Below, piece by piece: positions 1-56,464 of a DNA stretch of 56,464 nucleotides. This DNA comes from Lunatimonas salinarum (lineage in GTDB: Bacteria > Bacteroidota > Bacteroidia > Cytophagales > Cyclobacteriaceae). The stretch lies in assembly GCF_017811155.1 (NCBI RefSeq), contig NZ_JACVCV010000023.1, positions 1 through 56,464 on the forward strand. The letters are read 5' to 3'. A model generated the notes under the pieces. That model worked only from the letters and a program-made list of their open reading frames with translations. It was not told where the DNA came from and made no database searches. Within the stretch, counting starts at the first letter, position 1. Each line of letters starts with the position of its first letter. The position numbers and the translations under genes are program-made.

Positions 1-154
1 AATATAGCAATTTTGGAGCTCCTAACCAAGTAATTTTTAACTCCGTAAAGTAGTAAAAGTCTCATTAAACGTCCTGCTAGTTATTTTTGTTATTTCATTC
101 CATTCGGATTTAACCAGCCTACTAGGAGATAAACTTGTCCTTATCGCGACCCCT

Positions 155-382
155 TTGGTCGTCTCGATTTGTTACCCATTTATTCAAATGGGCACAACCA
201 CCCGTTTTTCGCTGAAGTTGTTTTTTGGTTTTCTATTGTTTTTTACGACCTTTTACCTGATTTTAAATCTAAACTGGCCAACTTTCAACCTCCCCTATTT
301 CATGATTTCCGTCCTTTTGTCGGTTCCTTACGTGGTCTTGATGGAAAGGATATTCCCCCCCATCCCGCAAAAAGCCGAGTAG
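155..382 (+). CDS. Hypothetical small membrane protein, 5' end uncertain
   Basis: I do not recognise a family. The frame encodes a very hydrophobic peptide with about two to three membrane segments (for example around LKLFFGFLLFF and MISVLLSVPYVVLM) and a short polar tail ending in PQKAE. The first usable start is TTG at 155, but the same frame stays open back to a stop at 38-40, and the untranslated part also reads like membrane protein (LLVIFVISF, then LVLIATPLVV leading into the TTG). No ATG or GTG lies in that extension. The gene may therefore use an odd start, be truncated, or have lost its true start by mutation. It has no close neighbour on its strand. Confidence 0.35.
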   Translation: MVVSICYPFIQMGTTTRFSLKLFFGFLLFFTTFYLILNLNWPTFNLPYFMISVLLSVPYVVLMERIFPPIPQKAE

Positions 383-511
383 TATAATCGCACCCCTACC
401 CTTTGCATAATATGGTGGCGAATGCTTCGGCGATATATTGAGTTATGTTTATGAGGTGAGGCTCGCTTCGGATTCGCCGTTTTGGTGAGGAGGGATGGTA
501 AATTCCACGAA

Positions 512-567
512 TCTTAAATCTTATGTCTAACGTCTTATGTCTAACATCTCACGTCTCACATCTAATT
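512..567. repeat. Heptamer tandem repeat, 8 units
   Basis: Eight consecutive 7-bp units start with TCT: TCTTAAA, TCTTATG, TCTAACG, TCTTATG, TCTAACA, TCTCACG, TCTCACA, TCTAATT. The units vary mainly at positions 4 to 7, giving a consensus close to TCTNAYR. It lies in the non-coding gap before the phosphatase gene. I see no coding or hairpin explanation. Confidence 0.8.
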
Positions 568-631
568 ATCCTCCCACATAGGCCATTTCGGCGATTATTG
601 GGTATACTTGTAAGACCAATTCTTTTTCCTT

Positions 632-1945
632 ATGATACCTTCCTTCCAAATGGTTTACAGACGCCTTTTGCTTACCCACCTATTGCTGTTCTTTCTTTTG
701 CTGGTTGCTGTGGCTCAGAACGAGCCTAAGGGGATTTTCCTGACCTGGCAGCAGGATCCTAGTACAACCATCACGATTGACTGGCATACCGAACCTTCTG
801 AACCAAGCGAATCCCTGCTTCAGGTAAGACCGCTCGGAGGTGAGTGGAAGGACGCTAGCGGGATGCAGTTTCCATTTCCCCATAGCGACCGTACCATCCA
901 TCGGGTCGAACTGAATCAATTGATCCCCTATTCCACCTATGAGTTTAGGTTCAAAGGTTACGATCGCATATACTCCTTCCGCACCCTGCCTTTGCACAAC
1001 TTCCAGCCGGTACGGTTTGCAGCTGGTGGCGATACCTCCCACGGAGATATGTTTCGGCAAATGAACGAGGCTGTCATGCGTTATGACCTGGATTTCATTG
1101 TCTGGGGAGGTGATTTGGCCTATGCCAACGGTTTGGCGGAAAACGTGGATCTCTGGCACCGTTGGTTTGACCGCATTAAAACAGACCTAATCTCCTCGGA
1201 AGGTCGGGTGATTCCCATCGTCGTGGGCATTGGCAACCACGATGTGCTAGACCATCACTACCCCGGATCGGAGTCTCAGATTGACAACAAGGGATCTGGC
1301 ATGCCCGGTTTTATCGCCAAGGTAAAGCAGGGCCGCATGGAGGAAGCTACCGACGAGTCGCGCCTGGCCAAAGGCCCCTTTTTTTATCGGTTGTTTGCAT
1401 TTCCCGGACAGCCCGGCTATGGCGTGCTGGATTTTGGTGATTACCTTTCCTTGATTATTCTGGACAGTTCGCACAGCAATCTGATCAGCGGTACACAGAC
1501 CGCATGGCTAAAGCAGGTATTGGCGAACAGGACACATGTCCCCCATCTCCTACCCGTGTACCACAAGCCTGCCTACCCCTCGTCTAGGGTACAGCCGGGT
1601 GGAAAAAGAAACCAGTTTTGGTCAGAGGAGGTACTTCGCAATTGGGTGCCGCTATTTGAAACTCATGGGGTTCGGGTGGCCCTCGAAAACGATGACCATA
1701 CTTACAAGCGTACCTTTCCGATCCGTGGTGACCAAGTAGATCCTCAAGGTATTGTCTATATCGGGGACGGTTCCTGGGGGGTGTCCAAGCGGAACCCCAA
1801 GACTCCAGAGGAAGTTTGGTACCTGCAGAAGTCTGCTCAGGAAAATTCGGCGATCATCGTAACCTTACATGGACCCCACCAGCATTTTTTGATGATCAAT
1901 GAAAACGGGGATGTCATTGATGAGTATCCGGAATCCGTGAAATAG
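632..1945 (+). CDS. Secreted purple-acid-phosphatase-like metallophosphoesterase
   Basis: Predicted exported phosphohydrolase. An N-terminal signal segment (LLLTHLLLFFLLLVAVAQ) is followed by a fibronectin-III-like domain (about residues 30-125, ending in the typical PYSTYEFRF...YSFRTLP) and then a calcineurin-like two-metal phosphoesterase domain. Metal-ligand motifs are in order: GGDTS, GGDLAYANG, GIGNHD and the C-terminal histidines (VYHKP, NDDHTY). This architecture is that of purple acid phosphatases, which hydrolyse phosphomonoesters outside the cytoplasm. A second ATG at 650 gives a tighter signal peptide and is an equally good start. A strong hairpin terminator follows the stop. Substrate cannot be read from sequence. 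Confidence 0.85.
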   Translation: MIPSFQMVYRRLLLTHLLLFFLLLVAVAQNEPKGIFLTWQQDPSTTITIDWHTEPSEPSESLLQVRPLGGEWKDASGMQFPFPHSDRTIHRVELNQLIPYSTYEFRFKGYDRIYSFRTLPLHNFQPVRFAAGGDTSHGDMFRQMNEAVMRYDLDFIVWGGDLAYANGLAENVDLWHRWFDRIKTDLISSEGRVIPIVVGIGNHDVLDHHYPGSESQIDNKGSGMPGFIAKVKQGRMEEATDESRLAKGPFFYRLFAFPGQPGYGVLDFGDYLSLIILDSSHSNLISGTQTAWLKQVLANRTHVPHLLPVYHKPAYPSSRVQPGGKRNQFWSEEVLRNWVPLFETHGVRVALENDDHTYKRTFPIRGDQVDPQGIVYIGDGSWGVSKRNPKTPEEVWYLQKSAQENSAIIVTLHGPHQHFLMINENGDVIDEYPESVK

Positions 1946-1983
1946 GGTTGGGAACTACCGGTTGATACCCTATTAAAACAGCG

Positions 1984-2018
1984 AAGAGCTGCCTCAAGGA
2001 TGAAGCAGCTCTTTACTA
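1984..2018 (+). terminator. Rho-independent terminator after phosphatase
   Basis: A perfect 9-bp stem (AAGAGCTGC at 1984-1992 with GCAGCTCTT at 2005-2013), a 12-nt loop, then a T-rich stretch. It sits between the convergent phosphatase gene and the minus-strand lipoprotein gene and could serve both. Confidence 0.8.
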
Positions 2019-2046
2019 TTTATTGGTGGTTTTAGATGATACCGGT

Positions 2047-5000
2047 TTACCTACTCGCCGTCTGCGTATTCCGGTTTTCCAACGGATGTTGTTGCAATAG
2101 CTCGGTAGGCGAATAGAAGCCTGATTTGCCCTTGGTTGCTTCCCGAACCTCTTTTACTTTGGCAGGAGAAATGGCAGAAGCACTATTTCCGAACGAATTC
2201 CTCACGTAGGTGGCTACCGATGCGATGTCTTCATCGTTTAGCATACCTCCATAGGGCGTCATGGGAACCTGACCTGGGTAGGATTTGCCCAATACTTCTA
2301 TCGGGCCCATCAAACCGTTTAGTATGATTTTTATCAGGCGCTCTTCACTACCCAGTACCCAACGCGTTCCGGCAAGTGGCGGAAAGCCAGAGGCTGCCAA
2401 CCCTTTACCATCTTCCTGATGGCAGGTAATACAAAAGCCCTCTTTACCATAAATCACTTTTCCTTTTTCATACAATGCCATTTCAGCTCCGGATAAGTTA
2501 TTTACAGCCTTAGGAGCCTCCGTGGGGGCGTCCGGTGTCTTGCTCTTGAATTCAATGCTCCCACTTGCACTGATGATAACGTCACTAACAGAGAAACCAT
2601 TCAGGTGTGCCAAGGATGTCTCAAATGCTTTGATCATCCAGTCATCTTTCGGATGCTCGTTAGCTACCTGTAGAATTTCAAGTCCACTATCTTTATCCAA
2701 CCAAGAAGCGGCTACGATCGCTTCTAGACGGACTCTTCCGTGTTCGTCTGCGGCGGCCTGCTTCAACAGGTCAATTTGATCGGCCACTTGATGTCCCGTG
2801 TATCGCAATACTCGGGTAGCAGCAGCCCTCGCATGGAAATCCTTGGAGTTTAACATTTGCTTTAACAGGTCTTGATCCACCTTATTTAGACCCCAGGTAA
2901 CCCAAAGCGCTTCCAATACATGATGTTCATATTTTGGGTCGTTCTTGTCCAGATTGCCTACCCAAGCTTTTATTTTGGAGGTAACCTCGTTTGCATCTCG
3001 GCCTCGTAACTCAGTTCTTGTGCGGTAGCGAGCCCTAAACTCAGGTAATTTGAGGTTTTCAAGCAATTCATCAATAGATGCCCCGTGAATCTTTGGAGGT
3101 GTTACCAATGGACGGGATGGATAGGTGATTCGGTATACTCTTCCGTGCACGTGATCTCTTAGCGGATCGCGGGCGTTGTGCTGCATATGGCCTACAAGGA
3201 TATTATGCCAATCGATGAAATACAACGATCCGTCCGGAGCAAACTCCATATCTACCGGCCTGAAATTTCGGTCGTCACTTTTTACCAGATCCAATCGATG
3301 GCGGCTGTGGTAGCCGGTGCCGTCGTCTTCGATTGCATGCTGTTTCATTCCCAAGAAACCAATGGTGTTGTTGATCAACAGATCACCCTGATGCTCGTCG
3401 GGAAAGTGGCGGCTAGATACAAATTCCAATCCAGAGGTAGGTCTCACTCGGTGGGCATCTTCTATTAGGTTGAACCCTTTGTGGGTAGCCACCCCATAGC
3501 GCGGCTTTACCGAACCTGGCATCATCCAGCGAACGTCCGGCCCGGAGGTTTCGGCGAAGAAATTCTGGCCCCAGTCATCAAATGCAATCCCCCATGGGTT
3601 TGGTATGGGTAATTGGGCGGTGCGCTCCAAGTGTTTTCTAGCAGGGTTGTATCTATAAAACCCCCCATTTGTAGCGCGTACCGGTCCATAGGGAGTTTCT
3701 ACATTGGTATGTAAGAATACGCCTTCTCCCATGTAGATTGCACCCGAAGGGTCTGTCACAAAGGCACTGATGTTATGGTGGGTATCGTGATCGTCGAAAC
3801 CACTTAATAGAATTTCTTTGGTATCGGCGTGGTCATCGCCGTCCAGGTCTTTGAGGATAACCAGATTGATTCCCTGAGATACATAGACTCCTTCAGGAGC
3901 AATTTCCAATCCAATGGGAAGGTGCAGGCCATCTGCAAAAACAGTCTGCTTGTCTGCCTTTCCATCGTTGTTCGTGTCCTCTAGTATGAGTATCTTATCG
4001 TTTGGCTTTGGATCTCCCGGTTTATAATGAGGATAGCTGGGCATTACGGCTACCCAAAGCCGTCCTTTGTTGTCAAAAGTCATCTGAACGGGGTTAGCCA
4101 AATCCGGAAATTCAACCTCTGAGGCAAACAATTCCAATTTATACCCCTCAGGTACATGGATTTGATCCAACGCATCTTGACCATAAAGGTATTCCAGACT
4201 ACCGTTTCGCTCTGGATTGTAATTGGTTTCGATTTCCGGCAATTCGCGGGTGGTGGCATCCGCTGCCACAAGATCAAACTGCTCTCCCTTACTTGCCGCC
4301 CAAATGGCTTGGTCCCTGTTTGCGGTCATCTGTCGAATTTTCTCCAATTCATATGGGTAGTTATCCGGTCCGAATGGATTGTACCTGCGGCCAAAGACAT
4401 GTACCCCATTGGGGATTTTGTAGTCGTTATGCCACATCCAGTTTTTTTCCATAACGGCCTCGTGGATCGATGCCCTGTATTTCTCAGCCTTTGCTTTGTT
4501 TTTGCCAAACAGCTTATCTGCCAAGAAAACAGAAAACTTTTTGTAGCCTTCTTCATTTAACTGGAATCCATCTATCGTCAAGGGTTCCTTACTTGAGTCA
4601 TACCACTTCTTAGAAGGCTCAAAGGCATCTACAAAGAATACCTGATTTCTCTCAGCCACTTCTTTCATGGCGTCCGTATAAAGCTTTATATTATCGTTTT
4701 CCTTCACCCCGTCAGGCAGATCGTACAGCGCGGAGAGGTCCTCGAAAGCAATGGGTGAAACCAGCGCCAATTGAGGTGGAAGGTTACCGTTGTAACTCTG
4801 TCCTTTGGTATGGTCAATAAAGGCTTGAAGCTCTTCTTTCCACATTTCCAGCGCATCTAGGCCACCAAAACTCTCGTTATATCCAAAAAAGCCTACAATC
4901 ACATCTGCCTTATGGTTTGTCAGCCATTCGTCAGGGTATTCCAAGTGACCCTCACTACCAGAGGGCGTAGCTAACTCCGTCTGGAATTTTTCAGCACCCG

Positions 5001-5283
5001 GAAAAGCCCAAGGGGTTTTTCTTCCTGAGTGAGCTCTAAATCCAGGTGTATCACCCGGGTCACACATGTTTCGGATATACAACAGTGAATCCGGATAGCG
5101 TACATGCATTTCAGTTTCAAACAGCCCATAGTCCATCATTCTGGAGCCCAGGTTATTGCCAATCAGCATGATGTGCTGACTTTTTCGGAGATCCAAGGTT
5201 TCCTCTTCCGGTCCACAGCTGAACATGAAAGCCGCAATGAGCAGGTAGGCCAATCCCCTGGCCAGGTTAGTTCGTTTTTTCAT
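2047..5283 (-). CDS. Multidomain lipoprotein: SGNH-like, PVC-type propeller, HEAT, cytochrome c
   Basis: A 1078-aa envelope protein. I start it at the ATG whose product begins MKKRTNLARG, because this gives a lipoprotein signal ending in MFSCG; an ATG 57 bp upstream adds a non-signal extension. In order: an SGNH/GDSL-hydrolase-like domain (about residues 35-275), a beta-propeller of the PVC-type membrane-bound dehydrogenase kind (about 370-750, starting IHVPEGYKLELFA), HEAT-like helical repeats (about 770-920), and a C-terminal class I cytochrome c (CITCHQ haem motif, distal Met in VPMTPYGG). The family is widespread in Planctomycetes and Bacteroidota and is linked to sugar or sugar-alcohol oxidation, but substrates are mostly unknown. 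The SGNH part lacks the GDS nucleophile motif (GNNLGSR) and the block-V histidine (DGFQLN instead of DxxH), so it may bind rather than cleave. Electron transfer to the respiratory chain is inference. Confidence 0.85.
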   Translation of the reverse strand: MKKRTNLARGLAYLLIAAFMFSCGPEEETLDLRKSQHIMLIGNNLGSRMMDYGLFETEMHVRYPDSLLYIRNMCDPGDTPGFRAHSGRKTPWAFPGAEKFQTELATPSGSEGHLEYPDEWLTNHKADVIVGFFGYNESFGGLDALEMWKEELQAFIDHTKGQSYNGNLPPQLALVSPIAFEDLSALYDLPDGVKENDNIKLYTDAMKEVAERNQVFFVDAFEPSKKWYDSSKEPLTIDGFQLNEEGYKKFSVFLADKLFGKNKAKAEKYRASIHEAVMEKNWMWHNDYKIPNGVHVFGRRYNPFGPDNYPYELEKIRQMTANRDQAIWAASKGEQFDLVAADATTRELPEIETNYNPERNGSLEYLYGQDALDQIHVPEGYKLELFASEVEFPDLANPVQMTFDNKGRLWVAVMPSYPHYKPGDPKPNDKILILEDTNNDGKADKQTVFADGLHLPIGLEIAPEGVYVSQGINLVILKDLDGDDHADTKEILLSGFDDHDTHHNISAFVTDPSGAIYMGEGVFLHTNVETPYGPVRATNGGFYRYNPARKHLERTAQLPIPNPWGIAFDDWGQNFFAETSGPDVRWMMPGSVKPRYGVATHKGFNLIEDAHRVRPTSGLEFVSSRHFPDEHQGDLLINNTIGFLGMKQHAIEDDGTGYHSRHRLDLVKSDDRNFRPVDMEFAPDGSLYFIDWHNILVGHMQHNARDPLRDHVHGRVYRITYPSRPLVTPPKIHGASIDELLENLKLPEFRARYRTRTELRGRDANEVTSKIKAWVGNLDKNDPKYEHHVLEALWVTWGLNKVDQDLLKQMLNSKDFHARAAATRVLRYTGHQVADQIDLLKQAAADEHGRVRLEAIVAASWLDKDSGLEILQVANEHPKDDWMIKAFETSLAHLNGFSVSDVIISASGSIEFKSKTPDAPTEAPKAVNNLSGAEMALYEKGKVIYGKEGFCITCHQEDGKGLAASGFPPLAGTRWVLGSEERLIKIILNGLMGPIEVLGKSYPGQVPMTPYGGMLNDEDIASVATYVRNSFGNSASAISPAKVKEVREATKGKSGFYSPTELLQQHPLENRNTQTASR

Positions 5284-5528
5284 TTGGTGGTGTATTGGGA
5301 TATATTTTAAGTTAACGAGTTCGGTGAAAACACCGATCAATTATGGAGATAAAAGATTTGCGGTTTATAAACGATTTGCCGAATAAGCTCGAAATTCCGG
5401 AAAATACCATCCTGTACTTACCTGCAATAAAGAAATCATATTCGCACCAAGTTCAATACTAAAATAAATTTTAGTCTTTTCCAAAGGCTATTATGTGGTC
5501 GGCTTTGAAAAGATCCATGGTATTTACC
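5284..5528. other. Intergenic region between divergent genes
   Basis: The divergent spacer holds the upstream regions of the 1078-aa lipoprotein and the anion transporter. Apart from a loose inverted repeat around 5476-5513 (CTTTTCcAAAG against CTTTGAAAAG) and the promoter-like element listed next, I see nothing specific. Confidence 0.4.
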
Positions 5529-5559
5529 TTTGATTTATCAAGAAAAGTGGTTATTCTTA
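5529..5559 (+). promoter_or_regulatory. Bacteroidota-type promoter candidate for DASS transporter
   Basis: TTTG at 5529-5532, a 19-bp spacer, then TATTCTTA at 5552-5559, compared with the Bacteroidota consensus TTTG-N19-TAnnTTTG. The transcript would begin only a few bases before the ATG at 5574. Confidence 0.35.
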
Positions 5560-5573
5560 ATTTTTAAACAACT

Positions 5574-7043
5574 ATGAGTATATCACGTATTGGGCTCTTT
5601 TTGGGCCCTCTCCTCTTCTCAGCGATCTTATTGCTTGTAAAGCCAGCCGATCTTTCCACAGAAGGCGTATCCTTGATTGCGATAACTGCTTGGATTGCAG
5701 TTTGGTGGATTACAGAAGCTATTCCTATTGCGGCCACCGCTCTGCTACCTCTGGTCTTATTTCCGTTAACCGGTGTTTTAGGCATAAAGGAAACGTCTGT
5801 AGCCTATTCGGATCCCATGGTACTCCTTTACATGGGTGGATTTATGATTGCAGTTACCATCGAGCGTTGGAATCTACATAAGCGGATCGCGTTAAATATC
5901 ATTGCCCTGATGGGTACCGATATGAAACGAATTATTTTTGGTTTTATGTTGGCGACAGGTTTTCTGTCCATGTGGATATCAAACACAGCAACTTCATTGA
6001 TGATGCTTCCCATAGCAGTGGCAGTCATTACCCAAATGGGAAGCCAACTGATGGATGCAAATTACACACAAAATACCGTTGGAAGGGCGTTGATGTTGGG
6101 AATTGCCTATTCAGCCAGTATAGGGGGTATGGCAACCATCATTGGGACACCAACCAACATTATCCTGGTAGGGGTAATCAGAAAGACATACGGTATCGAA
6201 ATTGGGTTTAGCGAGTGGATGATGATAGGGCTGCCTGTTGCCATTGTCTTGCTGGTGGTGTGTTGGTATTTTTTAGTCAATGTGGCATTTGATCTATCCC
6301 TAGCTAGACAAGCGACCGGAGGCAAAGAAGAAATTATCCAACAGCTAAAAGCACTGGGAAGAATATCCCGTGAGGAAATGCGCGTTTTGATCGTGTTTAT
6401 GTTAGTTTCTGTGGCATGGATTAGCCGAACATTTCTCCTTCAGAAGCTCATCCCCATACTGGACGATACCATCATTGCTTTGCTGGGGGTGCTCGTGCTG
6501 TTTGTACTACCTTCAGGAGGACCTAAGGGCGAACGCTTGCTAAGCTGGGAAGTAGCTGAAAAAATTCCGTGGGGAATTCTGATCCTTTTTGGAGGTGGAT
6601 TGGCACTAGCCATTGGTTTTCAACAGACCGGTCTGGCACAGTGGATTGGTCAACAATTTGTTTTATTACAAGATGTGAGTTTCTGGCTATTTCTGTTACT
6701 GGTAATTGCTGCTGTTAACTTCCTCACCGAAATTACCTCCAATGTGGCTACTGCTTCCATGCTATTACCAATTTTATCGGCAGTGGCATTGGCTATGAAC
6801 GTACATCCCTTTGGACTGATGATAGCCGCAACTCTAGCCGCTAGCTGTGCATTTATGCTTCCTGTGGCCACTCCGCCCAATGCCGTGGTCTTTGGTTCAG
6901 GTTACTTGACCATTCCCGCTATGATGCGCACGGGATTTTGGATGAACTTGGTGTCTATAGCGTGCATTTTATTACTGATTCTGTTTTTTCTTCCCTTCGT
7001 TTGGGGTATTGACTTAGCTGGATTTCCTTCTGAATTACGCTAA
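5574..7043 (+). CDS. DASS/SLC13-family sodium:dicarboxylate or sulfate symporter
   Basis: A 489-aa, roughly 12-segment inner-membrane transporter. The two pseudo-symmetric SNT-type motifs of the divalent anion:Na+ symporter family are present: SNTATSLMMLPIA near residue 138 and TSNVATASMLLPIL near 388. The hairpin tips GTPTNIILVG and ATPPNAVVFGSG also match. The family imports C4-dicarboxylates, citrate or sulfate with sodium; the sequence does not decide which, though the SNT motifs favour carboxylates. It stands alone, followed by a strong terminator shared with the convergent TPR gene. Confidence 0.9.
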   Translation: MSISRIGLFLGPLLFSAILLLVKPADLSTEGVSLIAITAWIAVWWITEAIPIAATALLPLVLFPLTGVLGIKETSVAYSDPMVLLYMGGFMIAVTIERWNLHKRIALNIIALMGTDMKRIIFGFMLATGFLSMWISNTATSLMMLPIAVAVITQMGSQLMDANYTQNTVGRALMLGIAYSASIGGMATIIGTPTNIILVGVIRKTYGIEIGFSEWMMIGLPVAIVLLVVCWYFLVNVAFDLSLARQATGGKEEIIQQLKALGRISREEMRVLIVFMLVSVAWISRTFLLQKLIPILDDTIIALLGVLVLFVLPSGGPKGERLLSWEVAEKIPWGILILFGGGLALAIGFQQTGLAQWIGQQFVLLQDVSFWLFLLLVIAAVNFLTEITSNVATASMLLPILSAVALAMNVHPFGLMIAATLAASCAFMLPVATPPNAVVFGSGYLTIPAMMRTGFWMNLVSIACILLLILFFLPFVWGIDLAGFPSELR

Positions 7044-7090
7044 GCGCCCGTGAAGATGCATGGCAATGATCTCGGAATACCGAAATAAAA

Positions 7091-7135
7091 AAGGGAAGCC
7101 CTTTGAATTACCGAATTCAAAGGGCTTCCTTTTTG
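7091..7135. terminator. Bidirectional rho-independent terminator
   Basis: A perfect 16-bp inverted repeat (7094-7109 with 7114-7129) around the loop ACCG, with an A-run on the left and a T-run on the right. It can end transcription of the DASS gene on the plus strand and of the TPR gene on the minus strand. Confidence 0.9.
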
Positions 7136-7164
7136 TAGTAAGAGACTTTGTTGTAGGAAACTGA

Positions 7165-8376
7165 TTATCTTTCCAACCAATTTGGACCGAGTAATTCACT
7201 CAACTTCTTGTCGTATTCCTCTATCTTCGCTTCGTTTTTAAGGCGGGTATGGATCTGATATAAGATCTCCATGATGTCGGTATTATCAGGCTTTAGATTA
7301 GAAGCTCGCGTGAAATAAGGAAGCGCTTCTGCATAAAGGTCATCAGCCTCTTTTACCATAATCGGAGACTTTTCCTCCCACTCCTCATCGGAGAGATTAT
7401 TGACTTCAGTGATGATATTTCTGGCCTTTTCAAGATACAAGGCCCCAGCATAGTAATTGCCTTCAAAGAAATCTGAATCTACCGCTACCGTCTTTTTGTA
7501 TTCAGCAAGTGCACCGTCAATATCTCCGGATTTTTCCTTCAGGTATCCGTATCTCAACAAAATGGCGGTGTTTTCCGGATCATTTTTAAGTGCAGATTCT
7601 ATTGAGGTCATTGCCTCATCCATCTTATCAAGCTGTAACAATAACTGGATTTCGAATTCAGCTAAGCCTTTGTCATCTGGATAGATGTCTCTTGCCTGAG
7701 ATACAAGTCGATAGGCCTCCTCCGGATTATTATCTTCGGCAGAAGCGATTTGAATCAAGAAGTAATAGGCATTCAATTTATTATACTCCTCAATGTCCAA
7801 AAGCGAAGTGAAATATTTTTTAGCACGCTGGGACTCTCCTACCATATTGCCGGTATACCCTGCATTAAATACGATCGACGTATCCTTTGGATCCAAATCT
7901 GCGGCAAGAGCAAAAAATTCAAAGGCCATTTCCATGTCATCGTCTTCGTAGCGGTCTATCGCCTTATTGAAGGAAGCATTCTTCAACCGATAGATTCCCT
8001 GCCCCTGAAAGTTTTCCGGCATATCCGGTACCACTTCTTTAAACAGGTCTTTCGAAACCTTCGTGGTCGAGTCCATTCCTTCCATTTCGAAAGTCTTGAA
8101 GAAACTTTCCTTCGCCGATTGACCATAATCCAACGTCTGCATGGTGTTTGAAGAATCGCCTTCAAACATCATCGTCTCTATTTTACCTTTTAATAGGTAA
8201 GTGTCCGATAGCCCCCCAGTCTCGGGGTCCTGAAGCGCTGATTGAATCTCCGTGTACGCTTCTTCCAAGGCGCCCCGCTTCATATTCTTTTCGGCAGATT
8301 TGACGACTTTCTTTTGACCAAATGCTAGCGTAGTGGCTATTCCAACCAAAGCTAATGATAAAATTAACTTTTTCAT
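7165..8376 (-). CDS. Exported tetratricopeptide-repeat protein
   Basis: A 403-aa protein with a clear signal peptide (MKKLILSLALVGIATTLAFG). The mature part is made of TPR-like helical pairs, the clearest around residues 140-360 (for example MAFEFFALAADLDPKDTSIVFNAG and ALAEYKKTVAVD). TPR proteins are interaction scaffolds, here in the periplasm. It lies 69 bp downstream of gyrA on the same strand and probably is co-transcribed with it; the shared terminator at 7091-7135 would end this unit. No enzymatic domain is visible and no specific function can be assigned. Confidence 0.8.
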   Translation of the reverse strand: MKKLILSLALVGIATTLAFGQKKVVKSAEKNMKRGALEEAYTEIQSALQDPETGGLSDTYLLKGKIETMMFEGDSSNTMQTLDYGQSAKESFFKTFEMEGMDSTTKVSKDLFKEVVPDMPENFQGQGIYRLKNASFNKAIDRYEDDDMEMAFEFFALAADLDPKDTSIVFNAGYTGNMVGESQRAKKYFTSLLDIEEYNKLNAYYFLIQIASAEDNNPEEAYRLVSQARDIYPDDKGLAEFEIQLLLQLDKMDEAMTSIESALKNDPENTAILLRYGYLKEKSGDIDGALAEYKKTVAVDSDFFEGNYYAGALYLEKARNIITEVNNLSDEEWEEKSPIMVKEADDLYAEALPYFTRASNLKPDNTDIMEILYQIHTRLKNEAKIEEYDKKLSELLGPNWLER

Positions 8377-8445
8377 GTTTGTAGTTTTTAATCTAATTCG
8401 ATTGGTTCTTATGTTAAATTAACTAAATAAAGGTTATTGATTTTT

Positions 8446-10986
8446 CTATTCATTGGATTCGGTAGCTACATCGTCAGAAGCCAACCCACCGGATCCACCG
8501 GAAGGATTCGAGTCGGAATCCCCCTCTTCCTGGTTCTCCATGATGTTTTCGATTTTCTCGATGGATGATATCTCGTCGTTGTCATTCAAGCGAATAAGCT
8601 TCACCCCTTGTGTCGCCCTCCCCATGACCCGGACACCGGATACCGGAGTGCGTATGGCTATACCAGATTTGTTAATGATCATCAAATCATCAGTATCTGC
8701 TACTTCTTTGATAGCTACCAACCCTCCTGTCTTTTCGGTGATATTCATGGCCTTTACCCCTTTTCCCCCTCGGTTGGTGATTCGATATTCCGAAAGGTAA
8801 GAGCGCTTTCCATAGCCTTTTTCCGAAACAACTAACAGCGTTGCATCCTCTCTAGAAACACAAACCATGCCAATTACATGGTAATTGCCATCCTCTAGGT
8901 TGATCGCTTTTACGCCTGTCGCTGTCCTTCCCATGGGGCGAACCGTTGATTCGTGGAAGTGTACAGCCCTTCCCGAACTGGCAGCGATGACAATATGGGA
9001 GTCCCCATTCGTAAGCTCTACATTTACCAGTTGATCTTCATCCCGGATATTCAATGCGATGATTCCATTAGAACGAGGTCGGGAGTATTGCTCCAAGGTA
9101 GTCTTCTTGATGACACCGTTCTTGGTAATCATCACAATATAGTTATTGTTGATATAATCTGCATCATCCAGATCAGAAACCTGAATAATAGAGCGGATTT
9201 TATCGTCACTTTCTATGTTTATTAGATTTTGAATGGGCCTTCCCTTTGAGGTCTTACCCCCTTCCGGTATACCATACGTCTTCAGCCAAAACAATTTGCC
9301 CTTATCCGTGAAAATCAGCAGGTAATTGTGGGTCATGGCGGTGAAGAGGTATTCGGTAAAATCATCATCCTTGGTCGACACCCCCTTGGATCCTACGCCT
9401 CCTCGGCTTTGGGTTTTGTACTCCGTCAGCACGGTACGCTTGATGTACCCCTGATGGCTTACTGTGATAACCACCTCCTCGTTGGGAATCATGTCTTCGT
9501 AATTGAAATCCTCGGCATTGTGCTCGATCGCAGTCCTGCGTTCGTCTCCATACCGGTCTCTCATCTCAGCAAGCTCTGTTTTGATGATGTCCATTCTTCG
9601 GTCCTCGTTGGCCAGGATTTCCTTGAGGTCTTCGATAAGTAGGATCAACTCATCGTATTCCTTTTGGATCTTTTCCCGTTCCATTCCGGTCAAACGTTGC
9701 AAACGCATGTCGAGGATTGCTCGCGCCTGAATTTCGGATAGTGAAAACCGCTCCATCAACCCGGTTCGGGCGGTCTCTGGATCCCTGGAATTCCGGATAA
9801 GGGTTATTACCTCATCCAAATGATCCAGCGCTATAAGGTAACCTTCCAAAATATGCGCTCGCTTTTCAGCTTCTTTTAGCTCATACTCCGTTCTCCTGAC
9901 AACCACTTCGTGCCGATGGCTCACATAGTGCACGATAAGGTCCTTTAGGTTGAGCGTGTAAGGTCTGCCTTTCACCAGCGCCACGTTATTTACACTGAAG
10001 GAGGTCTGTAATTGGGTATGCTTGTATAGGTTATTCAATACGACATTGGGCACCGCATCTTTTTTCAGTTCATATACGATCCGCATCCCTTGTCGATCCG
10101 ACTCATCCCGGATGGCCGAGATGCCGTCTAACTTTTTCTCGTTGATAAGCTGGGCTGTTTTTTCTACCATGCCCGCTTTGTTTACCATATAGGGGATTTC
10201 GGAAATGATGATCATCTCCTTGCCATTGTCTTTTTGCTCCACATTGGCTTTGCCTCGTACGATGATCCGGCCCCTACCGGTTTCAAACGCCGATTTTACA
10301 CCGTTATACCCGTAAATAATCCCTCCTGTGGGAAAATCAGGCGCAGTGATGTACTGCATCAATTCCGACACGGTGATATCCCGATTATCCACGTATGCAA
10401 TGATGCCGTTTATCACTTCGGTAAGGTTGTGGGGTGCCATGTTGGTAGCCATCCCTACCGCAATACCGGAGGCACCATTAAGTAGCAGTGCGGGTATTTT
10501 GGCTGGTAAAACCACCGGCTCCTTTAGACTGTCGTCAAAGTTGAGTTGAAAGTCAACGGTTTCTTTGTTGATATCGATAAGCAACTCTTCGGCGATCCGC
10601 CGCAGACGGGCCTCGGTATACCTCATCGCCGCCGCATTGTCCCCGTCTATGGATCCAAAGTTACCCTGAGGGTCTACCAAGGGATACCTAAGAGACCAAG
10701 GCTGTGCCATCCGCACGAGGGTTTCGTATACCGCCGAATCGCCATGGGGGTGGTATTTACCCAAAACCTCACCGACAATTCTAGCGGATTTCTTGTAAGG
10801 CTTATTATGGGTGACACCCAACTCCTGCATTCCAAAAAGTATTCGCCTGTGTACTGGCTTTAACCCATCTCTGACATCTGGGAGGGCTCGGGAAACAATC
10901 ACTGACATCGAATAATCGATGTAAGCTCCGCGCATTTCCTCCTCAATATTGATTGGTATGATGTTCTCGTTTTCTCCTTGAGCCAT
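8446..10986 (-). CDS. gyrA: DNA gyrase subunit A
   Basis: The A subunit of type II topoisomerase, which introduces negative supercoils with GyrB. I start at the ATG giving [13 protein letters not shown]; the ATG six codons upstream lacks support. Visible are the N-terminal [18 protein letters not shown] block, the quinolone-determining region [15 protein letters not shown] with Ser and Glu at the two main resistance positions (wild-type-like), and the catalytic Tyr in [11 protein letters not shown]. The C-terminal six-bladed DNA-wrapping domain is present, with blades marked by motifs such as [10 protein letters not shown] and [11 protein letters not shown]. The GyrA box reads QSRGGVG instead of QRRGGKG. 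A short Gly/Asp/Glu-rich tail ends the protein. The 846-aa length is normal. Confidence 0.97.
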
Positions 10987-11148
10987 ATTCAAAATTATTC
11001 TCAATAATAAATGGCAATATACGCAAAACCGGCGGTTTTAGAAAAAGATAATTTTACCTAAACGAAAAAACCATGGTATTTAATTTATATTCATGCAGTT
11101 ACTTTAGTTTGTTTTTAAGAAACCTCTAGGCCACATTGACCAAATGTA

Positions 11149-12144
11149 CTACCATTGGCCCACTTTGCGGTGTTGCATATTCCAAATGGAACTTCCGCGG
11201 TACTCTACCCCATTGTGCAAATGCTTCATTACCACGCCGCATCCTGGCACTTTACAGCGCTTGGTGGCCGGCAACCGCAGCGCTACACCCAACTGAACAG
11301 TAAAGAGCTGTTGTTTGATTTGCTGAACCTCTGTTGGCTCCATGCCTTGAATGTACGTAAACTCCCTAAATGTAACTGAGGGACGGACAAACATCTTCGT
11401 GTATTCCGAAAACTCCCTTTCAATCCGAAACCCTATGGAATAAAATGGTTTATCAATATTCAGTCTACCGTCATAAGCTTGTCGAAGAAATAACTGTCCA
11501 AATTCGGCGTCAACCAGAAATCGCCAGGGATAGTCCTGTTCCATGCGAAGCTTACGCTCAGATTGCATGTAATGATTGGAACCGGCGTATTTTCGGTATT
11601 TTAAGTTTAGAAAAGACTGTCGCTTTCCTGCATCGTAAAGTATCAAGCCCACGGAACCATAGAGCTTGTCAAAGGTGTAGGTGTTACTTCCAAAATTAAA
11701 TCGGAAATCTTCCACACGAAGCGCATCCATATTGCCCCATTCACGCCCGTATCCACCGCCAATTTCGATTAGATCAACTAGATTTAACTTTATCCCCATC
11801 TGAAATGGAAATCCAAGATTGCCTCCGCGAAAACCAAGCGTGTCACCTTGATTGATATCAGATACTGTCTCGGTGATTACAGAAGTGATGGGATAGGTGG
11901 TTGGATCCATACTGGCAAAACTCATCGAATTGGTATGATAGCCAACGCCTCCTCCAACTTCAAAAGAAAATCCTCCCAGGACGTTTCGAAATACATTTCC
12001 CAGCTCACTATCACTTTTTCTCGTGCGGTTTTTCAGTTTACGCTCAATTCCGAAAATATCTTCGTCTTGCGCCGGCGCCGGAAGGACAAATAATAAAACC
12101 AACCCCAGCTGAATCCACCAAACTCTGCCTTTGCTTCTTCCCAT
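11149..12144 (-). CDS. Exported protein of unknown function, probably beta-rich outer-membrane
   Basis: I do not recognise the family. The 331-aa product starts with a basic N-terminus and a hydrophobic signal segment ending in LPAPAQ. The body has alternating hydrophobic and polar residues, many aromatic residues and turns (GGGVGYHTNSMSF, FRGGNLGFPFQMGIKL, IEIGGGYGREWG), which suits a small outer-membrane beta barrel. The C-terminal 35 residues (after the RLPATK strand) contain two Cys, in a KVPGCGVVMKHLHNG-type stretch, and look like a separate small tail. It lies alone between gyrA and the next exported gene. Confidence 0.65.
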   Translation of the reverse strand: MGRSKGRVWWIQLGLVLLFVLPAPAQDEDIFGIERKLKNRTRKSDSELGNVFRNVLGGFSFEVGGGVGYHTNSMSFASMDPTTYPITSVITETVSDINQGDTLGFRGGNLGFPFQMGIKLNLVDLIEIGGGYGREWGNMDALRVEDFRFNFGSNTYTFDKLYGSVGLILYDAGKRQSFLNLKYRKYAGSNHYMQSERKLRMEQDYPWRFLVDAEFGQLFLRQAYDGRLNIDKPFYSIGFRIEREFSEYTKMFVRPSVTFREFTYIQGMEPTEVQQIKQQLFTVQLGVALRLPATKRCKVPGCGVVMKHLHNGVEYRGSSIWNMQHRKVGQW

Positions 12145-12222
12145 AATCGCTTATTTTGTCGGATAACAACTTTTCATAACCAAACGTTTTGTTTGCATCG
12201 CTATTACCTAACGAAGATAAAT

Positions 12223-12248
12223 AAAAAAACCCTCCAAATATAGAGGGC
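12223..12248 (-). terminator. Rho-independent terminator on minus strand
   Basis: Read on the minus strand, GCCCTC pairs with GAGGG across an A/T loop (12243-12247 with 12230-12234), followed by a run of seven T. It lies just past the stop of the 168-aa gene. Confidence 0.65.
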
Positions 12249-12278
12249 TTTTGGTTGATTTTTCAACTGAAACAAGGC

Positions 12279-12785
12279 TTAACTATCTGCACTGACGCCA
12301 TCTTGCTCGGATGTGCGCTTCTCTTTAAGTTCTGCCTGTAGGCTATCGACTTTTTCTTTGATTTCAGGATTTTCCTTCATGGCTTTGTTCACCTTGTTGA
12401 AAGTCGCCACACCAAGGACTTCATCATTTTTGATCAGATCTATTTTAAATTCCCGGACTTCATCCTGCACAGAACTCATAAAAGCAAGAATTCCTTCATA
12501 GGCGGCTTTCTCTTCTTCGGTGATTTTGATTTCAGCCAATTTGTCTGCATCGTCCCAAGCCGATTTGATTTCATTGTACCTGCCGGCACCGTCAATCACT
12601 TCGTTGTTACGGATGAGGTCAATCAACTCGTCGTTTTTCTGTTCGAAAAATGCCATCACAGAGTCTTCCATTACCGCAAATTTCATTAATTCCTCTTCTG
12701 TTATTTCCTCCGCCTCATCTTGGGCGAACGCCTGGAAACTCATGAAACCTACAAATAGGAGTGCTAAGAACCGTAATTTTTTCAT
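12279..12785 (-). CDS. Small exported acidic helical protein, unknown function
   Basis: A 168-aa product with a typical signal peptide (LRFLALLFVGFMSFQAFAQ). The mature part is highly charged and alpha-helical, with two similar halves: FFEQKNDELIDLIRNNEVI...FNEIKSAW-like and VREFKIDLIKNDEVLGVATFNKVNKAM. The pattern resembles DUF4168-type periplasmic proteins, but I would not insist on that name. Its terminator follows directly. No operon partner. Confidence 0.6.
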   Translation of the reverse strand: MKKLRFLALLFVGFMSFQAFAQDEAEEITEEELMKFAVMEDSVMAFFEQKNDELIDLIRNNEVIDGAGRYNEIKSAWDDADKLAEIKITEEEKAAYEGILAFMSSVQDEVREFKIDLIKNDEVLGVATFNKVNKAMKENPEIKEKVDSLQAELKEKRTSEQDGVSADS

Positions 12786-12899
12786 ATAGCTATCTTTTTT
12801 GATTAAACTTATTTACTAATTTCGATCTTTTCAATTAGTATCACAAATTTTACCGCAAGAAATGCGCCAAAAGTTTCTTTTCTCCCCTTAATTTTGACT

Positions 12900-13553
12900 T
12901 TAAGCAATATTTTTTAGGTTATTAATGGTTTCGATTGGATTTTTAGAAGTAAAAATAAAATTTCCCGCTACCAGGATATCTGCGCCGGCCTCAATCAACG
13001 CCGATGCATTCGACATGCTAACGCCCCCGTCAATCTCAATCTGGGCCTTAGACCCGGTCTGCACTATCAACTTTTTCAGGTTTTCGATTTTGGTGTAGGT
13101 ATGTTCGATAAACTTTTGTCCCCCAAACCCCGGATTGACTGACATGAGACAAACCAAGTCCACTTCGTGAATGATGTCCTTCAGCAACTCTACAGGCGTA
13201 TGGGGATTCAATGCTACCCCTGCTTTGCAATTCAACCTTCGAATCTCGTCCAAGGTGCGGTGTAGATGATTACAGGCCTCATAGTGCACTGTAATGTGGG
13301 CGGCGCCTGCTTCTTTGAAGCGCTGTAAGTACTTATCTGGATCAATAATCATCAAATGCACGTCTAAAGGCTTCTCGGCATGCCGATGAATGGCTTCCAC
13401 GACCGGGATACCTAAAGAAATGTTGGGTACGAATATTCCATCCATCACGTCTACATGCACGTATGAAGCATCCGATTGATTTATCATTTCTATTTCTTGC
13501 TGTAGATTTGCAAAATCTGCGGCCAACACGGAAGGGGCAATAAAAGGTCTCAT
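12900..13553 (-). CDS. rpe: Ribulose-phosphate 3-epimerase
   Basis: Interconverts ribulose-5-phosphate and xylulose-5-phosphate in the pentose phosphate pathway. The 217-aa TIM barrel shows the family blocks in order: IAPSVLAADFANL, HVDVMDGIFVPN (metal-binding His and catalytic Asp), PLDVHLMI, VNPGFGGQKF and the phosphate-binding end IEIDGGVS...GADILVAGN. Length is normal and the ATG start gives the usual MRPFIAPS N-terminus. Monocistronic in appearance. Confidence 0.96.
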   Translation of the reverse strand: MRPFIAPSVLAADFANLQQEIEMINQSDASYVHVDVMDGIFVPNISLGIPVVEAIHRHAEKPLDVHLMIIDPDKYLQRFKEAGAAHITVHYEACNHLHRTLDEIRRLNCKAGVALNPHTPVELLKDIIHEVDLVCLMSVNPGFGGQKFIEHTYTKIENLKKLIVQTGSKAQIEIDGGVSMSNASALIEAGADILVAGNFIFTSKNPIETINNLKNIA

Positions 13554-13652
13554 AGCTTTTCGGGTTAGGAGATTACGGTTTTTTCATCGGGCACGATACT
13601 GTAGATTCAAATGAATCTAGCAGCAAAAAACGGGAAATTGAAGACCAAATCC

Positions 13653-15293
13653 TTACCTTTTTAGCAACTTATATCGCTCTGACCAGTTAGTAGCTTGAAA
13701 TTCAATTATGTACAATCCAGGCACTACGTCGTTCATTTGAAATTCCAATGGTTGCTTCTCCTGATTAGATGCCAATAGCCATTCGTTGATCAGGTTTCCT
13801 GAACTGGAAATCAGGCGAACACAACAGGTGTTCGTTGGTACATTTTTCACAAACAATCTATCCCCTTCCAGTGGGTTGGGATAGAGACGGAGTTTCTGTT
13901 CGGCTAGGATTTCTTCTTCCTTTCCCTGCACCACACCATACATGGCTCTTTCGTAGTTTGGAATTCCATAGCCAAGTTCCATATTTGGGTTAGCCGCTAG
14001 GTGTCCACTTAGCATCAGCTTTTCTTTCAGTTGTGCCATCCGAAGGGTGGGATTTGCCTGCCACAATCCTGCTGCCAACGCGGCAATCTGAGGTGCCGAA
14101 AAAGAAGTTCCACTGGAAAAGCTGGGCCCCGTAGCATAGCGCCACAAATTTACGCCGGTTCCGTAGGCCACCAAATCTGGTTTGACCCTTCCATCTGCGG
14201 TGGGGCCTACCGAACTAAAACTCGCTTTTTCCAGGCTGTTTGATATAGCCCCTACGGCGAGAACACCAGCCGCATCAGCCGGTGCTGTCATGGTACGCCA
14301 GCTAAGGTTCCCTTCGTTTCCATTGCTGGTCACTACTAGGATTCCCTTTTGGGCGGCCATTGAGGCACCTCTGCTAATGGTAGCCGTAAGGCCATCCATA
14401 TCCTCTTTCCCGTAGTTCATGTCTACATCGTCAAACTGGTTATAACCAAGTGAGCTGTTGATAATATCCACACCCAAGCTGTCAGAATATTCAGCTGCTC
14501 TGACCCAATTGTATTCTTCAATCCTAAATTCAGACGCTACATCTTCAGTAATACATAAAATAAACGACGCATCATAGGCACCTGCAAGGAGTTGTTCGTG
14601 ATTGGATGCTATAAGCGATAAGGCACCGGTTCCATGGGTATCGTCTTTAAAAACATCCGATGATGCTGGAATAACAAAATCCCTCGTGCCAAGTATTTTG
14701 CCGCCCTCAAAAAGGTGCTTGAATGCCGGAATCACATCTACATGTTGAAATCCTGCATCAAAAACGGCAATACGTATCCCACTACCGGTGTATCCATCCA
14801 AGTGCATTTGCGGAATTCCAAGCAATTCGTTTTGAAAATCATATGGCTGGGATTGTTCTTCCACCTTACGAAGGGATCGTGGGGTTTCTGAACTCATTTT
14901 CCCACTTTCTACACTCCCTTTTCCGGATCCTCTACCTATCAGCAAAACTTCGGACACAAATGGTAGTTTGCGGATTTCTGAGATTACCGGTTCTTCAGCT
15001 ACTACCACCGAGGCGTTTAGCCAATTTGTGTGGTAAAGGATTTTTGTTACCTTGGGCTCGACTATACTCACATATTTGGGGGAAACCGGCAAATCTGTAC
15101 TATCTAAGCGGATTCCCTCCCGCTCCCGTCTCGCCAAGGCCTCGGATGTCATTAATTCTCCAGGCCGATCCAAGCTATAGTGTTCCGTGGGCTTATATCG
15201 GTAGTGGATGGCATACCGATCCTGTGCATCCGTTTCCTGAATTAGCAATACGGTAGTTACGAGTAGAAAAAATGCTTTTTTAGAGAATTCCAT
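13653..15293 (-). CDS. Secreted subtilisin-like serine protease with type IX sorting domain
   Basis: A 546-aa S8-family peptidase. After the signal peptide (AFFLLVTTVLLIQETDA) come a prodomain-like stretch (about 30-145) and the catalytic domain with all three triad blocks: Asp in IAVFDAGF, His in DDTHGTGAL and Ser in SSGTSFSAPQIAALAAG. The C-terminal 80 residues (LRLYPNPLEGDRLFVKN onward, ending LYIIEFQATNWSERYKLLKR-like) form a type IX secretion system C-terminal sorting domain. The protease should thus be carried across the outer membrane and attached or released by the T9SS. Its start overlaps the 3' end of the upstream lipoprotein gene by 14 bp, so the two are probably translated together. 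Confidence 0.93.
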   Translation of the reverse strand: MEFSKKAFFLLVTTVLLIQETDAQDRYAIHYRYKPTEHYSLDRPGELMTSEALARREREGIRLDSTDLPVSPKYVSIVEPKVTKILYHTNWLNASVVVAEEPVISEIRKLPFVSEVLLIGRGSGKGSVESGKMSSETPRSLRKVEEQSQPYDFQNELLGIPQMHLDGYTGSGIRIAVFDAGFQHVDVIPAFKHLFEGGKILGTRDFVIPASSDVFKDDTHGTGALSLIASNHEQLLAGAYDASFILCITEDVASEFRIEEYNWVRAAEYSDSLGVDIINSSLGYNQFDDVDMNYGKEDMDGLTATISRGASMAAQKGILVVTSNGNEGNLSWRTMTAPADAAGVLAVGAISNSLEKASFSSVGPTADGRVKPDLVAYGTGVNLWRYATGPSFSSGTSFSAPQIAALAAGLWQANPTLRMAQLKEKLMLSGHLAANPNMELGYGIPNYERAMYGVVQGKEEEILAEQKLRLYPNPLEGDRLFVKNVPTNTCCVRLISSSGNLINEWLLASNQEKQPLEFQMNDVVPGLYIIEFQATNWSERYKLLKR

Positions 15294-15972
15294 GGGTCAT
15301 TAGTTTCAAATGAATAAAACGGCCACTTTGAATGATTTGTTGCCCAAGGCAGTCACTCCTCGAACAATAGCGGTATACTTCTGAGTAGCTCTCCACCAAC
15401 CCAATGTTCTCGGCATACACCTCGTAACGGTTATCGCGAAAAGTAATCATGTCATCATCTTCCATATGGCGAACCAATGCAGCGGATGGAAAAACCCGTT
15501 CACCTAGTGAATAGCTTCCGACCTGCTCAATCGTAAAAGACTCACTGGGGCGCGAATTCAGGGCATTGGAATCCCATTCTCCCAATAGTCTTATTGGGTA
15601 AACTAATCTGATTTCCTGCAAATTGTCCATGAGCCGAATGAGCCGGTTATCAGCTATCCGCAGTCCAAAAGCCAGCTCGTTTACCCACACCTGCCTATCG
15701 AGGGATTTTTGCCTGATTACCCGGAAAGCTGCTTGGCCTTGTTCGTTGAGGAATTCCTCCGTGATCTCGTCTCGGTAGTAGTAACGGGTATCTTCAAAAT
15801 CATCTTCGCCAAAAAACACCCGTTCATCCACCTCATATACCCAAAACCTACCTACCTGTAAGGGAGAAAACCTGGGCAAAAAGGATTCCGGCTGTTCACG
15901 TTCTATCCAGTCGCAGGATAGCAAATAAAAAGTACTGGCCATTAAAAAAATCCATTTCATCCACTTCATCAT
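15280..15972 (-). CDS. Lipoprotein of unknown function, upstream partner of the subtilase
   Basis: A 230-aa protein with a lipoprotein signal (MASTFYLLSCDW, lipobox LLSC). The mature part looks beta-rich, starting with SPLQVGRFWVYEVDE, a stretch seen at the start of many small Bacteroidota lipoproteins. No enzymatic motif is visible. Its 3' end overlaps the subtilase gene by 14 bp, which ties the two together; a role in holding or guiding the secreted protease is inference only. Confidence 0.75.
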   Translation of the reverse strand: MMKWMKWIFLMASTFYLLSCDWIEREQPESFLPRFSPLQVGRFWVYEVDERVFFGEDDFEDTRYYYRDEITEEFLNEQGQAAFRVIRQKSLDRQVWVNELAFGLRIADNRLIRLMDNLQEIRLVYPIRLLGEWDSNALNSRPSESFTIEQVGSYSLGERVFPSAALVRHMEDDDMITFRDNRYEVYAENIGLVESYSEVYRYCSRSDCLGQQIIQSGRFIHLKLMTHGIL

Positions 15973-16120
15973 CTGCTTGCAATTTTGTATTCATACACCC
16001 CTGCCTTGTCACTTTTCGAAGGTCGACTCCCCTATCCTATTCTTTATTCATCCCGCCGCCCGCGGTGAAAACCTAATCATTTCTTGGGAAACCGGTAAAT
16101 GATATGTTAGCCAATTCAGC

Positions 16121-16128
16121 TATCTTTG
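16121..16128 (+). promoter_or_regulatory. Bacteroidota -7 element (TATCTTTG)
   Basis: An exact TAnnTTTG match 35 bp before the ATG of the TrpF-like gene. No convincing TTTG lies at the -33 distance. Confidence 0.5.
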
Positions 16129-16162
16129 ACAAATTCAGAAAATTTACACAATTTATCCGAAA

Positions 16163-16789
16163 ATGGCGCTAAAAACTTTTGTAAAAATAAGTACCGTGAG
16201 CAACCTCAGCGACGCTAGGTACTGTGCGGGGATGTACGTAGACCTGATGGGCTTTTGTCTGGAAAAACATCAAGCTGACTTTTTAGGTCCAGGAGCGTAT
16301 AAGGAGATTACCGACTGGCTTTTCGGGCCGGCGTATGTAGCAGAGTTTGATTCGTATGATCCGGAAAAGGTACTTGAAACCCTCTCTCAGTACCCTGGGA
16401 TCTCATTTATCCAAGTCACCAAGGAGATTTATCTCCCGATGTTATTTAACAGTGGTTATCAGTTGATTCTTAAGAAAAACATTGCCGAAACGGCAGACCT
16501 TAGGGAGCTGATCCCGCTTTCCCAGCAACTGCAACCACACGGAATTCAGCTTTTATTGGAAAGCGATCGGTTCATCAGCTTGAACGAAGAAATACTGGGG
16601 ATAGTCCGTGAATTGGCGGCAAAGTGTGCGGTGATCTTGGGATTTGGCCTTGAAAGAACCAATGTAGAGCAAGTTTTAGAGCTAACGGGGATTAAGGGCA
16701 TTTCGCTGCGAGGTGGTCAAGAAATCAAACCTGGCCTCAAAGATTTCGACGAATTGGCAGATATATTGGAAGTATTGGAAACGGAATAG
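16163..16789 (+). CDS. Divergent phosphoribosylanthranilate isomerase (TrpF) homologue, likely non-canonical
   Basis: A 208-aa TIM-barrel protein that follows the TrpF pattern: KISTVSNLSDARYCAGM at the N-terminus corresponds to the usual KICG-type start, and the C-terminal block GFGLERTNVEQVLELTGIKG, then SLRGGQEIKPGLKDFDE, corresponds to the family's GGL-P-NV and SSGVE-PGKKD segments. The catalytic general-base Cys of the KICG motif is Ser/Thr here, and the G-G-T-G-x-x-F-D-W block before the last strands is missing. Family membership is fairly clear; isomerase activity is doubtful. It is alone, without other trp genes, next to trmB in convergent orientation. Confidence 0.7.
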   Translation: MALKTFVKISTVSNLSDARYCAGMYVDLMGFCLEKHQADFLGPGAYKEITDWLFGPAYVAEFDSYDPEKVLETLSQYPGISFIQVTKEIYLPMLFNSGYQLILKKNIAETADLRELIPLSQQLQPHGIQLLLESDRFISLNEEILGIVRELAAKCAVILGFGLERTNVEQVLELTGIKGISLRGGQEIKPGLKDFDELADILEVLETE

Positions 16790-16810
16790 CGTGACAAGAT
16801 CTTACCTTAC

Positions 16811-17473
16811 TTAAGCTGAAGAAAGCGTGAAACAAATGTACTTGATGGTTTCTCCCTTTTCCGAGAAGATCTTTTCATACCGTGTTTTTATTCCCAAGTG
16901 ATCCTCTTTCCATTCGGAAGCGTAAAAATCACTTGTGTCCTTTAGTATTCGGGTATTGGGACGGTCGGCCAGGATTTCCTTGGTGTATTGGTAAAGGCCG
17001 GTGTTATCCGTTTTAAAATGGATCAATCCCCCCTTTGCAACTAAAGTTTCATACATGTCCAAAAACCTCTGTGAAGTAAGGCGACGCTTCTCATCCCGGT
17101 CCTTTGGTCTAGGGTCAGGAAAAGTGATCCATAACTCGGCGATTTCTCCTTCCGCAAAAAACGTATGCAACTGTTCGATTTGTGCACGCAAAAAGGCTAC
17201 GTTTAGCAGTTTTTCCGCAATAGCCATCGTGCTGCCCTTCCATATACGGGATCCTTTGATATCTACCCCTATAAAGTTTCGCCCTGAATGACTCCTGCCT
17301 AATCCGACGGTAAATTCCCCCCTGCCACAGGCGAGTTCTACCGTGATCGGCTGATCATTTCCAAAAAAATCCTGCCACCCGCCTTGGATGTTTTCGTAGA
17401 TTTCTTTACCGGGTTGTACGACGTTTTTATTCTCTTCGTTTTGGCGAAACCGCGCTAACTTATTTCTTCCCAT
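16811..17473 (-). CDS. trmB: tRNA (guanine-N7-)-methyltransferase
   Basis: Uses S-adenosylmethionine to make m7G at position 46 of tRNAs. The 220-aa product has the SAM-binding block ELACGRGEFT, the second acidic block FIGVDIKGSRIW and the TrmB signature WITFPDPRPKDRDEKRRLTS, where the usual KKRH becomes DEKRR. Length is normal. It starts 2 bp after the folC stop, so it is the last gene of the long minus-strand run. Confidence 0.95.
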   Translation of the reverse strand: MGRNKLARFRQNEENKNVVQPGKEIYENIQGGWQDFFGNDQPITVELACGRGEFTVGLGRSHSGRNFIGVDIKGSRIWKGSTMAIAEKLLNVAFLRAQIEQLHTFFAEGEIAELWITFPDPRPKDRDEKRRLTSQRFLDMYETLVAKGGLIHFKTDNTGLYQYTKEILADRPNTRILKDTSDFYASEWKEDHLGIKTRYEKIFSEKGETIKYICFTLSSA

Positions 17474-17475
17474 AA

Positions 17476-18768
17476 CTATAAATTCGCTATTTCAGCAACC
17501 ACAAAGGTACTGCCTCCAACATAGATCAAATCATCATCATCAGCCCGTTGAAGGGCCCAATTCAGCGCTTCGTTCACATCTTCTATCACCTCGCCTAGCA
17601 AACCAAAGGCACCCGCCTGATTGGCCAATTCCTGCGCTGTCATGGCCCTTGGAATAGTCGCTTGGCAAAACACATAGGTGGCGTCCGTCGGTAAAAGAGA
17701 CAATACGGATCCCACATCCTTATCTTTGACCAAACCTAGAATTATCCAAAGTCGCTTATAGATCAATTGTTTTATCTGTTGAATAATCACTTTAAAAGCA
17801 TCTTCATTATGACCTGTATCACAAATAGTTAAAGGTATTTCATTGAGACGTTGCCATCGCCCTTTTAATCCGGTATTTGGCACCAAATTTCGAAGCCCAC
17901 GCTCAAGTGAGTCGGATGAAACAGGTAGTCCCAACTGTGGAAGCATCTCGGCCGCCATCAGGATGGCTGGTAAATTCTGTGCTTGATAATCACCTGCCAA
18001 CCCAAATGTCATTGTTACTCGCCCCGAGCTGGATTCTACGAAAAAGGCTCTTTCGTTTCCTCCGGGTAAATAGGGCCCGGGAGATGCCCGTATCCGCCGA
18101 TCCGCAAAATAAATCGGTGCCTTTAGTTCATGTGCTTTGGCTGTGAAAATCGGTTCGGTTTCCTCCTGTGTAGTTCCTATTATGACCGGAATGCCAGTTT
18201 TAATGATGCCCGCCTTTTCAGCTGCAATCTCTGGCAACGTATCGCCCAAGAACTGCATATGATCCATACCAATATTGGTAATGACGCATAGGATTGGGAG
18301 AAGCACATTCGTACTGTCCAGCCTACCTCCCATCCCCACTTCGACCACTGCGATATCTACCTTTTCCCGTGCAAAATAGTCAAACGCTAGTGCAACAGTC
18401 ATCTCAAAAAAGCTGGGCTTAATCTGCTCAAGAAACTCCTTGTTTTGGGCAACGAAATCAACCACAGCCTTTTCGCAAATCGGTAGGCCATCTACCCTGA
18501 TTCGCTCGGTAAAGGATTTTAGATGTGGCGAGGTGTATAGACCAACCTTGTACCCCTGCTCCTGTAATATGGAAGCCAAGGCGTGGGAGGTACTACCCTT
18601 TCCGTTTGTGCCTGCCACATGGATACTTTTGAAAGCTCGCTGGGGATTGCCCAAGTGACCACAAAGAGCCATCGTTGGCCCAAGATCTTTTTTAAAAGCT
18701 GCCGCACCGATGCGCTGAAACATGGGCAAGGCATTGAACAAATAGTCCAAAGTCTCCTGATAATTCAT
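17476..18768 (-). CDS. folC: Bifunctional folylpolyglutamate synthase/dihydrofolate synthase
   Basis: Adds glutamate to folates and dihydropteroate. The 430-aa Mur-ligase-type protein shows the ATP-binding P loop HVAGTNGKGSTSH, the VEVGMGGRLDSTN block, NIGMDHMQFLG with the metal-binding His, and the C-terminal DTGHNEDAF block. It lies 9 bp after tonB and 2 bp before trmB, so translation is probably coupled. Confidence 0.95.
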   Translation of the reverse strand: MNYQETLDYLFNALPMFQRIGAAAFKKDLGPTMALCGHLGNPQRAFKSIHVAGTNGKGSTSHALASILQEQGYKVGLYTSPHLKSFTERIRVDGLPICEKAVVDFVAQNKEFLEQIKPSFFEMTVALAFDYFAREKVDIAVVEVGMGGRLDSTNVLLPILCVITNIGMDHMQFLGDTLPEIAAEKAGIIKTGIPVIIGTTQEETEPIFTAKAHELKAPIYFADRRIRASPGPYLPGGNERAFFVESSSGRVTMTFGLAGDYQAQNLPAILMAAEMLPQLGLPVSSDSLERGLRNLVPNTGLKGRWQRLNEIPLTICDTGHNEDAFKVIIQQIKQLIYKRLWIILGLVKDKDVGSVLSLLPTDATYVFCQATIPRAMTAQELANQAGAFGLLGEVIEDVNEALNWALQRADDDDLIYVGGSTFVVAEIANL

Positions 18769-18777
18769 TTGCCTCGA

Positions 18778-19728
18778 TTAGTCGACTTTGATGATAAAGG
18801 TGATGCGTCCGGTGGAAAAATCGGCCGTAGGGTTGCCGCTTTGGCGCTTAAATGAAAGCTGATTCACAACTGTTCGATAATAACTAAGGACTTCATTGGA
18901 AACATTGTATTCCAACGGAATAGCTTGTTGGATTCTGCCATCCTGATCAACCGTAATTCTGAAGACTATCCGCCCGTTTCGGGTGGATACCCTGTCTTGT
19001 ATATCTGGTTTGGATGCAAAATCCCAACCGGCCAAGTCCAAGTTATATCCAGCCCCATCACCAGCGTTTCCCCTACCTGATTGCAGAATGGAGCGTCCGT
19101 CAACCGTGCCTTGCGGATTTCCTTCATCTCCGGGACGCCCGGTGCTGCCCTGATTGCTTCCTGTACTCGGCCGATTACCGGTACCGGTAGTACCACCTGC
19201 GCCAAAGATCGCTCTAGGGTCTACTGTTGGCTTTTCGGCTGCTTTTGTTTCTGTCTTTGGGGCTTCCGCTGTAGCCGGTGCGGTAGCGGGAGGGGTTTGT
19301 GCAGGCTTTGCACTGTCTTTTACTGCCTCAGCGGTAGTCTCAGCACCTCTGAGAGGACTTTCGACCCGCGATTGGGTTTCTACTTGACGTTGGGATTGGG
19401 CCGGTGCCGGTCTGGCCACCGAAGTCTCCGGCGCCGACTTTGGTACCGTAGCTTGGGTTACCTGCTGTGCTTGCTCACCCGGTGCAGGTGGCTCTGCTAC
19501 TTGCTCCCTCGTTTCTGCCGGTGGTGCAGTAGTTTGTACATTTCCAGAGCCTGTATCCGTAAAACCCAAATTCAATTCCAGTCCAAACTGGGGAATAGGT
19601 GGTACCGGTTGGCGCCAAACAACGATGAAATACAAGGCAAAGAGCACAAGTAAATTAAGTATGAACGTGATGATCATAGCTTTTCTGCGATTATTTGCTT
19701 CTTCCCGATTTGCTTCCCAAGCGTTCAT
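18778..19728 (-). CDS. tonB: TonB-like energy transducer
   Basis: Carries the force generated by ExbB/ExbD to outer-membrane receptors. I start at the ATG giving MNAWEANREEANNRRK, which is 4 bp after the exbD stop; the upstream ATG lies inside exbD. The 316-aa protein has a short cytoplasmic N-terminus, one membrane anchor (MIITFILNLLVLFALYFIVVW), a long Pro/Ala/Thr/Gln-rich spacer (about residues 60-235) and a C-terminal TonB-type domain (about 240-316: GRIVFRITVDQDGRIQQAI...GRITFIIKVD). The spacer biases the base composition, creating long false reading frames on the other strand. Confidence 0.88.
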   Translation of the reverse strand: MNAWEANREEANNRRKAMIITFILNLLVLFALYFIVVWRQPVPPIPQFGLELNLGFTDTGSGNVQTTAPPAETREQVAEPPAPGEQAQQVTQATVPKSAPETSVARPAPAQSQRQVETQSRVESPLRGAETTAEAVKDSAKPAQTPPATAPATAEAPKTETKAAEKPTVDPRAIFGAGGTTGTGNRPSTGSNQGSTGRPGDEGNPQGTVDGRSILQSGRGNAGDGAGYNLDLAGWDFASKPDIQDRVSTRNGRIVFRITVDQDGRIQQAIPLEYNVSNEVLSYYRTVVNQLSFKRQSGNPTADFSTGRITFIIKVD

Positions 19729-19732
19729 TAAC

Positions 19733-20125
19733 TTACTTAAATGGTTTGGTCGCGATAGACACATTTGCTTCCAAGGTAGCGGCAATACCACCTATCTCTA
19801 CCAGGTATTCTACGGGCACTTCTTTATCTATATGAAGTACCACGTGACCCTTTGTATCACGTAATAGCATTTCCAATTCCGCTTTGATTTCTTCCCGGGA
19901 TACCCGCTTGTCATTTACTGAAAATCGCAGATCCTTCGTGACACTTACGGTTACCTCCTGCATCACAATATCCGATGTCTCACTGGAGGGCAAATTGACC
20001 GGGAGCCCAGAGGGAGTAATAAAAGAGGATGTCAGCATGAAAAATATCAACAACAAAAAAATAATATCCGTCATGGAGGACATGCTGAATGCGGTTTCGA
20101 TTTTATTTTTGGATTGCAACGCCAT
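19733..20125 (-). CDS. exbD: ExbD/TolR-family biopolymer transport protein
   Basis: Motor subunit that works with ExbB using the proton gradient. The 130-aa protein has a short cytoplasmic start, one membrane helix containing the conserved protonatable Asp (MSSMTDIIFLLLIFFMLTSSF) and a periplasmic domain with the usual pattern (LPSSETSDI...KGHVVLHIDKEVPVEYLVEIGGIA). It is 5 bp after exbB and 4 bp before tonB. Confidence 0.95.
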   Translation of the reverse strand: MALQSKNKIETAFSMSSMTDIIFLLLIFFMLTSSFITPSGLPVNLPSSETSDIVMQEVTVSVTKDLRFSVNDKRVSREEIKAELEMLLRDTKGHVVLHIDKEVPVEYLVEIGGIAATLEANVSIATKPFK

Positions 20126-20130
20126 AATCG

Positions 20131-20826
20131 TTATTTCTTTTCCTGTAGCATGTCTATAAATTCGATGCTGGAGTATTCCATGTTGTGGATCAACTTGGAC
20201 ACTTGAGACACAAGGTAGTTATACCCCAGGTAGGCTAGAATTCCCACCACCAAGCCGGTAGCGGTAGTAACCATCGCTTCATAAATCCCTGTTGAGAGCA
20301 ACTTCGGCGATACCATACCCTCTTCCTGGGCCACCCCTATAAATGCCCGGATCATGCCCGCAACCGTACCGAGAAATCCGATCATCGGGGCCGCCCCGGA
20401 AACAGTAGCAAGCAGGCCCAAATTCTTTTCCAACTTATAGATCTCAATCTTTCCCACGTTTTCGATAGCGACCTCGATGTTTTTGAGGGGGCTACCTATT
20501 CGCTCCAATCCTTTGATAATCATCTGTGCTACCGGGGTACTTTCTCCTTGGCAGATCATTTTTGCCTGCTGTACATTGCCGCTTTGAACCATCATCTTTA
20601 CCTGATCCAGCAGGCCCTTCGGTGTTTTCGAAGCCTTCTTCAGTGTAATGATCCGCTCCACAAAGATGTACACAGCCAATACAAACAAGAGGTATAGGGG
20701 AACCATCATGTAGCCACCTTTGATCATCAAATCAATCAGCCCAATGTCGGAACTGCTATTTTCAAGCTGTGTGAGTGTATCGACTACCAGTTGGTTGTCG
20801 GTAGAAAGTGTTTGCAAGAATGTCAT
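20131..20826 (-). CDS. exbB: ExbB/TolQ/MotA-family proton channel protein
   Basis: Inner-membrane stator. The 231-aa protein has an N-terminal helix (GGYMMVPLYLLFVLAVYIFVE) and the two C-terminal helices of the family (LLATVSGAAPMIGFLGTVAGMI, then IYEAMVTTATGLVVGILAYLGYNYLV). The start lies 1 bp from the SPOR gene stop, indicating tight coupling. The pairing with exbD and tonB supports a Ton-type rather than a Tol-type system, though no tonB-dependent receptor with a plug is adjacent. Confidence 0.95.
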   Translation of the reverse strand: MTFLQTLSTDNQLVVDTLTQLENSSSDIGLIDLMIKGGYMMVPLYLLFVLAVYIFVERIITLKKASKTPKGLLDQVKMMVQSGNVQQAKMICQGESTPVAQMIIKGLERIGSPLKNIEVAIENVGKIEIYKLEKNLGLLATVSGAAPMIGFLGTVAGMIRAFIGVAQEEGMVSPKLLSTGIYEAMVTTATGLVVGILAYLGYNYLVSQVSKLIHNMEYSSIEFIDMLQEKK

Positions 20827-20827
20827 A

Positions 20828-21508
20828 TTAATATTTCAAAACCCATAAATTTTCTTCAAAATCACCCTGTATACGCTCGATGACCGTAAGGGCTTCCGCA
20901 ACGCCGGTATGCGCATCTACGGCTAACCGGTAAAAATCAATATCTCCATAGGGATGAATCAAATAGGTTTTAAAGCCACCTTCATTTAGTTTTTTAGAGT
21001 AATCTTTGGCCAAGTCGTCGTCAATAAAGCTACCCACCACTACAAAATAACGTGGAGAATCCCCTCTCGATGTAATTTCAGTTAAATTTAATTCTTCTGT
21101 CGGCTTTTTGGTTTCAGACGGTATTTCCGGCACCTCAGACGGCGTCTCGGAAACAACTGGCGGCTGCGCCTCTACGGGAATTTGGCCCAAATCTGTTGTT
21201 TGCTGCCCCCTATCTTGTGGTGTAAACCACCCCATGTAAAACCCTATACCTGAAACCGTTACGAGGATCAAAAGAAGCAATATAACCAGCCACCCCGAGC
21301 GGGAACTTACGTCGTTTTGTTCCGGCTGGTCTGCCGATGGTTCCGACAAATCATCCACCGGGTCAGGCATAGGTGCCCCTGATGTATTTTCCGCGTCATT
21401 TTCTACAGGCTTATTCTCCTCTAGTGGAGAAAAGCTTCCTTTTGGCAGTCCGAAATCATCGTCTTCGGATGAGAAATTATTATTGGCAGAAGGCTCTTTG
21501 TCAGACAT
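20828..21508 (-). CDS. SPOR-domain membrane protein
   Basis: A 226-aa single-pass protein: an acidic, Pro/Ser-rich cytoplasmic part (residues 1-70), a membrane helix (WLVILLLLILVTVSGIGFYMGW), a Pro/Thr/Glu-rich linker and a C-terminal SPOR domain (about 150-226, YFVVVGSFIDDDLAKDYSKKL...DFYRLAVDAHT). SPOR domains bind glycan strands lacking stem peptides, often at the division site. It heads the tight exbB-exbD-tonB-folC-trmB run, with its own promoter candidate upstream. Confidence 0.9.
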   Translation of the reverse strand: MSDKEPSANNNFSSEDDDFGLPKGSFSPLEENKPVENDAENTSGAPMPDPVDDLSEPSADQPEQNDVSSRSGWLVILLLLILVTVSGIGFYMGWFTPQDRGQQTTDLGQIPVEAQPPVVSETPSEVPEIPSETKKPTEELNLTEITSRGDSPRYFVVVGSFIDDDLAKDYSKKLNEGGFKTYLIHPYGDIDFYRLAVDAHTGVAEALTVIERIQGDFEENLWVLKY

Positions 21509-21528
21509 ATCAAAAATAGTAAGCTGTT

Positions 21529-21560
21529 TGAATATACTAAACTAAGGTAAAACGGTCAAA
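21529..21560 (-). promoter_or_regulatory. Promoter candidate for the SPOR-exbBD-tonB run
   Basis: Read on the minus strand: TTTG (21560-21557), a 20-bp spacer, then TATATTCA (21536-21529), close to TTTG-N19-TAnnTTTG. It lies in the only larger gap (102 bp) of the run, between the barrel and SPOR genes. Confidence 0.4.
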
Positions 21561-21610
21561 TAGCCAATTATACACCTAAATTAAGCAATCAACCTTACGG
21601 CGAACTGGGA

Positions 21611-23290
21611 TCAGAATTTCATGGTGATACCACCGATACCCTGGATTCCACGTACTGGATAGTTCCAAAAGCGCTGATTCGATTGGTTCAGTAGGTTATT
21701 TCCAATGGCAAACACTGAAAACCGCGGGGTTATTCGGTAGTCGAATTTTGCCTGTACGTCCAAAATTGGTTTCAAGGTGGTACTCACATCCGACTCCAAA
21801 TTAATGGCTGAAATCCCCCCCATCAGGTGGGCATTGAACTGTATCGTCCACTTGGAGTCTGGCTGGAAGGTATTGTGCACTTTAACTTCCCACTCCGGGC
21901 GATGCCACGGACTGGTCAAATCGGTTAACGTATATTGATAATAGTTAATTTCCCCGTCTACTTTATACATCCCTTCAAAATTCCACTCAGCAGCTATATG
22001 ATAATTCAGAACCTGGCTGACTTCGTCGTAGATCAACTGAAACCGGGTACTGTCAACGGCGCTATTTCCAAAAAAATGCATGTTGGAAAAATTTCCGTAT
22101 TTCACCCCTGCCTTGTAGTGCATTTCATCAAGAATTTTCCCAGATACGCCCAGGTCTACCTCGTAATTTTGAATGGTATTTCTCAGCTGTTCACTTGGGC
22201 CTAAAAAGGGATTTTCCCGAACAAAATCATAGTACGTCTTCCGCAAAACATCGCCTTTGTAAGAAGCATATACGCCAAAGCTCTGCACCGGATGGTAAGA
22301 GATATCCGCTAGCGGGTACACATGAAAATCCTTGGTTTTATTGGGAACCACGTCGTTCTCGTGTATCACATTGGCTCCTACTTTGAAATGGATTCCTGCC
22401 TTTTGGTAAACCGCAAAAGGTTGCAGCTTAAAGTAGTTCCGATTTATACCTGTATATCTTTCGTCAGAAGGTGAGGTAAAGAACAACTGTGTATTTATGC
22501 CTCCGTGAAGGTTTTCATTGGCACGGAACCCTACCATAGCCTGTAAGCTAGCTTCGTGTTCCCTTGCCAAGTAATTATCGTTAAATAGCCGAAGATTCAA
22601 GGTCGCCTGATAATTAAATACATCGAGTTGCTCAACTTTCCGAATTCCTACGCGTCCGTAGGCCGTGTGTAATACCTGGGCCAAATCGAAGGGTTCGTTG
22701 CTAGAAAGCGATCCTTCAGAGTATCCATAGAAATGGTATTTGTCCCGATCGTACCCAAAATCACCGAAGATTTCCAAATCTTCCCGAAAAAGAGAACCAT
22801 TCAATTTAACTTCTGTGTGATCTTCTGCCGAAGAGGCCCCGTCAACGGGCCCCCGATAGAATCCCTGATGTTTTAGTTTCACACCAAAGGTGTGTTCATC
22901 ATCAGGCAGGTTATTGAGGTGGATTTCTGCTAAGGGCGAGCGAAAATTCCCATAACCCAGCCTGGTAAAGCTATGATAAGCATCTACAGGTGGTTTGGGA
23001 AAATTCCTTGCAAAAGGCTGAATAGCTACTGTAACTGGCGCCATGTCCAGAAAAAAGTCCTTGACTGCGTAGGTATAATTCCCTTGGCTCCCTACACTGG
23101 GCAGGGCGGGTGGTCTTTCGTTTATCCGGTTTTGTGTGGGCAACGTTAATACCCGGTCCTTTCGGATAATAAATTCGGTATCCCTTATTTCCCCCCTCTC
23201 GGCCCCTGGAGTTGTCTCCTGGGCATTTAGTAAAAATGGAGAAACAACTCCAAAGCTTGTGATGAAAAGTTTTTTTATTAATCGGTTCAT
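21611..23290 (-). CDS. Outer-membrane beta-barrel protein (receptor-like, no plug)
   Basis: A 559-aa protein with a signal peptide ending in FLLNAQ, about 110 residues of mostly unstructured sequence, then a beta barrel of alternating strands (HTFGVKLKHQGFYRG, DLEIFGDFGYDRDKYHFYGY, YQATLNLRLFNDN) ending in GGITMKF, the terminal-Phe strand expected for outer-membrane insertion. It resembles the barrel half of TonB-dependent receptors without a plug domain. The start lies 2 bp after the stop of the 994-aa TPR gene, so the two form a pair. Confidence 0.8.
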   Translation of the reverse strand: MNRLIKKLFITSFGVVSPFLLNAQETTPGAERGEIRDTEFIIRKDRVLTLPTQNRINERPPALPSVGSQGNYTYAVKDFFLDMAPVTVAIQPFARNFPKPPVDAYHSFTRLGYGNFRSPLAEIHLNNLPDDEHTFGVKLKHQGFYRGPVDGASSAEDHTEVKLNGSLFREDLEIFGDFGYDRDKYHFYGYSEGSLSSNEPFDLAQVLHTAYGRVGIRKVEQLDVFNYQATLNLRLFNDNYLAREHEASLQAMVGFRANENLHGGINTQLFFTSPSDERYTGINRNYFKLQPFAVYQKAGIHFKVGANVIHENDVVPNKTKDFHVYPLADISYHPVQSFGVYASYKGDVLRKTYYDFVRENPFLGPSEQLRNTIQNYEVDLGVSGKILDEMHYKAGVKYGNFSNMHFFGNSAVDSTRFQLIYDEVSQVLNYHIAAEWNFEGMYKVDGEINYYQYTLTDLTSPWHRPEWEVKVHNTFQPDSKWTIQFNAHLMGGISAINLESDVSTTLKPILDVQAKFDYRITPRFSVFAIGNNLLNQSNQRFWNYPVRGIQGIGGITMKF

Positions 23291-23292
23291 AT

Positions 23293-26277
23293 TCAGTTGA
23301 TCGTTCTTAACAGTTGGCTTGCCTCTTCCTTTACCTGATCATTGGGCGAGTTCTCCACAATGGATTCCAACGTCGCCTTTGCCTGAAATGTCTCATTCAA
23401 TTTAAGGTAATTTTTTGCCAGTAGAATAAACTGCTTACCATACCAAAAATCATACGGGCCGAAAGGCTGTGATTCGTCAAATACCAAGTCATTAGAAGCC
23501 GCGAACATCCCTGCCTCGTGGTAAGAAAATGCCATAAGGTATAGCGCCTCCGCTCCCTGCACGGTCTTAAAGGTGGAATACAACTCCTTAAAGGTGTTTC
23601 TAGCCTCGTTTACCAATCCTTTTTCCACTAGCGATTTTCCCTTGGTCAACAGCGCCTTCGGTGTGGCATCTATCGTAATATCTCCCAGTTCCACGATCCG
23701 GTCAGCATAAACCACCGCGGAGTCATACTGCTGGGTTAGGTAGAAGGCATCCGTTAGGCTGCTGAGAGATTCGTATTCTTCCAACTTTGTACGGGCATTT
23801 TGCATGCTGAGACGAAGAAATCGAATAGCTTGCATGTAATTGCCATTTTCATACTCCAAGGTTCCGATTCGCTGTATAGCCCTATTTTTAAGGGAGATTT
23901 CCTGTGTCTTCTCTACTTGGTAAAAGTACTCCAATGCTTTATTTCGGTCTCCAATGCGAAAATAGGAATCTCCAATAAAAAACTGGGCCTCAGATAGCTG
24001 AGTTGCATTGGGATAGCTTCTTATGAAGTTTTCAAAGGCACGGATCGCCTCGTTGTAGGTTTGATTGAAAAACAGGTTTTTGGCCGTCTCAAACTCCAAT
24101 GTCTGTAGCGAGCTGCTGCCTGGATTAGTCCGTTTATAGTTGCTCAAATAGGTGGAAAATTCGCCAGCTCTTCCCTGCAGGGTGAGGCTTTCCTGCAAGC
24201 CTACCAATGCGGATTCTACATTTGCCGAATTGGGGTGGTTATCCAAGATGGCTTTATAATCTCTGATCGCTCCTTCATAGTCTCGAATGGAATAATTGGC
24301 CACGGCCCGCCCTTCCAGCGCATATGGGATAAAGGGACTATTGGACCGGTTGGAAATCAGCTCGGAGAACCCGGTCCGGGCATCCTCGTATCGGGTCATT
24401 TCCATGTTTATCTGGGCCCGCTGGTACAAGGCATCCTCATAGTAACGGCTGGAAGGAAAGCCATTGATTACCCGATTTAATTGGTCTATGGCCTCATTGT
24501 TCCGGTTTTCAAAATTATAAATCACACCCACGCGAAAATAAGCATAGTCTGTATAAGGATTATTTTCTCTGATCGCCCGGTTAAAAGTATCCAACGCTTC
24601 CCTAAACTTTTTTTGCACATAATACGTGTCTCCCAGTCGAATTAATGCATCGTCGTAATTTTCCCGATCCCTATTATTCCTCAGTTTATCAGTGTACGCC
24701 TTAAACTGAGCCTCTGCCTGGGGATAGCGTTGAGTATTGTAATAGGCATAGCCCAATCCATAGTGGGTTTTTATCAGACTCTGGTCCTGTGCCGCGGGCC
24801 TCATGGAAAGAACGGCTTCGTACGCTTTAATTGCTTCTTCCGGTTTATTGTTGACAGCGTGTGTTTCCCCTTTCCAAAACTGGGCCTGAACTGCCAGATT
24901 TTTATCAATCGGAAAGGTTTGGGATTTACCTAGCATTTGCAATGCACTGCCATACTTCCCGTCCCGGTAATACACCATCGCCTGATAAAAAGCTACTTTT
25001 TGATAGGCCGCTTTTATACGTTCTGACTTATTGGGCATCTTGTCCATGTGCTCAATTGCCCTAAGGTAGTTGTTTGTATTAATCAGTGCATCACTAAGCA
25101 GGTTTTCTGCTTCCCGTGCATGTGCTCCGTTTCGGTATTGGTCTAGATAGGAATCCAAGGCATTTACGGCATCCTGGAAACTGCCACGCTCCAAATTCAC
25201 TTTGGCATAATTCAGGAGGGCTTCCTCTTTGATCTCCTGGTCAAAATCCGCCTTGTACGCCGCGCTAAAGCTATTCGAAGCAAACTGGGGGTTATTCAAT
25301 TTAATATAGGCATGGCCCAAGTAATAGCTGGAAACCTGTCCTAGCCGATCATTTCCGAGGGCAACTTCCTTGAAGTAGTTGCTGGCCTCCGCATATTTGC
25401 CGACATGGTAGTGGGATACGCCTGCTTTGTATTGCTGTTCCCGCGTTAAACTGCCCTTGTTGGAAGCGGTAAATGCCGCATAATTTTCGGCAGCCAGTTC
25501 GTGGTTTCTTTTTTCAAAATAGGCTTCTGCCAGTAGTAACTGTACGTCTTCTTTCTTTTCCAAGCCCTGCCTTTCCAAAATTCCCGGTGCATATGCAATC
25601 AGCTCATCGTATTGTTGGCGCTTATAATAAATGGAAGACAACATATACGGAACTTTTCCTGAATAGGCTCGTGCCTTCTCCGCTTCTTTGAAATCCCTAA
25701 TCGCCTCCTCATCTTGCTGCTGCACCATGTACGCATACCCCGCATAATAGTACGCATCCGCAAGGTAATCGCTGCGGTAGCGTTTGGCTTCTTCCAGGTA
25801 GGGAATAGCTTCCCCGTATTTTTTCAGCATAAAAAATGAATAGCCCAACTTAAACAGCACTTCTGGCTTTCTCTCTCCATAGAGTGCCTCTGAATCGATA
25901 CGACGAAAGGTTTCGATGGCCTTGGTGTAGTTCCTCGCAAGAAAATAGTGGTTTCCCAATTCGATTGCTGCATCCGTTGTTTGGGGTTCGTTGGGATTAT
26001 CTAAAATAAAACGCTCCAATACAGAGGGTCCATCGGGATTATTGGATTTTAGCGCCGAGGATGCCAGATAATATTCAGAAGCCACCGCCTTGTGTTCCGA
26101 AAGTTCCCCGTTAAGAAGCCTGCTGAACGCAATCCTAGATGCCGAGAATTGTTCTTTTTGGTACAATTCAAGGGCATCGTTGAAAAGATTTTCCGTGCTT
26201 CTTTGATATAATGTGGACTGTGCAGATCCCTTATAGTGGAAAAACAACACAAAAAAAACAATCAAATTATGCTTCAT
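23293..26277 (-). CDS. Large exported tetratricopeptide-repeat protein
   Basis: A 994-aa protein with a signal peptide (LIVFFVLFFHYKGSAQ) and TPR units over almost its whole length, many with the A-x3-Y/F...P pattern (KAIETFRRIDSEALYGERKPEVLFKLGYSFFMLKKYGEAIPYLEEA-type arrays, given here in part only as AIPYLEEA, AIRDFKEAE, AIDQLNRVINGFP, AIRAFENFIRSYPN). The repeats near residues 530-760 look like those of YbgF/CpoB and BamD. It is located between holA (14 bp) and the barrel gene (2 bp). A role as periplasmic scaffold for the barrel and the ExbBD-TonB motor is inference. Confidence 0.85.
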   Translation of the reverse strand: MKHNLIVFFVLFFHYKGSAQSTLYQRSTENLFNDALELYQKEQFSASRIAFSRLLNGELSEHKAVASEYYLASSALKSNNPDGPSVLERFILDNPNEPQTTDAAIELGNHYFLARNYTKAIETFRRIDSEALYGERKPEVLFKLGYSFFMLKKYGEAIPYLEEAKRYRSDYLADAYYYAGYAYMVQQQDEEAIRDFKEAEKARAYSGKVPYMLSSIYYKRQQYDELIAYAPGILERQGLEKKEDVQLLLAEAYFEKRNHELAAENYAAFTASNKGSLTREQQYKAGVSHYHVGKYAEASNYFKEVALGNDRLGQVSSYYLGHAYIKLNNPQFASNSFSAAYKADFDQEIKEEALLNYAKVNLERGSFQDAVNALDSYLDQYRNGAHAREAENLLSDALINTNNYLRAIEHMDKMPNKSERIKAAYQKVAFYQAMVYYRDGKYGSALQMLGKSQTFPIDKNLAVQAQFWKGETHAVNNKPEEAIKAYEAVLSMRPAAQDQSLIKTHYGLGYAYYNTQRYPQAEAQFKAYTDKLRNNRDRENYDDALIRLGDTYYVQKKFREALDTFNRAIRENNPYTDYAYFRVGVIYNFENRNNEAIDQLNRVINGFPSSRYYEDALYQRAQINMEMTRYEDARTGFSELISNRSNSPFIPYALEGRAVANYSIRDYEGAIRDYKAILDNHPNSANVESALVGLQESLTLQGRAGEFSTYLSNYKRTNPGSSSLQTLEFETAKNLFFNQTYNEAIRAFENFIRSYPNATQLSEAQFFIGDSYFRIGDRNKALEYFYQVEKTQEISLKNRAIQRIGTLEYENGNYMQAIRFLRLSMQNARTKLEEYESLSSLTDAFYLTQQYDSAVVYADRIVELGDITIDATPKALLTKGKSLVEKGLVNEARNTFKELYSTFKTVQGAEALYLMAFSYHEAGMFAASNDLVFDESQPFGPYDFWYGKQFILLAKNYLKLNETFQAKATLESIVENSPNDQVKEEASQLLRTIN

Positions 26278-26291
26278 ACATACTGTTGGGC

Positions 26292-27314
26292 CTAGTGCAG
26301 AATTTTAAATATCAATTCTTTTAAAATTTGGGAATGCGGCAAGTTGTTGCTTTCAACACCCTTAGACTGCAAATCCGCTTCTTTTAGGTATGTGAAGATA
26401 TCAATAACCTTGCCTAATGAGTAATTTTTTGCTGCCGTGAGGTACTCTTTGATAAAATAGGGGTTGACTTTCAGTACACCAGCCAATTGGCTATCGGGAA
26501 GGTTTTTATTTCCGTAGACCAATAGTATCCTGTTAAAGTGCGTGAATAGTACCGTAATCATGGGTATTAACGGATTCGCTTTCGGGTTTTGACTGAAGTA
26601 ATAGATAATGGCGTTGGCCTTCGCTACATTTCTAAAACTGAGCGCATTGGTGAGTTCGAAGATATTGAATTCCTTGCTGATTCCAATGTATTTTTGAATG
26701 TGGTCCACGGTTATCATCACCGGCTCCGAAAAGTTGATCAGCATTTTATCAATCTCGTTGGTGAGTACCTCTAAATTGCCGCCAATCGACTCCGCTAGAA
26801 CCTGCAAGGCTTTTGGTTCAATGGTAAATTTATGCTCTTTGATGTAGGCCTCGATATACGGAATAATTTTGTATTCAGAAATCCGGCTGGATTTGACCAA
26901 TATGGCATGTTTGTCCAGTTCTTTGGCTAGGGCCTTTCTTCCATCCAACGTCTTGTGCTTGTGAGCAAACACCAAGATGGTGCTCGGAAGGGGATTCTTT
27001 ACATAACTAATCAATAAATTATCTACGTCCTCTCTCCCTAAACCTTCTATTTGCTGGGCCTCCTTTACGATTACTGCCTGTCGGTCAGCCATCATGGGAA
27101 AGCGCTTGGCATTGTTGATGACTGTACTCATAGTCACGTCTTTTCCATACATGACTACCTGATTAAACCCTCGGTCATGGGGTGGTATAGCATGTTGTTC
27201 GATGTAGTGGGTTATCTTGTCAACGAAGTAAGGTTCCTCTCCTTGAATAAAATAGACAGGAGCAAATTTCCCATTCTTTAGATCCTTTAAAACAGTTTCT
27301 GGAGTACTAGCCAT
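26292..27314 (-). CDS. holA: DNA polymerase III delta subunit
   Basis: Clamp-loader subunit that opens the sliding clamp. The 340-aa product shows the HolA pattern: KNGKFAPVYFIQGEEPYFVDKI at the N-terminus, RFPMMADRQAVIVKEAQ, LVFAHKHKTLDGRKALAKEL and the C-terminal helical domain. It opens the minus-strand run that continues with the TPR and barrel genes; such mixing of a housekeeping gene with envelope genes is common in this phylum. Confidence 0.92.
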   Translation of the reverse strand: MASTPETVLKDLKNGKFAPVYFIQGEEPYFVDKITHYIEQHAIPPHDRGFNQVVMYGKDVTMSTVINNAKRFPMMADRQAVIVKEAQQIEGLGREDVDNLLISYVKNPLPSTILVFAHKHKTLDGRKALAKELDKHAILVKSSRISEYKIIPYIEAYIKEHKFTIEPKALQVLAESIGGNLEVLTNEIDKMLINFSEPVMITVDHIQKYIGISKEFNIFELTNALSFRNVAKANAIIYYFSQNPKANPLIPMITVLFTHFNRILLVYGNKNLPDSQLAGVLKVNPYFIKEYLTAAKNYSLGKVIDIFTYLKEADLQSKGVESNNLPHSQILKELIFKILH

Positions 27315-27603
27315 GAATCAGGTTATCTTCGGTCAAAGATAGCGAAAATTGGCAATACCTTGTTACGATACACTAGGATTGGCAGCCTCGAAAAGGATAT
27401 ATTCCGGAATTAGTACCCCAAATCTTATGCTACCGGTGAATCGCCCGCCATGGACAAAGTACCCTCCTAAGTCCGGTAGAAAATTACCCACAGGACTGCT
27501 CAAAATCGATGATAACCGGCAAATGGGTTGTATTGTGCCTGAACAATTTCCAAATAAAATTTGTATGTACTATATCTAATTAACCTAAACCATAACGCAA
27601 ATC

Positions 27604-28317
27604 GTGAGCAGGATAGCAGAAGGAATCAGCAATTATAAGAAAGGGAAATTCGAAGAGGCATTGCGCCTTTTTGAACTACATTTGGCTTCCGACCCGAACG
27701 ACGCAACCGGGTTGATCTACAGGGCACGGGTGTTTTCCCGCATAGGTAGATTTGACGATTCGCTAGCTGATTTTGATCGTTTACTGACCGGCAATCCGTT
27801 TGATTGTGATTTAATCAGTGATCGTGCAGTGGTTTTACACTTGATGAAGCGTAATCAAGAAGCCCTGTCAGAGCTGGATAGGGCACAAAACCTTGACCCC
27901 AAAAATCCCTACCGTTATTCAAGCAGAGCGTTTTTAAAGGATCGCATCGGAGACCTACACGGTGCCTTAGCCGATTATGAAATTGCCTTGGAGTTGGACC
28001 CGGAAGATGCCATTTCGTTAAACAATAAAGGAATGGTTGAGGAGCGGCTTGGATACCTATCAAGATCTAAGAAAAGCTTTGAAAAAGCCGACGCGCTAAT
28101 AGGATACAAACCCAACCAAGATCACCCTCAGCTCAAAGGTGAAAATCCCGTGAGACGGGATATCCCAATTGAAGCTACCGGTGAAACCGAAAACACGGTC
28201 AATCAAAAACGATTAACCGTAGGGCACCTGTGGGATACAATCAAAGGGATTTTCACGCAATCCCACACCCGAATGGAGTTTTGGGAATTTCTGAAAGGGG
28301 GCCTCAAACGTTCTTGA
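27604..28317 (+). CDS. Cytoplasmic tetratricopeptide-repeat protein
   Basis: A 237-aa protein starting at GTG (no ATG in a sensible position). It has no signal peptide. Residues 1-165 hold four to five TPR units (KGKFEEALRLFELHLASDPND, RFDDSLADFDRLLTGNP, NQEALSELDRAQNLDPKNPY, LHGALADYEIALELDPEDA), followed by a low-complexity tail with no recognisable domain. Its 3' end overlaps the convergent universal stress gene by 14 bp. No specific function can be named. Confidence 0.75.
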   Translation: MSRIAEGISNYKKGKFEEALRLFELHLASDPNDATGLIYRARVFSRIGRFDDSLADFDRLLTGNPFDCDLISDRAVVLHLMKRNQEALSELDRAQNLDPKNPYRYSSRAFLKDRIGDLHGALADYEIALELDPEDAISLNNKGMVEERLGYLSRSKKSFEKADALIGYKPNQDHPQLKGENPVRRDIPIEATGETENTVNQKRLTVGHLWDTIKGIFTQSHTRMEFWEFLKGGLKRS

Positions 28318-29152
28318 TCACATAGAGGGGCTTGTTGATGAAGTAAGACATCTTACGCGATAGATTCTTGGTAAACAAGGATTCAAACCACGATTTTTTC
28401 TTACTAAGCGTAAAAAGTACATCCCCCTTGGCAGAAATCAAGTAGCTCTCCAAGCCTAGGCCTGGATCATCCCTATAGGCTTTGAGCACAAAATTGGTCT
28501 TTTCATATTTGATAAATGGATAGATTTCTTCAATCATGGTCTGGTGAAGTGCCTTATCTATAGTGCGCAGCCTGGTTCCAACATGCACAATATCCACCTC
28601 ACAATTGAAATAGCCAGCCATTTCCACTACTTTCTGAATAGCTAATTTATCTTCTTCCAGGTAGTCTGTCGCGTATACCAGTTTACGCGGCTGCCTGAAA
28701 TAAACTTTTCTAGGAATCATGAACACATCCTGCAAAGCGTTTTCCACAACTTTGCTGGCCTTCGTTCCTATGAAATTTTTTTTAAAGTCATTTACTCCCT
28801 CCGTTCCCATCACAATCAGGTCAACAGCATGCGTATCTGCGTAGTCCAAAATGGTTTGAACCGTTTTTCCTTCTTTTATTACCGTTTGACAATCGTTCAA
28901 GCCATTTTTAAGACTCTCCGATTTGACGGTCTCTGCCAAGCTGGTTAGTTTAACAGCTGCGAAGCGGTGCATATCGCTAGGTTCTTCCGAGTTCGCCAAC
29001 TTTTTGTAATCCTCCAGATTGGGCACATGGAAAAGTATCAATACCGCCTCATAGTGCTCACCTATCCGGGATGCATATTCAATCGCGTTCAGGGAGCATT
29101 CCGAAAAATCTGTGGGGCAAAGTATGGTAAAAGGTCTCGTAGGCATAGGCAT
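28304..29152 (-). CDS. Universal stress protein, tandem UspA domains
   Basis: A 282-aa protein with two Usp domains (about 1-147 and 150-282). The first has the DFSECSLNAIEYA start and the ATP-binding pattern G-x2-G-x9-G-T (MGTEGVNDFKK then GTKAS), so it probably binds ATP. The second keeps the fold (LVYATDYLEEDKLAIQKVVEMA) but lacks that motif. It is 18 bp downstream of ghrA on the same strand, so the two may be co-transcribed. A general stress or energy-state role is family knowledge. Confidence 0.9.
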   Translation of the reverse strand: MPMPTRPFTILCPTDFSECSLNAIEYASRIGEHYEAVLILFHVPNLEDYKKLANSEEPSDMHRFAAVKLTSLAETVKSESLKNGLNDCQTVIKEGKTVQTILDYADTHAVDLIVMGTEGVNDFKKNFIGTKASKVVENALQDVFMIPRKVYFRQPRKLVYATDYLEEDKLAIQKVVEMAGYFNCEVDIVHVGTRLRTIDKALHQTMIEEIYPFIKYEKTNFVLKAYRDDPGLGLESYLISAKGDVLFTLSKKKSWFESLFTKNLSRKMSYFINKPLYVIKNV

Positions 29153-29170
29153 GGTAGGTTTATGGTAGGC

Positions 29171-30094
29171 TTAATATCCTTGTGATAGGTCTATTTGATT
29201 GGCAAGGGGCTCGTAAGCGTGTAGTCTTCGGCGGTTTTCCAAAATCTGAGGTACGGCAGCTTCGTACATGGTTATGCATGCGATATGTGGAGTGATCATA
29301 ATTTGGGGATGATCCCAAAAAGGATGTTCCACCGGTAAGGGTTCTTGAATAAAAACATCCAACAGCGCACCGGAAATCCATCCTTCAGAAAGCGCATGAA
29401 GTAAATCCTCTTCTACCAGGTGCTTTCCTCTTGCCACATTTATAAGATAGGTACCCGGATTGAACCGACGGAACAGGTCTTTGTTGAGAAAGCCTTCGGT
29501 CCTTTCGGTAAGCGGTAATAGGCATACAATGACATTTACCCTTTTTAAAAAGTCATCTAGCGCTTCCCCGTGGTAGTAGGAATGCCTGTAACCTTCCTTT
29601 GGACTATTTCCGTACCCACAAGCAGGTATTCCAATTGCAGCCAACTTATCCAACACATCTCCTCCCAACTGACCTGTACCTAGTACCCCTACCGAGATAT
29701 CAATTTCAGGATTACTCATGTCCCAGCTTTTTGTCACCTTATCCGCTTGGTATCGGGTAAACTGCCTATGATAATTTAAAATACCCATAATCACGTAGTT
29801 CGTCATGCTGTACGTAAGCCGAGGATCCACTATCCGGGTTACTGGTATATTCTCTGGTAAATTCGGGTCGGCCACGATATGGTCTACCCCCGAACCCATA
29901 GAACATATTAATTTCAGATTTGGGAAGTCTCTTAAAAGACCATGGGGATGTTGCCACACCACCACTGTGTCGACTTCCTTTGCGTTTTTTATGTCAGGGT
30001 AAATCTCCAACGTAAGCTCGGGAGCCAATTTTTTAAAGGTTTCTTTCCAAACGGGTATGTCTTTTTTGTAGGGGGCAATTATCGCTATGCTCAT
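29171..30094 (-). CDS. ghrA: Glyoxylate/hydroxypyruvate reductase A-type dehydrogenase
   Basis: NAD(P)H-dependent 2-hydroxyacid dehydrogenase, 307 aa. The nucleotide-binding motif GVLGTGQLGGDVLDKL and the catalytic Arg (INVARGKH), Glu (FIQEPLPVEHP) and His (MITPHIACIT) are present. The overall layout, including MGSGVDHI, LPLTERTEGFLN and the ending ...QIDLSQGY, parallels E. coli GhrA closely. It should reduce glyoxylate or hydroxypyruvate in the cytoplasm. The universal stress gene follows 18 bp downstream. Confidence 0.88.
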   Translation of the reverse strand: MSIAIIAPYKKDIPVWKETFKKLAPELTLEIYPDIKNAKEVDTVVVWQHPHGLLRDFPNLKLICSMGSGVDHIVADPNLPENIPVTRIVDPRLTYSMTNYVIMGILNYHRQFTRYQADKVTKSWDMSNPEIDISVGVLGTGQLGGDVLDKLAAIGIPACGYGNSPKEGYRHSYYHGEALDDFLKRVNVIVCLLPLTERTEGFLNKDLFRRFNPGTYLINVARGKHLVEEDLLHALSEGWISGALLDVFIQEPLPVEHPFWDHPQIMITPHIACITMYEAAVPQILENRRRLHAYEPLANQIDLSQGY

Positions 30095-30222
30095 TTAAAG
30101 AATCTGTGTTTTAATTGTCGTCAAAATTCAACCAATTCCAAAAGCTCCTTGATCCAAAAACCACTACAGCAAAGTTAATCCGAACTTCGCAATTGATTTT
30201 ATGGTTCCTTCTTCTTTTTACA

Positions 30223-30230
30223 TAAATTTG
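30223..30230 (+). promoter_or_regulatory. Bacteroidota -7 element (TAAATTTG)
   Basis: An exact TAnnTTTG match about 90 bp before the DUF2911 gene; the -33 region (TTTTATGG) matches only partly. A long leader would follow. Confidence 0.35.
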
Positions 30231-30318
30231 CCCAGCGTTTGCATAAATAATATAGCACTGAGGTATACACAATCTGGAACCGGTGATCAAGTTGAAACCA
30301 ATATAATTAATATACCAT

Positions 30319-31167
30319 ATGAAAACAAAATATTTTATTTTACTGGCAGTGGCTTTTATGATAGCTGCGTTTGGCGTTAATGCACAAATACAAATGCCTC
30401 AGGCTAGTCCTCCATCAAAAGTAACCCAATTAGTGGGTCTTACCCAAGTATCTTTGGAATACAGTAGGCCAAGTGTCCGTGGCCGAAAGATATTTGGTGA
30501 GCTTGTACCCTTTGGGGAAGTTTGGCGAACCGGTGCGAACTCGGCCACTACCTTTGAGTTTTCTACCGATGTGATGATAGAGGGTAATCCACTTTCGGCA
30601 GGAAAATACGCGCTGTATTCTATTCCGGGAAAATCTACTTGGACGTTGATATTTTCTAAAAACACAGGTTTATGGGGGGCGATCGGCTATGATTCCAAGG
30701 ACGATGCTTTCCGAGTCCAAGTACCTGCTTTGAAATCGAAAATAAGTGTAGAGACTTTTCAGGTTGACTTCACTGACATCACAGACACGGGTAGTACCGT
30801 TCGCCTTTCATGGGAAAAATCCGGTGCCGAATTCCGCATTGAAACCGAAGTGGATCCCATTGTCATGAAGCAAATCGAAGAGCAGGTAATCCAAAAAACA
30901 CCGAGCAATCCCGGGATATATTTTCAGGCGGCAACCTACTACTTCAATACCAACAAAGACCTCCAAAAAGCGCTGGAGTGGGTTACCAAATCGGTAGAGG
31001 CTGATCCGAAGTACTGGACTGTTCATCTGAAAGCAAAAATTGAACAAAAGCTGGGATTGAACGAAGCAGCACTTAAGTCTGCCCAGACCAGTATGGATAT
31101 GGCTAAAAAGGAAAATAACCCCGACTATGTGGGACTAAATGAAAGATTGATCAAATCGATCAAATAG
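30319..31167 (+). CDS. Exported DUF2911 protein with C-terminal TPR-like helices
   Basis: A 282-aa protein with a signal peptide (LLAVAFMIAAFGVNAQ). Residues 25-175 match DUF2911: the opening QASPPSKVTQLVGLTQVSLEYSRPSVRGR, FGELVPFGEVWRTGANSAT and AGKYALYSIPG are typical of the family. The C-terminal 100 residues form helical pairs like TPRs (NPGIYFQAATYYFNTNKDLQKALEW). DUF2911 proteins are common in Bacteroidota and of unknown function. Strong terminator directly downstream. Confidence 0.9.
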   Translation: MKTKYFILLAVAFMIAAFGVNAQIQMPQASPPSKVTQLVGLTQVSLEYSRPSVRGRKIFGELVPFGEVWRTGANSATTFEFSTDVMIEGNPLSAGKYALYSIPGKSTWTLIFSKNTGLWGAIGYDSKDDAFRVQVPALKSKISVETFQVDFTDITDTGSTVRLSWEKSGAEFRIETEVDPIVMKQIEEQVIQKTPSNPGIYFQAATYYFNTNKDLQKALEWVTKSVEADPKYWTVHLKAKIEQKLGLNEAALKSAQTSMDMAKKENNPDYVGLNERLIKSIK

Positions 31168-31174
31168 ACAAACC

Positions 31175-31212
31175 AAAGAGGCTGTTTTTTTTTGAAACAG
31201 CCTCTTTTCCTT
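31175..31212 (+). terminator. Rho-independent terminator after DUF2911 gene
   Basis: A perfect 13-bp stem (AAAGAGGCTGTTT at 31175-31187 with AAACAGCCTCTTT at 31195-31207) around a T-rich loop, followed by TTCCTTT. It may also serve the convergent symporter gene. Confidence 0.9.
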
Positions 31213-31248
31213 TAATACCAATAGCGTGACCTCCTAGTGTACATACGG

Positions 31249-32967
31249 TTATTTTTTCTTCCGCTTTTTCGGCATCCCCAGCTGTATGATTGCCGAGATG
31301 ACCAGCATCAAGATACTACCGATTGCATTATACCATAAATACCCGATATTAATCGGAACACCCAGTAGTTCACCGCCGTTATTGAAGTGAATCAGCAAAA
31401 TGACCGCTTCGGTAATCAATGCCGCCAAAAACACGGCGTGACCCCTCACCCATTTCATAAAAAACGCCACCAAGAATATGCCGAGAATTGTACCGTAAAA
31501 GAGGGAACCAAGCAGGTTCACTGCCTGGATCAGGTTTTCAAAAAGCGTGGCATAGGTAGCAAAGGCAATCGCAAATCCTCCCCAAAGCACGGTAAACCAC
31601 TTGGAGGATTTCACGTAGTGTCCCGAGGCCCTGTGTTGATTGATGGACCGCTTGTAGATATCCACCGTAGTGGTAGATGCCAAGGCATTCAACTCAGAGG
31701 CGGTAGACGACATGGCTGCACTGAAAATGACAGCAAATAGCAATCCGATGATTCCTTTGGGGAGATAGTCCATCACAAACCGCATAAAAACGTAATCGGT
31801 ATCGTTCGTTTCGCCTAATGGGTCATTTTTCAGAATCAATTCCTTTACTTGCTTACGGATAGATTCCTGTTCCTTTGCGCTGTCCAAAATGCGGCTTCTG
31901 AGCAAATCAGTCTGCGCGGCATCTTCCTGCTTCACCGCATCCAACATGTCAAATATCTGGGTGTTTTTTTGCTCAAAGGTAGCCTGATACCTCGTTTCCA
32001 GTTCTTGATATGCTGTCCAATAGTCACTCTCCTGCAATTTCTCTACCTGTACCTGGTTGAAGAAAACGGGGGGCTGGTAAAACTGATAAAAAACGAATAC
32101 CATCACCCCGATGAAAAGAATTATAAATTGCATCGGAATTTTCAAAAAACCGTTCATCATCAATCCCATACGGCTTTCTTTTAACGACCTTCCCGTCAGG
32201 TACCGTTGTACCTGTGACTGGTCCGTGCCGAAATACGAAAGAAACAAAAACAAGGCTCCGGTCATCCCCGACCAAAAGTTGTAACGGTCTGAAAGGTTGA
32301 AATCAAAGTTTACAATATTCAACTTATCCATTTTACCGGCTACATGAAGCGCTTCTGTAAATTTTACAGGAAGCATATAGATCACCAATATCCCTGCCAG
32401 GATCATCCCTCCCATCATCACAGTCATTTGTTGCTTTTGGGTAATGGAAACTGCCCTGGTACCACCTGAGGCTGTGTAAACGATCACCAATACACCGATA
32501 AAAATGTTGGTAAAAGTCAGGTTCCAGTTCAATAAGGTAGAAAGTATGATGGCCGGGGCGTATATGGTAATGCCTGCTGCAAGGCCACGCTGTATCAAAA
32601 ACAGGGAAGCTGCCAAGGTCCGTGTCTTGAGGTCAAACCGGGATTCCAAAAACTCATAGGCTGTGTACACCTTAAGTCTGTAATACACCGGAATAAAAAA
32701 GATAGACAGCAAAATCATGGCGGCGGGAAGTCCAAAGTAAAATTGGATAAAACGCATCCCATCCGAATAGGCTTGACCTGGAGTACTCAAAAAGGTGATT
32801 GCCGAAGCCTGCGTAGCCATGATGGAAAGGCCAATGGTCCACCAGTTCATTTCATTGCCTCCTTTCAGATACCGTTCCATGGTGGATGGACCGTAGGTTT
32901 TATATACGCCATACCCTACGATGAGAGCGAGTGTTCCAAAAAGTATGCTCCAGTCTAAGGCACTCAT
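31249..32967 (-). CDS. Sodium:solute symporter (SSS family) with soluble insertion
   Basis: A 572-aa inner-membrane symporter of the LeuT fold. Family blocks seen: MERYLKGGNEMNWWTIGLSIMATQASAITFLSTPG in part (GLSIMATQASAITF), YTAYEFLESRFD, and GTDQSQVQRYLTGRSLKESR. Between two membrane segments, residues about 300-392 form a Gln/Glu/Lys-rich soluble helical insertion that is absent from PutP- or SglT-type members. The start ATG overlaps the stop of a mini-gene (ATGA), which itself overlaps the PIG-L deacetylase gene, so the three form one unit. The substrate could be the product of the deacetylase, but this is inference. Confidence 0.9.
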   Translation of the reverse strand: MSALDWSILFGTLALIVGYGVYKTYGPSTMERYLKGGNEMNWWTIGLSIMATQASAITFLSTPGQAYSDGMRFIQFYFGLPAAMILLSIFFIPVYYRLKVYTAYEFLESRFDLKTRTLAASLFLIQRGLAAGITIYAPAIILSTLLNWNLTFTNIFIGVLVIVYTASGGTRAVSITQKQQMTVMMGGMILAGILVIYMLPVKFTEALHVAGKMDKLNIVNFDFNLSDRYNFWSGMTGALFLFLSYFGTDQSQVQRYLTGRSLKESRMGLMMNGFLKIPMQFIILFIGVMVFVFYQFYQPPVFFNQVQVEKLQESDYWTAYQELETRYQATFEQKNTQIFDMLDAVKQEDAAQTDLLRSRILDSAKEQESIRKQVKELILKNDPLGETNDTDYVFMRFVMDYLPKGIIGLLFAVIFSAAMSSTASELNALASTTTVDIYKRSINQHRASGHYVKSSKWFTVLWGGFAIAFATYATLFENLIQAVNLLGSLFYGTILGIFLVAFFMKWVRGHAVFLAALITEAVILLIHFNNGGELLGVPINIGYLWYNAIGSILMLVISAIIQLGMPKKRKKK

Positions 32968-33077
32968 GAAAAGCTTTGGGTTAACAGGTAAAATAGAAAA
33001 ACCAGGATCGCCAGAACAAGCATTTGACCCGCATACATGCGCATCCAGAGCCCTCTTTCATGTTTATTTTTCACCAC
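32964..33077 (-). CDS. Small single-pass membrane protein, about 37 aa
   Basis: Too short for ordinary gene calling. On the minus strand a GTG-GTG start at 33077 (inside the last codons of the PIG-L gene) leads to a basic N-terminus, KNKHERGLWMRMY, then a hydrophobic helix with LVLAILVFLFYLL and a TGA that overlaps the symporter ATG as ATGA. A shorter version could begin at the ATG at 33044. Overlap with both neighbours, a positive-inside N-terminus and a single clean membrane segment argue for a real gene, perhaps an accessory subunit of the symporter. Confidence 0.6.
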   Translation of the reverse strand: MVKNKHERGLWMRMYAGQMLVLAILVFLFYLLTQSFS

Positions 33078-35541
33078 CCTGCTCGATTAAATTCACAAAT
33101 AATTTAATGGCCCCCGGAACGCCTGCGGGCAATAGTCGGAACCAGGATATTCCGGAATATGCAAATGTGCCTTCTCCCACATCTGCCAATAGTAGGGAAC
33201 CTTTAGAAGGGGACTCACCAGAATCTGCCAGTTCCAGCGGGGTCACATAACGGCTGTCCCACTCACCTGCAAAATACAGACCCCGTTCCTGTACCCAACC
33301 ATCAAAGTCCTTCATCTCTATTGCATTTGGAAAACGCATCACCGGGTGACCCTCAAAGTCAGGATTGACTGCCGAATTCTCCACAGCAACCCGGTTTCTG
33401 GAAAGGGTAATGGGAAAGGGCCCCAACGTACGGGTCAATAATGGTGATGAAGTATTGTACTGAATGATCAGGTTACCTCCTTGTTTCACATAATTCATTA
33501 GGTTGTCCACGTTATCGGCCAAAACCTGATTTACGTTGAAGGCTCTGATGCCAACAATGACCGTACTATAATGGAGGAGTCGTTCAAGAGAAAGTCCTCC
33601 GTTGTCCAACAAATCTACCTGATATCCTAATGTGGCCAACACGCCAGGTACGTCGTCTCCAGCTCCTGGGATGTAACCAATACGTTGGGGCGTTAAGCTC
33701 AAAGCCAACCGAATCAGGTTAAACTGGGCGGGCGGAAAGTAGGTGAGATTTGGGATGTGTTTGTAGCTAATTCGTCTCGTTCCTTGCTTATACACTCTTC
33801 CATCAGCTGTAGTGTACTTCACTCCGATAGTACTCTTTTCGGGTCCATCATGACTCATCAGACGAACATGATAGATGATTTTTCGCCTTTCTCTTTCCTC
33901 CTTAATAGTTAGTATCTCTACATCAGTTTCCCTAAGCCCGTCAAAGGAAAGTTCGCCCGGCAATAGTTCATCTTGGAAGGATACTTCAACGGTAAGTTCA
34001 TCACCCCTACCGTTCAATAGAAAAAGGTTATTTTTTGATAGCTCCAAAGAAACCTCCGGAAGTATCGTAAAAGGCTGCCTAATTTCTCCATCCACTTGGT
34101 CGTTGTATTTGTAAATAAGGGGAACTTCCACGGTAATCGGCCTTCCTTCAACGGTTATTTCAAGGGTACCGGAAATGGAGGGTTTGTTAAAAGGCTTCCC
34201 AATCTCCGTTCTATCCGGGATAGTATACAGGTTGTCTCTTGGTGAACTGTCCAACCAATAAGGCTGTGATACGGAAAAGCTAGTTGGGATTTTTAAGGAT
34301 AGTGTAGCATCCAAGGGGATATTTCCAGCTACGGATTTCTCCAACGCTAATACTTGATCCAATACCTTGAAGGATGAAACATCCAGCTTTAAACTGGAAG
34401 GATTATTGACAACCAATTTGGCACTCACTTCGTCTGTAGGAAATGAGAGTTCCTTGTTGGCCAAAAACTCGGCTTTGTAACCCAAGCAATTCAATATTAA
34501 TTGATTAACAGCTTGCTGTTTTTCCGCTACCCATATTTCACCAGAAGGCAATGTTGACAGCTTGTCTTTGATAATAAGCAGCGCTGGCACATTGTTTTCT
34601 GGGTGTCTAAAATCAAAATTTTCCAACAGAGCATCCACTGACTTTTCAATGGCCACACCTCCCGAAACAGTTTCCCATCGGTTCTTAACTCCGTCAAATG
34701 GACTATCTTTAAACGCCTCTCCCTTTACCAACTCGATGAAATCGTCGCTGCTGCCTACTTGCGCGGTTGATCCGAAACCCTGCGATTTGTGCATGGTTCT
34801 ACTGTCAGCAGCGATTTGAGAATAGCTCGTTCCCAGAAGCGGATTTACCTCTCCTACTTCAAAGCGGTGAAATAATTTGCCTTGCTGTGGTTCGTACTGA
34901 CCACCCCAACTATAGGCGTTCCAAAACACACGCTTAGGTTGCCATGGCTTTACCCATTTTAATTGGTCTGAAAAAATGGTAGGGTCTGCTGCTTTTTCAA
35001 ACGCTTCCAATGATAGAATGGCAGAAGTGGTATGGTGCCCATGCGTGGTCCCTGGCACATCACTAAATCGGTTGATCACGATATCCGGCTGAAACTTCCG
35101 GATGATCCACACCACATCGGAGAGTAACGTCTCCCTGTCCCAATTATTTAAGGTCTCATCCGGATGCTTGCTGAAACCAAAGTCAATGGCACGACTAAAA
35201 AACTGCCGGCCACCATCCGTTTCTCTGGCCCTTATCAGTTCTTGTGTACGGATCATTCCAAGCTCGATCCCAAGTTCCTTTCCTATCAGGTTTTGCCCTC
35301 CATCACCTCTAGTAAGCGAGAGGTAGGCAATTTCAGCATGTTCCCTGTTGGCCATGTAAGCAATCAGGCGGGTATTTTCATCGTCAGGATGGGCTGCCAC
35401 ATAAAGCACCCGCTTGGTTTCCTTCAATTTCAGCAGATCATGATAAAGCTCAGACGAGGTCTGAGCCACAAGACTACTGGAAACTACGAAGAGAGAAACA
35501 AAAAAATAGCTATAAAGTATAAGGAAATGTTTCAGTTTCAT
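33064..35541 (-). CDS. PIG-L/LmbE-family deacetylase fused to a ThuA-like C-terminal domain
   Basis: An 825-aa exported protein with a signal peptide (LFVVSSSLVAQ). The N-terminal domain (about 40-260) is a zinc-dependent N-acetylglucosamine-type deacetylase: AHPDDE at residues 50-55, GDGGQN, RARETDGGRQFF and the second metal motif THGHHTTSA. A beta-rich middle part follows. The C-terminal 200 residues (GAGDDVPGVLATLGYQVDLL, VIVGIRAFNVN, GGNLIIQYN) look like a ThuA/class I amidotransferase-like fold. It is located directly upstream of the mini-gene and symporter. Substrate unknown; an N-acetylated sugar derivative is expected from the family. Confidence 0.88.
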   Translation of the reverse strand: MKLKHFLILYSYFFVSLFVVSSSLVAQTSSELYHDLLKLKETKRVLYVAAHPDDENTRLIAYMANREHAEIAYLSLTRGDGGQNLIGKELGIELGMIRTQELIRARETDGGRQFFSRAIDFGFSKHPDETLNNWDRETLLSDVVWIIRKFQPDIVINRFSDVPGTTHGHHTTSAILSLEAFEKAADPTIFSDQLKWVKPWQPKRVFWNAYSWGGQYEPQQGKLFHRFEVGEVNPLLGTSYSQIAADSRTMHKSQGFGSTAQVGSSDDFIELVKGEAFKDSPFDGVKNRWETVSGGVAIEKSVDALLENFDFRHPENNVPALLIIKDKLSTLPSGEIWVAEKQQAVNQLILNCLGYKAEFLANKELSFPTDEVSAKLVVNNPSSLKLDVSSFKVLDQVLALEKSVAGNIPLDATLSLKIPTSFSVSQPYWLDSSPRDNLYTIPDRTEIGKPFNKPSISGTLEITVEGRPITVEVPLIYKYNDQVDGEIRQPFTILPEVSLELSKNNLFLLNGRGDELTVEVSFQDELLPGELSFDGLRETDVEILTIKEERERRKIIYHVRLMSHDGPEKSTIGVKYTTADGRVYKQGTRRISYKHIPNLTYFPPAQFNLIRLALSLTPQRIGYIPGAGDDVPGVLATLGYQVDLLDNGGLSLERLLHYSTVIVGIRAFNVNQVLADNVDNLMNYVKQGGNLIIQYNTSSPLLTRTLGPFPITLSRNRVAVENSAVNPDFEGHPVMRFPNAIEMKDFDGWVQERGLYFAGEWDSRYVTPLELADSGESPSKGSLLLADVGEGTFAYSGISWFRLLPAGVPGAIKLFVNLIEQGGEK

Positions 35542-35720
35542 TGGCGTTGGTTTAGGTAGACAAACTACGGTATGCGAGGGTAAATTTAAACTTTATTTAT
35601 ATCAACGGAAATAATATCCTGTAATAACGTGGCGGAGGGTTTAGCGGTTATTGGGTTTTTTCCCGAAAATAAGTTAACTTATTTGCAAATTAGCTTCCAC
35701 TTAACACAACCCCAATAGCC

Positions 35721-36665
35721 ATGGCAGCCAACTACGATCACCGGGATATACCTGGAAACCCTTCGACCGCTGCATCAAGCAACGTTAGATTAAACGACCG
35801 CAGCAACGGCCGTCCGCTCAAAATACTTACGGATGATGATTGGGACTTTTGGGTTTCCAATGGATACTTGGTACTTCGCAATGCGGTGCCATTGGAATTT
35901 ACACAGCGTACCGCGAAGTTGCTTTGGGAGTTCGAAGAAAAGGATCCTGAAGATCCCGATACTTGGTATGCTCCCAGCAGGGCCGAAATGAAGATGACGG
36001 AACTCAAAAACAGCGGCATGGTTGAGATTTATAACCATCAGTATCTCTGGGATATACGTCAATATCCCAAGGTCTATGAGACCTTCTGTGATATATGGGG
36101 CAGGGATGAACTGTGGGTTACCATCGATCGGGCCAATCTAAACCTACCTGCCAGGCCAGGATTTGACTTTCTAGGCTTCATTCATTGGGATTATGATCCG
36201 GAAACCAAGCCTCAAAATGTGCAGGGGCTCGTGGCATTGAACGATCAAACTGATGAAAACGTGGGCGGTTTCCAATGTATCCCGGAGCTTTATCGGACAT
36301 ATGACACTTGGAAACTGACGCAGCCGACAAACCGTAATCGCTTTATTCCGGACATCTCTGGTTTTGAGGTCACAAAGGTGCTCTTAAAAGCAGGAGATCT
36401 ATTGATCTTCAACAGTACTTTGCCCCATGGGATCCGTCCAAATCGTAGCAATAACAAGGTACGAATGGCGCAGTATGTATCCATGATGCCAGCCGAAAAC
36501 CACCATAGTGACCTGAGGGATTGGCGAATTAGATCATGGAAAGAACGGCTTACACCTGAGGGGTATGCATTTCCTGGAGATCCCAGAAACTGGGAAAAAA
36601 ACCGGTATCCGCAGGCGGAACTAACTCCACTTGGCAGAAAATTACTTGGCATTGATCTGTGGTAA
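35721..36665 (+). CDS. Phytanoyl-CoA dioxygenase (PhyH)-family oxygenase
   Basis: A 314-aa Fe(II)/2-oxoglutarate-dependent oxygenase-like protein. The metal triad is visible: HWDYD (His and Asp of HxD) and the distal His in LPHGIRPNRS, with the Arg a few residues on for 2-oxoglutarate. The N-terminal part has the family's WVSNGYLVLRNAVP block. The C-terminus carries a 50-residue extension with DWRIRSWKERLTPEGYAFPGDPRNWEK, seen in plant-pathogen-like and Bacteroidota members. No signal peptide. It is convergent with the DUF5916 gene (5 bp between stops). Substrate unknown. Confidence 0.85.
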   Translation: MAANYDHRDIPGNPSTAASSNVRLNDRSNGRPLKILTDDDWDFWVSNGYLVLRNAVPLEFTQRTAKLLWEFEEKDPEDPDTWYAPSRAEMKMTELKNSGMVEIYNHQYLWDIRQYPKVYETFCDIWGRDELWVTIDRANLNLPARPGFDFLGFIHWDYDPETKPQNVQGLVALNDQTDENVGGFQCIPELYRTYDTWKLTQPTNRNRFIPDISGFEVTKVLLKAGDLLIFNSTLPHGIRPNRSNNKVRMAQYVSMMPAENHHSDLRDWRIRSWKERLTPEGYAFPGDPRNWEKNRYPQAELTPLGRKLLGIDLW

Positions 36666-36670
36666 CTACA

Positions 36671-38863
36671 CTACATCGTCCACCAATAGGTAAATTTTAA
36701 AGCTACAGATCGGTTCTTTACGTAAAAAGGGGCCGGAAGGTAATTATCGGTAAACACCAAGAAGATATCAGAAGCCGGCTTGAACCTCCATTGAAACCGC
36801 GTATTGAGGTTGACATTGTTGATCTGCTCGTTATACTGAACAAACGCCGTAAGAAATATGGTATTGGTGAATGTAATGTCTGCCCTTGGCCCTACCAACC
36901 AAAACGAGGTACGTGCCCAAGGTTCCGGCAGGAGGATATTATTGTAATTTGCAGAAAGGGATAACCCAACATAGGGCTGAAAACGGTACCCAACTTCTCC
37001 CATAAAATTGTACCTGTTTCCATTTGCATAGTAGCCTCCGTATTGCGTAGAGGCTGCGTATGTAAACAAGCTTTGGGGCTTGGAAATATACTCTGCACCG
37101 AAATTATACCAATTATGGTCGGTAAATGCATCCAAGGTGTTGCCGCTGAAATTGGTTGGATCGAATGGCGCTTGAAGTAAGATGCGGTTATATTCTCCGA
37201 AAATGGTTAAATCTGCCTGAGTTCTAAACCGGGTTGTATAACCGATCCGGGTAATATTATCCGTCTGATTCAAATCCATATTGTAATAAAGCGACGTGTT
37301 GGCCACGGGACCGTGTCGCAGGATGCGCTTGCTCTTTGGGAAAAACAAATATGCCAAATTGGGATTTACCCGGTAATATCCCACCCTAGGCACAAAGCCT
37401 ACCTCGGCGGTGTATTCCGGAGATACGTACTCGTGACGCCACTCTGCCGTCAATGATCCAGAAGAATACCGTAAATTAGCGGCGTGAACCATTCCATCCC
37501 CTTGACTTCCAGGGCTAAATGATTTTAGCATCATCACTTTTCCTGTCCAAAGGTTGTTGGAGGTTGCCAAATTATACTCTAGCCCCAGGTTACGGTTAAA
37601 ATCTGAATAATTTGCCTGGACTGGTTCGGTGGTGGAAGCCGCATCAAATGCCGTTTTATTGATAAAAATCACACCTATATTAGAGCGCTGCGCGACCCGA
37701 CGCTGCAGGGAAACCACGCTAAAATTCTGCGAGGGCAAACCGGTTTCTTCCACCGCGCCTGTTTGCATATTCATAGCACCTATGCGCCAATCCTTGTTTA
37801 TTTTTCCGCTCAATCTTGCACCAAATTGGATAGGGGCATCCAATCCAATCCTTCTTGAAAAAAACGGCCGAATATTTTCGTAACCAAAATTGGCAAACAG
37901 ATCGCCATTTTCGAGAAAAAACTGCCTTCTCTCCGGAAAAAAGAGTTCAAACCGATCTAAATTTGTCAATTGCCTATCTACCTCTACCTGGGAGAAATCC
38001 GGATTGACTGTCAAGTCTAAATTTAAAGAAGAACTTACAGCAATTTTGGCATCCACACCTACCCTATTCTGGTATCTAGGGTCTGCGTTGTTTTCAAAAT
38101 CGTTAACCGAACCGCCCATAGCATAGGGAATCACTGAAATATTTGCCCCTGCTTCTGGAGGCGCCTGATCCCACATCAAGGAACCGGTATATGCCAAGGA
38201 TGCTGAGGGAAATTGCCTTGGTACCGGTGCCCAGCTGGATTTTTCAGTGGTTTTAAGGTCTAACCTGGAAAAATTAATACCCCATTCCGTGATGCCTTTT
38301 TTGTATCGGATAGACTTAAAAGGTATGGAAGCCTCCCAAATCCATTTATCGTCGTAGTTTTGGACCTTAGACACCCACTTGTTGTCCCAGCTTAGATCCA
38401 CTTTGCCACCTTCGTACATGATGCCGTCCCATTGAGCCCCAGCGGCATTTGCTCCAAAACTAAATCCGTTGGTTTGATCGTCAAACGGATCCATGAACAG
38501 CAAAAAATTATCATTTTTCCCAAAGGAAAAATCGCGGCGCAGAGATTCCACGTAATAAGGTCCGGGAACCGCATGAAAGTTGATCACGAGTATGTACAAA
38601 TTCTGATCATCATAGGTCATTCGCACATCTGTCCTAACTTGCGAAAAGCTGGTATCCATGGGCAGAATCATGTAAAAGTCAGTAGCTACGTCTGCATCAG
38701 CCCAGCCCTGCTCGTCCATCACTCCATCTACCTGGATTGGTGAAGAGGATTGCTTTATGGGCAATTGGTATTGCGCATTTATCTTTTGGCCAAATGCCTC
38801 GGAAGCAAACAAGCTCAGAAGCACTACGGGTAATAATGCGCTTAAACGCCAAATAATGTTCAT
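36671..38863 (-). CDS. DUF5916 outer-membrane protein with N-terminal carbohydrate-binding-like domain
   Basis: A 730-aa protein: signal peptide (LLPVVLLSLFASEAFG), a CBM9-like domain (about 40-230, PIQVDGVMDEQGWADADVATDF, VRMTYDDQNLYILVI), and a C-terminal DUF5916 beta-barrel (FPERRQFFLENGDLF, FSRRIGLDAPIQFGARLSGK) ending in ALKFTYWW-type strands. Such proteins are common in marine Bacteroidota and probably lie in the outer membrane; function is unknown, though binding of sugars is suspected from the CBM9-like part. Confidence 0.9.
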   Translation of the reverse strand: MNIIWRLSALLPVVLLSLFASEAFGQKINAQYQLPIKQSSSPIQVDGVMDEQGWADADVATDFYMILPMDTSFSQVRTDVRMTYDDQNLYILVINFHAVPGPYYVESLRRDFSFGKNDNFLLFMDPFDDQTNGFSFGANAAGAQWDGIMYEGGKVDLSWDNKWVSKVQNYDDKWIWEASIPFKSIRYKKGITEWGINFSRLDLKTTEKSSWAPVPRQFPSASLAYTGSLMWDQAPPEAGANISVIPYAMGGSVNDFENNADPRYQNRVGVDAKIAVSSSLNLDLTVNPDFSQVEVDRQLTNLDRFELFFPERRQFFLENGDLFANFGYENIRPFFSRRIGLDAPIQFGARLSGKINKDWRIGAMNMQTGAVEETGLPSQNFSVVSLQRRVAQRSNIGVIFINKTAFDAASTTEPVQANYSDFNRNLGLEYNLATSNNLWTGKVMMLKSFSPGSQGDGMVHAANLRYSSGSLTAEWRHEYVSPEYTAEVGFVPRVGYYRVNPNLAYLFFPKSKRILRHGPVANTSLYYNMDLNQTDNITRIGYTTRFRTQADLTIFGEYNRILLQAPFDPTNFSGNTLDAFTDHNWYNFGAEYISKPQSLFTYAASTQYGGYYANGNRYNFMGEVGYRFQPYVGLSLSANYNNILLPEPWARTSFWLVGPRADITFTNTIFLTAFVQYNEQINNVNLNTRFQWRFKPASDIFLVFTDNYLPAPFYVKNRSVALKFTYWWTM

Positions 38864-39058
38864 AAGATTTTCCCTAGGATGAAAAGGAGCGCAAGTTTAA
38901 TGAATTTATATTAGGCAAAACGGACGGGGCAAGGAAAACTGCCATCCTACTGGAACAAATGATCCATGTTACCCTGAAATAAGTCCGCAAGTTGGCGAAT
39001 TCAACAGAAGTAAGTGCAGCTAATTTTATTTTCCGCTAAAATCAGTTTTGAACGGAGA

Positions 39059-40252
39059 TTACCTTTGTGTTACGGTTTGGCTTACCTTGCCGGTGGATTT
39101 GTGTTTTAAGATCAACTTATGATCACCGTTTGGAAGTATCTCGCGCTTTATAAGGTAATGATTTTCGTCGTATTCGATGAACCCGCTCGTTTGAACGTCT
39201 CCTTCCTTGCCGCGCCAAATATCCAATAATACCGGTTCCCATTTTTTTGATTTGGCTGATAATAAGGCTGCGTCTAATATCGCATTTACCACATAGCCAT
39301 CGTAAAATGTTTCCAATGGCTCACTTCCATTTTCCAGAGAATCAAACATATCGGTAAACATGTGGGGATACCCTAGTTCATGGGCTTCGTCACCCACCGG
39401 AAACAACCAGCCAGCATCTGATTCAGCCTTCTCCGCCACGTAACCACCTGCTTTACCCGTAGTGAACATTTCAAAGCCCGTTCGGAGGAAGCTGTTTAAC
39501 CAGACTGTCCCCTCGGTACCCATCACTTCGTCGCGCAGGTCCATGCCTCCTCTAAAGGTCCAACTAACCTCGAATTGACCGATCGCCCCATTTGCATATC
39601 GCACCAGGCCGATTGCGTGATCCTCCGCATCAATGGGATGTACCTGCGTATCGGCCCAACACATCACCTCTATCGGCTTGATATCCTTTCCAATGAAATT
39701 ACGTCCTATTTCCACACAATGGCAGCCCAGATCGATGATGGCACCCCCCCCGGACTTTTCCTTGTCCCAAAACCAATCGCTATGCGGGCCGGGATGGGCT
39801 TCCCTGGACTTCGTCCAAAGTATCCTCCCCAAGCTACCCTCCTGCACACTTTTCAGCGCTTTCAAAAATTTCGGCGTATAACACAAGTCTTCCAAGTAGC
39901 CACCAAATACCCCGGCACGCTCCACTGCTGCAAGCATTTCTTTGGCTTCCTGTGCGTTTCTACCTAGAGGCTTGGTACAAAGAACCGGCTTCTTTGCTGC
40001 GGCACAGGCTAACACTGCCTCCAAATGCCGATGGTTTGGCAACGCAATAAGCACCACTTCGGTGTCGGGATGATCAATGGCAGTCCGCATATCCGAGGTA
40101 AAATGTGCTAGCCCATAGTCCGCAGCAAACCGTTCTGCATTTGCCTCTGTAGGAGAATAAACAAGGTGAATGTGGTCTTTTCTCCGCTGTGCGTGCAGGG
40201 AATCGGCATAAAATCGGGCGATAAAACCCGAGCCCAACATGGCTATCTTCAT
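39059..40252 (-). CDS. Gfo/Idh/MocA-family oxidoreductase
   Basis: A 397-aa NAD(P)-dependent dehydrogenase. The N-terminal Rossmann fold starts [17 protein letters not shown]; the usual EKP signature is CTKPLGRN here. The C-terminal sugar-binding-like domain has [18 protein letters not shown] with the catalytic Asp and His. These enzymes oxidise or reduce sugars, inositols or related compounds. A 60-residue C-terminal tail (after [15 protein letters not shown]) is an extra. The PhyH gene upstream lies 29 bp away on the same strand, so they are probably one operon. Confidence 0.9.
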
Positions 40253-40281
40253 CTATTTCTTATTTTTCAGCTGTCTATAAA

Positions 40282-41145
40282 TTACTTTACCTTTACATCC
40301 GATTCCCACCCGGTACCCTTCAATGCCGGGTCTCTGTCTTTGGTCAGGAAATCCGCCTTAGAAAGGGATTCTACCTCCCACTCAGTAACGGCCTGGTCGG
40401 GCACGGTTTCCAAAGGAACCTTCCAGGCAGGGGATTTCTCGCTGTAAGCTAAATTGTCCAACGTATTGTAGCAGGCTATCAAAGACCACCGGGGGTGGTC
40501 GGAGAGGTTTGCCTCCGATCGGTGTAAAATATTGCTGTGAAAAAACAAGGCATCACCCGGGTTTAGTTCGCAGTATACTAACTCCATGGTCTTTAGTGCA
40601 TTTTCGACCATGACCATGTCCGCCCCTACCTGTTCACCGGCAAATCCATGATTTAGCCGCCCCATGCGGTGGGATCCCTTGATTACCTGGAGACAGCCGT
40701 TTTGCCTATTGGCCTCGGTGAGTGCGATCATGACGCTCATCATCCGATCGGGGAAAATGAACTGGTTCTTATACCAGTAACCGTAATCCTGATGCCACTC
40801 CCAAGCACCACCTACCTTGGGTTCCTTCTGCATCAGCTTGGAGTGAAAATGACATACCGGTGAATCTCCACCCATCAGCTGATGAACCCGATGCACCATC
40901 TTCTCTGTTCGCACTAAGTAACCAAAGGGATCTTTGCCGGGAGTAAACCAAAGAGAGAGACGTGTCTTTTTGCCGGATTGATCGTTGAGATCCATCGCAT
41001 TGGTGCGCATGGCATCATCCTCTAGGGCTACACTGTAAAGACGGTCTACCTCTTTCCTCGAACAAAAATTTCGAACTATCAAATATCCATCCCGCTGATA
41101 TTGCTGCATCTGCTCTGGATTAAAGGGGAATTTGGGTTTATTCAT
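40282..41145 (-). CDS. Second PhyH-family Fe(II)/2-oxoglutarate oxygenase
   Basis: A 287-aa oxygenase. The metal motif HQDYGYW (HxD), the distal His in HSNILHRSEAN and the 2-oxoglutarate Arg in HPRWSLIACY are present, as is the N-terminal YQRDGYLIVRNF block. The layout resembles ectoine-hydroxylase and phytanoyl-CoA-dioxygenase members. It is followed at 29 bp by the Gfo/Idh/MocA gene, which suggests a two-step oxidation of a small polyol or sugar-like compound; this is inference. Not closely similar to the other PhyH in the window apart from the motif residues. Confidence 0.9.
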   Translation of the reverse strand: MNKPKFPFNPEQMQQYQRDGYLIVRNFCSRKEVDRLYSVALEDDAMRTNAMDLNDQSGKKTRLSLWFTPGKDPFGYLVRTEKMVHRVHQLMGGDSPVCHFHSKLMQKEPKVGGAWEWHQDYGYWYKNQFIFPDRMMSVMIALTEANRQNGCLQVIKGSHRMGRLNHGFAGEQVGADMVMVENALKTMELVYCELNPGDALFFHSNILHRSEANLSDHPRWSLIACYNTLDNLAYSEKSPAWKVPLETVPDQAVTEWEVESLSKADFLTKDRDPALKGTGWESDVKVK

Positions 41146-41281
41146 TTTCCGTAAAGGGTTATTGGCCTCCCAAGCTGCATACCGCTAAGTAGACAGCGTT
41201 GATTTGGTCGGTATGCCGGACATAGTTTCGACTAAAGTTAACTATTATTCAAAGAATCTCAAATCCCAACTTGTGCTCTTT

Positions 41282-41289
41282 TATATTTG
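41282..41289 (+). promoter_or_regulatory. Bacteroidota -7 element (TATATTTG) before the VLRF1 gene
   Basis: Exact TAnnTTTG. Its last bases are also the TTG codon at 41287 that a naive start call would choose, so transcription should begin after that codon and the true start is downstream (GTG at 41317). Confidence 0.55.
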
Positions 41290-41316
41290 GGGCAGCATTC
41301 GCTTAAATTACACGCT

Positions 41317-42021
41317 GTGATTCACCATTTAATTCCAGAGAATGATGTCATTCGATTGCATGAATTGCTTTGCGCAAGAAACTGGATCGGTGACTACAAC
41401 GCCGAGAAGCATCAAATCCGATATGAACTGCAGGACTGCACCCTCTTCCTACGCTTACCACTGCAGGTAGTCTATCCAATAAACCCGCTAACACAAAGCC
41501 TTCAGGTTTTAAACTACGTGTTGGTCATGGTGGAATCTGGTTTGGCGGCAACGGGGTACTTTGAAGACAGTGAAACAGTGCATCACAAAGTATTTCGGGC
41601 TTACATGGTACGAAAGAAACAAGGAAAAAGCCAACTCAAACACTTGAAAACAAAAGGAAAGTCCCGCGCAGGATCACGGGTGCGACTAGCCGAATCCCTG
41701 CAGTTCTTTTCCGAAATCAATGAACAACTGACTGCCTACCTGGCCAATAACCGAGTCGATAAAATTGCAGTTTCCCTATCCAAAACGCTGTTACCTTACT
41801 TTTTTGGGGCAAAGGTTCCGCCTCCTTTTGACAAGTCTGACCCTAGAATCTACGAGATTCCAAAGCACATTCCAGATTGCAACTACGAAAACCTTATGCA
41901 AGCCCATTGGTTTTTACGAAAGGGGGAGTTAAAATACCCTAGCGCCCTATCGTCTACGGTAGATCAGTTATTAACACAACTCCGTCCAATGGAGGACGAT
42001 AACGAATTGGATGATTGGTGA
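41317..42021 (+). CDS. Bacteroidota VLRF1 (Vms1/ANKZF1-like) release-factor-domain protein
   Basis: A 234-aa protein, taken from the GTG at 41317 because the TTG at 41287 sits within the -7 promoter element. Its central and C-terminal part matches the VLRF1 domain of yeast Vms1 and human ANKZF1: HHKVFRAYMVRKKQGKSQ, then GKSRAGSRVRLAESLQFF, then LLPYFFGAKVPPPFDKSDPR and IYEIPKHIPD, in the same order as the human protein (HKTFHRYVVR, RGTAQ, SAGANLRRYNE, LFFGGKGAP, GDPRLWDIP). The catalytic-loop Gln of GxxQ is present (about residue 106). Eukaryotic VLRF1 proteins cleave peptidyl-tRNA on stalled 60S subunits. No ankyrin repeats or zinc finger are present. The bacterial role is unproven; ribosome rescue is inference. 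Confidence 0.85.
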   Translation: MIHHLIPENDVIRLHELLCARNWIGDYNAEKHQIRYELQDCTLFLRLPLQVVYPINPLTQSLQVLNYVLVMVESGLAATGYFEDSETVHHKVFRAYMVRKKQGKSQLKHLKTKGKSRAGSRVRLAESLQFFSEINEQLTAYLANNRVDKIAVSLSKTLLPYFFGAKVPPPFDKSDPRIYEIPKHIPDCNYENLMQAHWFLRKGELKYPSALSSTVDQLLTQLRPMEDDNELDDW

Positions 42022-42057
42022 AAAATACCCCTGGAAATTTTCACGTTGAAAAAAAAA

Positions 42058-42086
42058 TTTGATACGCTACTTTGTGGCTATCTTTA
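42058..42086 (+). promoter_or_regulatory. Promoter candidate for lhgO
   Basis: TTTG at 42058-42061 and TATCTTTA at 42079-42086 with a 17-bp spacer, slightly shorter than the usual 19, in the 84-bp gap before lhgO. Confidence 0.45.
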
Positions 42087-42105
42087 GCCTGAAATTACAA
42101 TTAGG

Positions 42106-43314
42106 ATGAAATACGACATAGCGATTATCGGAGGCGGAATCGTCGGACTGGCTACCGGACTGAAAATAAAGCGGACAAACCCGAAGATTTCCGTGGTGGT
42201 TTTGGAAAAGGAAAAGGAAGTTGCCAAACATCAGACCGGAAATAACAGTGGAGTGATCCATTCCGGCCTTTATTATAAGCCCGGCAGCCTGAAAGCAACC
42301 AACTGCATAAACGGATACCATCAGCTAATCCGTTTTTGCGAGGAAGAATCCATTCCCTTTGAGATTACCGGAAAGGTGGTCGTAGCTACCAAAAAGGAGC
42401 AAATCCCTCTCCTGAACAACCTATTGCAGCGCGGTCTCGAAAATGGCTTGGTTGGAAGCCGGGCGATCACTTTGGATGAACTAAAGGAATACGAACCTTA
42501 CTGCCATGGGGTGGCTGCGCTTCATATTCCGCAGACGGGCATTGTGGATTATAAAAAAGTGGCGCAAGTATATGCCCGAAAATTTCAGGAACTCGGTGGA
42601 GAACTGCTCTTAGGCCATGCTGCGAAGGACATTCTGTCCACACCCACCGGAGTGGAAATCATCCACGATTCGGGAACCACATCTGCCAGACTGCTAGTCA
42701 ATTGCGCCGGTCTCTATGCAGATAAGATCGCCGAAATGCAGCAGAAGTCTCCCCTAAATCTTCGAATTATTCCGTTTAGAGGGGAATACTATAAGATTAA
42801 GAAAGAACGCGAATATTTGGTTAAAAACCTCATATACCCCGTTCCGGATCCGAACTTCCCTTTTTTGGGAGTGCATTTTACACGCATGGCTAAGGGGGGT
42901 GTGGAGGCAGGTCCGAATGCCGTCCTCGCATTTAAAAAGGAGGGATATCGTAAGTCTGACTTCAACCTAAAGGAATTTATGGAGTCAATTACCTGGCCTG
43001 GTTTACAGAAGGTAGCCAGAAAATATTGGAAAACAGGCCTTGGAGAATATAAACGGTCTTTCTCAAAGCACGCCTTTACCATGGCCCTACAGGAGTTGAT
43101 TCCGGATATACAGGAAACAGACCTAGTAGAAGGTGGCGCCGGGGTTCGGGCCCAAGCTTGCGACCGGTCGGGCGGATTGGTAGACGATTTTGTGATCACG
43201 GAAAACAGTGGCAGCATCCATGTCTTAAATGCGCCATCACCGGCGGCTACCAGTTCCCTGTCTATCGGAGATACCGTCAGTGAGTTGGCGTTAAAGCGGC
43301 TTGATCCGAAATAA
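42106..43314 (+). CDS. lhgO: L-2-hydroxyglutarate oxidase
   Basis: FAD-dependent oxidase that clears L-2-hydroxyglutarate to 2-oxoglutarate. The 402-aa protein has the dinucleotide-binding start DIAIIGGGIVGLATGL, the family block HQTGNNSGVIHSGLYYKPGS in part (GNNSGVIHSGLYY) and the C-terminal FAD block GGAGVRAQACDRSGGLVDDF. Length and layout are typical of LhgO/YgaF. Its 3' end overlaps the convergent yheT-like gene by 38 bp. Confidence 0.95.
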   Translation: MKYDIAIIGGGIVGLATGLKIKRTNPKISVVVLEKEKEVAKHQTGNNSGVIHSGLYYKPGSLKATNCINGYHQLIRFCEEESIPFEITGKVVVATKKEQIPLLNNLLQRGLENGLVGSRAITLDELKEYEPYCHGVAALHIPQTGIVDYKKVAQVYARKFQELGGELLLGHAAKDILSTPTGVEIIHDSGTTSARLLVNCAGLYADKIAEMQQKSPLNLRIIPFRGEYYKIKKEREYLVKNLIYPVPDPNFPFLGVHFTRMAKGGVEAGPNAVLAFKKEGYRKSDFNLKEFMESITWPGLQKVARKYWKTGLGEYKRSFSKHAFTMALQELIPDIQETDLVEGGAGVRAQACDRSGGLVDDFVITENSGSIHVLNAPSPAATSSLSIGDTVSELALKRLDPK

Positions 43315-44263
43315 ATTCCCATACCCGTCTTTCGGACCAGGTAAACTCCCGCCCACTAACCATAAAGCCGGTATGTCCACCTCTTTTTGGCATTTCCAAA
43401 AACAAATGTGGATGGTTTTCTGCCATCGCTTCGGGATAACAAGCTCCTTCTAAAAGAGGATCGTTCAGCGCATTTATAATCAAGGTCGGGACTTGAATCT
43501 GTTCCATCCATCGGTCTGCACTGACAGATCGGTAAAAATCGTCCGCATCTCTAAATCCATGTAGACGGGCTGTGAAGTGCGTATCAAAGGTGTCAAAATC
43601 CTGCACACGATCCAATAGTTGCAGATCGATTAGATCCGGATATTGTAGGGCTTTGCGGCGGACTTTGGATTTGAGTTTCCCTAAAAATCGGTTTTTGTAA
43701 AATCGGTTTGACCGGTAGCGTAATGTGGCTGCACTCGCAGGTAGATTGCAGGGAGTCGAATACACAGCTGCCGCCTTAATAATGGATGGAAGATCCGAAG
43801 CTTGCTCACCTAAATACTTCAATGTCTGCGCACCACCCATACTTATACCACTCAGATAGAGTTCATTATACTTATTCAATGAAAGTACATGTTTAACGAC
43901 TAAATGAAGGTCATCGGAGCATCCGTGGTGATACAAGACTGGTTTGAGATTCATTTCACCACTGCAGGATCGATTATTCCATACCAGCACATCCATACCT
44001 TTCGAGTTAAAAAGTTTGGCTAGTCCCTTGGCATAGTGGCGATCAGACCCACCTTCCAGCCCATGCGAAACGATCAGTAGCCTGTCCGAACCTACAATCG
44101 CCCAATCCAAGTCCAAAAAGTCGCCATCTTCTGTATTTATCCGCTCCCGGACATAGGATAGGTCTGCCACCTTTCGAAATAAGCTTGGAATGATGGTCTC
44201 AAAATGACCATTGAGGCAATAGGCTGGCGGTCCTTGATAGGATGAATGTTTGACTAAAGGCAT
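43277..44263 (-). CDS. YheT-family alpha/beta hydrolase
   Basis: A 328-aa hydrolase. The nucleophile elbow is GISMGGAQT (Ser), the acid is in NALNDPLLE and the His in RGGHTGF. Opening block YCLNGHFETIIPSLFR and LIVSHGLEGGSDRHYAKGLA are characteristic of YheT/EMB8-type enzymes, which are probably esterases of small or lipid substrates. The start ATG overlaps the stop of the Hpt-like gene by 1 bp (TAATG), and the 3' end overlaps lhgO by 38 bp. Confidence 0.9.
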   Translation of the reverse strand: MPLVKHSSYQGPPAYCLNGHFETIIPSLFRKVADLSYVRERINTEDGDFLDLDWAIVGSDRLLIVSHGLEGGSDRHYAKGLAKLFNSKGMDVLVWNNRSCSGEMNLKPVLYHHGCSDDLHLVVKHVLSLNKYNELYLSGISMGGAQTLKYLGEQASDLPSIIKAAAVYSTPCNLPASAATLRYRSNRFYKNRFLGKLKSKVRRKALQYPDLIDLQLLDRVQDFDTFDTHFTARLHGFRDADDFYRSVSADRWMEQIQVPTLIINALNDPLLEGACYPEAMAENHPHLFLEMPKRGGHTGFMVSGREFTWSERRVWEFISDQAALTPTH

Positions 44264-44616
44264 TATAGACGGCTTTCCACTTCCTCTAGCAAGTCCTGTG
44301 TATTTTGCATAAATTTCGCCAAGTGATCCGTCAGATCTTGATCCAATCCACCGGCACCCCCGATCAGTCTTTTTCCTTCGCTCAAGGTACGGTTGACAAC
44401 CTCCAAGCCAAACAAAAACAACGTAGGCTTTATTTTGTGCCTCGCCTGCCGAATCAAATCCGGGTTTTTTTGGGTGATACCCTTGGAATAGGTTTCCCTT
44501 AATTCCTTTACCGCTACCACAATAGCTTGAAACAGCTGCGTGCGAAATTCCTCGTCACCTTCAACCATGTCCTCAACCTTCTCATAGTCGATATGCCGTA
44601 AGTCCGGTACCATCAT
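44263..44616 (-). CDS. Small Hpt-like helical protein
   Basis: About 117 aa, starting at the first of two adjacent ATG codons (MMVPDLRHIDYEKV), 4 bp after the flavoprotein gene; the more upstream start lies inside that gene. All-helical, with a His in RQARHKIKPTLFLFGLEVV, which resembles the phospho-acceptor helix of histidine phosphotransfer domains (HxLKGSS...G). No receiver or kinase is nearby, so an Hpt role is suggestive only. The 1-bp overlap with yheT and 4-bp gap to the flavoprotein gene show a three-gene operon. Confidence 0.65.
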   Translation of the reverse strand: MMVPDLRHIDYEKVEDMVEGDEEFRTQLFQAIVVAVKELRETYSKGITQKNPDLIRQARHKIKPTLFLFGLEVVNRTLSEGKRLIGGAGGLDQDLTDHLAKFMQNTQDLLEEVESRL

Positions 44617-44620
44617 GTTT

Positions 44621-45826
44621 TCATTGATTAACAGAGGTGCCAGCAATATATCCCGTGCTCCAGGCGGCTTGAAAATTAAATCCACCCGTAATACCATCGA
44701 TATCCATCACTTCTCCCGCAAAAAATACCCCGGGCACCAATTTACTTTCCATGGTACTCGGAGAAATTTCCTCCAAGGAAACACCTCCAGCTGTTACAAA
44801 TTCTTCTTTAAAAGTTGTTTTACCATCAATATTGATGGTAAATCTAAATAGATTTTCCAATAATTTATTGATTTGCTTATTAGAAATTTGATTCCAAAGG
44901 TAATCTGGGTCTATTTCGGCCTTTCCTAAGAGAAAAATCCATAACCTCGAAGGAATTTGAAACAAAGAATGGGCGCCTACCTTGCGCTTCGGATGGCCCT
45001 CTCGGTAAGCCTGCAGATCGGAGCGAAGGGTGTCCTCCCTGAAGCTTGCATCCCATCGGATTTGAGCTACAGCCTGGTAGGATTGCCCATGTAGCCAAGC
45101 CGCCCCATAAGCCGACAACTTCAGTACAGCCGGACCACTGACTCCCCAATGAGTGATCAGAAGAGGCCCCTCATACGCTAGCTTGGTACCTTCCAGCCGA
45201 ATGTGTACACTTGGCATCGAAATCCCCATCAGTGACCTGACCGAATCTCCCGGAGTATTGAAAGTAAATAAGGATGGAATCGGTGCTACTATCCGGTGCC
45301 CCAATGAAGCAATAAAATTATATGCCGTAGCTTTGGGATGACCACCACTCGTGATGATCACCCTGTCAACGATTTCTTGGCCTGACTCGGAGATCAAACA
45401 AAACCCTTGTTCCAATACCCTTATTTCCAAAATGGCGCTTTGGGTCTTAACCGATACCCCCAATCGATAAGCTTCCTCAAGTAATGCATCTATTACCGAC
45501 TGTGAATTATCAGAGATCGGAAATATCCGGCCATCTGCTTCTGTTTTCAGCGGAACCTTGTGATTTTCAAACCAAGCAATGGTGTCAGAAACCGAAAATT
45601 TGCCGAACACTTTCTTTAGAAATTTTTCTCCTCTTGGATAAAATCTAACCAGTTTGGAAATTTCACGGCAATCATTCGTCACATTGCACCGGCCTCCCCC
45701 CGACACTTTCACTTTGGAAAGCAGTTTGGTGGATTTCTCAAAGACAATGGCTTGACCACCGGATGCCGCTGCATGAATCGCCGAAAAAAAGCCGGCAGCT
45801 CCGCCGCCAATCACTCCTATCCTTCG
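44621..45826 (-). CDS. HI0933-family flavoprotein
   Basis: A 401-aa FAD-dependent protein starting at the ATG giving MRRIGVIGGGAAGFFSAI; the ATG six codons upstream is less likely. The dinucleotide-binding GGGAAG, the block VSGGGRCNVTND and the C-terminal GGVSLEEISPSTMESK and GITGGFNFQAAWSTG match the HI0933/YhiN family, whose reaction is unknown. First gene of the operon with the Hpt-like and YheT-like genes. Confidence 0.92.
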   Translation of the reverse strand, partial: RRIGVIGGGAAGFFSAIHAAASGGQAIVFEKSTKLLSKVKVSGGGRCNVTNDCREISKLVRFYPRGEKFLKKVFGKFSVSDTIAWFENHKVPLKTEADGRIFPISDNSQSVIDALLEEAYRLGVSVKTQSAILEIRVLEQGFCLISESGQEIVDRVIITSGGHPKATAYNFIASLGHRIVAPIPSLFTFNTPGDSVRSLMGISMPSVHIRLEGTKLAYEGPLLITHWGVSGPAVLKLSAYGAAWLHGQSYQAVAQIRWDASFREDTLRSDLQAYREGHPKRKVGAHSLFQIPSRLWIFLLGKAEIDPDYLWNQISNKQINKLLENLFRFTINIDGKTTFKEEFVTAGGVSLEEISPSTMESKLVPGVFFAGEVMDIDGITGGFNFQAAWSTGYIAGTSVNQ

Positions 45827-45897
45827 CATTTGCCAAAAATACAAATAACGGACTGTTAAGATCTATTAACGTGGAAAAATAAAAAATCTAAGCCAAC

Positions 45898-45928
45898 TTT
45901 GTTGCAATATCCTAAACTTGTAGATAGT
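45898..45928 (+). promoter_or_regulatory. Weak promoter candidate
   Basis: TTTG at 45898-45901, 19-bp spacer, TAGATAGT at 45921-45928. The first element and spacing fit, the second only in its TA. It precedes the cysteine-rich exported protein gene. Confidence 0.3.
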
Positions 45929-45995
45929 TTCGTGACCAAAAGCATGGTTTCGATTATTCGGTGAATGAGACCACTATCTACCTATTCCCGCCCAA

Positions 45996-46766
45996 ATGAA
46001 CATACGCATTCAGATACCTTCATGCTGCATTCTGCTGTTGTTATTAGTTGCCTACAGCAATTCAACGGCACAAACAGGTCCAAACCTGGGGACCACCTCC
46101 AGGCTAATGAATCAGGCCCTACAGGCAATGGAAAGGGAGGAATACGATGCTGCCAACGAGCTATTCCGTCAAATTGTTGAGAGTAATGCGCCTATTCCGC
46201 CTGAAATGCCCTATTACTTTGCCGAGACCCTTTTCCAACTCGGTCAATTCAGCAACAGTGCCAATTTTTTGCAAAAATATTTGGACTTGAATGGCTTCAG
46301 CGCTGAGCATTACCAACAAGCGAAAGCTTTACAAACGAAATTAGAAAAGCCACTGGCAGAGATAAAAGCCTGCGAATTCTGCGACCGAATGGGTTACCGC
46401 TTTACTACGTGCAATACCTGTAATGGAAAAAAGGAGGTGCAGCAGGACTGTAGCATGTGCCGGATGGCCGGCGTGGTAGGCTGTAGCCGATGCGCAGGGA
46501 AAGGGGTCGTTACCAAAAAGAATGTATTCAATATTTTGGAATATTACGACTGTGAACGCTGTCATGCCACTGGCAGACTTAGTTGCCCCCGTTGTGAAGG
46601 CACTAAAGTAGAGTTTGGAGCCTGTAAAACCTGTGAAGGCGATGGCCTAATACCGTCTGACCAGATTTGTTCTCACAAAGAAAACGAAGCCTTGACCAAT
46701 TTTCAACCAGTCCGAACAGCGTTCAAAACACTAGGTTTTCAATTTGTATCCATAGGAAACAAATAA
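45996..46766 (+). CDS. Exported cysteine-rich protein with seven CxxC knuckles
   Basis: A 256-aa protein: signal peptide (IPSCCILLLLLVAYSNSTAQ), TPR-like helices (about residues 35-120), then a DnaJ-type cysteine-rich region (about 126-225) with seven CxxC motifs: CEFC, CNTC, CSMC, CSRC, CERC, CPRC and CKTC, most followed by a Gly as in the CxxCxGxG of DnaJ. DnaJ itself has four. There is no J domain. In DnaJ these knuckles bind two zinc ions and unfolded proteins. An exported form is unusual because of the oxidising periplasm; disulfides or metal binding are both possible. Partner and role unknown. Confidence 0.8.
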   Translation: MNIRIQIPSCCILLLLLVAYSNSTAQTGPNLGTTSRLMNQALQAMEREEYDAANELFRQIVESNAPIPPEMPYYFAETLFQLGQFSNSANFLQKYLDLNGFSAEHYQQAKALQTKLEKPLAEIKACEFCDRMGYRFTTCNTCNGKKEVQQDCSMCRMAGVVGCSRCAGKGVVTKKNVFNILEYYDCERCHATGRLSCPRCEGTKVEFGACKTCEGDGLIPSDQICSHKENEALTNFQPVRTAFKTLGFQFVSIGNK

Positions 46767-46803
46767 AAAAGAAGGCGACAGAAGTACATTCCATCGCCTT
46801 CTT
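46763..46803 (-). terminator. Rho-independent terminator for the TPR lipoprotein gene
   Basis: Stem AAGAAGGCGA (46769-46778) with TCGCCTTCTT (46794-46803). Read on the minus strand it is followed by TTTTTTATTT, so it best serves the minus-strand gene; it may also end the plus-strand gene. Confidence 0.8.
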
Positions 46804-46816
46804 CAGATTGCACTAG

Positions 46817-47422
46817 TTATTGGCAATAATTGGCCACTGCTTCATTAGCACCTTCAAAACTCAACTGCACTGCTTTTCGCAAGTCGTTACAGGCCAACTG
46901 CTTTTTATCGGTCGCTTGGTGCAGCATGCCCCGATAATAGTAATACTGCCCGTTTCCAGGGTTCATCTTGATGGCGGCGTTGTATTCCCGTAGCGCTTCG
47001 TTAACATTGCCCAGCTGATGCATGGCACGCCCTTTCATAAAATAGGCGGTAGAAGGAGCACCTGAAATGCTTACCGCATTATCTGCGTACAAAAGCGATA
47101 ACTCGTAGCTCTTCTTCTTATGGTATAGGTTTGAAAGACTGAGCATGATCTGTGTATTGCTTTTGTCAGATTCAAGTGCCCGTTTAAAACTGGCCTCGGC
47201 TTGATCTAAGTCACCGATCTCTTCGTATGCCCTTCCCCGATTGTACAGCGCTTTGACATTCTTGGGCTTGGTCTCCAAGAAGGATTCATAGGCCCGAATG
47301 GCCTCCTCATATTGTTGATTTTGAAAATACATGTCGCCCTGTGAGGAGCTATTCCCCCCACAGGCCGTCAATAAAAGAAACGAAATACCAATTACTACTA
47401 GTCTTTTTGATATATGCATCAT
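46817..47422 (-). CDS. TPR lipoprotein
   Basis: A 201-aa protein with a lipoprotein signal (VIGISFLLLTACGG, lipobox LTAC) and about five TPR units covering the rest (QYEEAIRAYESFLETKPKN, DLDQAEASFKRALESDKSN, NVNEALREYNAAIKMNPGN). It resembles PilF- or NlpI-like small TPR lipoproteins, without enough to name it. It follows dapD by 11 bp on the same strand. Confidence 0.85.
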   Translation of the reverse strand: MMHISKRLVVIGISFLLLTACGGNSSSQGDMYFQNQQYEEAIRAYESFLETKPKNVKALYNRGRAYEEIGDLDQAEASFKRALESDKSNTQIMLSLSNLYHKKKSYELSLLYADNAVSISGAPSTAYFMKGRAMHQLGNVNEALREYNAAIKMNPGNGQYYYYRGMLHQATDKKQLACNDLRKAVQLSFEGANEAVANYCQ

Positions 47423-47433
47423 TCGAACTTAAA

Positions 47434-48249
47434 TTAAACTGCCACATTGTTTTCCCGGAGCGCTTCGTTCAGGGAAGTTTTGAGGTCAGTAGAAGCTTTC
47501 CGCTGCCCAATAATAAGTGCGCAGGGAACCTGATAATCACCGGCAGCAAACTGCTTGGTAATAGACCCAGGAATGACCACTGATCGGTCTGGCACATAGC
47601 CGCGATATTCCTTTGCCTCGTTACCGGTAACATCGATGATTTTGGAACTGGCAGTGAGCGTTACACCCGCACCAATTACCGCTTCCTTTCCAATCCTCAC
47701 ACCCTCTACGATGATCGCTCTGGATCCGATGAATGCCCCGTCTTCCACGATTACCGGTGCTGCTTGAATCGGCTCCAGTACACCTCCTATACCCACACCA
47801 CCACTCAGGTGGACATCTTTGCCTATCTGCGCGCAGGAGCCAACGGTGGCCCAGGTGTCTACCATGGTTCCGCTGTCCACATAAGCACCGATATTGACGT
47901 AAGAGGGCATCATCACCACACCTTTAGCAAGAAACGAGCCATATCTGGCCACCGCGTGGGGAACGACCCGAACACCCTGCTTGGCGTAATTGGTCTTTAG
48001 GGCCATTTTGTCGTGAAATTCAAAAGGTCCCACCTCTATGGTGTGCATCTTTTGTATGGGGAAATACAAAATCACCGCCTTCTTTACCCAGTCATTCACT
48101 TTCCAGGAACCATCCGATTCGGGCTGGGCCACTCTTAAAGAACCATTGTCCAAGTCAGCGATCACCGTCTTAATGGCAATCTGTACATCCTTTTCGTTCA
48201 ATAATTGCCTATTGTCCCAGGCATTTTCGATGATGTTTTGCAAATCCAT
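47434..48249 (-). CDS. dapD: 2,3,4,5-tetrahydropyridine-2,6-dicarboxylate N-succinyltransferase
   Basis: Succinylates tetrahydrodipicolinate in lysine and diaminopimelate synthesis. I start at the ATG giving MDLQNIIENAWDNRQLL, the usual DapD start; an ATG 36 bp upstream is not needed. The 271-aa protein shows the left-handed beta-helix of hexapeptide repeats (YVNIGAYVDSGTMVDTWATVGS in part, IGKDVHLSGGVGIGGVLEP) and VEDGAFIGSRAIIVEGV. Normal length. Confidence 0.96.
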   Translation of the reverse strand: MDLQNIIENAWDNRQLLNEKDVQIAIKTVIADLDNGSLRVAQPESDGSWKVNDWVKKAVILYFPIQKMHTIEVGPFEFHDKMALKTNYAKQGVRVVPHAVARYGSFLAKGVVMMPSYVNIGAYVDSGTMVDTWATVGSCAQIGKDVHLSGGVGIGGVLEPIQAAPVIVEDGAFIGSRAIIVEGVRIGKEAVIGAGVTLTASSKIIDVTGNEAKEYRGYVPDRSVVIPGSITKQFAAGDYQVPCALIIGQRKASTDLKTSLNEALRENNVAV

Positions 48250-48379
48250 AAACCTTGTATGTTGATCGTTAAATTTTAAATACATTTGTTAGGTACGATA
48301 TTCCATTCCTATCAGCGCAGCAGTCTGGGCAAAAGATCCAGTTGACACGCCGATGATTTTGTTTTCCCACTTGGTAAAA

Positions 48380-49516
48380 ATGGCTGAATCCAAAAAGATC
48401 ATCCTAGCTTCCGTGCTCAAACCTGTGGACGAGCCGCGCATGTTTCACAAGCTCGGCCTTTCACTGCGTGAAACAAATAAATACCGCCTTTACATCCTAG
48501 GATTCCCCGCAAAAAAACCTTCAATTTTTCCGGAGATCACCTTTAAAACCCTTTTTAGTGGGAAAAGGGTCAGCCTCTCGCGACTTTTGGCAGGCCCACG
48601 CCTGATTTGGAACATTTGGAAGCTAAAACCTGCGTTGGTCATCGTCACTACCTACGAACTGCTGCCCGCGCTGTGCGTTGCCAAATGGATGAGGCCCTTC
48701 AAAGCAGTTTACGATGTGCAAGAGGACTACGCCCTCAATATTCTGCACAACCAAACCCTACCCCGCCTTTTCCAACGCCCGATACACGACCTCATCAAGT
48801 TCGTCGAGCGCCTAGGCGATCACTGTGTAGATTGGTATCTGCTGGCAGAATATTGCTATTTAAAGGGCAGGCAAATGGGCCCCAACCATACCATTTTGGA
48901 AAACAAATACCAAGGGAGCGTACAAGCAACAGGTCCGGTGAAGCTGAACCGATCGGCAGGAATACACTTTATCCTATCCGGCACGTTAACCGAAGTGTAT
49001 GGTGTGGAAACCGCCATGCGCTGGTTTCAGGTACTCGCTCTATCCGAGCCCCAGCATCGGCTTACCGTCATTGGACACTGTCCGCTCGATGCCTATCATA
49101 AGAGGCTTCGAGAGGTACAAGCCAATTGCCCCCAAATTCAGCTCACGACCTCTTCTAATCCCATACCGGCCGAAGCCATTAGGCAAGCAACCGAAGACGC
49201 ACAGGTGTGGTTAATGCCCTACCAGCCTATCCCTAGTATTGTTGACAAAATGCCCACCAAGCTGTATGAAGCGCTTGCGCATGGGATACCTGTTCTGATC
49301 ACACCCAATAACCCTTGGGGGTTGTTGTTAGAGCGGTACCATGCCGGACTGCCTGTGGACTTTCGCCGCATGGACCTGTTGCCAGAATGCATGCATAGGC
49401 TTTCCAACACCCTTTTTTACACCACCCATCCTGGGGCTGAAGTTACCTGGGAATCCGAAAAGGCCCGGTTTCTTGAAGTGATCGAACACCTTCTCACAAG
49501 TGTTCAAAAACACTAA
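48380..49516 (+). CDS. GT-B-fold glycosyltransferase (family 4-like)
   Basis: A 378-aa protein; the ATG at 48380 (MAESKKIILASVLKPVDEPR) is preferred to the one nine codons upstream. The N-terminal half has VYDVQEDY (a DVQE-like block of GT4 proteins), and the C-terminal half has HFILSGTLTEVYGVETAM, the nucleotide-sugar region with MPTKLYEALAHGIPVL (E-x-A-x-G-x-P type). Acceptor unknown; lipopolysaccharide or surface polysaccharide is likely. First gene of the plus-strand block, divergent from dapD. Confidence 0.8.
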   Translation: MAESKKIILASVLKPVDEPRMFHKLGLSLRETNKYRLYILGFPAKKPSIFPEITFKTLFSGKRVSLSRLLAGPRLIWNIWKLKPALVIVTTYELLPALCVAKWMRPFKAVYDVQEDYALNILHNQTLPRLFQRPIHDLIKFVERLGDHCVDWYLLAEYCYLKGRQMGPNHTILENKYQGSVQATGPVKLNRSAGIHFILSGTLTEVYGVETAMRWFQVLALSEPQHRLTVIGHCPLDAYHKRLREVQANCPQIQLTTSSNPIPAEAIRQATEDAQVWLMPYQPIPSIVDKMPTKLYEALAHGIPVLITPNNPWGLLLERYHAGLPVDFRRMDLLPECMHRLSNTLFYTTHPGAEVTWESEKARFLEVIEHLLTSVQKH

Positions 49517-49602
49517 TTGTACTATTTTGAGACACCCAATTTCAGGGGTCGAATAGGTCTGCCATAGACATAACCTATTGTATAAGAATACTTTAAGTTT
49601 AT

Positions 49603-49630
49603 TTTTAGGTATGACTAAAATATATTTTAG
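49603..49630. promoter_or_regulatory. Operator-like palindrome 1 (TTTTAG-N6-CTAAAA)
   Basis: TTTTAG at 49603-49608 and CTAAAA at 49615-49620. The CTAAAA half continues into a second perfect palindrome, CTAAAATATATTTTAG, at 49615-49630. It lies 104 bp upstream of the DtxR/MntR-family ATG, in an AT-rich stretch. Confidence 0.55.
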
Positions 49631-49665
49631 CGTTATTTAATTTGTTTTTCACATTGATTTGGGAG

Positions 49666-49674
49666 TTATCCACA
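49666..49674 (+). other. Perfect DnaA-box sequence (TTATCCACA)
   Basis: Nine-base match to the DnaA consensus in the AT-rich gap before the DtxR/MntR gene. Only one copy is found here, and one such 9-mer is expected by chance in about two windows of this size, so it may mean nothing. Confidence 0.3.
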
Positions 49675-49701
49675 GCTGTTTTAGGTTGTATTAAAACTTA
49701 T

Positions 49702-49719
49702 TTTTAGATTTGCCTAAAA
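49702..49719. promoter_or_regulatory. Operator-like palindrome 2 (TTTTAG-N6-CTAAAA)
   Basis: TTTTAG at 49702-49707 and CTAAAA at 49714-49719, the same half-sites and spacing as palindrome 1, 99 bp away. It ends 14 bp before the ATG at 49734, where a bound repressor would block transcription. The layout is that of a metal-dependent autoregulator. Confidence 0.65.
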
Positions 49720-49733
49720 TAAATTCTTACCTT

Positions 49734-50396
49734 ATGAACCTTACTCCTGCTGAAGAAAATTACCTGAAGGGCATCTACTCCCTTGGGGTTTCCCGCAACG
49801 GTGATATCTCGACGAATGAATTAGCTGCCCTGCTGCAAACCAAGCCCGCTTCGGTCACGGATATGCTAAAAAAATTGGCCAAAAAAGGCATGATCACTTA
49901 TGTGAAATATCAGGGCGTAAGTGTTACCACTGCCGGCAAAAAAAAGGCCTTGGAAATTACCCGGCGCCGGAAGCTTTGGGAGGTGTTTTTAGTGGAAAAG
50001 CTGCGCCTGCAATGGGATGAACTTACTGAACTCTCAGACGCACTGGAACACGTCTCTTCCCCCCTTTTGCTTCAGCGCCTAGATGAGTACCTGGGTTATC
50101 CCAAGTTTGATCCCTTTGGCGATCCCATACCCAACGAGCATGGCGAGATGAGCGAAAATCCAAGGGTAGCCATCCTCGATCTTTCGGTGGAACAAAGCGG
50201 TAAAATCATCGGGGTAAATGACAACAGCAGCAGTTTTCTAAAATATCTAGACAAAGCAGGCATATACATCGGTGCCAAAATACTAGTGTTGGACAAGGTG
50301 GACTTTGACGGTTCTATGGAATTGTTGATCGACAATAAGCGTAGGCAGTTTATTTCCAAGGAAGTGGCGGCCAATATACTTTCCATGGTTTACTGA
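49734..50396 (+). CDS. DtxR/MntR-family metal-dependent transcriptional regulator
   Basis: A 220-aa regulator. The ATG at 49734 (MNLTPAEENYLKGIY) is chosen over a TTG eight codons upstream because that TTG lies inside the operator palindrome. The N-terminal winged helix shows ISTNELAALLQTKPASVTDMLKKLAKKG, the classic recognition helix pattern in part (TKPASVTDMLKKLA). The dimerisation domain has the metal-site block DALEHVSSPLLLQRLDEYLGYP, and residues 150-220 look like an SH3/FeoA domain. The protein would sense Mn or Fe. No metal transporter gene is adjacent, so its targets lie elsewhere; autoregulation is suggested by the two operators. Confidence 0.92.
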   Translation: MNLTPAEENYLKGIYSLGVSRNGDISTNELAALLQTKPASVTDMLKKLAKKGMITYVKYQGVSVTTAGKKKALEITRRRKLWEVFLVEKLRLQWDELTELSDALEHVSSPLLLQRLDEYLGYPKFDPFGDPIPNEHGEMSENPRVAILDLSVEQSGKIIGVNDNSSSFLKYLDKAGIYIGAKILVLDKVDFDGSMELLIDNKRRQFISKEVAANILSMVY

Positions 50397-50790
50397 ATAT
50401 TGTTTAATATAATTAACTAATCGTAACCTATTGGTAAAAAAGGAATTAATCCCGATGGTTGACAGTATTTTTTAACTCAATCGGCACTGTACCCTGACTG
50501 GAATATACCTTTAGCTTTAACTGTGAAGTGGCTAGTTGTCCTGAAGTACGCAAGCAGGCTTGAATAGACAAACCCTTCTTTGATTTCATTAACCTAAATT
50601 CAAGTAAATTAACCAGTTGATTTATTGATTGTTGGCCAGCTATTAATTACGTGATTATTCAGTCAATTTTTTTAAATATTATTTAATATTGAAAAATCGG
50701 GTAAAACGAGATAACCATCACAGCACACTTCATCGCACTTAAGAACCTTTCTATTGGCATAAGCGTTAAAAAAGAAGCAAAAATTACTAT
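50397..50790. other. Non-coding AT-rich gap
   Basis: Nearly 400 bp with no credible gene on either strand. AT-rich patches (for example around 50670-50690) and TTAA-rich stretches are present, but I see no tRNA, riboswitch core or terminator-quality hairpin. Confidence 0.4.
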
Positions 50791-50798
50791 TATATTTG
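50791..50798 (+). promoter_or_regulatory. Bacteroidota -7 element (TATATTTG)
   Basis: Exact TAnnTTTG 32 bp before the thioredoxin-like gene; no TTTG at the -33 distance. Confidence 0.5.
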
Positions 50799-50829
50799 CC
50801 ACAGTTCGTTCCCTAATAATCAAGCGAAA

Positions 50830-51276
50830 ATGAAACAGCTATTGATCATGGGGCTGTTGTTGTTTACCGTACAGCAGTCCATGGCACAGGATAAAATCCA
50901 GTGGTATTCTTTTGAAGAAGTAATTAAATTGTCGCAGGAGAATCCAAAGATGATTTTGGTAGACGTGTACACTGACTGGTGCGGCTGGTGTAAGAAGATG
51001 GACAAAGAGACCTTTACAGACCAGGCGGTCATATCCTATGTCAACGAGAATTTTTATGCCGTAAAGTTAAATGCCGAGGACAAAAGGACAAAGTTCAAAT
51101 TCAGGGGAAAAGAGTACAGTGAAGAAGATATGGCGCGAGCCATGCAGGTAAGGTCCTACCCCAACTTTGTGATTATGGATGCTGCTATGGAAAATATTAC
51201 CCAACTGCCAGGGTACCGGGAAGCCAATCCTTTTGTATCCGCACTCACATCGTTATTGGAAAATTTTAATCCTTGA
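50830..51276 (+). CDS. Exported thioredoxin-fold protein
   Basis: A 148-aa protein with a signal peptide (LLIMGLLLFTVQQSMAQ) and a thioredoxin-like domain carrying the redox motif CGWC in YTDWCGWCKKMDKETF, and the cis-Pro region RSYPNFVIMD. This is the DUF255/thioredoxin_7-like kind common in Bacteroidota periplasm, probably a thiol-disulfide reductant or isomerase. Its stop overlaps the mnmE ATG by one base (TGATG), so the two are co-translated. Confidence 0.92.
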   Translation: MKQLLIMGLLLFTVQQSMAQDKIQWYSFEEVIKLSQENPKMILVDVYTDWCGWCKKMDKETFTDQAVISYVNENFYAVKLNAEDKRTKFKFRGKEYSEEDMARAMQVRSYPNFVIMDAAMENITQLPGYREANPFVSALTSLLENFNP

Positions 51277-52658
51277 TGACTCAATCCTTTGGTGCGGCAT
51301 CCGATACCATTGTCGCCTTGGCAACTCCCCAGGGCGTGGGTGCCATTGCCGTGGTGCGTCTTTCCGGACCCCAAGCAATCAACATCGCCAATGGCGTTTT
51401 CCACGGCAAAAACCTGGAAAAGCAGGAATCCCACACGATTCATTTCGGGACCATTCGCGATGGGGAGCAGTTGATCGACGAAGTGCTTGTTTCTATTTTT
51501 AAAGCCCCCAAATCCTTTACGAAAGAAAATGTCGTGGAGATCTCCACTCATGGTTCCTCTTACATTGTCAACCGACTGATCAAGTTGCTGATCAAAAAGG
51601 GAGCCCGCCCGGCTAAGCCCGGAGAGTTTACCCTGCGGGCATTCCTCAACGGTCAGTTTGACCTGGCACAGGCAGAGGCAGTAGCAGACCTGATCCATTC
51701 CGATTCGGAAGCCTCTCACCAAGCAGCCCTGCATCAGATGCGGGGTGGTTTCAGTGGGGAGATCAAGCTGCTTAGGGAGCAGTTGATTCACTTTGCTTCC
51801 ATGATCGAGCTGGAACTCGATTTTACCGAGGAGGACGTGGAGTTTGCCAGCCGTGAGGATCTACGTGTGCTGGTGGAAAAATTACTGCGGGTAGTGGAAC
51901 AGCTTATCGCAAGTTTTGACTTGGGCAACGTGATCAAGAACGGGGTGCCCACGGTAATCGCCGGAAAGCCAAATGCCGGAAAGTCTACCCTACTGAATGC
52001 CCTGCTGAATGAGGAAAAAGCCATTGTCTCTGATATAGCCGGTACCACCCGTGATTTAATAGAAGACGAGATCAACCTAGGCGGGGTCATCTTCCGCTTT
52101 ATCGATACGGCGGGGCTTCGGGAAACCACCGATACCATTGAAGCCATTGGCGTCAGCCGTACCCAGGAAAAAATGAAGAGTGCCTCCCTGATTCTTTACC
52201 TTTTTGACCTCGGTGATACAGACCTGGTAGAGATCAACCGGGATATCAATAAGCTGGAAAACCTTGGGGTTCCATTCCTTAAAGTAGCTAATAAAATAGA
52301 TAAGGCTAATTCTCAATTTATCAATGAATTAAAAAGTATTCATCCAGACACCATTTTTATATCTGCGGGTAAGAAAGAGAACCTGGAGCAACTGCGGGAA
52401 CGTATCCTGGAACTGGTAAACCTGGACAAATTCAAAACCGGCAATACGGTCGTGACCAATATCCGCCACTACGACAGCCTGACCCGCACGAGGGAATCTT
52501 TGCTGGACGTGCTTGGCGGTCTGGATGCAGAGGTAACCAACGATTTCCTGGCGATGGATATACGCCGTTCACTCCATTACCTGGGAGAGATTACCGGAGA
52601 GATCACGACAGAAGATTTATTGGCGAATATTTTTAGCAAGTTTTGTATCGGTAAATAA
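51276..52658 (+). CDS. mnmE: tRNA modification GTPase MnmE
   Basis: With MnmG it adds the carboxymethylaminomethyl group to wobble uridine 34. The 460-aa protein starts at the ATG overlapping the previous stop. It has the folate-binding N-terminal domain (DTIVALATPQGVGAIAVVRLSG), the helical part, and the inserted G domain with GKPNAGKS, DIAGTTRD and DTAGLRET, and ends in the catalytic C-x-G-K (FCIGK). Complete and normal. A terminator follows. Confidence 0.97.
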   Translation: MTQSFGAASDTIVALATPQGVGAIAVVRLSGPQAINIANGVFHGKNLEKQESHTIHFGTIRDGEQLIDEVLVSIFKAPKSFTKENVVEISTHGSSYIVNRLIKLLIKKGARPAKPGEFTLRAFLNGQFDLAQAEAVADLIHSDSEASHQAALHQMRGGFSGEIKLLREQLIHFASMIELELDFTEEDVEFASREDLRVLVEKLLRVVEQLIASFDLGNVIKNGVPTVIAGKPNAGKSTLLNALLNEEKAIVSDIAGTTRDLIEDEINLGGVIFRFIDTAGLRETTDTIEAIGVSRTQEKMKSASLILYLFDLGDTDLVEINRDINKLENLGVPFLKVANKIDKANSQFINELKSIHPDTIFISAGKKENLEQLRERILELVNLDKFKTGNTVVTNIRHYDSLTRTRESLLDVLGGLDAEVTNDFLAMDIRRSLHYLGEITGEITTEDLLANIFSKFCIGK

Positions 52659-52706
52659 AAATACCATAGGAAATTAGGGAAGATCACCTAGCCTAAACTA
52701 CCTGGG

Positions 52707-52742
52707 AAAACAGGCGTGGGATTACTGCCTGCCTGTTTTTAA
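52707..52742 (+). terminator. Rho-independent terminator after mnmE
   Basis: AAAACAGGC (52707-52715) pairs with GCCTGTTTT (52731-52739), followed by T residues. Confidence 0.8.
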
Positions 52743-52931
52743 GATCGCATCGGGGCTGTAAGTGTCGTGGAAAGAAAAGCGGAGCAGCAGGATCTTCCCA
52801 AAGTCAGGGTTTAATGGAGAATCTGGGAATCGAGAATGATTATACGAATGATTTTTCAGTCGTTAATACTTATTTTTTAGATTAGTGATGGCTTTATCAG
52901 GCATTAATGGTGGTTTTCTTTAGATTCCTGA
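52743..52931. other. Non-coding gap before hipB-like gene
   Basis: No gene is visible on either strand. The stretch separates the housekeeping mnmE from the toxin-antitoxin pair and is a plausible left border of an acquired segment, but no repeat or attachment site is evident. Confidence 0.35.
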
Positions 52932-52961
52932 TTGATATATTCCTGATTTACCCTACTTTTA
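52931..52961 (+). promoter_or_regulatory. Promoter candidate for the hipBA-like pair
   Basis: ATTG at 52931-52934, 19-bp spacer, TACTTTTA at 52954-52961 (against TTTG-N19-TAnnTTTG). It lies 38 bp before the HTH gene; antitoxin binding here would give the usual autoregulation. Confidence 0.4.
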
Positions 52962-52999
52962 CATGAGATATAATTCGAAAATGCCAAAAATCAACTATT

Positions 53000-53347
53000 A
53001 TGAATGATAAAGCATTCAGAAATTGGCACTCTATGAGTGATCATGCCCTAGCGGCACATATCGGAGCCTTTATAAAACATCACCGGCTGGAGCAGAACAA
53101 AACGCAGGATGTACTTTCGCATGAGGCGGGCATCAGCCGTTCTACCCTCAGCTTACTGGAACGAGGTGAAACCGTAACCCTGGCCACCTTCCTACAGGTG
53201 CTTCGGGTACTGGATCAACTGCAGGTAATGGAGGCTTTTGAAGTGCATCCCCGCATCAGTCCGCTGGCTTTGGCGAAAGCCGAGCAGGAAAAACGCAAAA
53301 GAGCAAGAAATACCAAGACACAGCTTCCTGAAAAATCAGATTGGTAA
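53000..53347 (+). CDS. HipB-like XRE-family antitoxin
   Basis: A 115-aa protein with an XRE helix-turn-helix (about residues 17-72: GAFIKHHRLEQNKTQDVLSHEAGISRSTLSLLERGE in part, ISRSTLSLLERGE) and a basic C-terminal tail rich in Lys and Arg. It ends 3 bp before the HipA-like gene. Antitoxins of this type neutralise the kinase and repress their own operon. An 8-codon open frame starting at 52981 (MPKINYYE) overlaps its start and is probably chance. Confidence 0.9.
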   Translation: MNDKAFRNWHSMSDHALAAHIGAFIKHHRLEQNKTQDVLSHEAGISRSTLSLLERGETVTLATFLQVLRVLDQLQVMEAFEVHPRISPLALAKAEQEKRKRARNTKTQLPEKSDW

Positions 53348-53350
53348 AAA

Positions 53351-54652
53351 ATGAATACGGCCTATGTAAAGATATGGGGCGAATTAGTGGGGGCGGTTGC
53401 CTGGGACGAGGCTACCGGCTATGCCACTTTTGAGTACGACTCCAAATTCAAAGCCAAAGCCTGGGATTTGGCTCCTTTGCAAATGCCCATTCAAGAAAAA
53501 AGAAGTGTTTACTACTTCCCCGCCTTGCGCAAAAAGGCAGATCCTGCTTTAGATACCTTCAAGGGGTTGCCTGGCTTATTGGCCGATGCGCTTCCCGATC
53601 GGTACGGTATTGAACTCATCAACTTGTGGCTTGCCCAACAGGGTCGTCCGCTGGACAGTATGAATCCAGTAGAAACATTGTGTTTCCTAGGTACTCGGGG
53701 TATGGGCGCCCTAGAGTTTGAACCAAGTACCCTAAAGGAAAGCAAAAGGGCCTTTTCGGTAGAAATTGACAGCCTAGTGGACATAGCCAGGAATATGTTC
53801 ACGAAAAAGGAAGCATTCGTAACCAACTTGCAGGAAGACGAAGAAAAAGCCCTACTTGAAATTTTGAGAATTGGTACCTCGGCCGGTGGCGCAAGGCCTA
53901 AGGCGGTGATCGCTTACAATGAAAAAACCGGCGAAGTAAAATCAGGCCAAACCAATGCACCCAGGGGTTTTGAACATTGGCTGGTAAAGTTGGACGGGGT
54001 GAGTGATGTACAGTTGGGGGTCAGCGAAGGGTATGGCCGGGTAGAAATGGCCTATCACAACATGGCTGTGGCCTGTGGCATAGAGATGATGCCTTCCCGG
54101 GTATTGGAAGAAAACGGCAGGGCTCATTTTATGACCAGGCGTTTTGACCGGGAAGGAGGTTCAGTTAAGCATCATATCCAAACCTTTTGTGCAATGAAGC
54201 ATTTTGATTACAACCTGGTAACCAGTTTCAGTTATGAGCAGTTGTTTCAAACCATGCGGGAACTGAAGCTATCCTATCCGTGTGCGGAGCAGTTGTTTCG
54301 TAGAATGGTGTTCAACGTGATGGCCCGTAACTGCGATGACCATACCAAGAACTTCGCCTTCCGATTAAAAAAGGATGGAAAATGGGAGCTGTCTCCTGCC
54401 TATGATGTTTGCCATGCCTATCAACCCAAGCATCAATGGGTAAGTCAGCACGCTTTGAGCATCAATGGCAAACGCACCAATATCACGAAAGACGATTTAC
54501 TGCTAATCGGTAAATCCATTAAAAATAAGAAGGCAGCAGAAACCATTGAGGAAATTAGCACTACCATAGGCCAATGGAAAACATTTGCCGATGAAGTAAA
54601 GGTATCTCCCCGCTTGCGTGATGAAATTGCGGCCACATTGATCCAATTATGA
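53351..54652 (+). CDS. HipA-like Ser/Thr kinase toxin
   Basis: A 433-aa protein. The N-terminal couple-type domain (residues 1-100) has YVKIWGELVGAVAWDE, and FKGLPGLLADALPDRYG. The kinase domain shows the Ser-rich loop GTSAGGARPKAVIA (the region autophosphorylated in HipA), the catalytic NCDDHTKNFAF loop and the metal-binding SPAYDV. HipA of E. coli phosphorylates glutamyl-tRNA synthetase and causes persistence; the target here is unknown. All catalytic residues look intact, so the toxin is probably active. Paired 3 bp after the HipB-like antitoxin. Confidence 0.92.
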   Translation: MNTAYVKIWGELVGAVAWDEATGYATFEYDSKFKAKAWDLAPLQMPIQEKRSVYYFPALRKKADPALDTFKGLPGLLADALPDRYGIELINLWLAQQGRPLDSMNPVETLCFLGTRGMGALEFEPSTLKESKRAFSVEIDSLVDIARNMFTKKEAFVTNLQEDEEKALLEILRIGTSAGGARPKAVIAYNEKTGEVKSGQTNAPRGFEHWLVKLDGVSDVQLGVSEGYGRVEMAYHNMAVACGIEMMPSRVLEENGRAHFMTRRFDREGGSVKHHIQTFCAMKHFDYNLVTSFSYEQLFQTMRELKLSYPCAEQLFRRMVFNVMARNCDDHTKNFAFRLKKDGKWELSPAYDVCHAYQPKHQWVSQHALSINGKRTNITKDDLLLIGKSIKNKKAAETIEEISTTIGQWKTFADEVKVSPRLRDEIAATLIQL

Positions 54653-54720
54653 TGCTTCCATGGCCTTTGGGATGGGAGCTGATAGATCGATTTTTTTTTA
54701 GGGCTTGGTGTTTTTTTCTT

Positions 54721-54751
54721 TTTCCTACTGCGTCAAATCTCCTTACCTTGC
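54721..54751 (+). promoter_or_regulatory. Promoter candidate for terC-like gene
   Basis: TTTC at 54721-54724, 19-bp spacer, TACCTTGC at 54744-54751 within TTACCTTGCGG, close to the TAnnTTTG family. It lies 15 bp before the ATG. Confidence 0.4.
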
Positions 54752-54766
54752 GGAAAAATTTAGGAC

Positions 54767-55513
54767 ATGGAAATCTTTCTCGCCACCGAAACCTGGATAG
54801 CGTTAGCTACCCTTACATTCCTGGAAATTGTCCTAGGAGTGGACAACATTATCTTTATTTCCATTATTTCCAACAAACTCCCCGAGCACCGGCAGGAAAG
54901 AGCAAGGATCCTGGGACTGGCCTTCGCCATGGTATTCCGGGTAGGATTGCTGATGGGTATTTCCTACATCATCAAATTCAACGATCCCCTGATTACCTTG
55001 TTTGATTTCAGCTTGAGCGGCAAGGACCTTATTCTGGCTTTTGGGGGCTTGTTTCTGTTGTTTAAATCCACGCTTGAAATACACCATAAGATGGAAGGAA
55101 AGCCGGAGGAAGTGAAGGCCAATTCTGCCAGCGGTTTTTCCCAGGTGATCTTCCAGATCATCCTGTTGGATGTGATATTTTCCTTCGACAGTATCCTTAC
55201 TGCGGTGGGTTTGGTGAAGGATGTGGTCATCATGATCATCGCCGTCGTTATTTCTATGGTCGTGATGATGCTGTTCGCCGGTAAGATCAGCAAGTTTATC
55301 AACAAGCATCCGACACTTCAGATTCTGGCCCTTTCCTTTTTGATCCTCATCGGTTTTATGCTGCTGGTAGAAGGATTCCACATTGAGGTGCCCAAGGGAT
55401 ACATTTATTTCGCGGTGTTCTTTTCCCTTGGCGTGGAACTGGTCAATATGCGGATCAGAGGGAATATGGACGGCAAAAAGGTACACTTGAACCCACGGAT
55501 TAAGCAGAAGTAA
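54767..55513 (+). CDS. TerC-family membrane protein
   Basis: A 248-aa, seven-segment inner-membrane protein. The TerC signatures are present: LEIVLGVDNIIFISIISNKLP in part (LGVDNIIFISI) near residue 25 and ILLDVIFSFDSILTAVG near 145, each with the paired acidic residues expected to bind a metal cation. TerC proteins are linked to manganese or other metal export and tellurite resistance. It is monocistronic with its own terminator. With an MntR-like regulator 4 kb upstream, a manganese link is conceivable, but no operator of the TTTTAG-N6-CTAAAA type lies before this gene. Confidence 0.92.
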   Translation: MEIFLATETWIALATLTFLEIVLGVDNIIFISIISNKLPEHRQERARILGLAFAMVFRVGLLMGISYIIKFNDPLITLFDFSLSGKDLILAFGGLFLLFKSTLEIHHKMEGKPEEVKANSASGFSQVIFQIILLDVIFSFDSILTAVGLVKDVVIMIIAVVISMVVMMLFAGKISKFINKHPTLQILALSFLILIGFMLLVEGFHIEVPKGYIYFAVFFSLGVELVNMRIRGNMDGKKVHLNPRIKQK

Positions 55514-55541
55514 TGCAGGGGTTCCGCAATCAGGTATTGCC

Positions 55542-55574
55542 AAAAAAGGCGGGGAATGGTTCTCCGCTTTTTTT
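55542..55574 (+). terminator. Rho-independent terminator after terC-like gene
   Basis: An A-run and GGCGG pair with CCGC and a T-run of seven (hairpin 55542-55574, loop about 11 nt). Confidence 0.7.
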
Positions 55575-55681
55575 ATTGCTTGGGTATTATTGGAAGGTGG
55601 AGTATCAGGACAATACCCAAGAGGCAGCCTTGCCCGGCATTTTGGAAAAATGATCCATCGCCGCCGGCAATTTTTCACGAA

Positions 55682-56239
55682 TCAATAAAACTTCACATAG
55701 TAAATCCACAACCGGAAACTGCCCTCCTGCTTGTCTGCCAAAATAAAGCCTATGCGCTGAATACCCTGTAATAGTCGGGGATCCATACCACGCTGCATCG
55801 TTTGGCCCATTCGGTTGATTTCCATTTCTGCTAAGGCAATCGAAACAGTCTCCCAGTCGCGGGTACTTGCTGGAAACGATGCCCTGAATTTGGGCAGGTA
55901 AAAGGGGGTATCCTTTTCGATCAACAATTCAAACTTCCGGTCGGTATCGGATTTAAAACGGATTTCACAATGGGTAAACTCCGAAAGATCGTAGTTGCCC
56001 AAGGCACTGCGAAGGGATACAAAGCCGCCATTGTTTTACAGGGATACGGTACCTGAAAACAACACTGCGTCCCCGTCCAACCTTGCCTGGGATTGGGAAA
56101 GCCCTCCCATGACCCCATCGTTGATGACAGTCCAGTTACCAACATCTTTGGTTTCCCCAAAATCAATCATCAAAGGAGTTTTCACGATCGTCGAATTTCC
56201 ATTTACCAAAACTATCCAAAACACCAGATACTTCCACAT
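55682..56239 (-). pseudogene. CIA30-like protein interrupted by one in-frame stop
   Basis: Two fragments, 56239-56036 and 56035-55682, lie in the same reading frame. The first ends FSGTVSL followed by TAA (56038-56036); the frame then continues NNGGFVSLRSALGNYDLSEF and runs to the natural end. In the CIA30 family (complex I intermediate-associated protein 30-like) this position reads SLENNGGF, so TAA replaces GAA by one base change. The upstream part has the family block WTVINDGVMGGLSQS. Total length with the stop read through would be 184 residues plus the suppressed codon, normal for bacterial CIA30-like proteins. Either a recent pseudogene, a sequencing error or a recoded stop. Confidence 0.85.
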
Positions 56240-56345
56240 ACATGGTAAAGTAGGTTACCCCATACTTTGTTTGAAATGGGTATAGTATGATCAGAATAAG
56301 CCGGGCGGTGAGTGGTCTAGCCCCGTCCGCTAGCGAAAAACAGCA

Positions 56346-56464
56346 TCAGATTATATCTGGATTTCTTTCTCCCATTGGGAGATAGTAGCGCGTATGTCTA
56401 AGTTTACCAGTCCTTTTTAGTGCTCCGAGGGCTACCATTTCCGCAAGATCTCTGGTTGCAGTAG
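56346..56464 (-). CDS. Fic-family protein, C-terminal part (gene runs off the window)
   Basis: The last 38 codons of a minus-strand gene whose start lies beyond the window. The peptide ATATRDLAEMVALGALKRTG-like stretch (in part: TATRDLAEMVALGALKRTG) followed by RHTRYYLP matches the winged-helix end found at the C-terminus of Fic-domain proteins, where it reads like SRATATRDLxxLVExGxLxxTGxxRxTRY. Fic domains transfer AMP or other groups to proteins. Too short for any statement about activity. Confidence 0.75.
   Translation of the reverse strand, partial: TATRDLAEMVALGALKRTGKLRHTRYYLPMGERNPDII

Follow-up and report, generated by a model that had tools for sequence, protein, structure and literature searches.

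The locus and its start codon

The window, by which we mean the whole 56,464-nucleotide stretch of Lunatimonas salinarum DNA that was analysed, contains on its forward strand a gene for a protein of the bVLRF1 family. The features of the locus are listed here in order of position.

41282..41289, + strand: TATATTTG, candidate Bacteroidota −7 promoter element, on a presumed consensus; kept in relatives L001 and L002
41317..42021, + strand: bVLRF1 gene, 234 amino acids, GTG start; open frame with a PF18826 match and a start position common to L001–L004
41317..41514, + strand: N-terminal extension, residues 1–66, outside the Pfam match to residues 67–201
41515..41919, + strand: VLRF1 (eRF1 domain 2-like) domain, residues 67–201, from the PF18826 match, AlphaFold and Foldseek
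41623..41634, + strand: GKSQ loop motif (G103–Q106) with the predicted catalytic Gln106; invariant, and aligned with GGSQ of Vms1

The frame is open from the GTG at 41317 to a TGA stop, and all five sequence blocks by which the initial annotation had recognized a Vms1/ANKZF1-like protein (HHKVFRAYMVR, QGKSQ, SRAGSRVRLAE, YFFGAKVPP and SDPRIYEIP) are found in it. Relative to L001, the closest relative compared (77% amino acid identity), the proportions of differing first, second and third codon positions are 0.18, 0.11 and 0.49; this concentration of differences at third positions is as expected of a gene under purifying selection.

The start at 41317 is supported over a TTG at 41287 by the relatives L001 (GTG), L002 (TTG), L003 (GTG) and L004 (GTG), each of which has a start at offset 0, the codon being picked by script as that nearest in the alignment to the L. 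salinarum start, with ATG preferred. The upstream TTG (41287–41289) sits inside the octamer TATATTTG, which is a candidate Bacteroidota −7 element. Nine upstream regions, each of at most 130 bases, were compared; the octamer is present at −35 or −37 in three of them (the window, L001 and L002) and was not found in those of L003, L004, L005, L006, L045 and L048, the looser match TAATTTTG being all that L004 and L045 have, at −126 and −88. The suggestion that the TTG belongs to a −7 promoter element is therefore credible for no more than the three loci of Lunatimonas type.

Family membership and relationship to Vms1

The product is a bVLRF1 protein that stands alone, related to the release factor Vms1/ANKZF1 of eukaryotes. 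The Pfam family PF18826 (bVLRF1, ‘Bacteroidetes VLRF1 release factor’) matches residues 67–201 at 103.5 bits, where the cut-off is 27 (E 1.3e-29), and is covered at positions 1–138 of 145, which is nearly the whole profile; a scan of the order sample with the same model recovers the domain at G000:C82:41515-41919. This is the sole Pfam family found in the protein, even at E ≤ 10, and the two matches in NCBIfam are weak (12.5 and 12.8 bits, far under the cut-offs). When the single sequence was searched against solved structures at E ≤ 10, three Vms1 sequences were the only matches listed (best E 0.062), and a profile built from 57 relatives (alignment A1) reached Vms1 sequences at 6.7e-10, 1.3e-9 and 1.6e-9. 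The match spans profile positions 87–224 and places the bacterial QGKSQ on the QGGSQ of yeast Vms1, which served as the eukaryotic comparison. Both the Vms1-like identity proposed at the outset and the sharing of the Gln of the GxxQ loop with the eukaryotic protein are therefore borne out, Gln106 being aligned to the Gln of yeast GGSQ.

Vms1 and ANKZF1 carry a zinc finger, ankyrin repeats, a coiled coil and a Cdc48-binding motif. The bacterial protein has in common with these eukaryotic proteins (eVLRF1) the VLRF1 domain, its fold and the HK...Y..R..QGxSQ loop, but is without the zinc finger, ankyrin, coiled-coil and Cdc48-binding parts, and its 234 residues hold PF18826 and no other Pfam family.

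The family is reportedly that defined by Burroughs and Aravind in 2019. In the passages of PMC6514570 (2019) drawn on here, bVLRF-1 is set out as the group nearest to eukaryotic Vms1, with a GxuQ motif and a predicted activity, and its members are described as ‘standalone’ and proposed to be single-component release factors. With the family as described there, the L. salinarum protein shares its score, the VLRF1 domain, the GxuQ loop, the stand-alone form and a Bacteroidota host, and no substantial difference emerges from these passages. The factor had been put forward as undescribed, which it is not: it is another sequence of a known family, already in Pfam, although a good test case. The further remark that bacterial VLRF1 proteins are known from sequence only agrees with our literature search, in which no experiment on a bacterial member was found among the matches listed, most subscription journals lying outside its scope. 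The name bVLRF1 also appears in what is listed as a soybean paper (PMC10934728).

Predicted fold and candidate catalytic loop

An AlphaFold2 model made from alignment A1 has a mean pLDDT of 88.0 and a pTM of 0.81. A Foldseek search with this model gave seven matches at E ≤ 0.001, ranks 1–4 being Vms1 and ranks 5–7 Balon, the entries for which are titled hibernation factor; entries for eRF1 rank lower, starting just past E 0.001. Three of the four Vms1 entries are 60S complexes. The model thus has the RNase H-like fold of eRF1 domain 2. TM-scores to Vms1, Balon and eRF1 lie between 0.34 and 0.47 overall, those to Vms1 being 0.41–0.47 with an rmsd above 10, which suggests the same fold family with a domain arrangement that may differ from that of Vms1.

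Model confidence is lowest in the loop that carries Gln106, the blocks 101–110 and 111–120 having pLDDT values of 50 and 54. In sequence, conservation across the protein is highest at this Gln and in the surrounding loop. The alignment has 114 rows. One is the window itself and the others are 113 loci, among which L082 duplicates the window; these loci correspond to 106 distinct proteins. G103 and Q106 are kept in 114/114 rows, as are H90, Y96, R99, G114, K115, S116, G119, S120, R121 and R123, and across the 57 sequences of A1, which extend down to 29% identity, H90, R99, G103, Q106, K115, S116, R121 and R123 are invariant. The GKSQ at 103–106 has the conserved Gly and the tiny residue before Gln that mark the GxuQ motif; the residue preceding Gln106 is Ser in 104 rows, Ala in eight and Phe in two. 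The two with Phe are L087 and L089, in which the loop reads GKFQ. None of the outcomes named beforehand as telling against the assignment (no VLRF1 match, another fold or a Gln that is not conserved in close homologues) appeared.

The description of the protein as ‘domain-only’ calls for slight amendment, as some 66 residues, modelled with confidence, lie ahead of the Pfam match. This extension (pLDDT 87–96 in blocks of ten) is modelled with strands at residues 2–6, 24–28, 33–38 and 41–46 and a helix at 8–20, and perhaps serves ribosome binding.

Distribution and gene neighbourhood

A scan of contigs for close relatives found 88. The best 80 of these come from genera that include Lunatimonas, Belliella, Algoriphagus, Cyclobacterium, Echinicola, Adhaeribacter and Pontibacter, and from metagenome-assembled genomes of Cyclobacteriaceae or Cytophagales; we take all the named genera to be Cytophagales. 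PF18826 was found in 5/296 genomes of a phylum sample, all five belonging to the same family as L. salinarum, and in 61 of the 241 genomes of an order sample, where it is spread over eight families. This patchy occurrence implies that most of the sampled Bacteroidota do without bVLRF1, and within these samples the label ‘Bacteroidetes’ is broader than the range observed. As to spread by phages, 12 stretches of viral contigs fit a pattern and none encodes a relative, in a scan that detects close relatives only.

For the neighbourhood, 81 regions (80 loci and the window), each about 10 kb long, were compared; genes were called with a simple ORF caller and grouped by single linkage. In 77/81 regions the gene upstream is divergent, and in 47 the one downstream lies on the same strand. 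In the window, a PhyH-type gene (found in 4/81 regions) and a Gfo/Idh/MocA gene lie upstream, and a gene for a DAO-type FAD oxidoreductase, likewise present in 11/81 regions, lies downstream. In Algoriphagus, Belliella and near genera the upstream side is occupied by an HrpB-like cluster (58/81 regions) and by a HEAT-repeat cluster that adjoins bVLRF1 (56/81), each assigned from one scanned member; both are missing at the window. No conserved translation-related partner and no linkage to RqcH was seen in the 81 regions. Nothing among the annotated neighbours suggests an operon partner, which agrees with the term ‘standalone’ in the passages of PMC6514570 cited above.

Two other frames in the window may be mentioned. 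One, at 44263–44697, encodes 144 residues without a Pfam family and is a neighbour in 9/81 regions. The other, at 45996–46766, encodes a 256-residue protein with CxxC repeats that resemble the DnaJ zinc domain (23.8 bits; cut-off 32.7) and a start that looks TPR-like by eye only.

Proposed release of nascent chains

From its sequence and the predicted model, bVLRF1 probably releases nascent chains from 50S subunits blocked by peptidyl-tRNA. A stalled ribosome would be split, leaving a 50S subunit that still holds peptidyl-tRNA. The protein, with a presumed preference for the 50S subunit, would bind on the A-site side of this complex, and the GKSQ loop would be positioned at the peptidyl-transferase centre, where putative catalysis would free the nascent chain and the subunit. 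There is no recognized codon-reading domain, so action would be expected on split 50S subunits or empty A sites and not at stop codons. The setting for such a reaction appears to exist in L. salinarum, the genome of which encodes an RqcH-like protein, MutS2 (810.7 bits) and Pth (172.1 bits), so that split 50S subunits bearing peptidyl-tRNA are expected to arise.

ArfB and Pth also free peptides from tRNA, which likens them to the role predicted for bVLRF1; Pth is a separate family. The eRF1-type domain of bVLRF1 is, according to PMC6514570 in the part consulted, unrelated to the release-factor domain of bacterial RF1/RF2 and ArfB. If chain release is correct, bVLRF1 would be a bacterial counterpart of a eukaryotic quality-control enzyme and, in the view published in the same passages, a possible source of it.

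The chemistry might be different. On the same target, bVLRF1 could act as an endonuclease that cuts peptidyl-tRNA at its 3′ CCA instead of hydrolysing the ester, leaving a tRNA in need of repair by the CCA-adding enzyme; we regard this as a credible, if somewhat improbable, reading. The bVLRF1 loop is of the Vms1 type, and a 2026 review (PMC12868832, in the portion used) presents Vms1/ANKZF1 as an endonuclease on the CCA end of peptidyl-tRNA, for which reason the ‘hydrolase’ of the initial annotation should stay provisional. PMC6514570, in contrast, favours ester hydrolysis in its relevant passages and disputes the need for GGQ. Sequence cannot separate the two. If bVLRF1 does release chains, the 234-residue form, which has cultured relatives, would offer a simple system both for this choice and for the need for RqcH.

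Co-occurrence with RqcH

A second alternative is that bVLRF1 is a dedicated terminator of bacterial RQC, acting on 50S–RqcH complexes and replacing Pth or working beside it, which we think unlikely. The presence of an RqcH-like protein in L. salinarum is in its favour: this protein (L114:811-2379, contig C55) scores 73.3 bits for NFACT_N and 57.4 bits for NFACT-R_1, and matches solved RqcH at 4.7e-27 across its second half. So is the crude count in the order sample, where the RqcH family, scored by NFACT_N, is found in 56/61 genomes with bVLRF1 as against 128/180 without it (p 0.0008). This excess is, however, largely owed to the families without any bVLRF1, in which 70/115 genomes have RqcH and some of which have genomes below 2 Mb (f57 and most of f68). 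Within the eight bVLRF1-bearing families the counts are 56/61 and 58/65 (pooled p 0.76), and stratification by family gives an odds ratio of 2.65 (p 0.23); with the within-family association insignificant, we did not take co-occurrence as evidence of a joint pathway.

One family departs from this. In f66, RqcH is present in 11/11 genomes with bVLRF1 and in 2/7 without it (p 0.0025, uncorrected and for one of eight families), which speaks for a link between the two proteins; of the five f66 genomes with neither gene, two are 84% and 77% complete and three 92–99%. Against a terminator role, two genomes at 99% completeness, G403 in 10 contigs and G465 in 9, have bVLRF1 and gave no RqcH match even with the protein of a congener as query, so that bVLRF1 is not strictly dependent on RqcH. 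Both belong to one genus, in which a further species (G416) does match RqcH; its lack in G403 and G465 is an apparent loss. Three further genomes with bVLRF1 (G425, G437 and G454) gave no RqcH match, at 95, 86 and 79% completeness and in 700, 470 and 220 contigs, which may reflect fragmentation.

RqcP is expected to be a small protein. When the L. salinarum genome was searched for S4 domains, the five matches lay in frames of 205, 362, 239, 350 and 432 residues and no RqcP was evident, which counts against a terminator role, as does the absence of RqcH linkage from the ~10-kb regions. In Bacillus RQC the chain is freed by Pth (PMC11633108, as excerpted). This weighs against the release by bVLRF1 preferred here, as do its patchy distribution, the lack of a conserved translation-related partner, the weakly modelled Gln106 loop and the low TM-scores to Vms1. 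Overall, neither linkage to RqcH nor dependence on it is seen, f66 alone showing an association; a dedicated RQC role is possible, but it does not follow from the co-occurrence data taken together. Release from 50S subunits, as preferred here, could proceed alongside RqcH and seemingly independently of it. The counts themselves, of bVLRF1 and of its co-occurrence with RqcH in the order sample, are new but modest.

It is doubtful, but worth stating, that some Cytophagales-type bacteria finish RQC in eukaryotic style, RqcH extending the stalled chain as Rqc2 does and a Vms1-type factor releasing it on the 50S subunit. If this were so, the pairing of Rqc2 with Vms1 would extend to bacteria, and might be older than the pathway of eukaryotes or run parallel to it.

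We take the catalytic Gln to be absent from Balon. That bVLRF1 is, like Balon and most baeRF1 proteins, a non-catalytic factor that occludes the ribosome or serves hibernation is highly improbable: the eRF1 domain 2-like fold is common to both, as the Foldseek ranks reflect, but sequence and fold are closer to Vms1 and the invariant Gln106 is retained, whereas most baeRF1 families lack the catalytic Gln (PMC6514570, same passages).

Other rescue factors

A profile of the RqcH-like proteins of the order (A2, nine sequences) aligned with solved RqcH over positions 12–516 of 519 (1.5e-47). At the D-R site of solved RqcH, which we presume to be functional, seven of the nine have E-R and two D-R. 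In most order-sample rows only the second half of the NFACT_N profile was matched, among the matches listed, and surveys may therefore under-count RqcH in Bacteroidota.

The idea that bVLRF1 replaces ArfB was rejected: ArfB exceeds the NCBIfam cut-off in 34/61 genomes with bVLRF1 and in 80/180 without it (p 0.14). In the L. salinarum genome no ArfB exceeds that cut-off (best E 5.5e-9). Among the matches listed, and leaving aside the rows of the L. salinarum genome, those to ArfB with E no stronger than 1e-10 fall in frames 342–378 residues long, consistent with RF1/RF2.

A 356-residue frame of the same genome (G000:C100:188929-189123) matches the MutS2 model at positions 725–789 of 790 only. 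It is perhaps the KOW-SMR collision protein that PMC10897456, in the excerpt at hand, reports from bacteroidetes.
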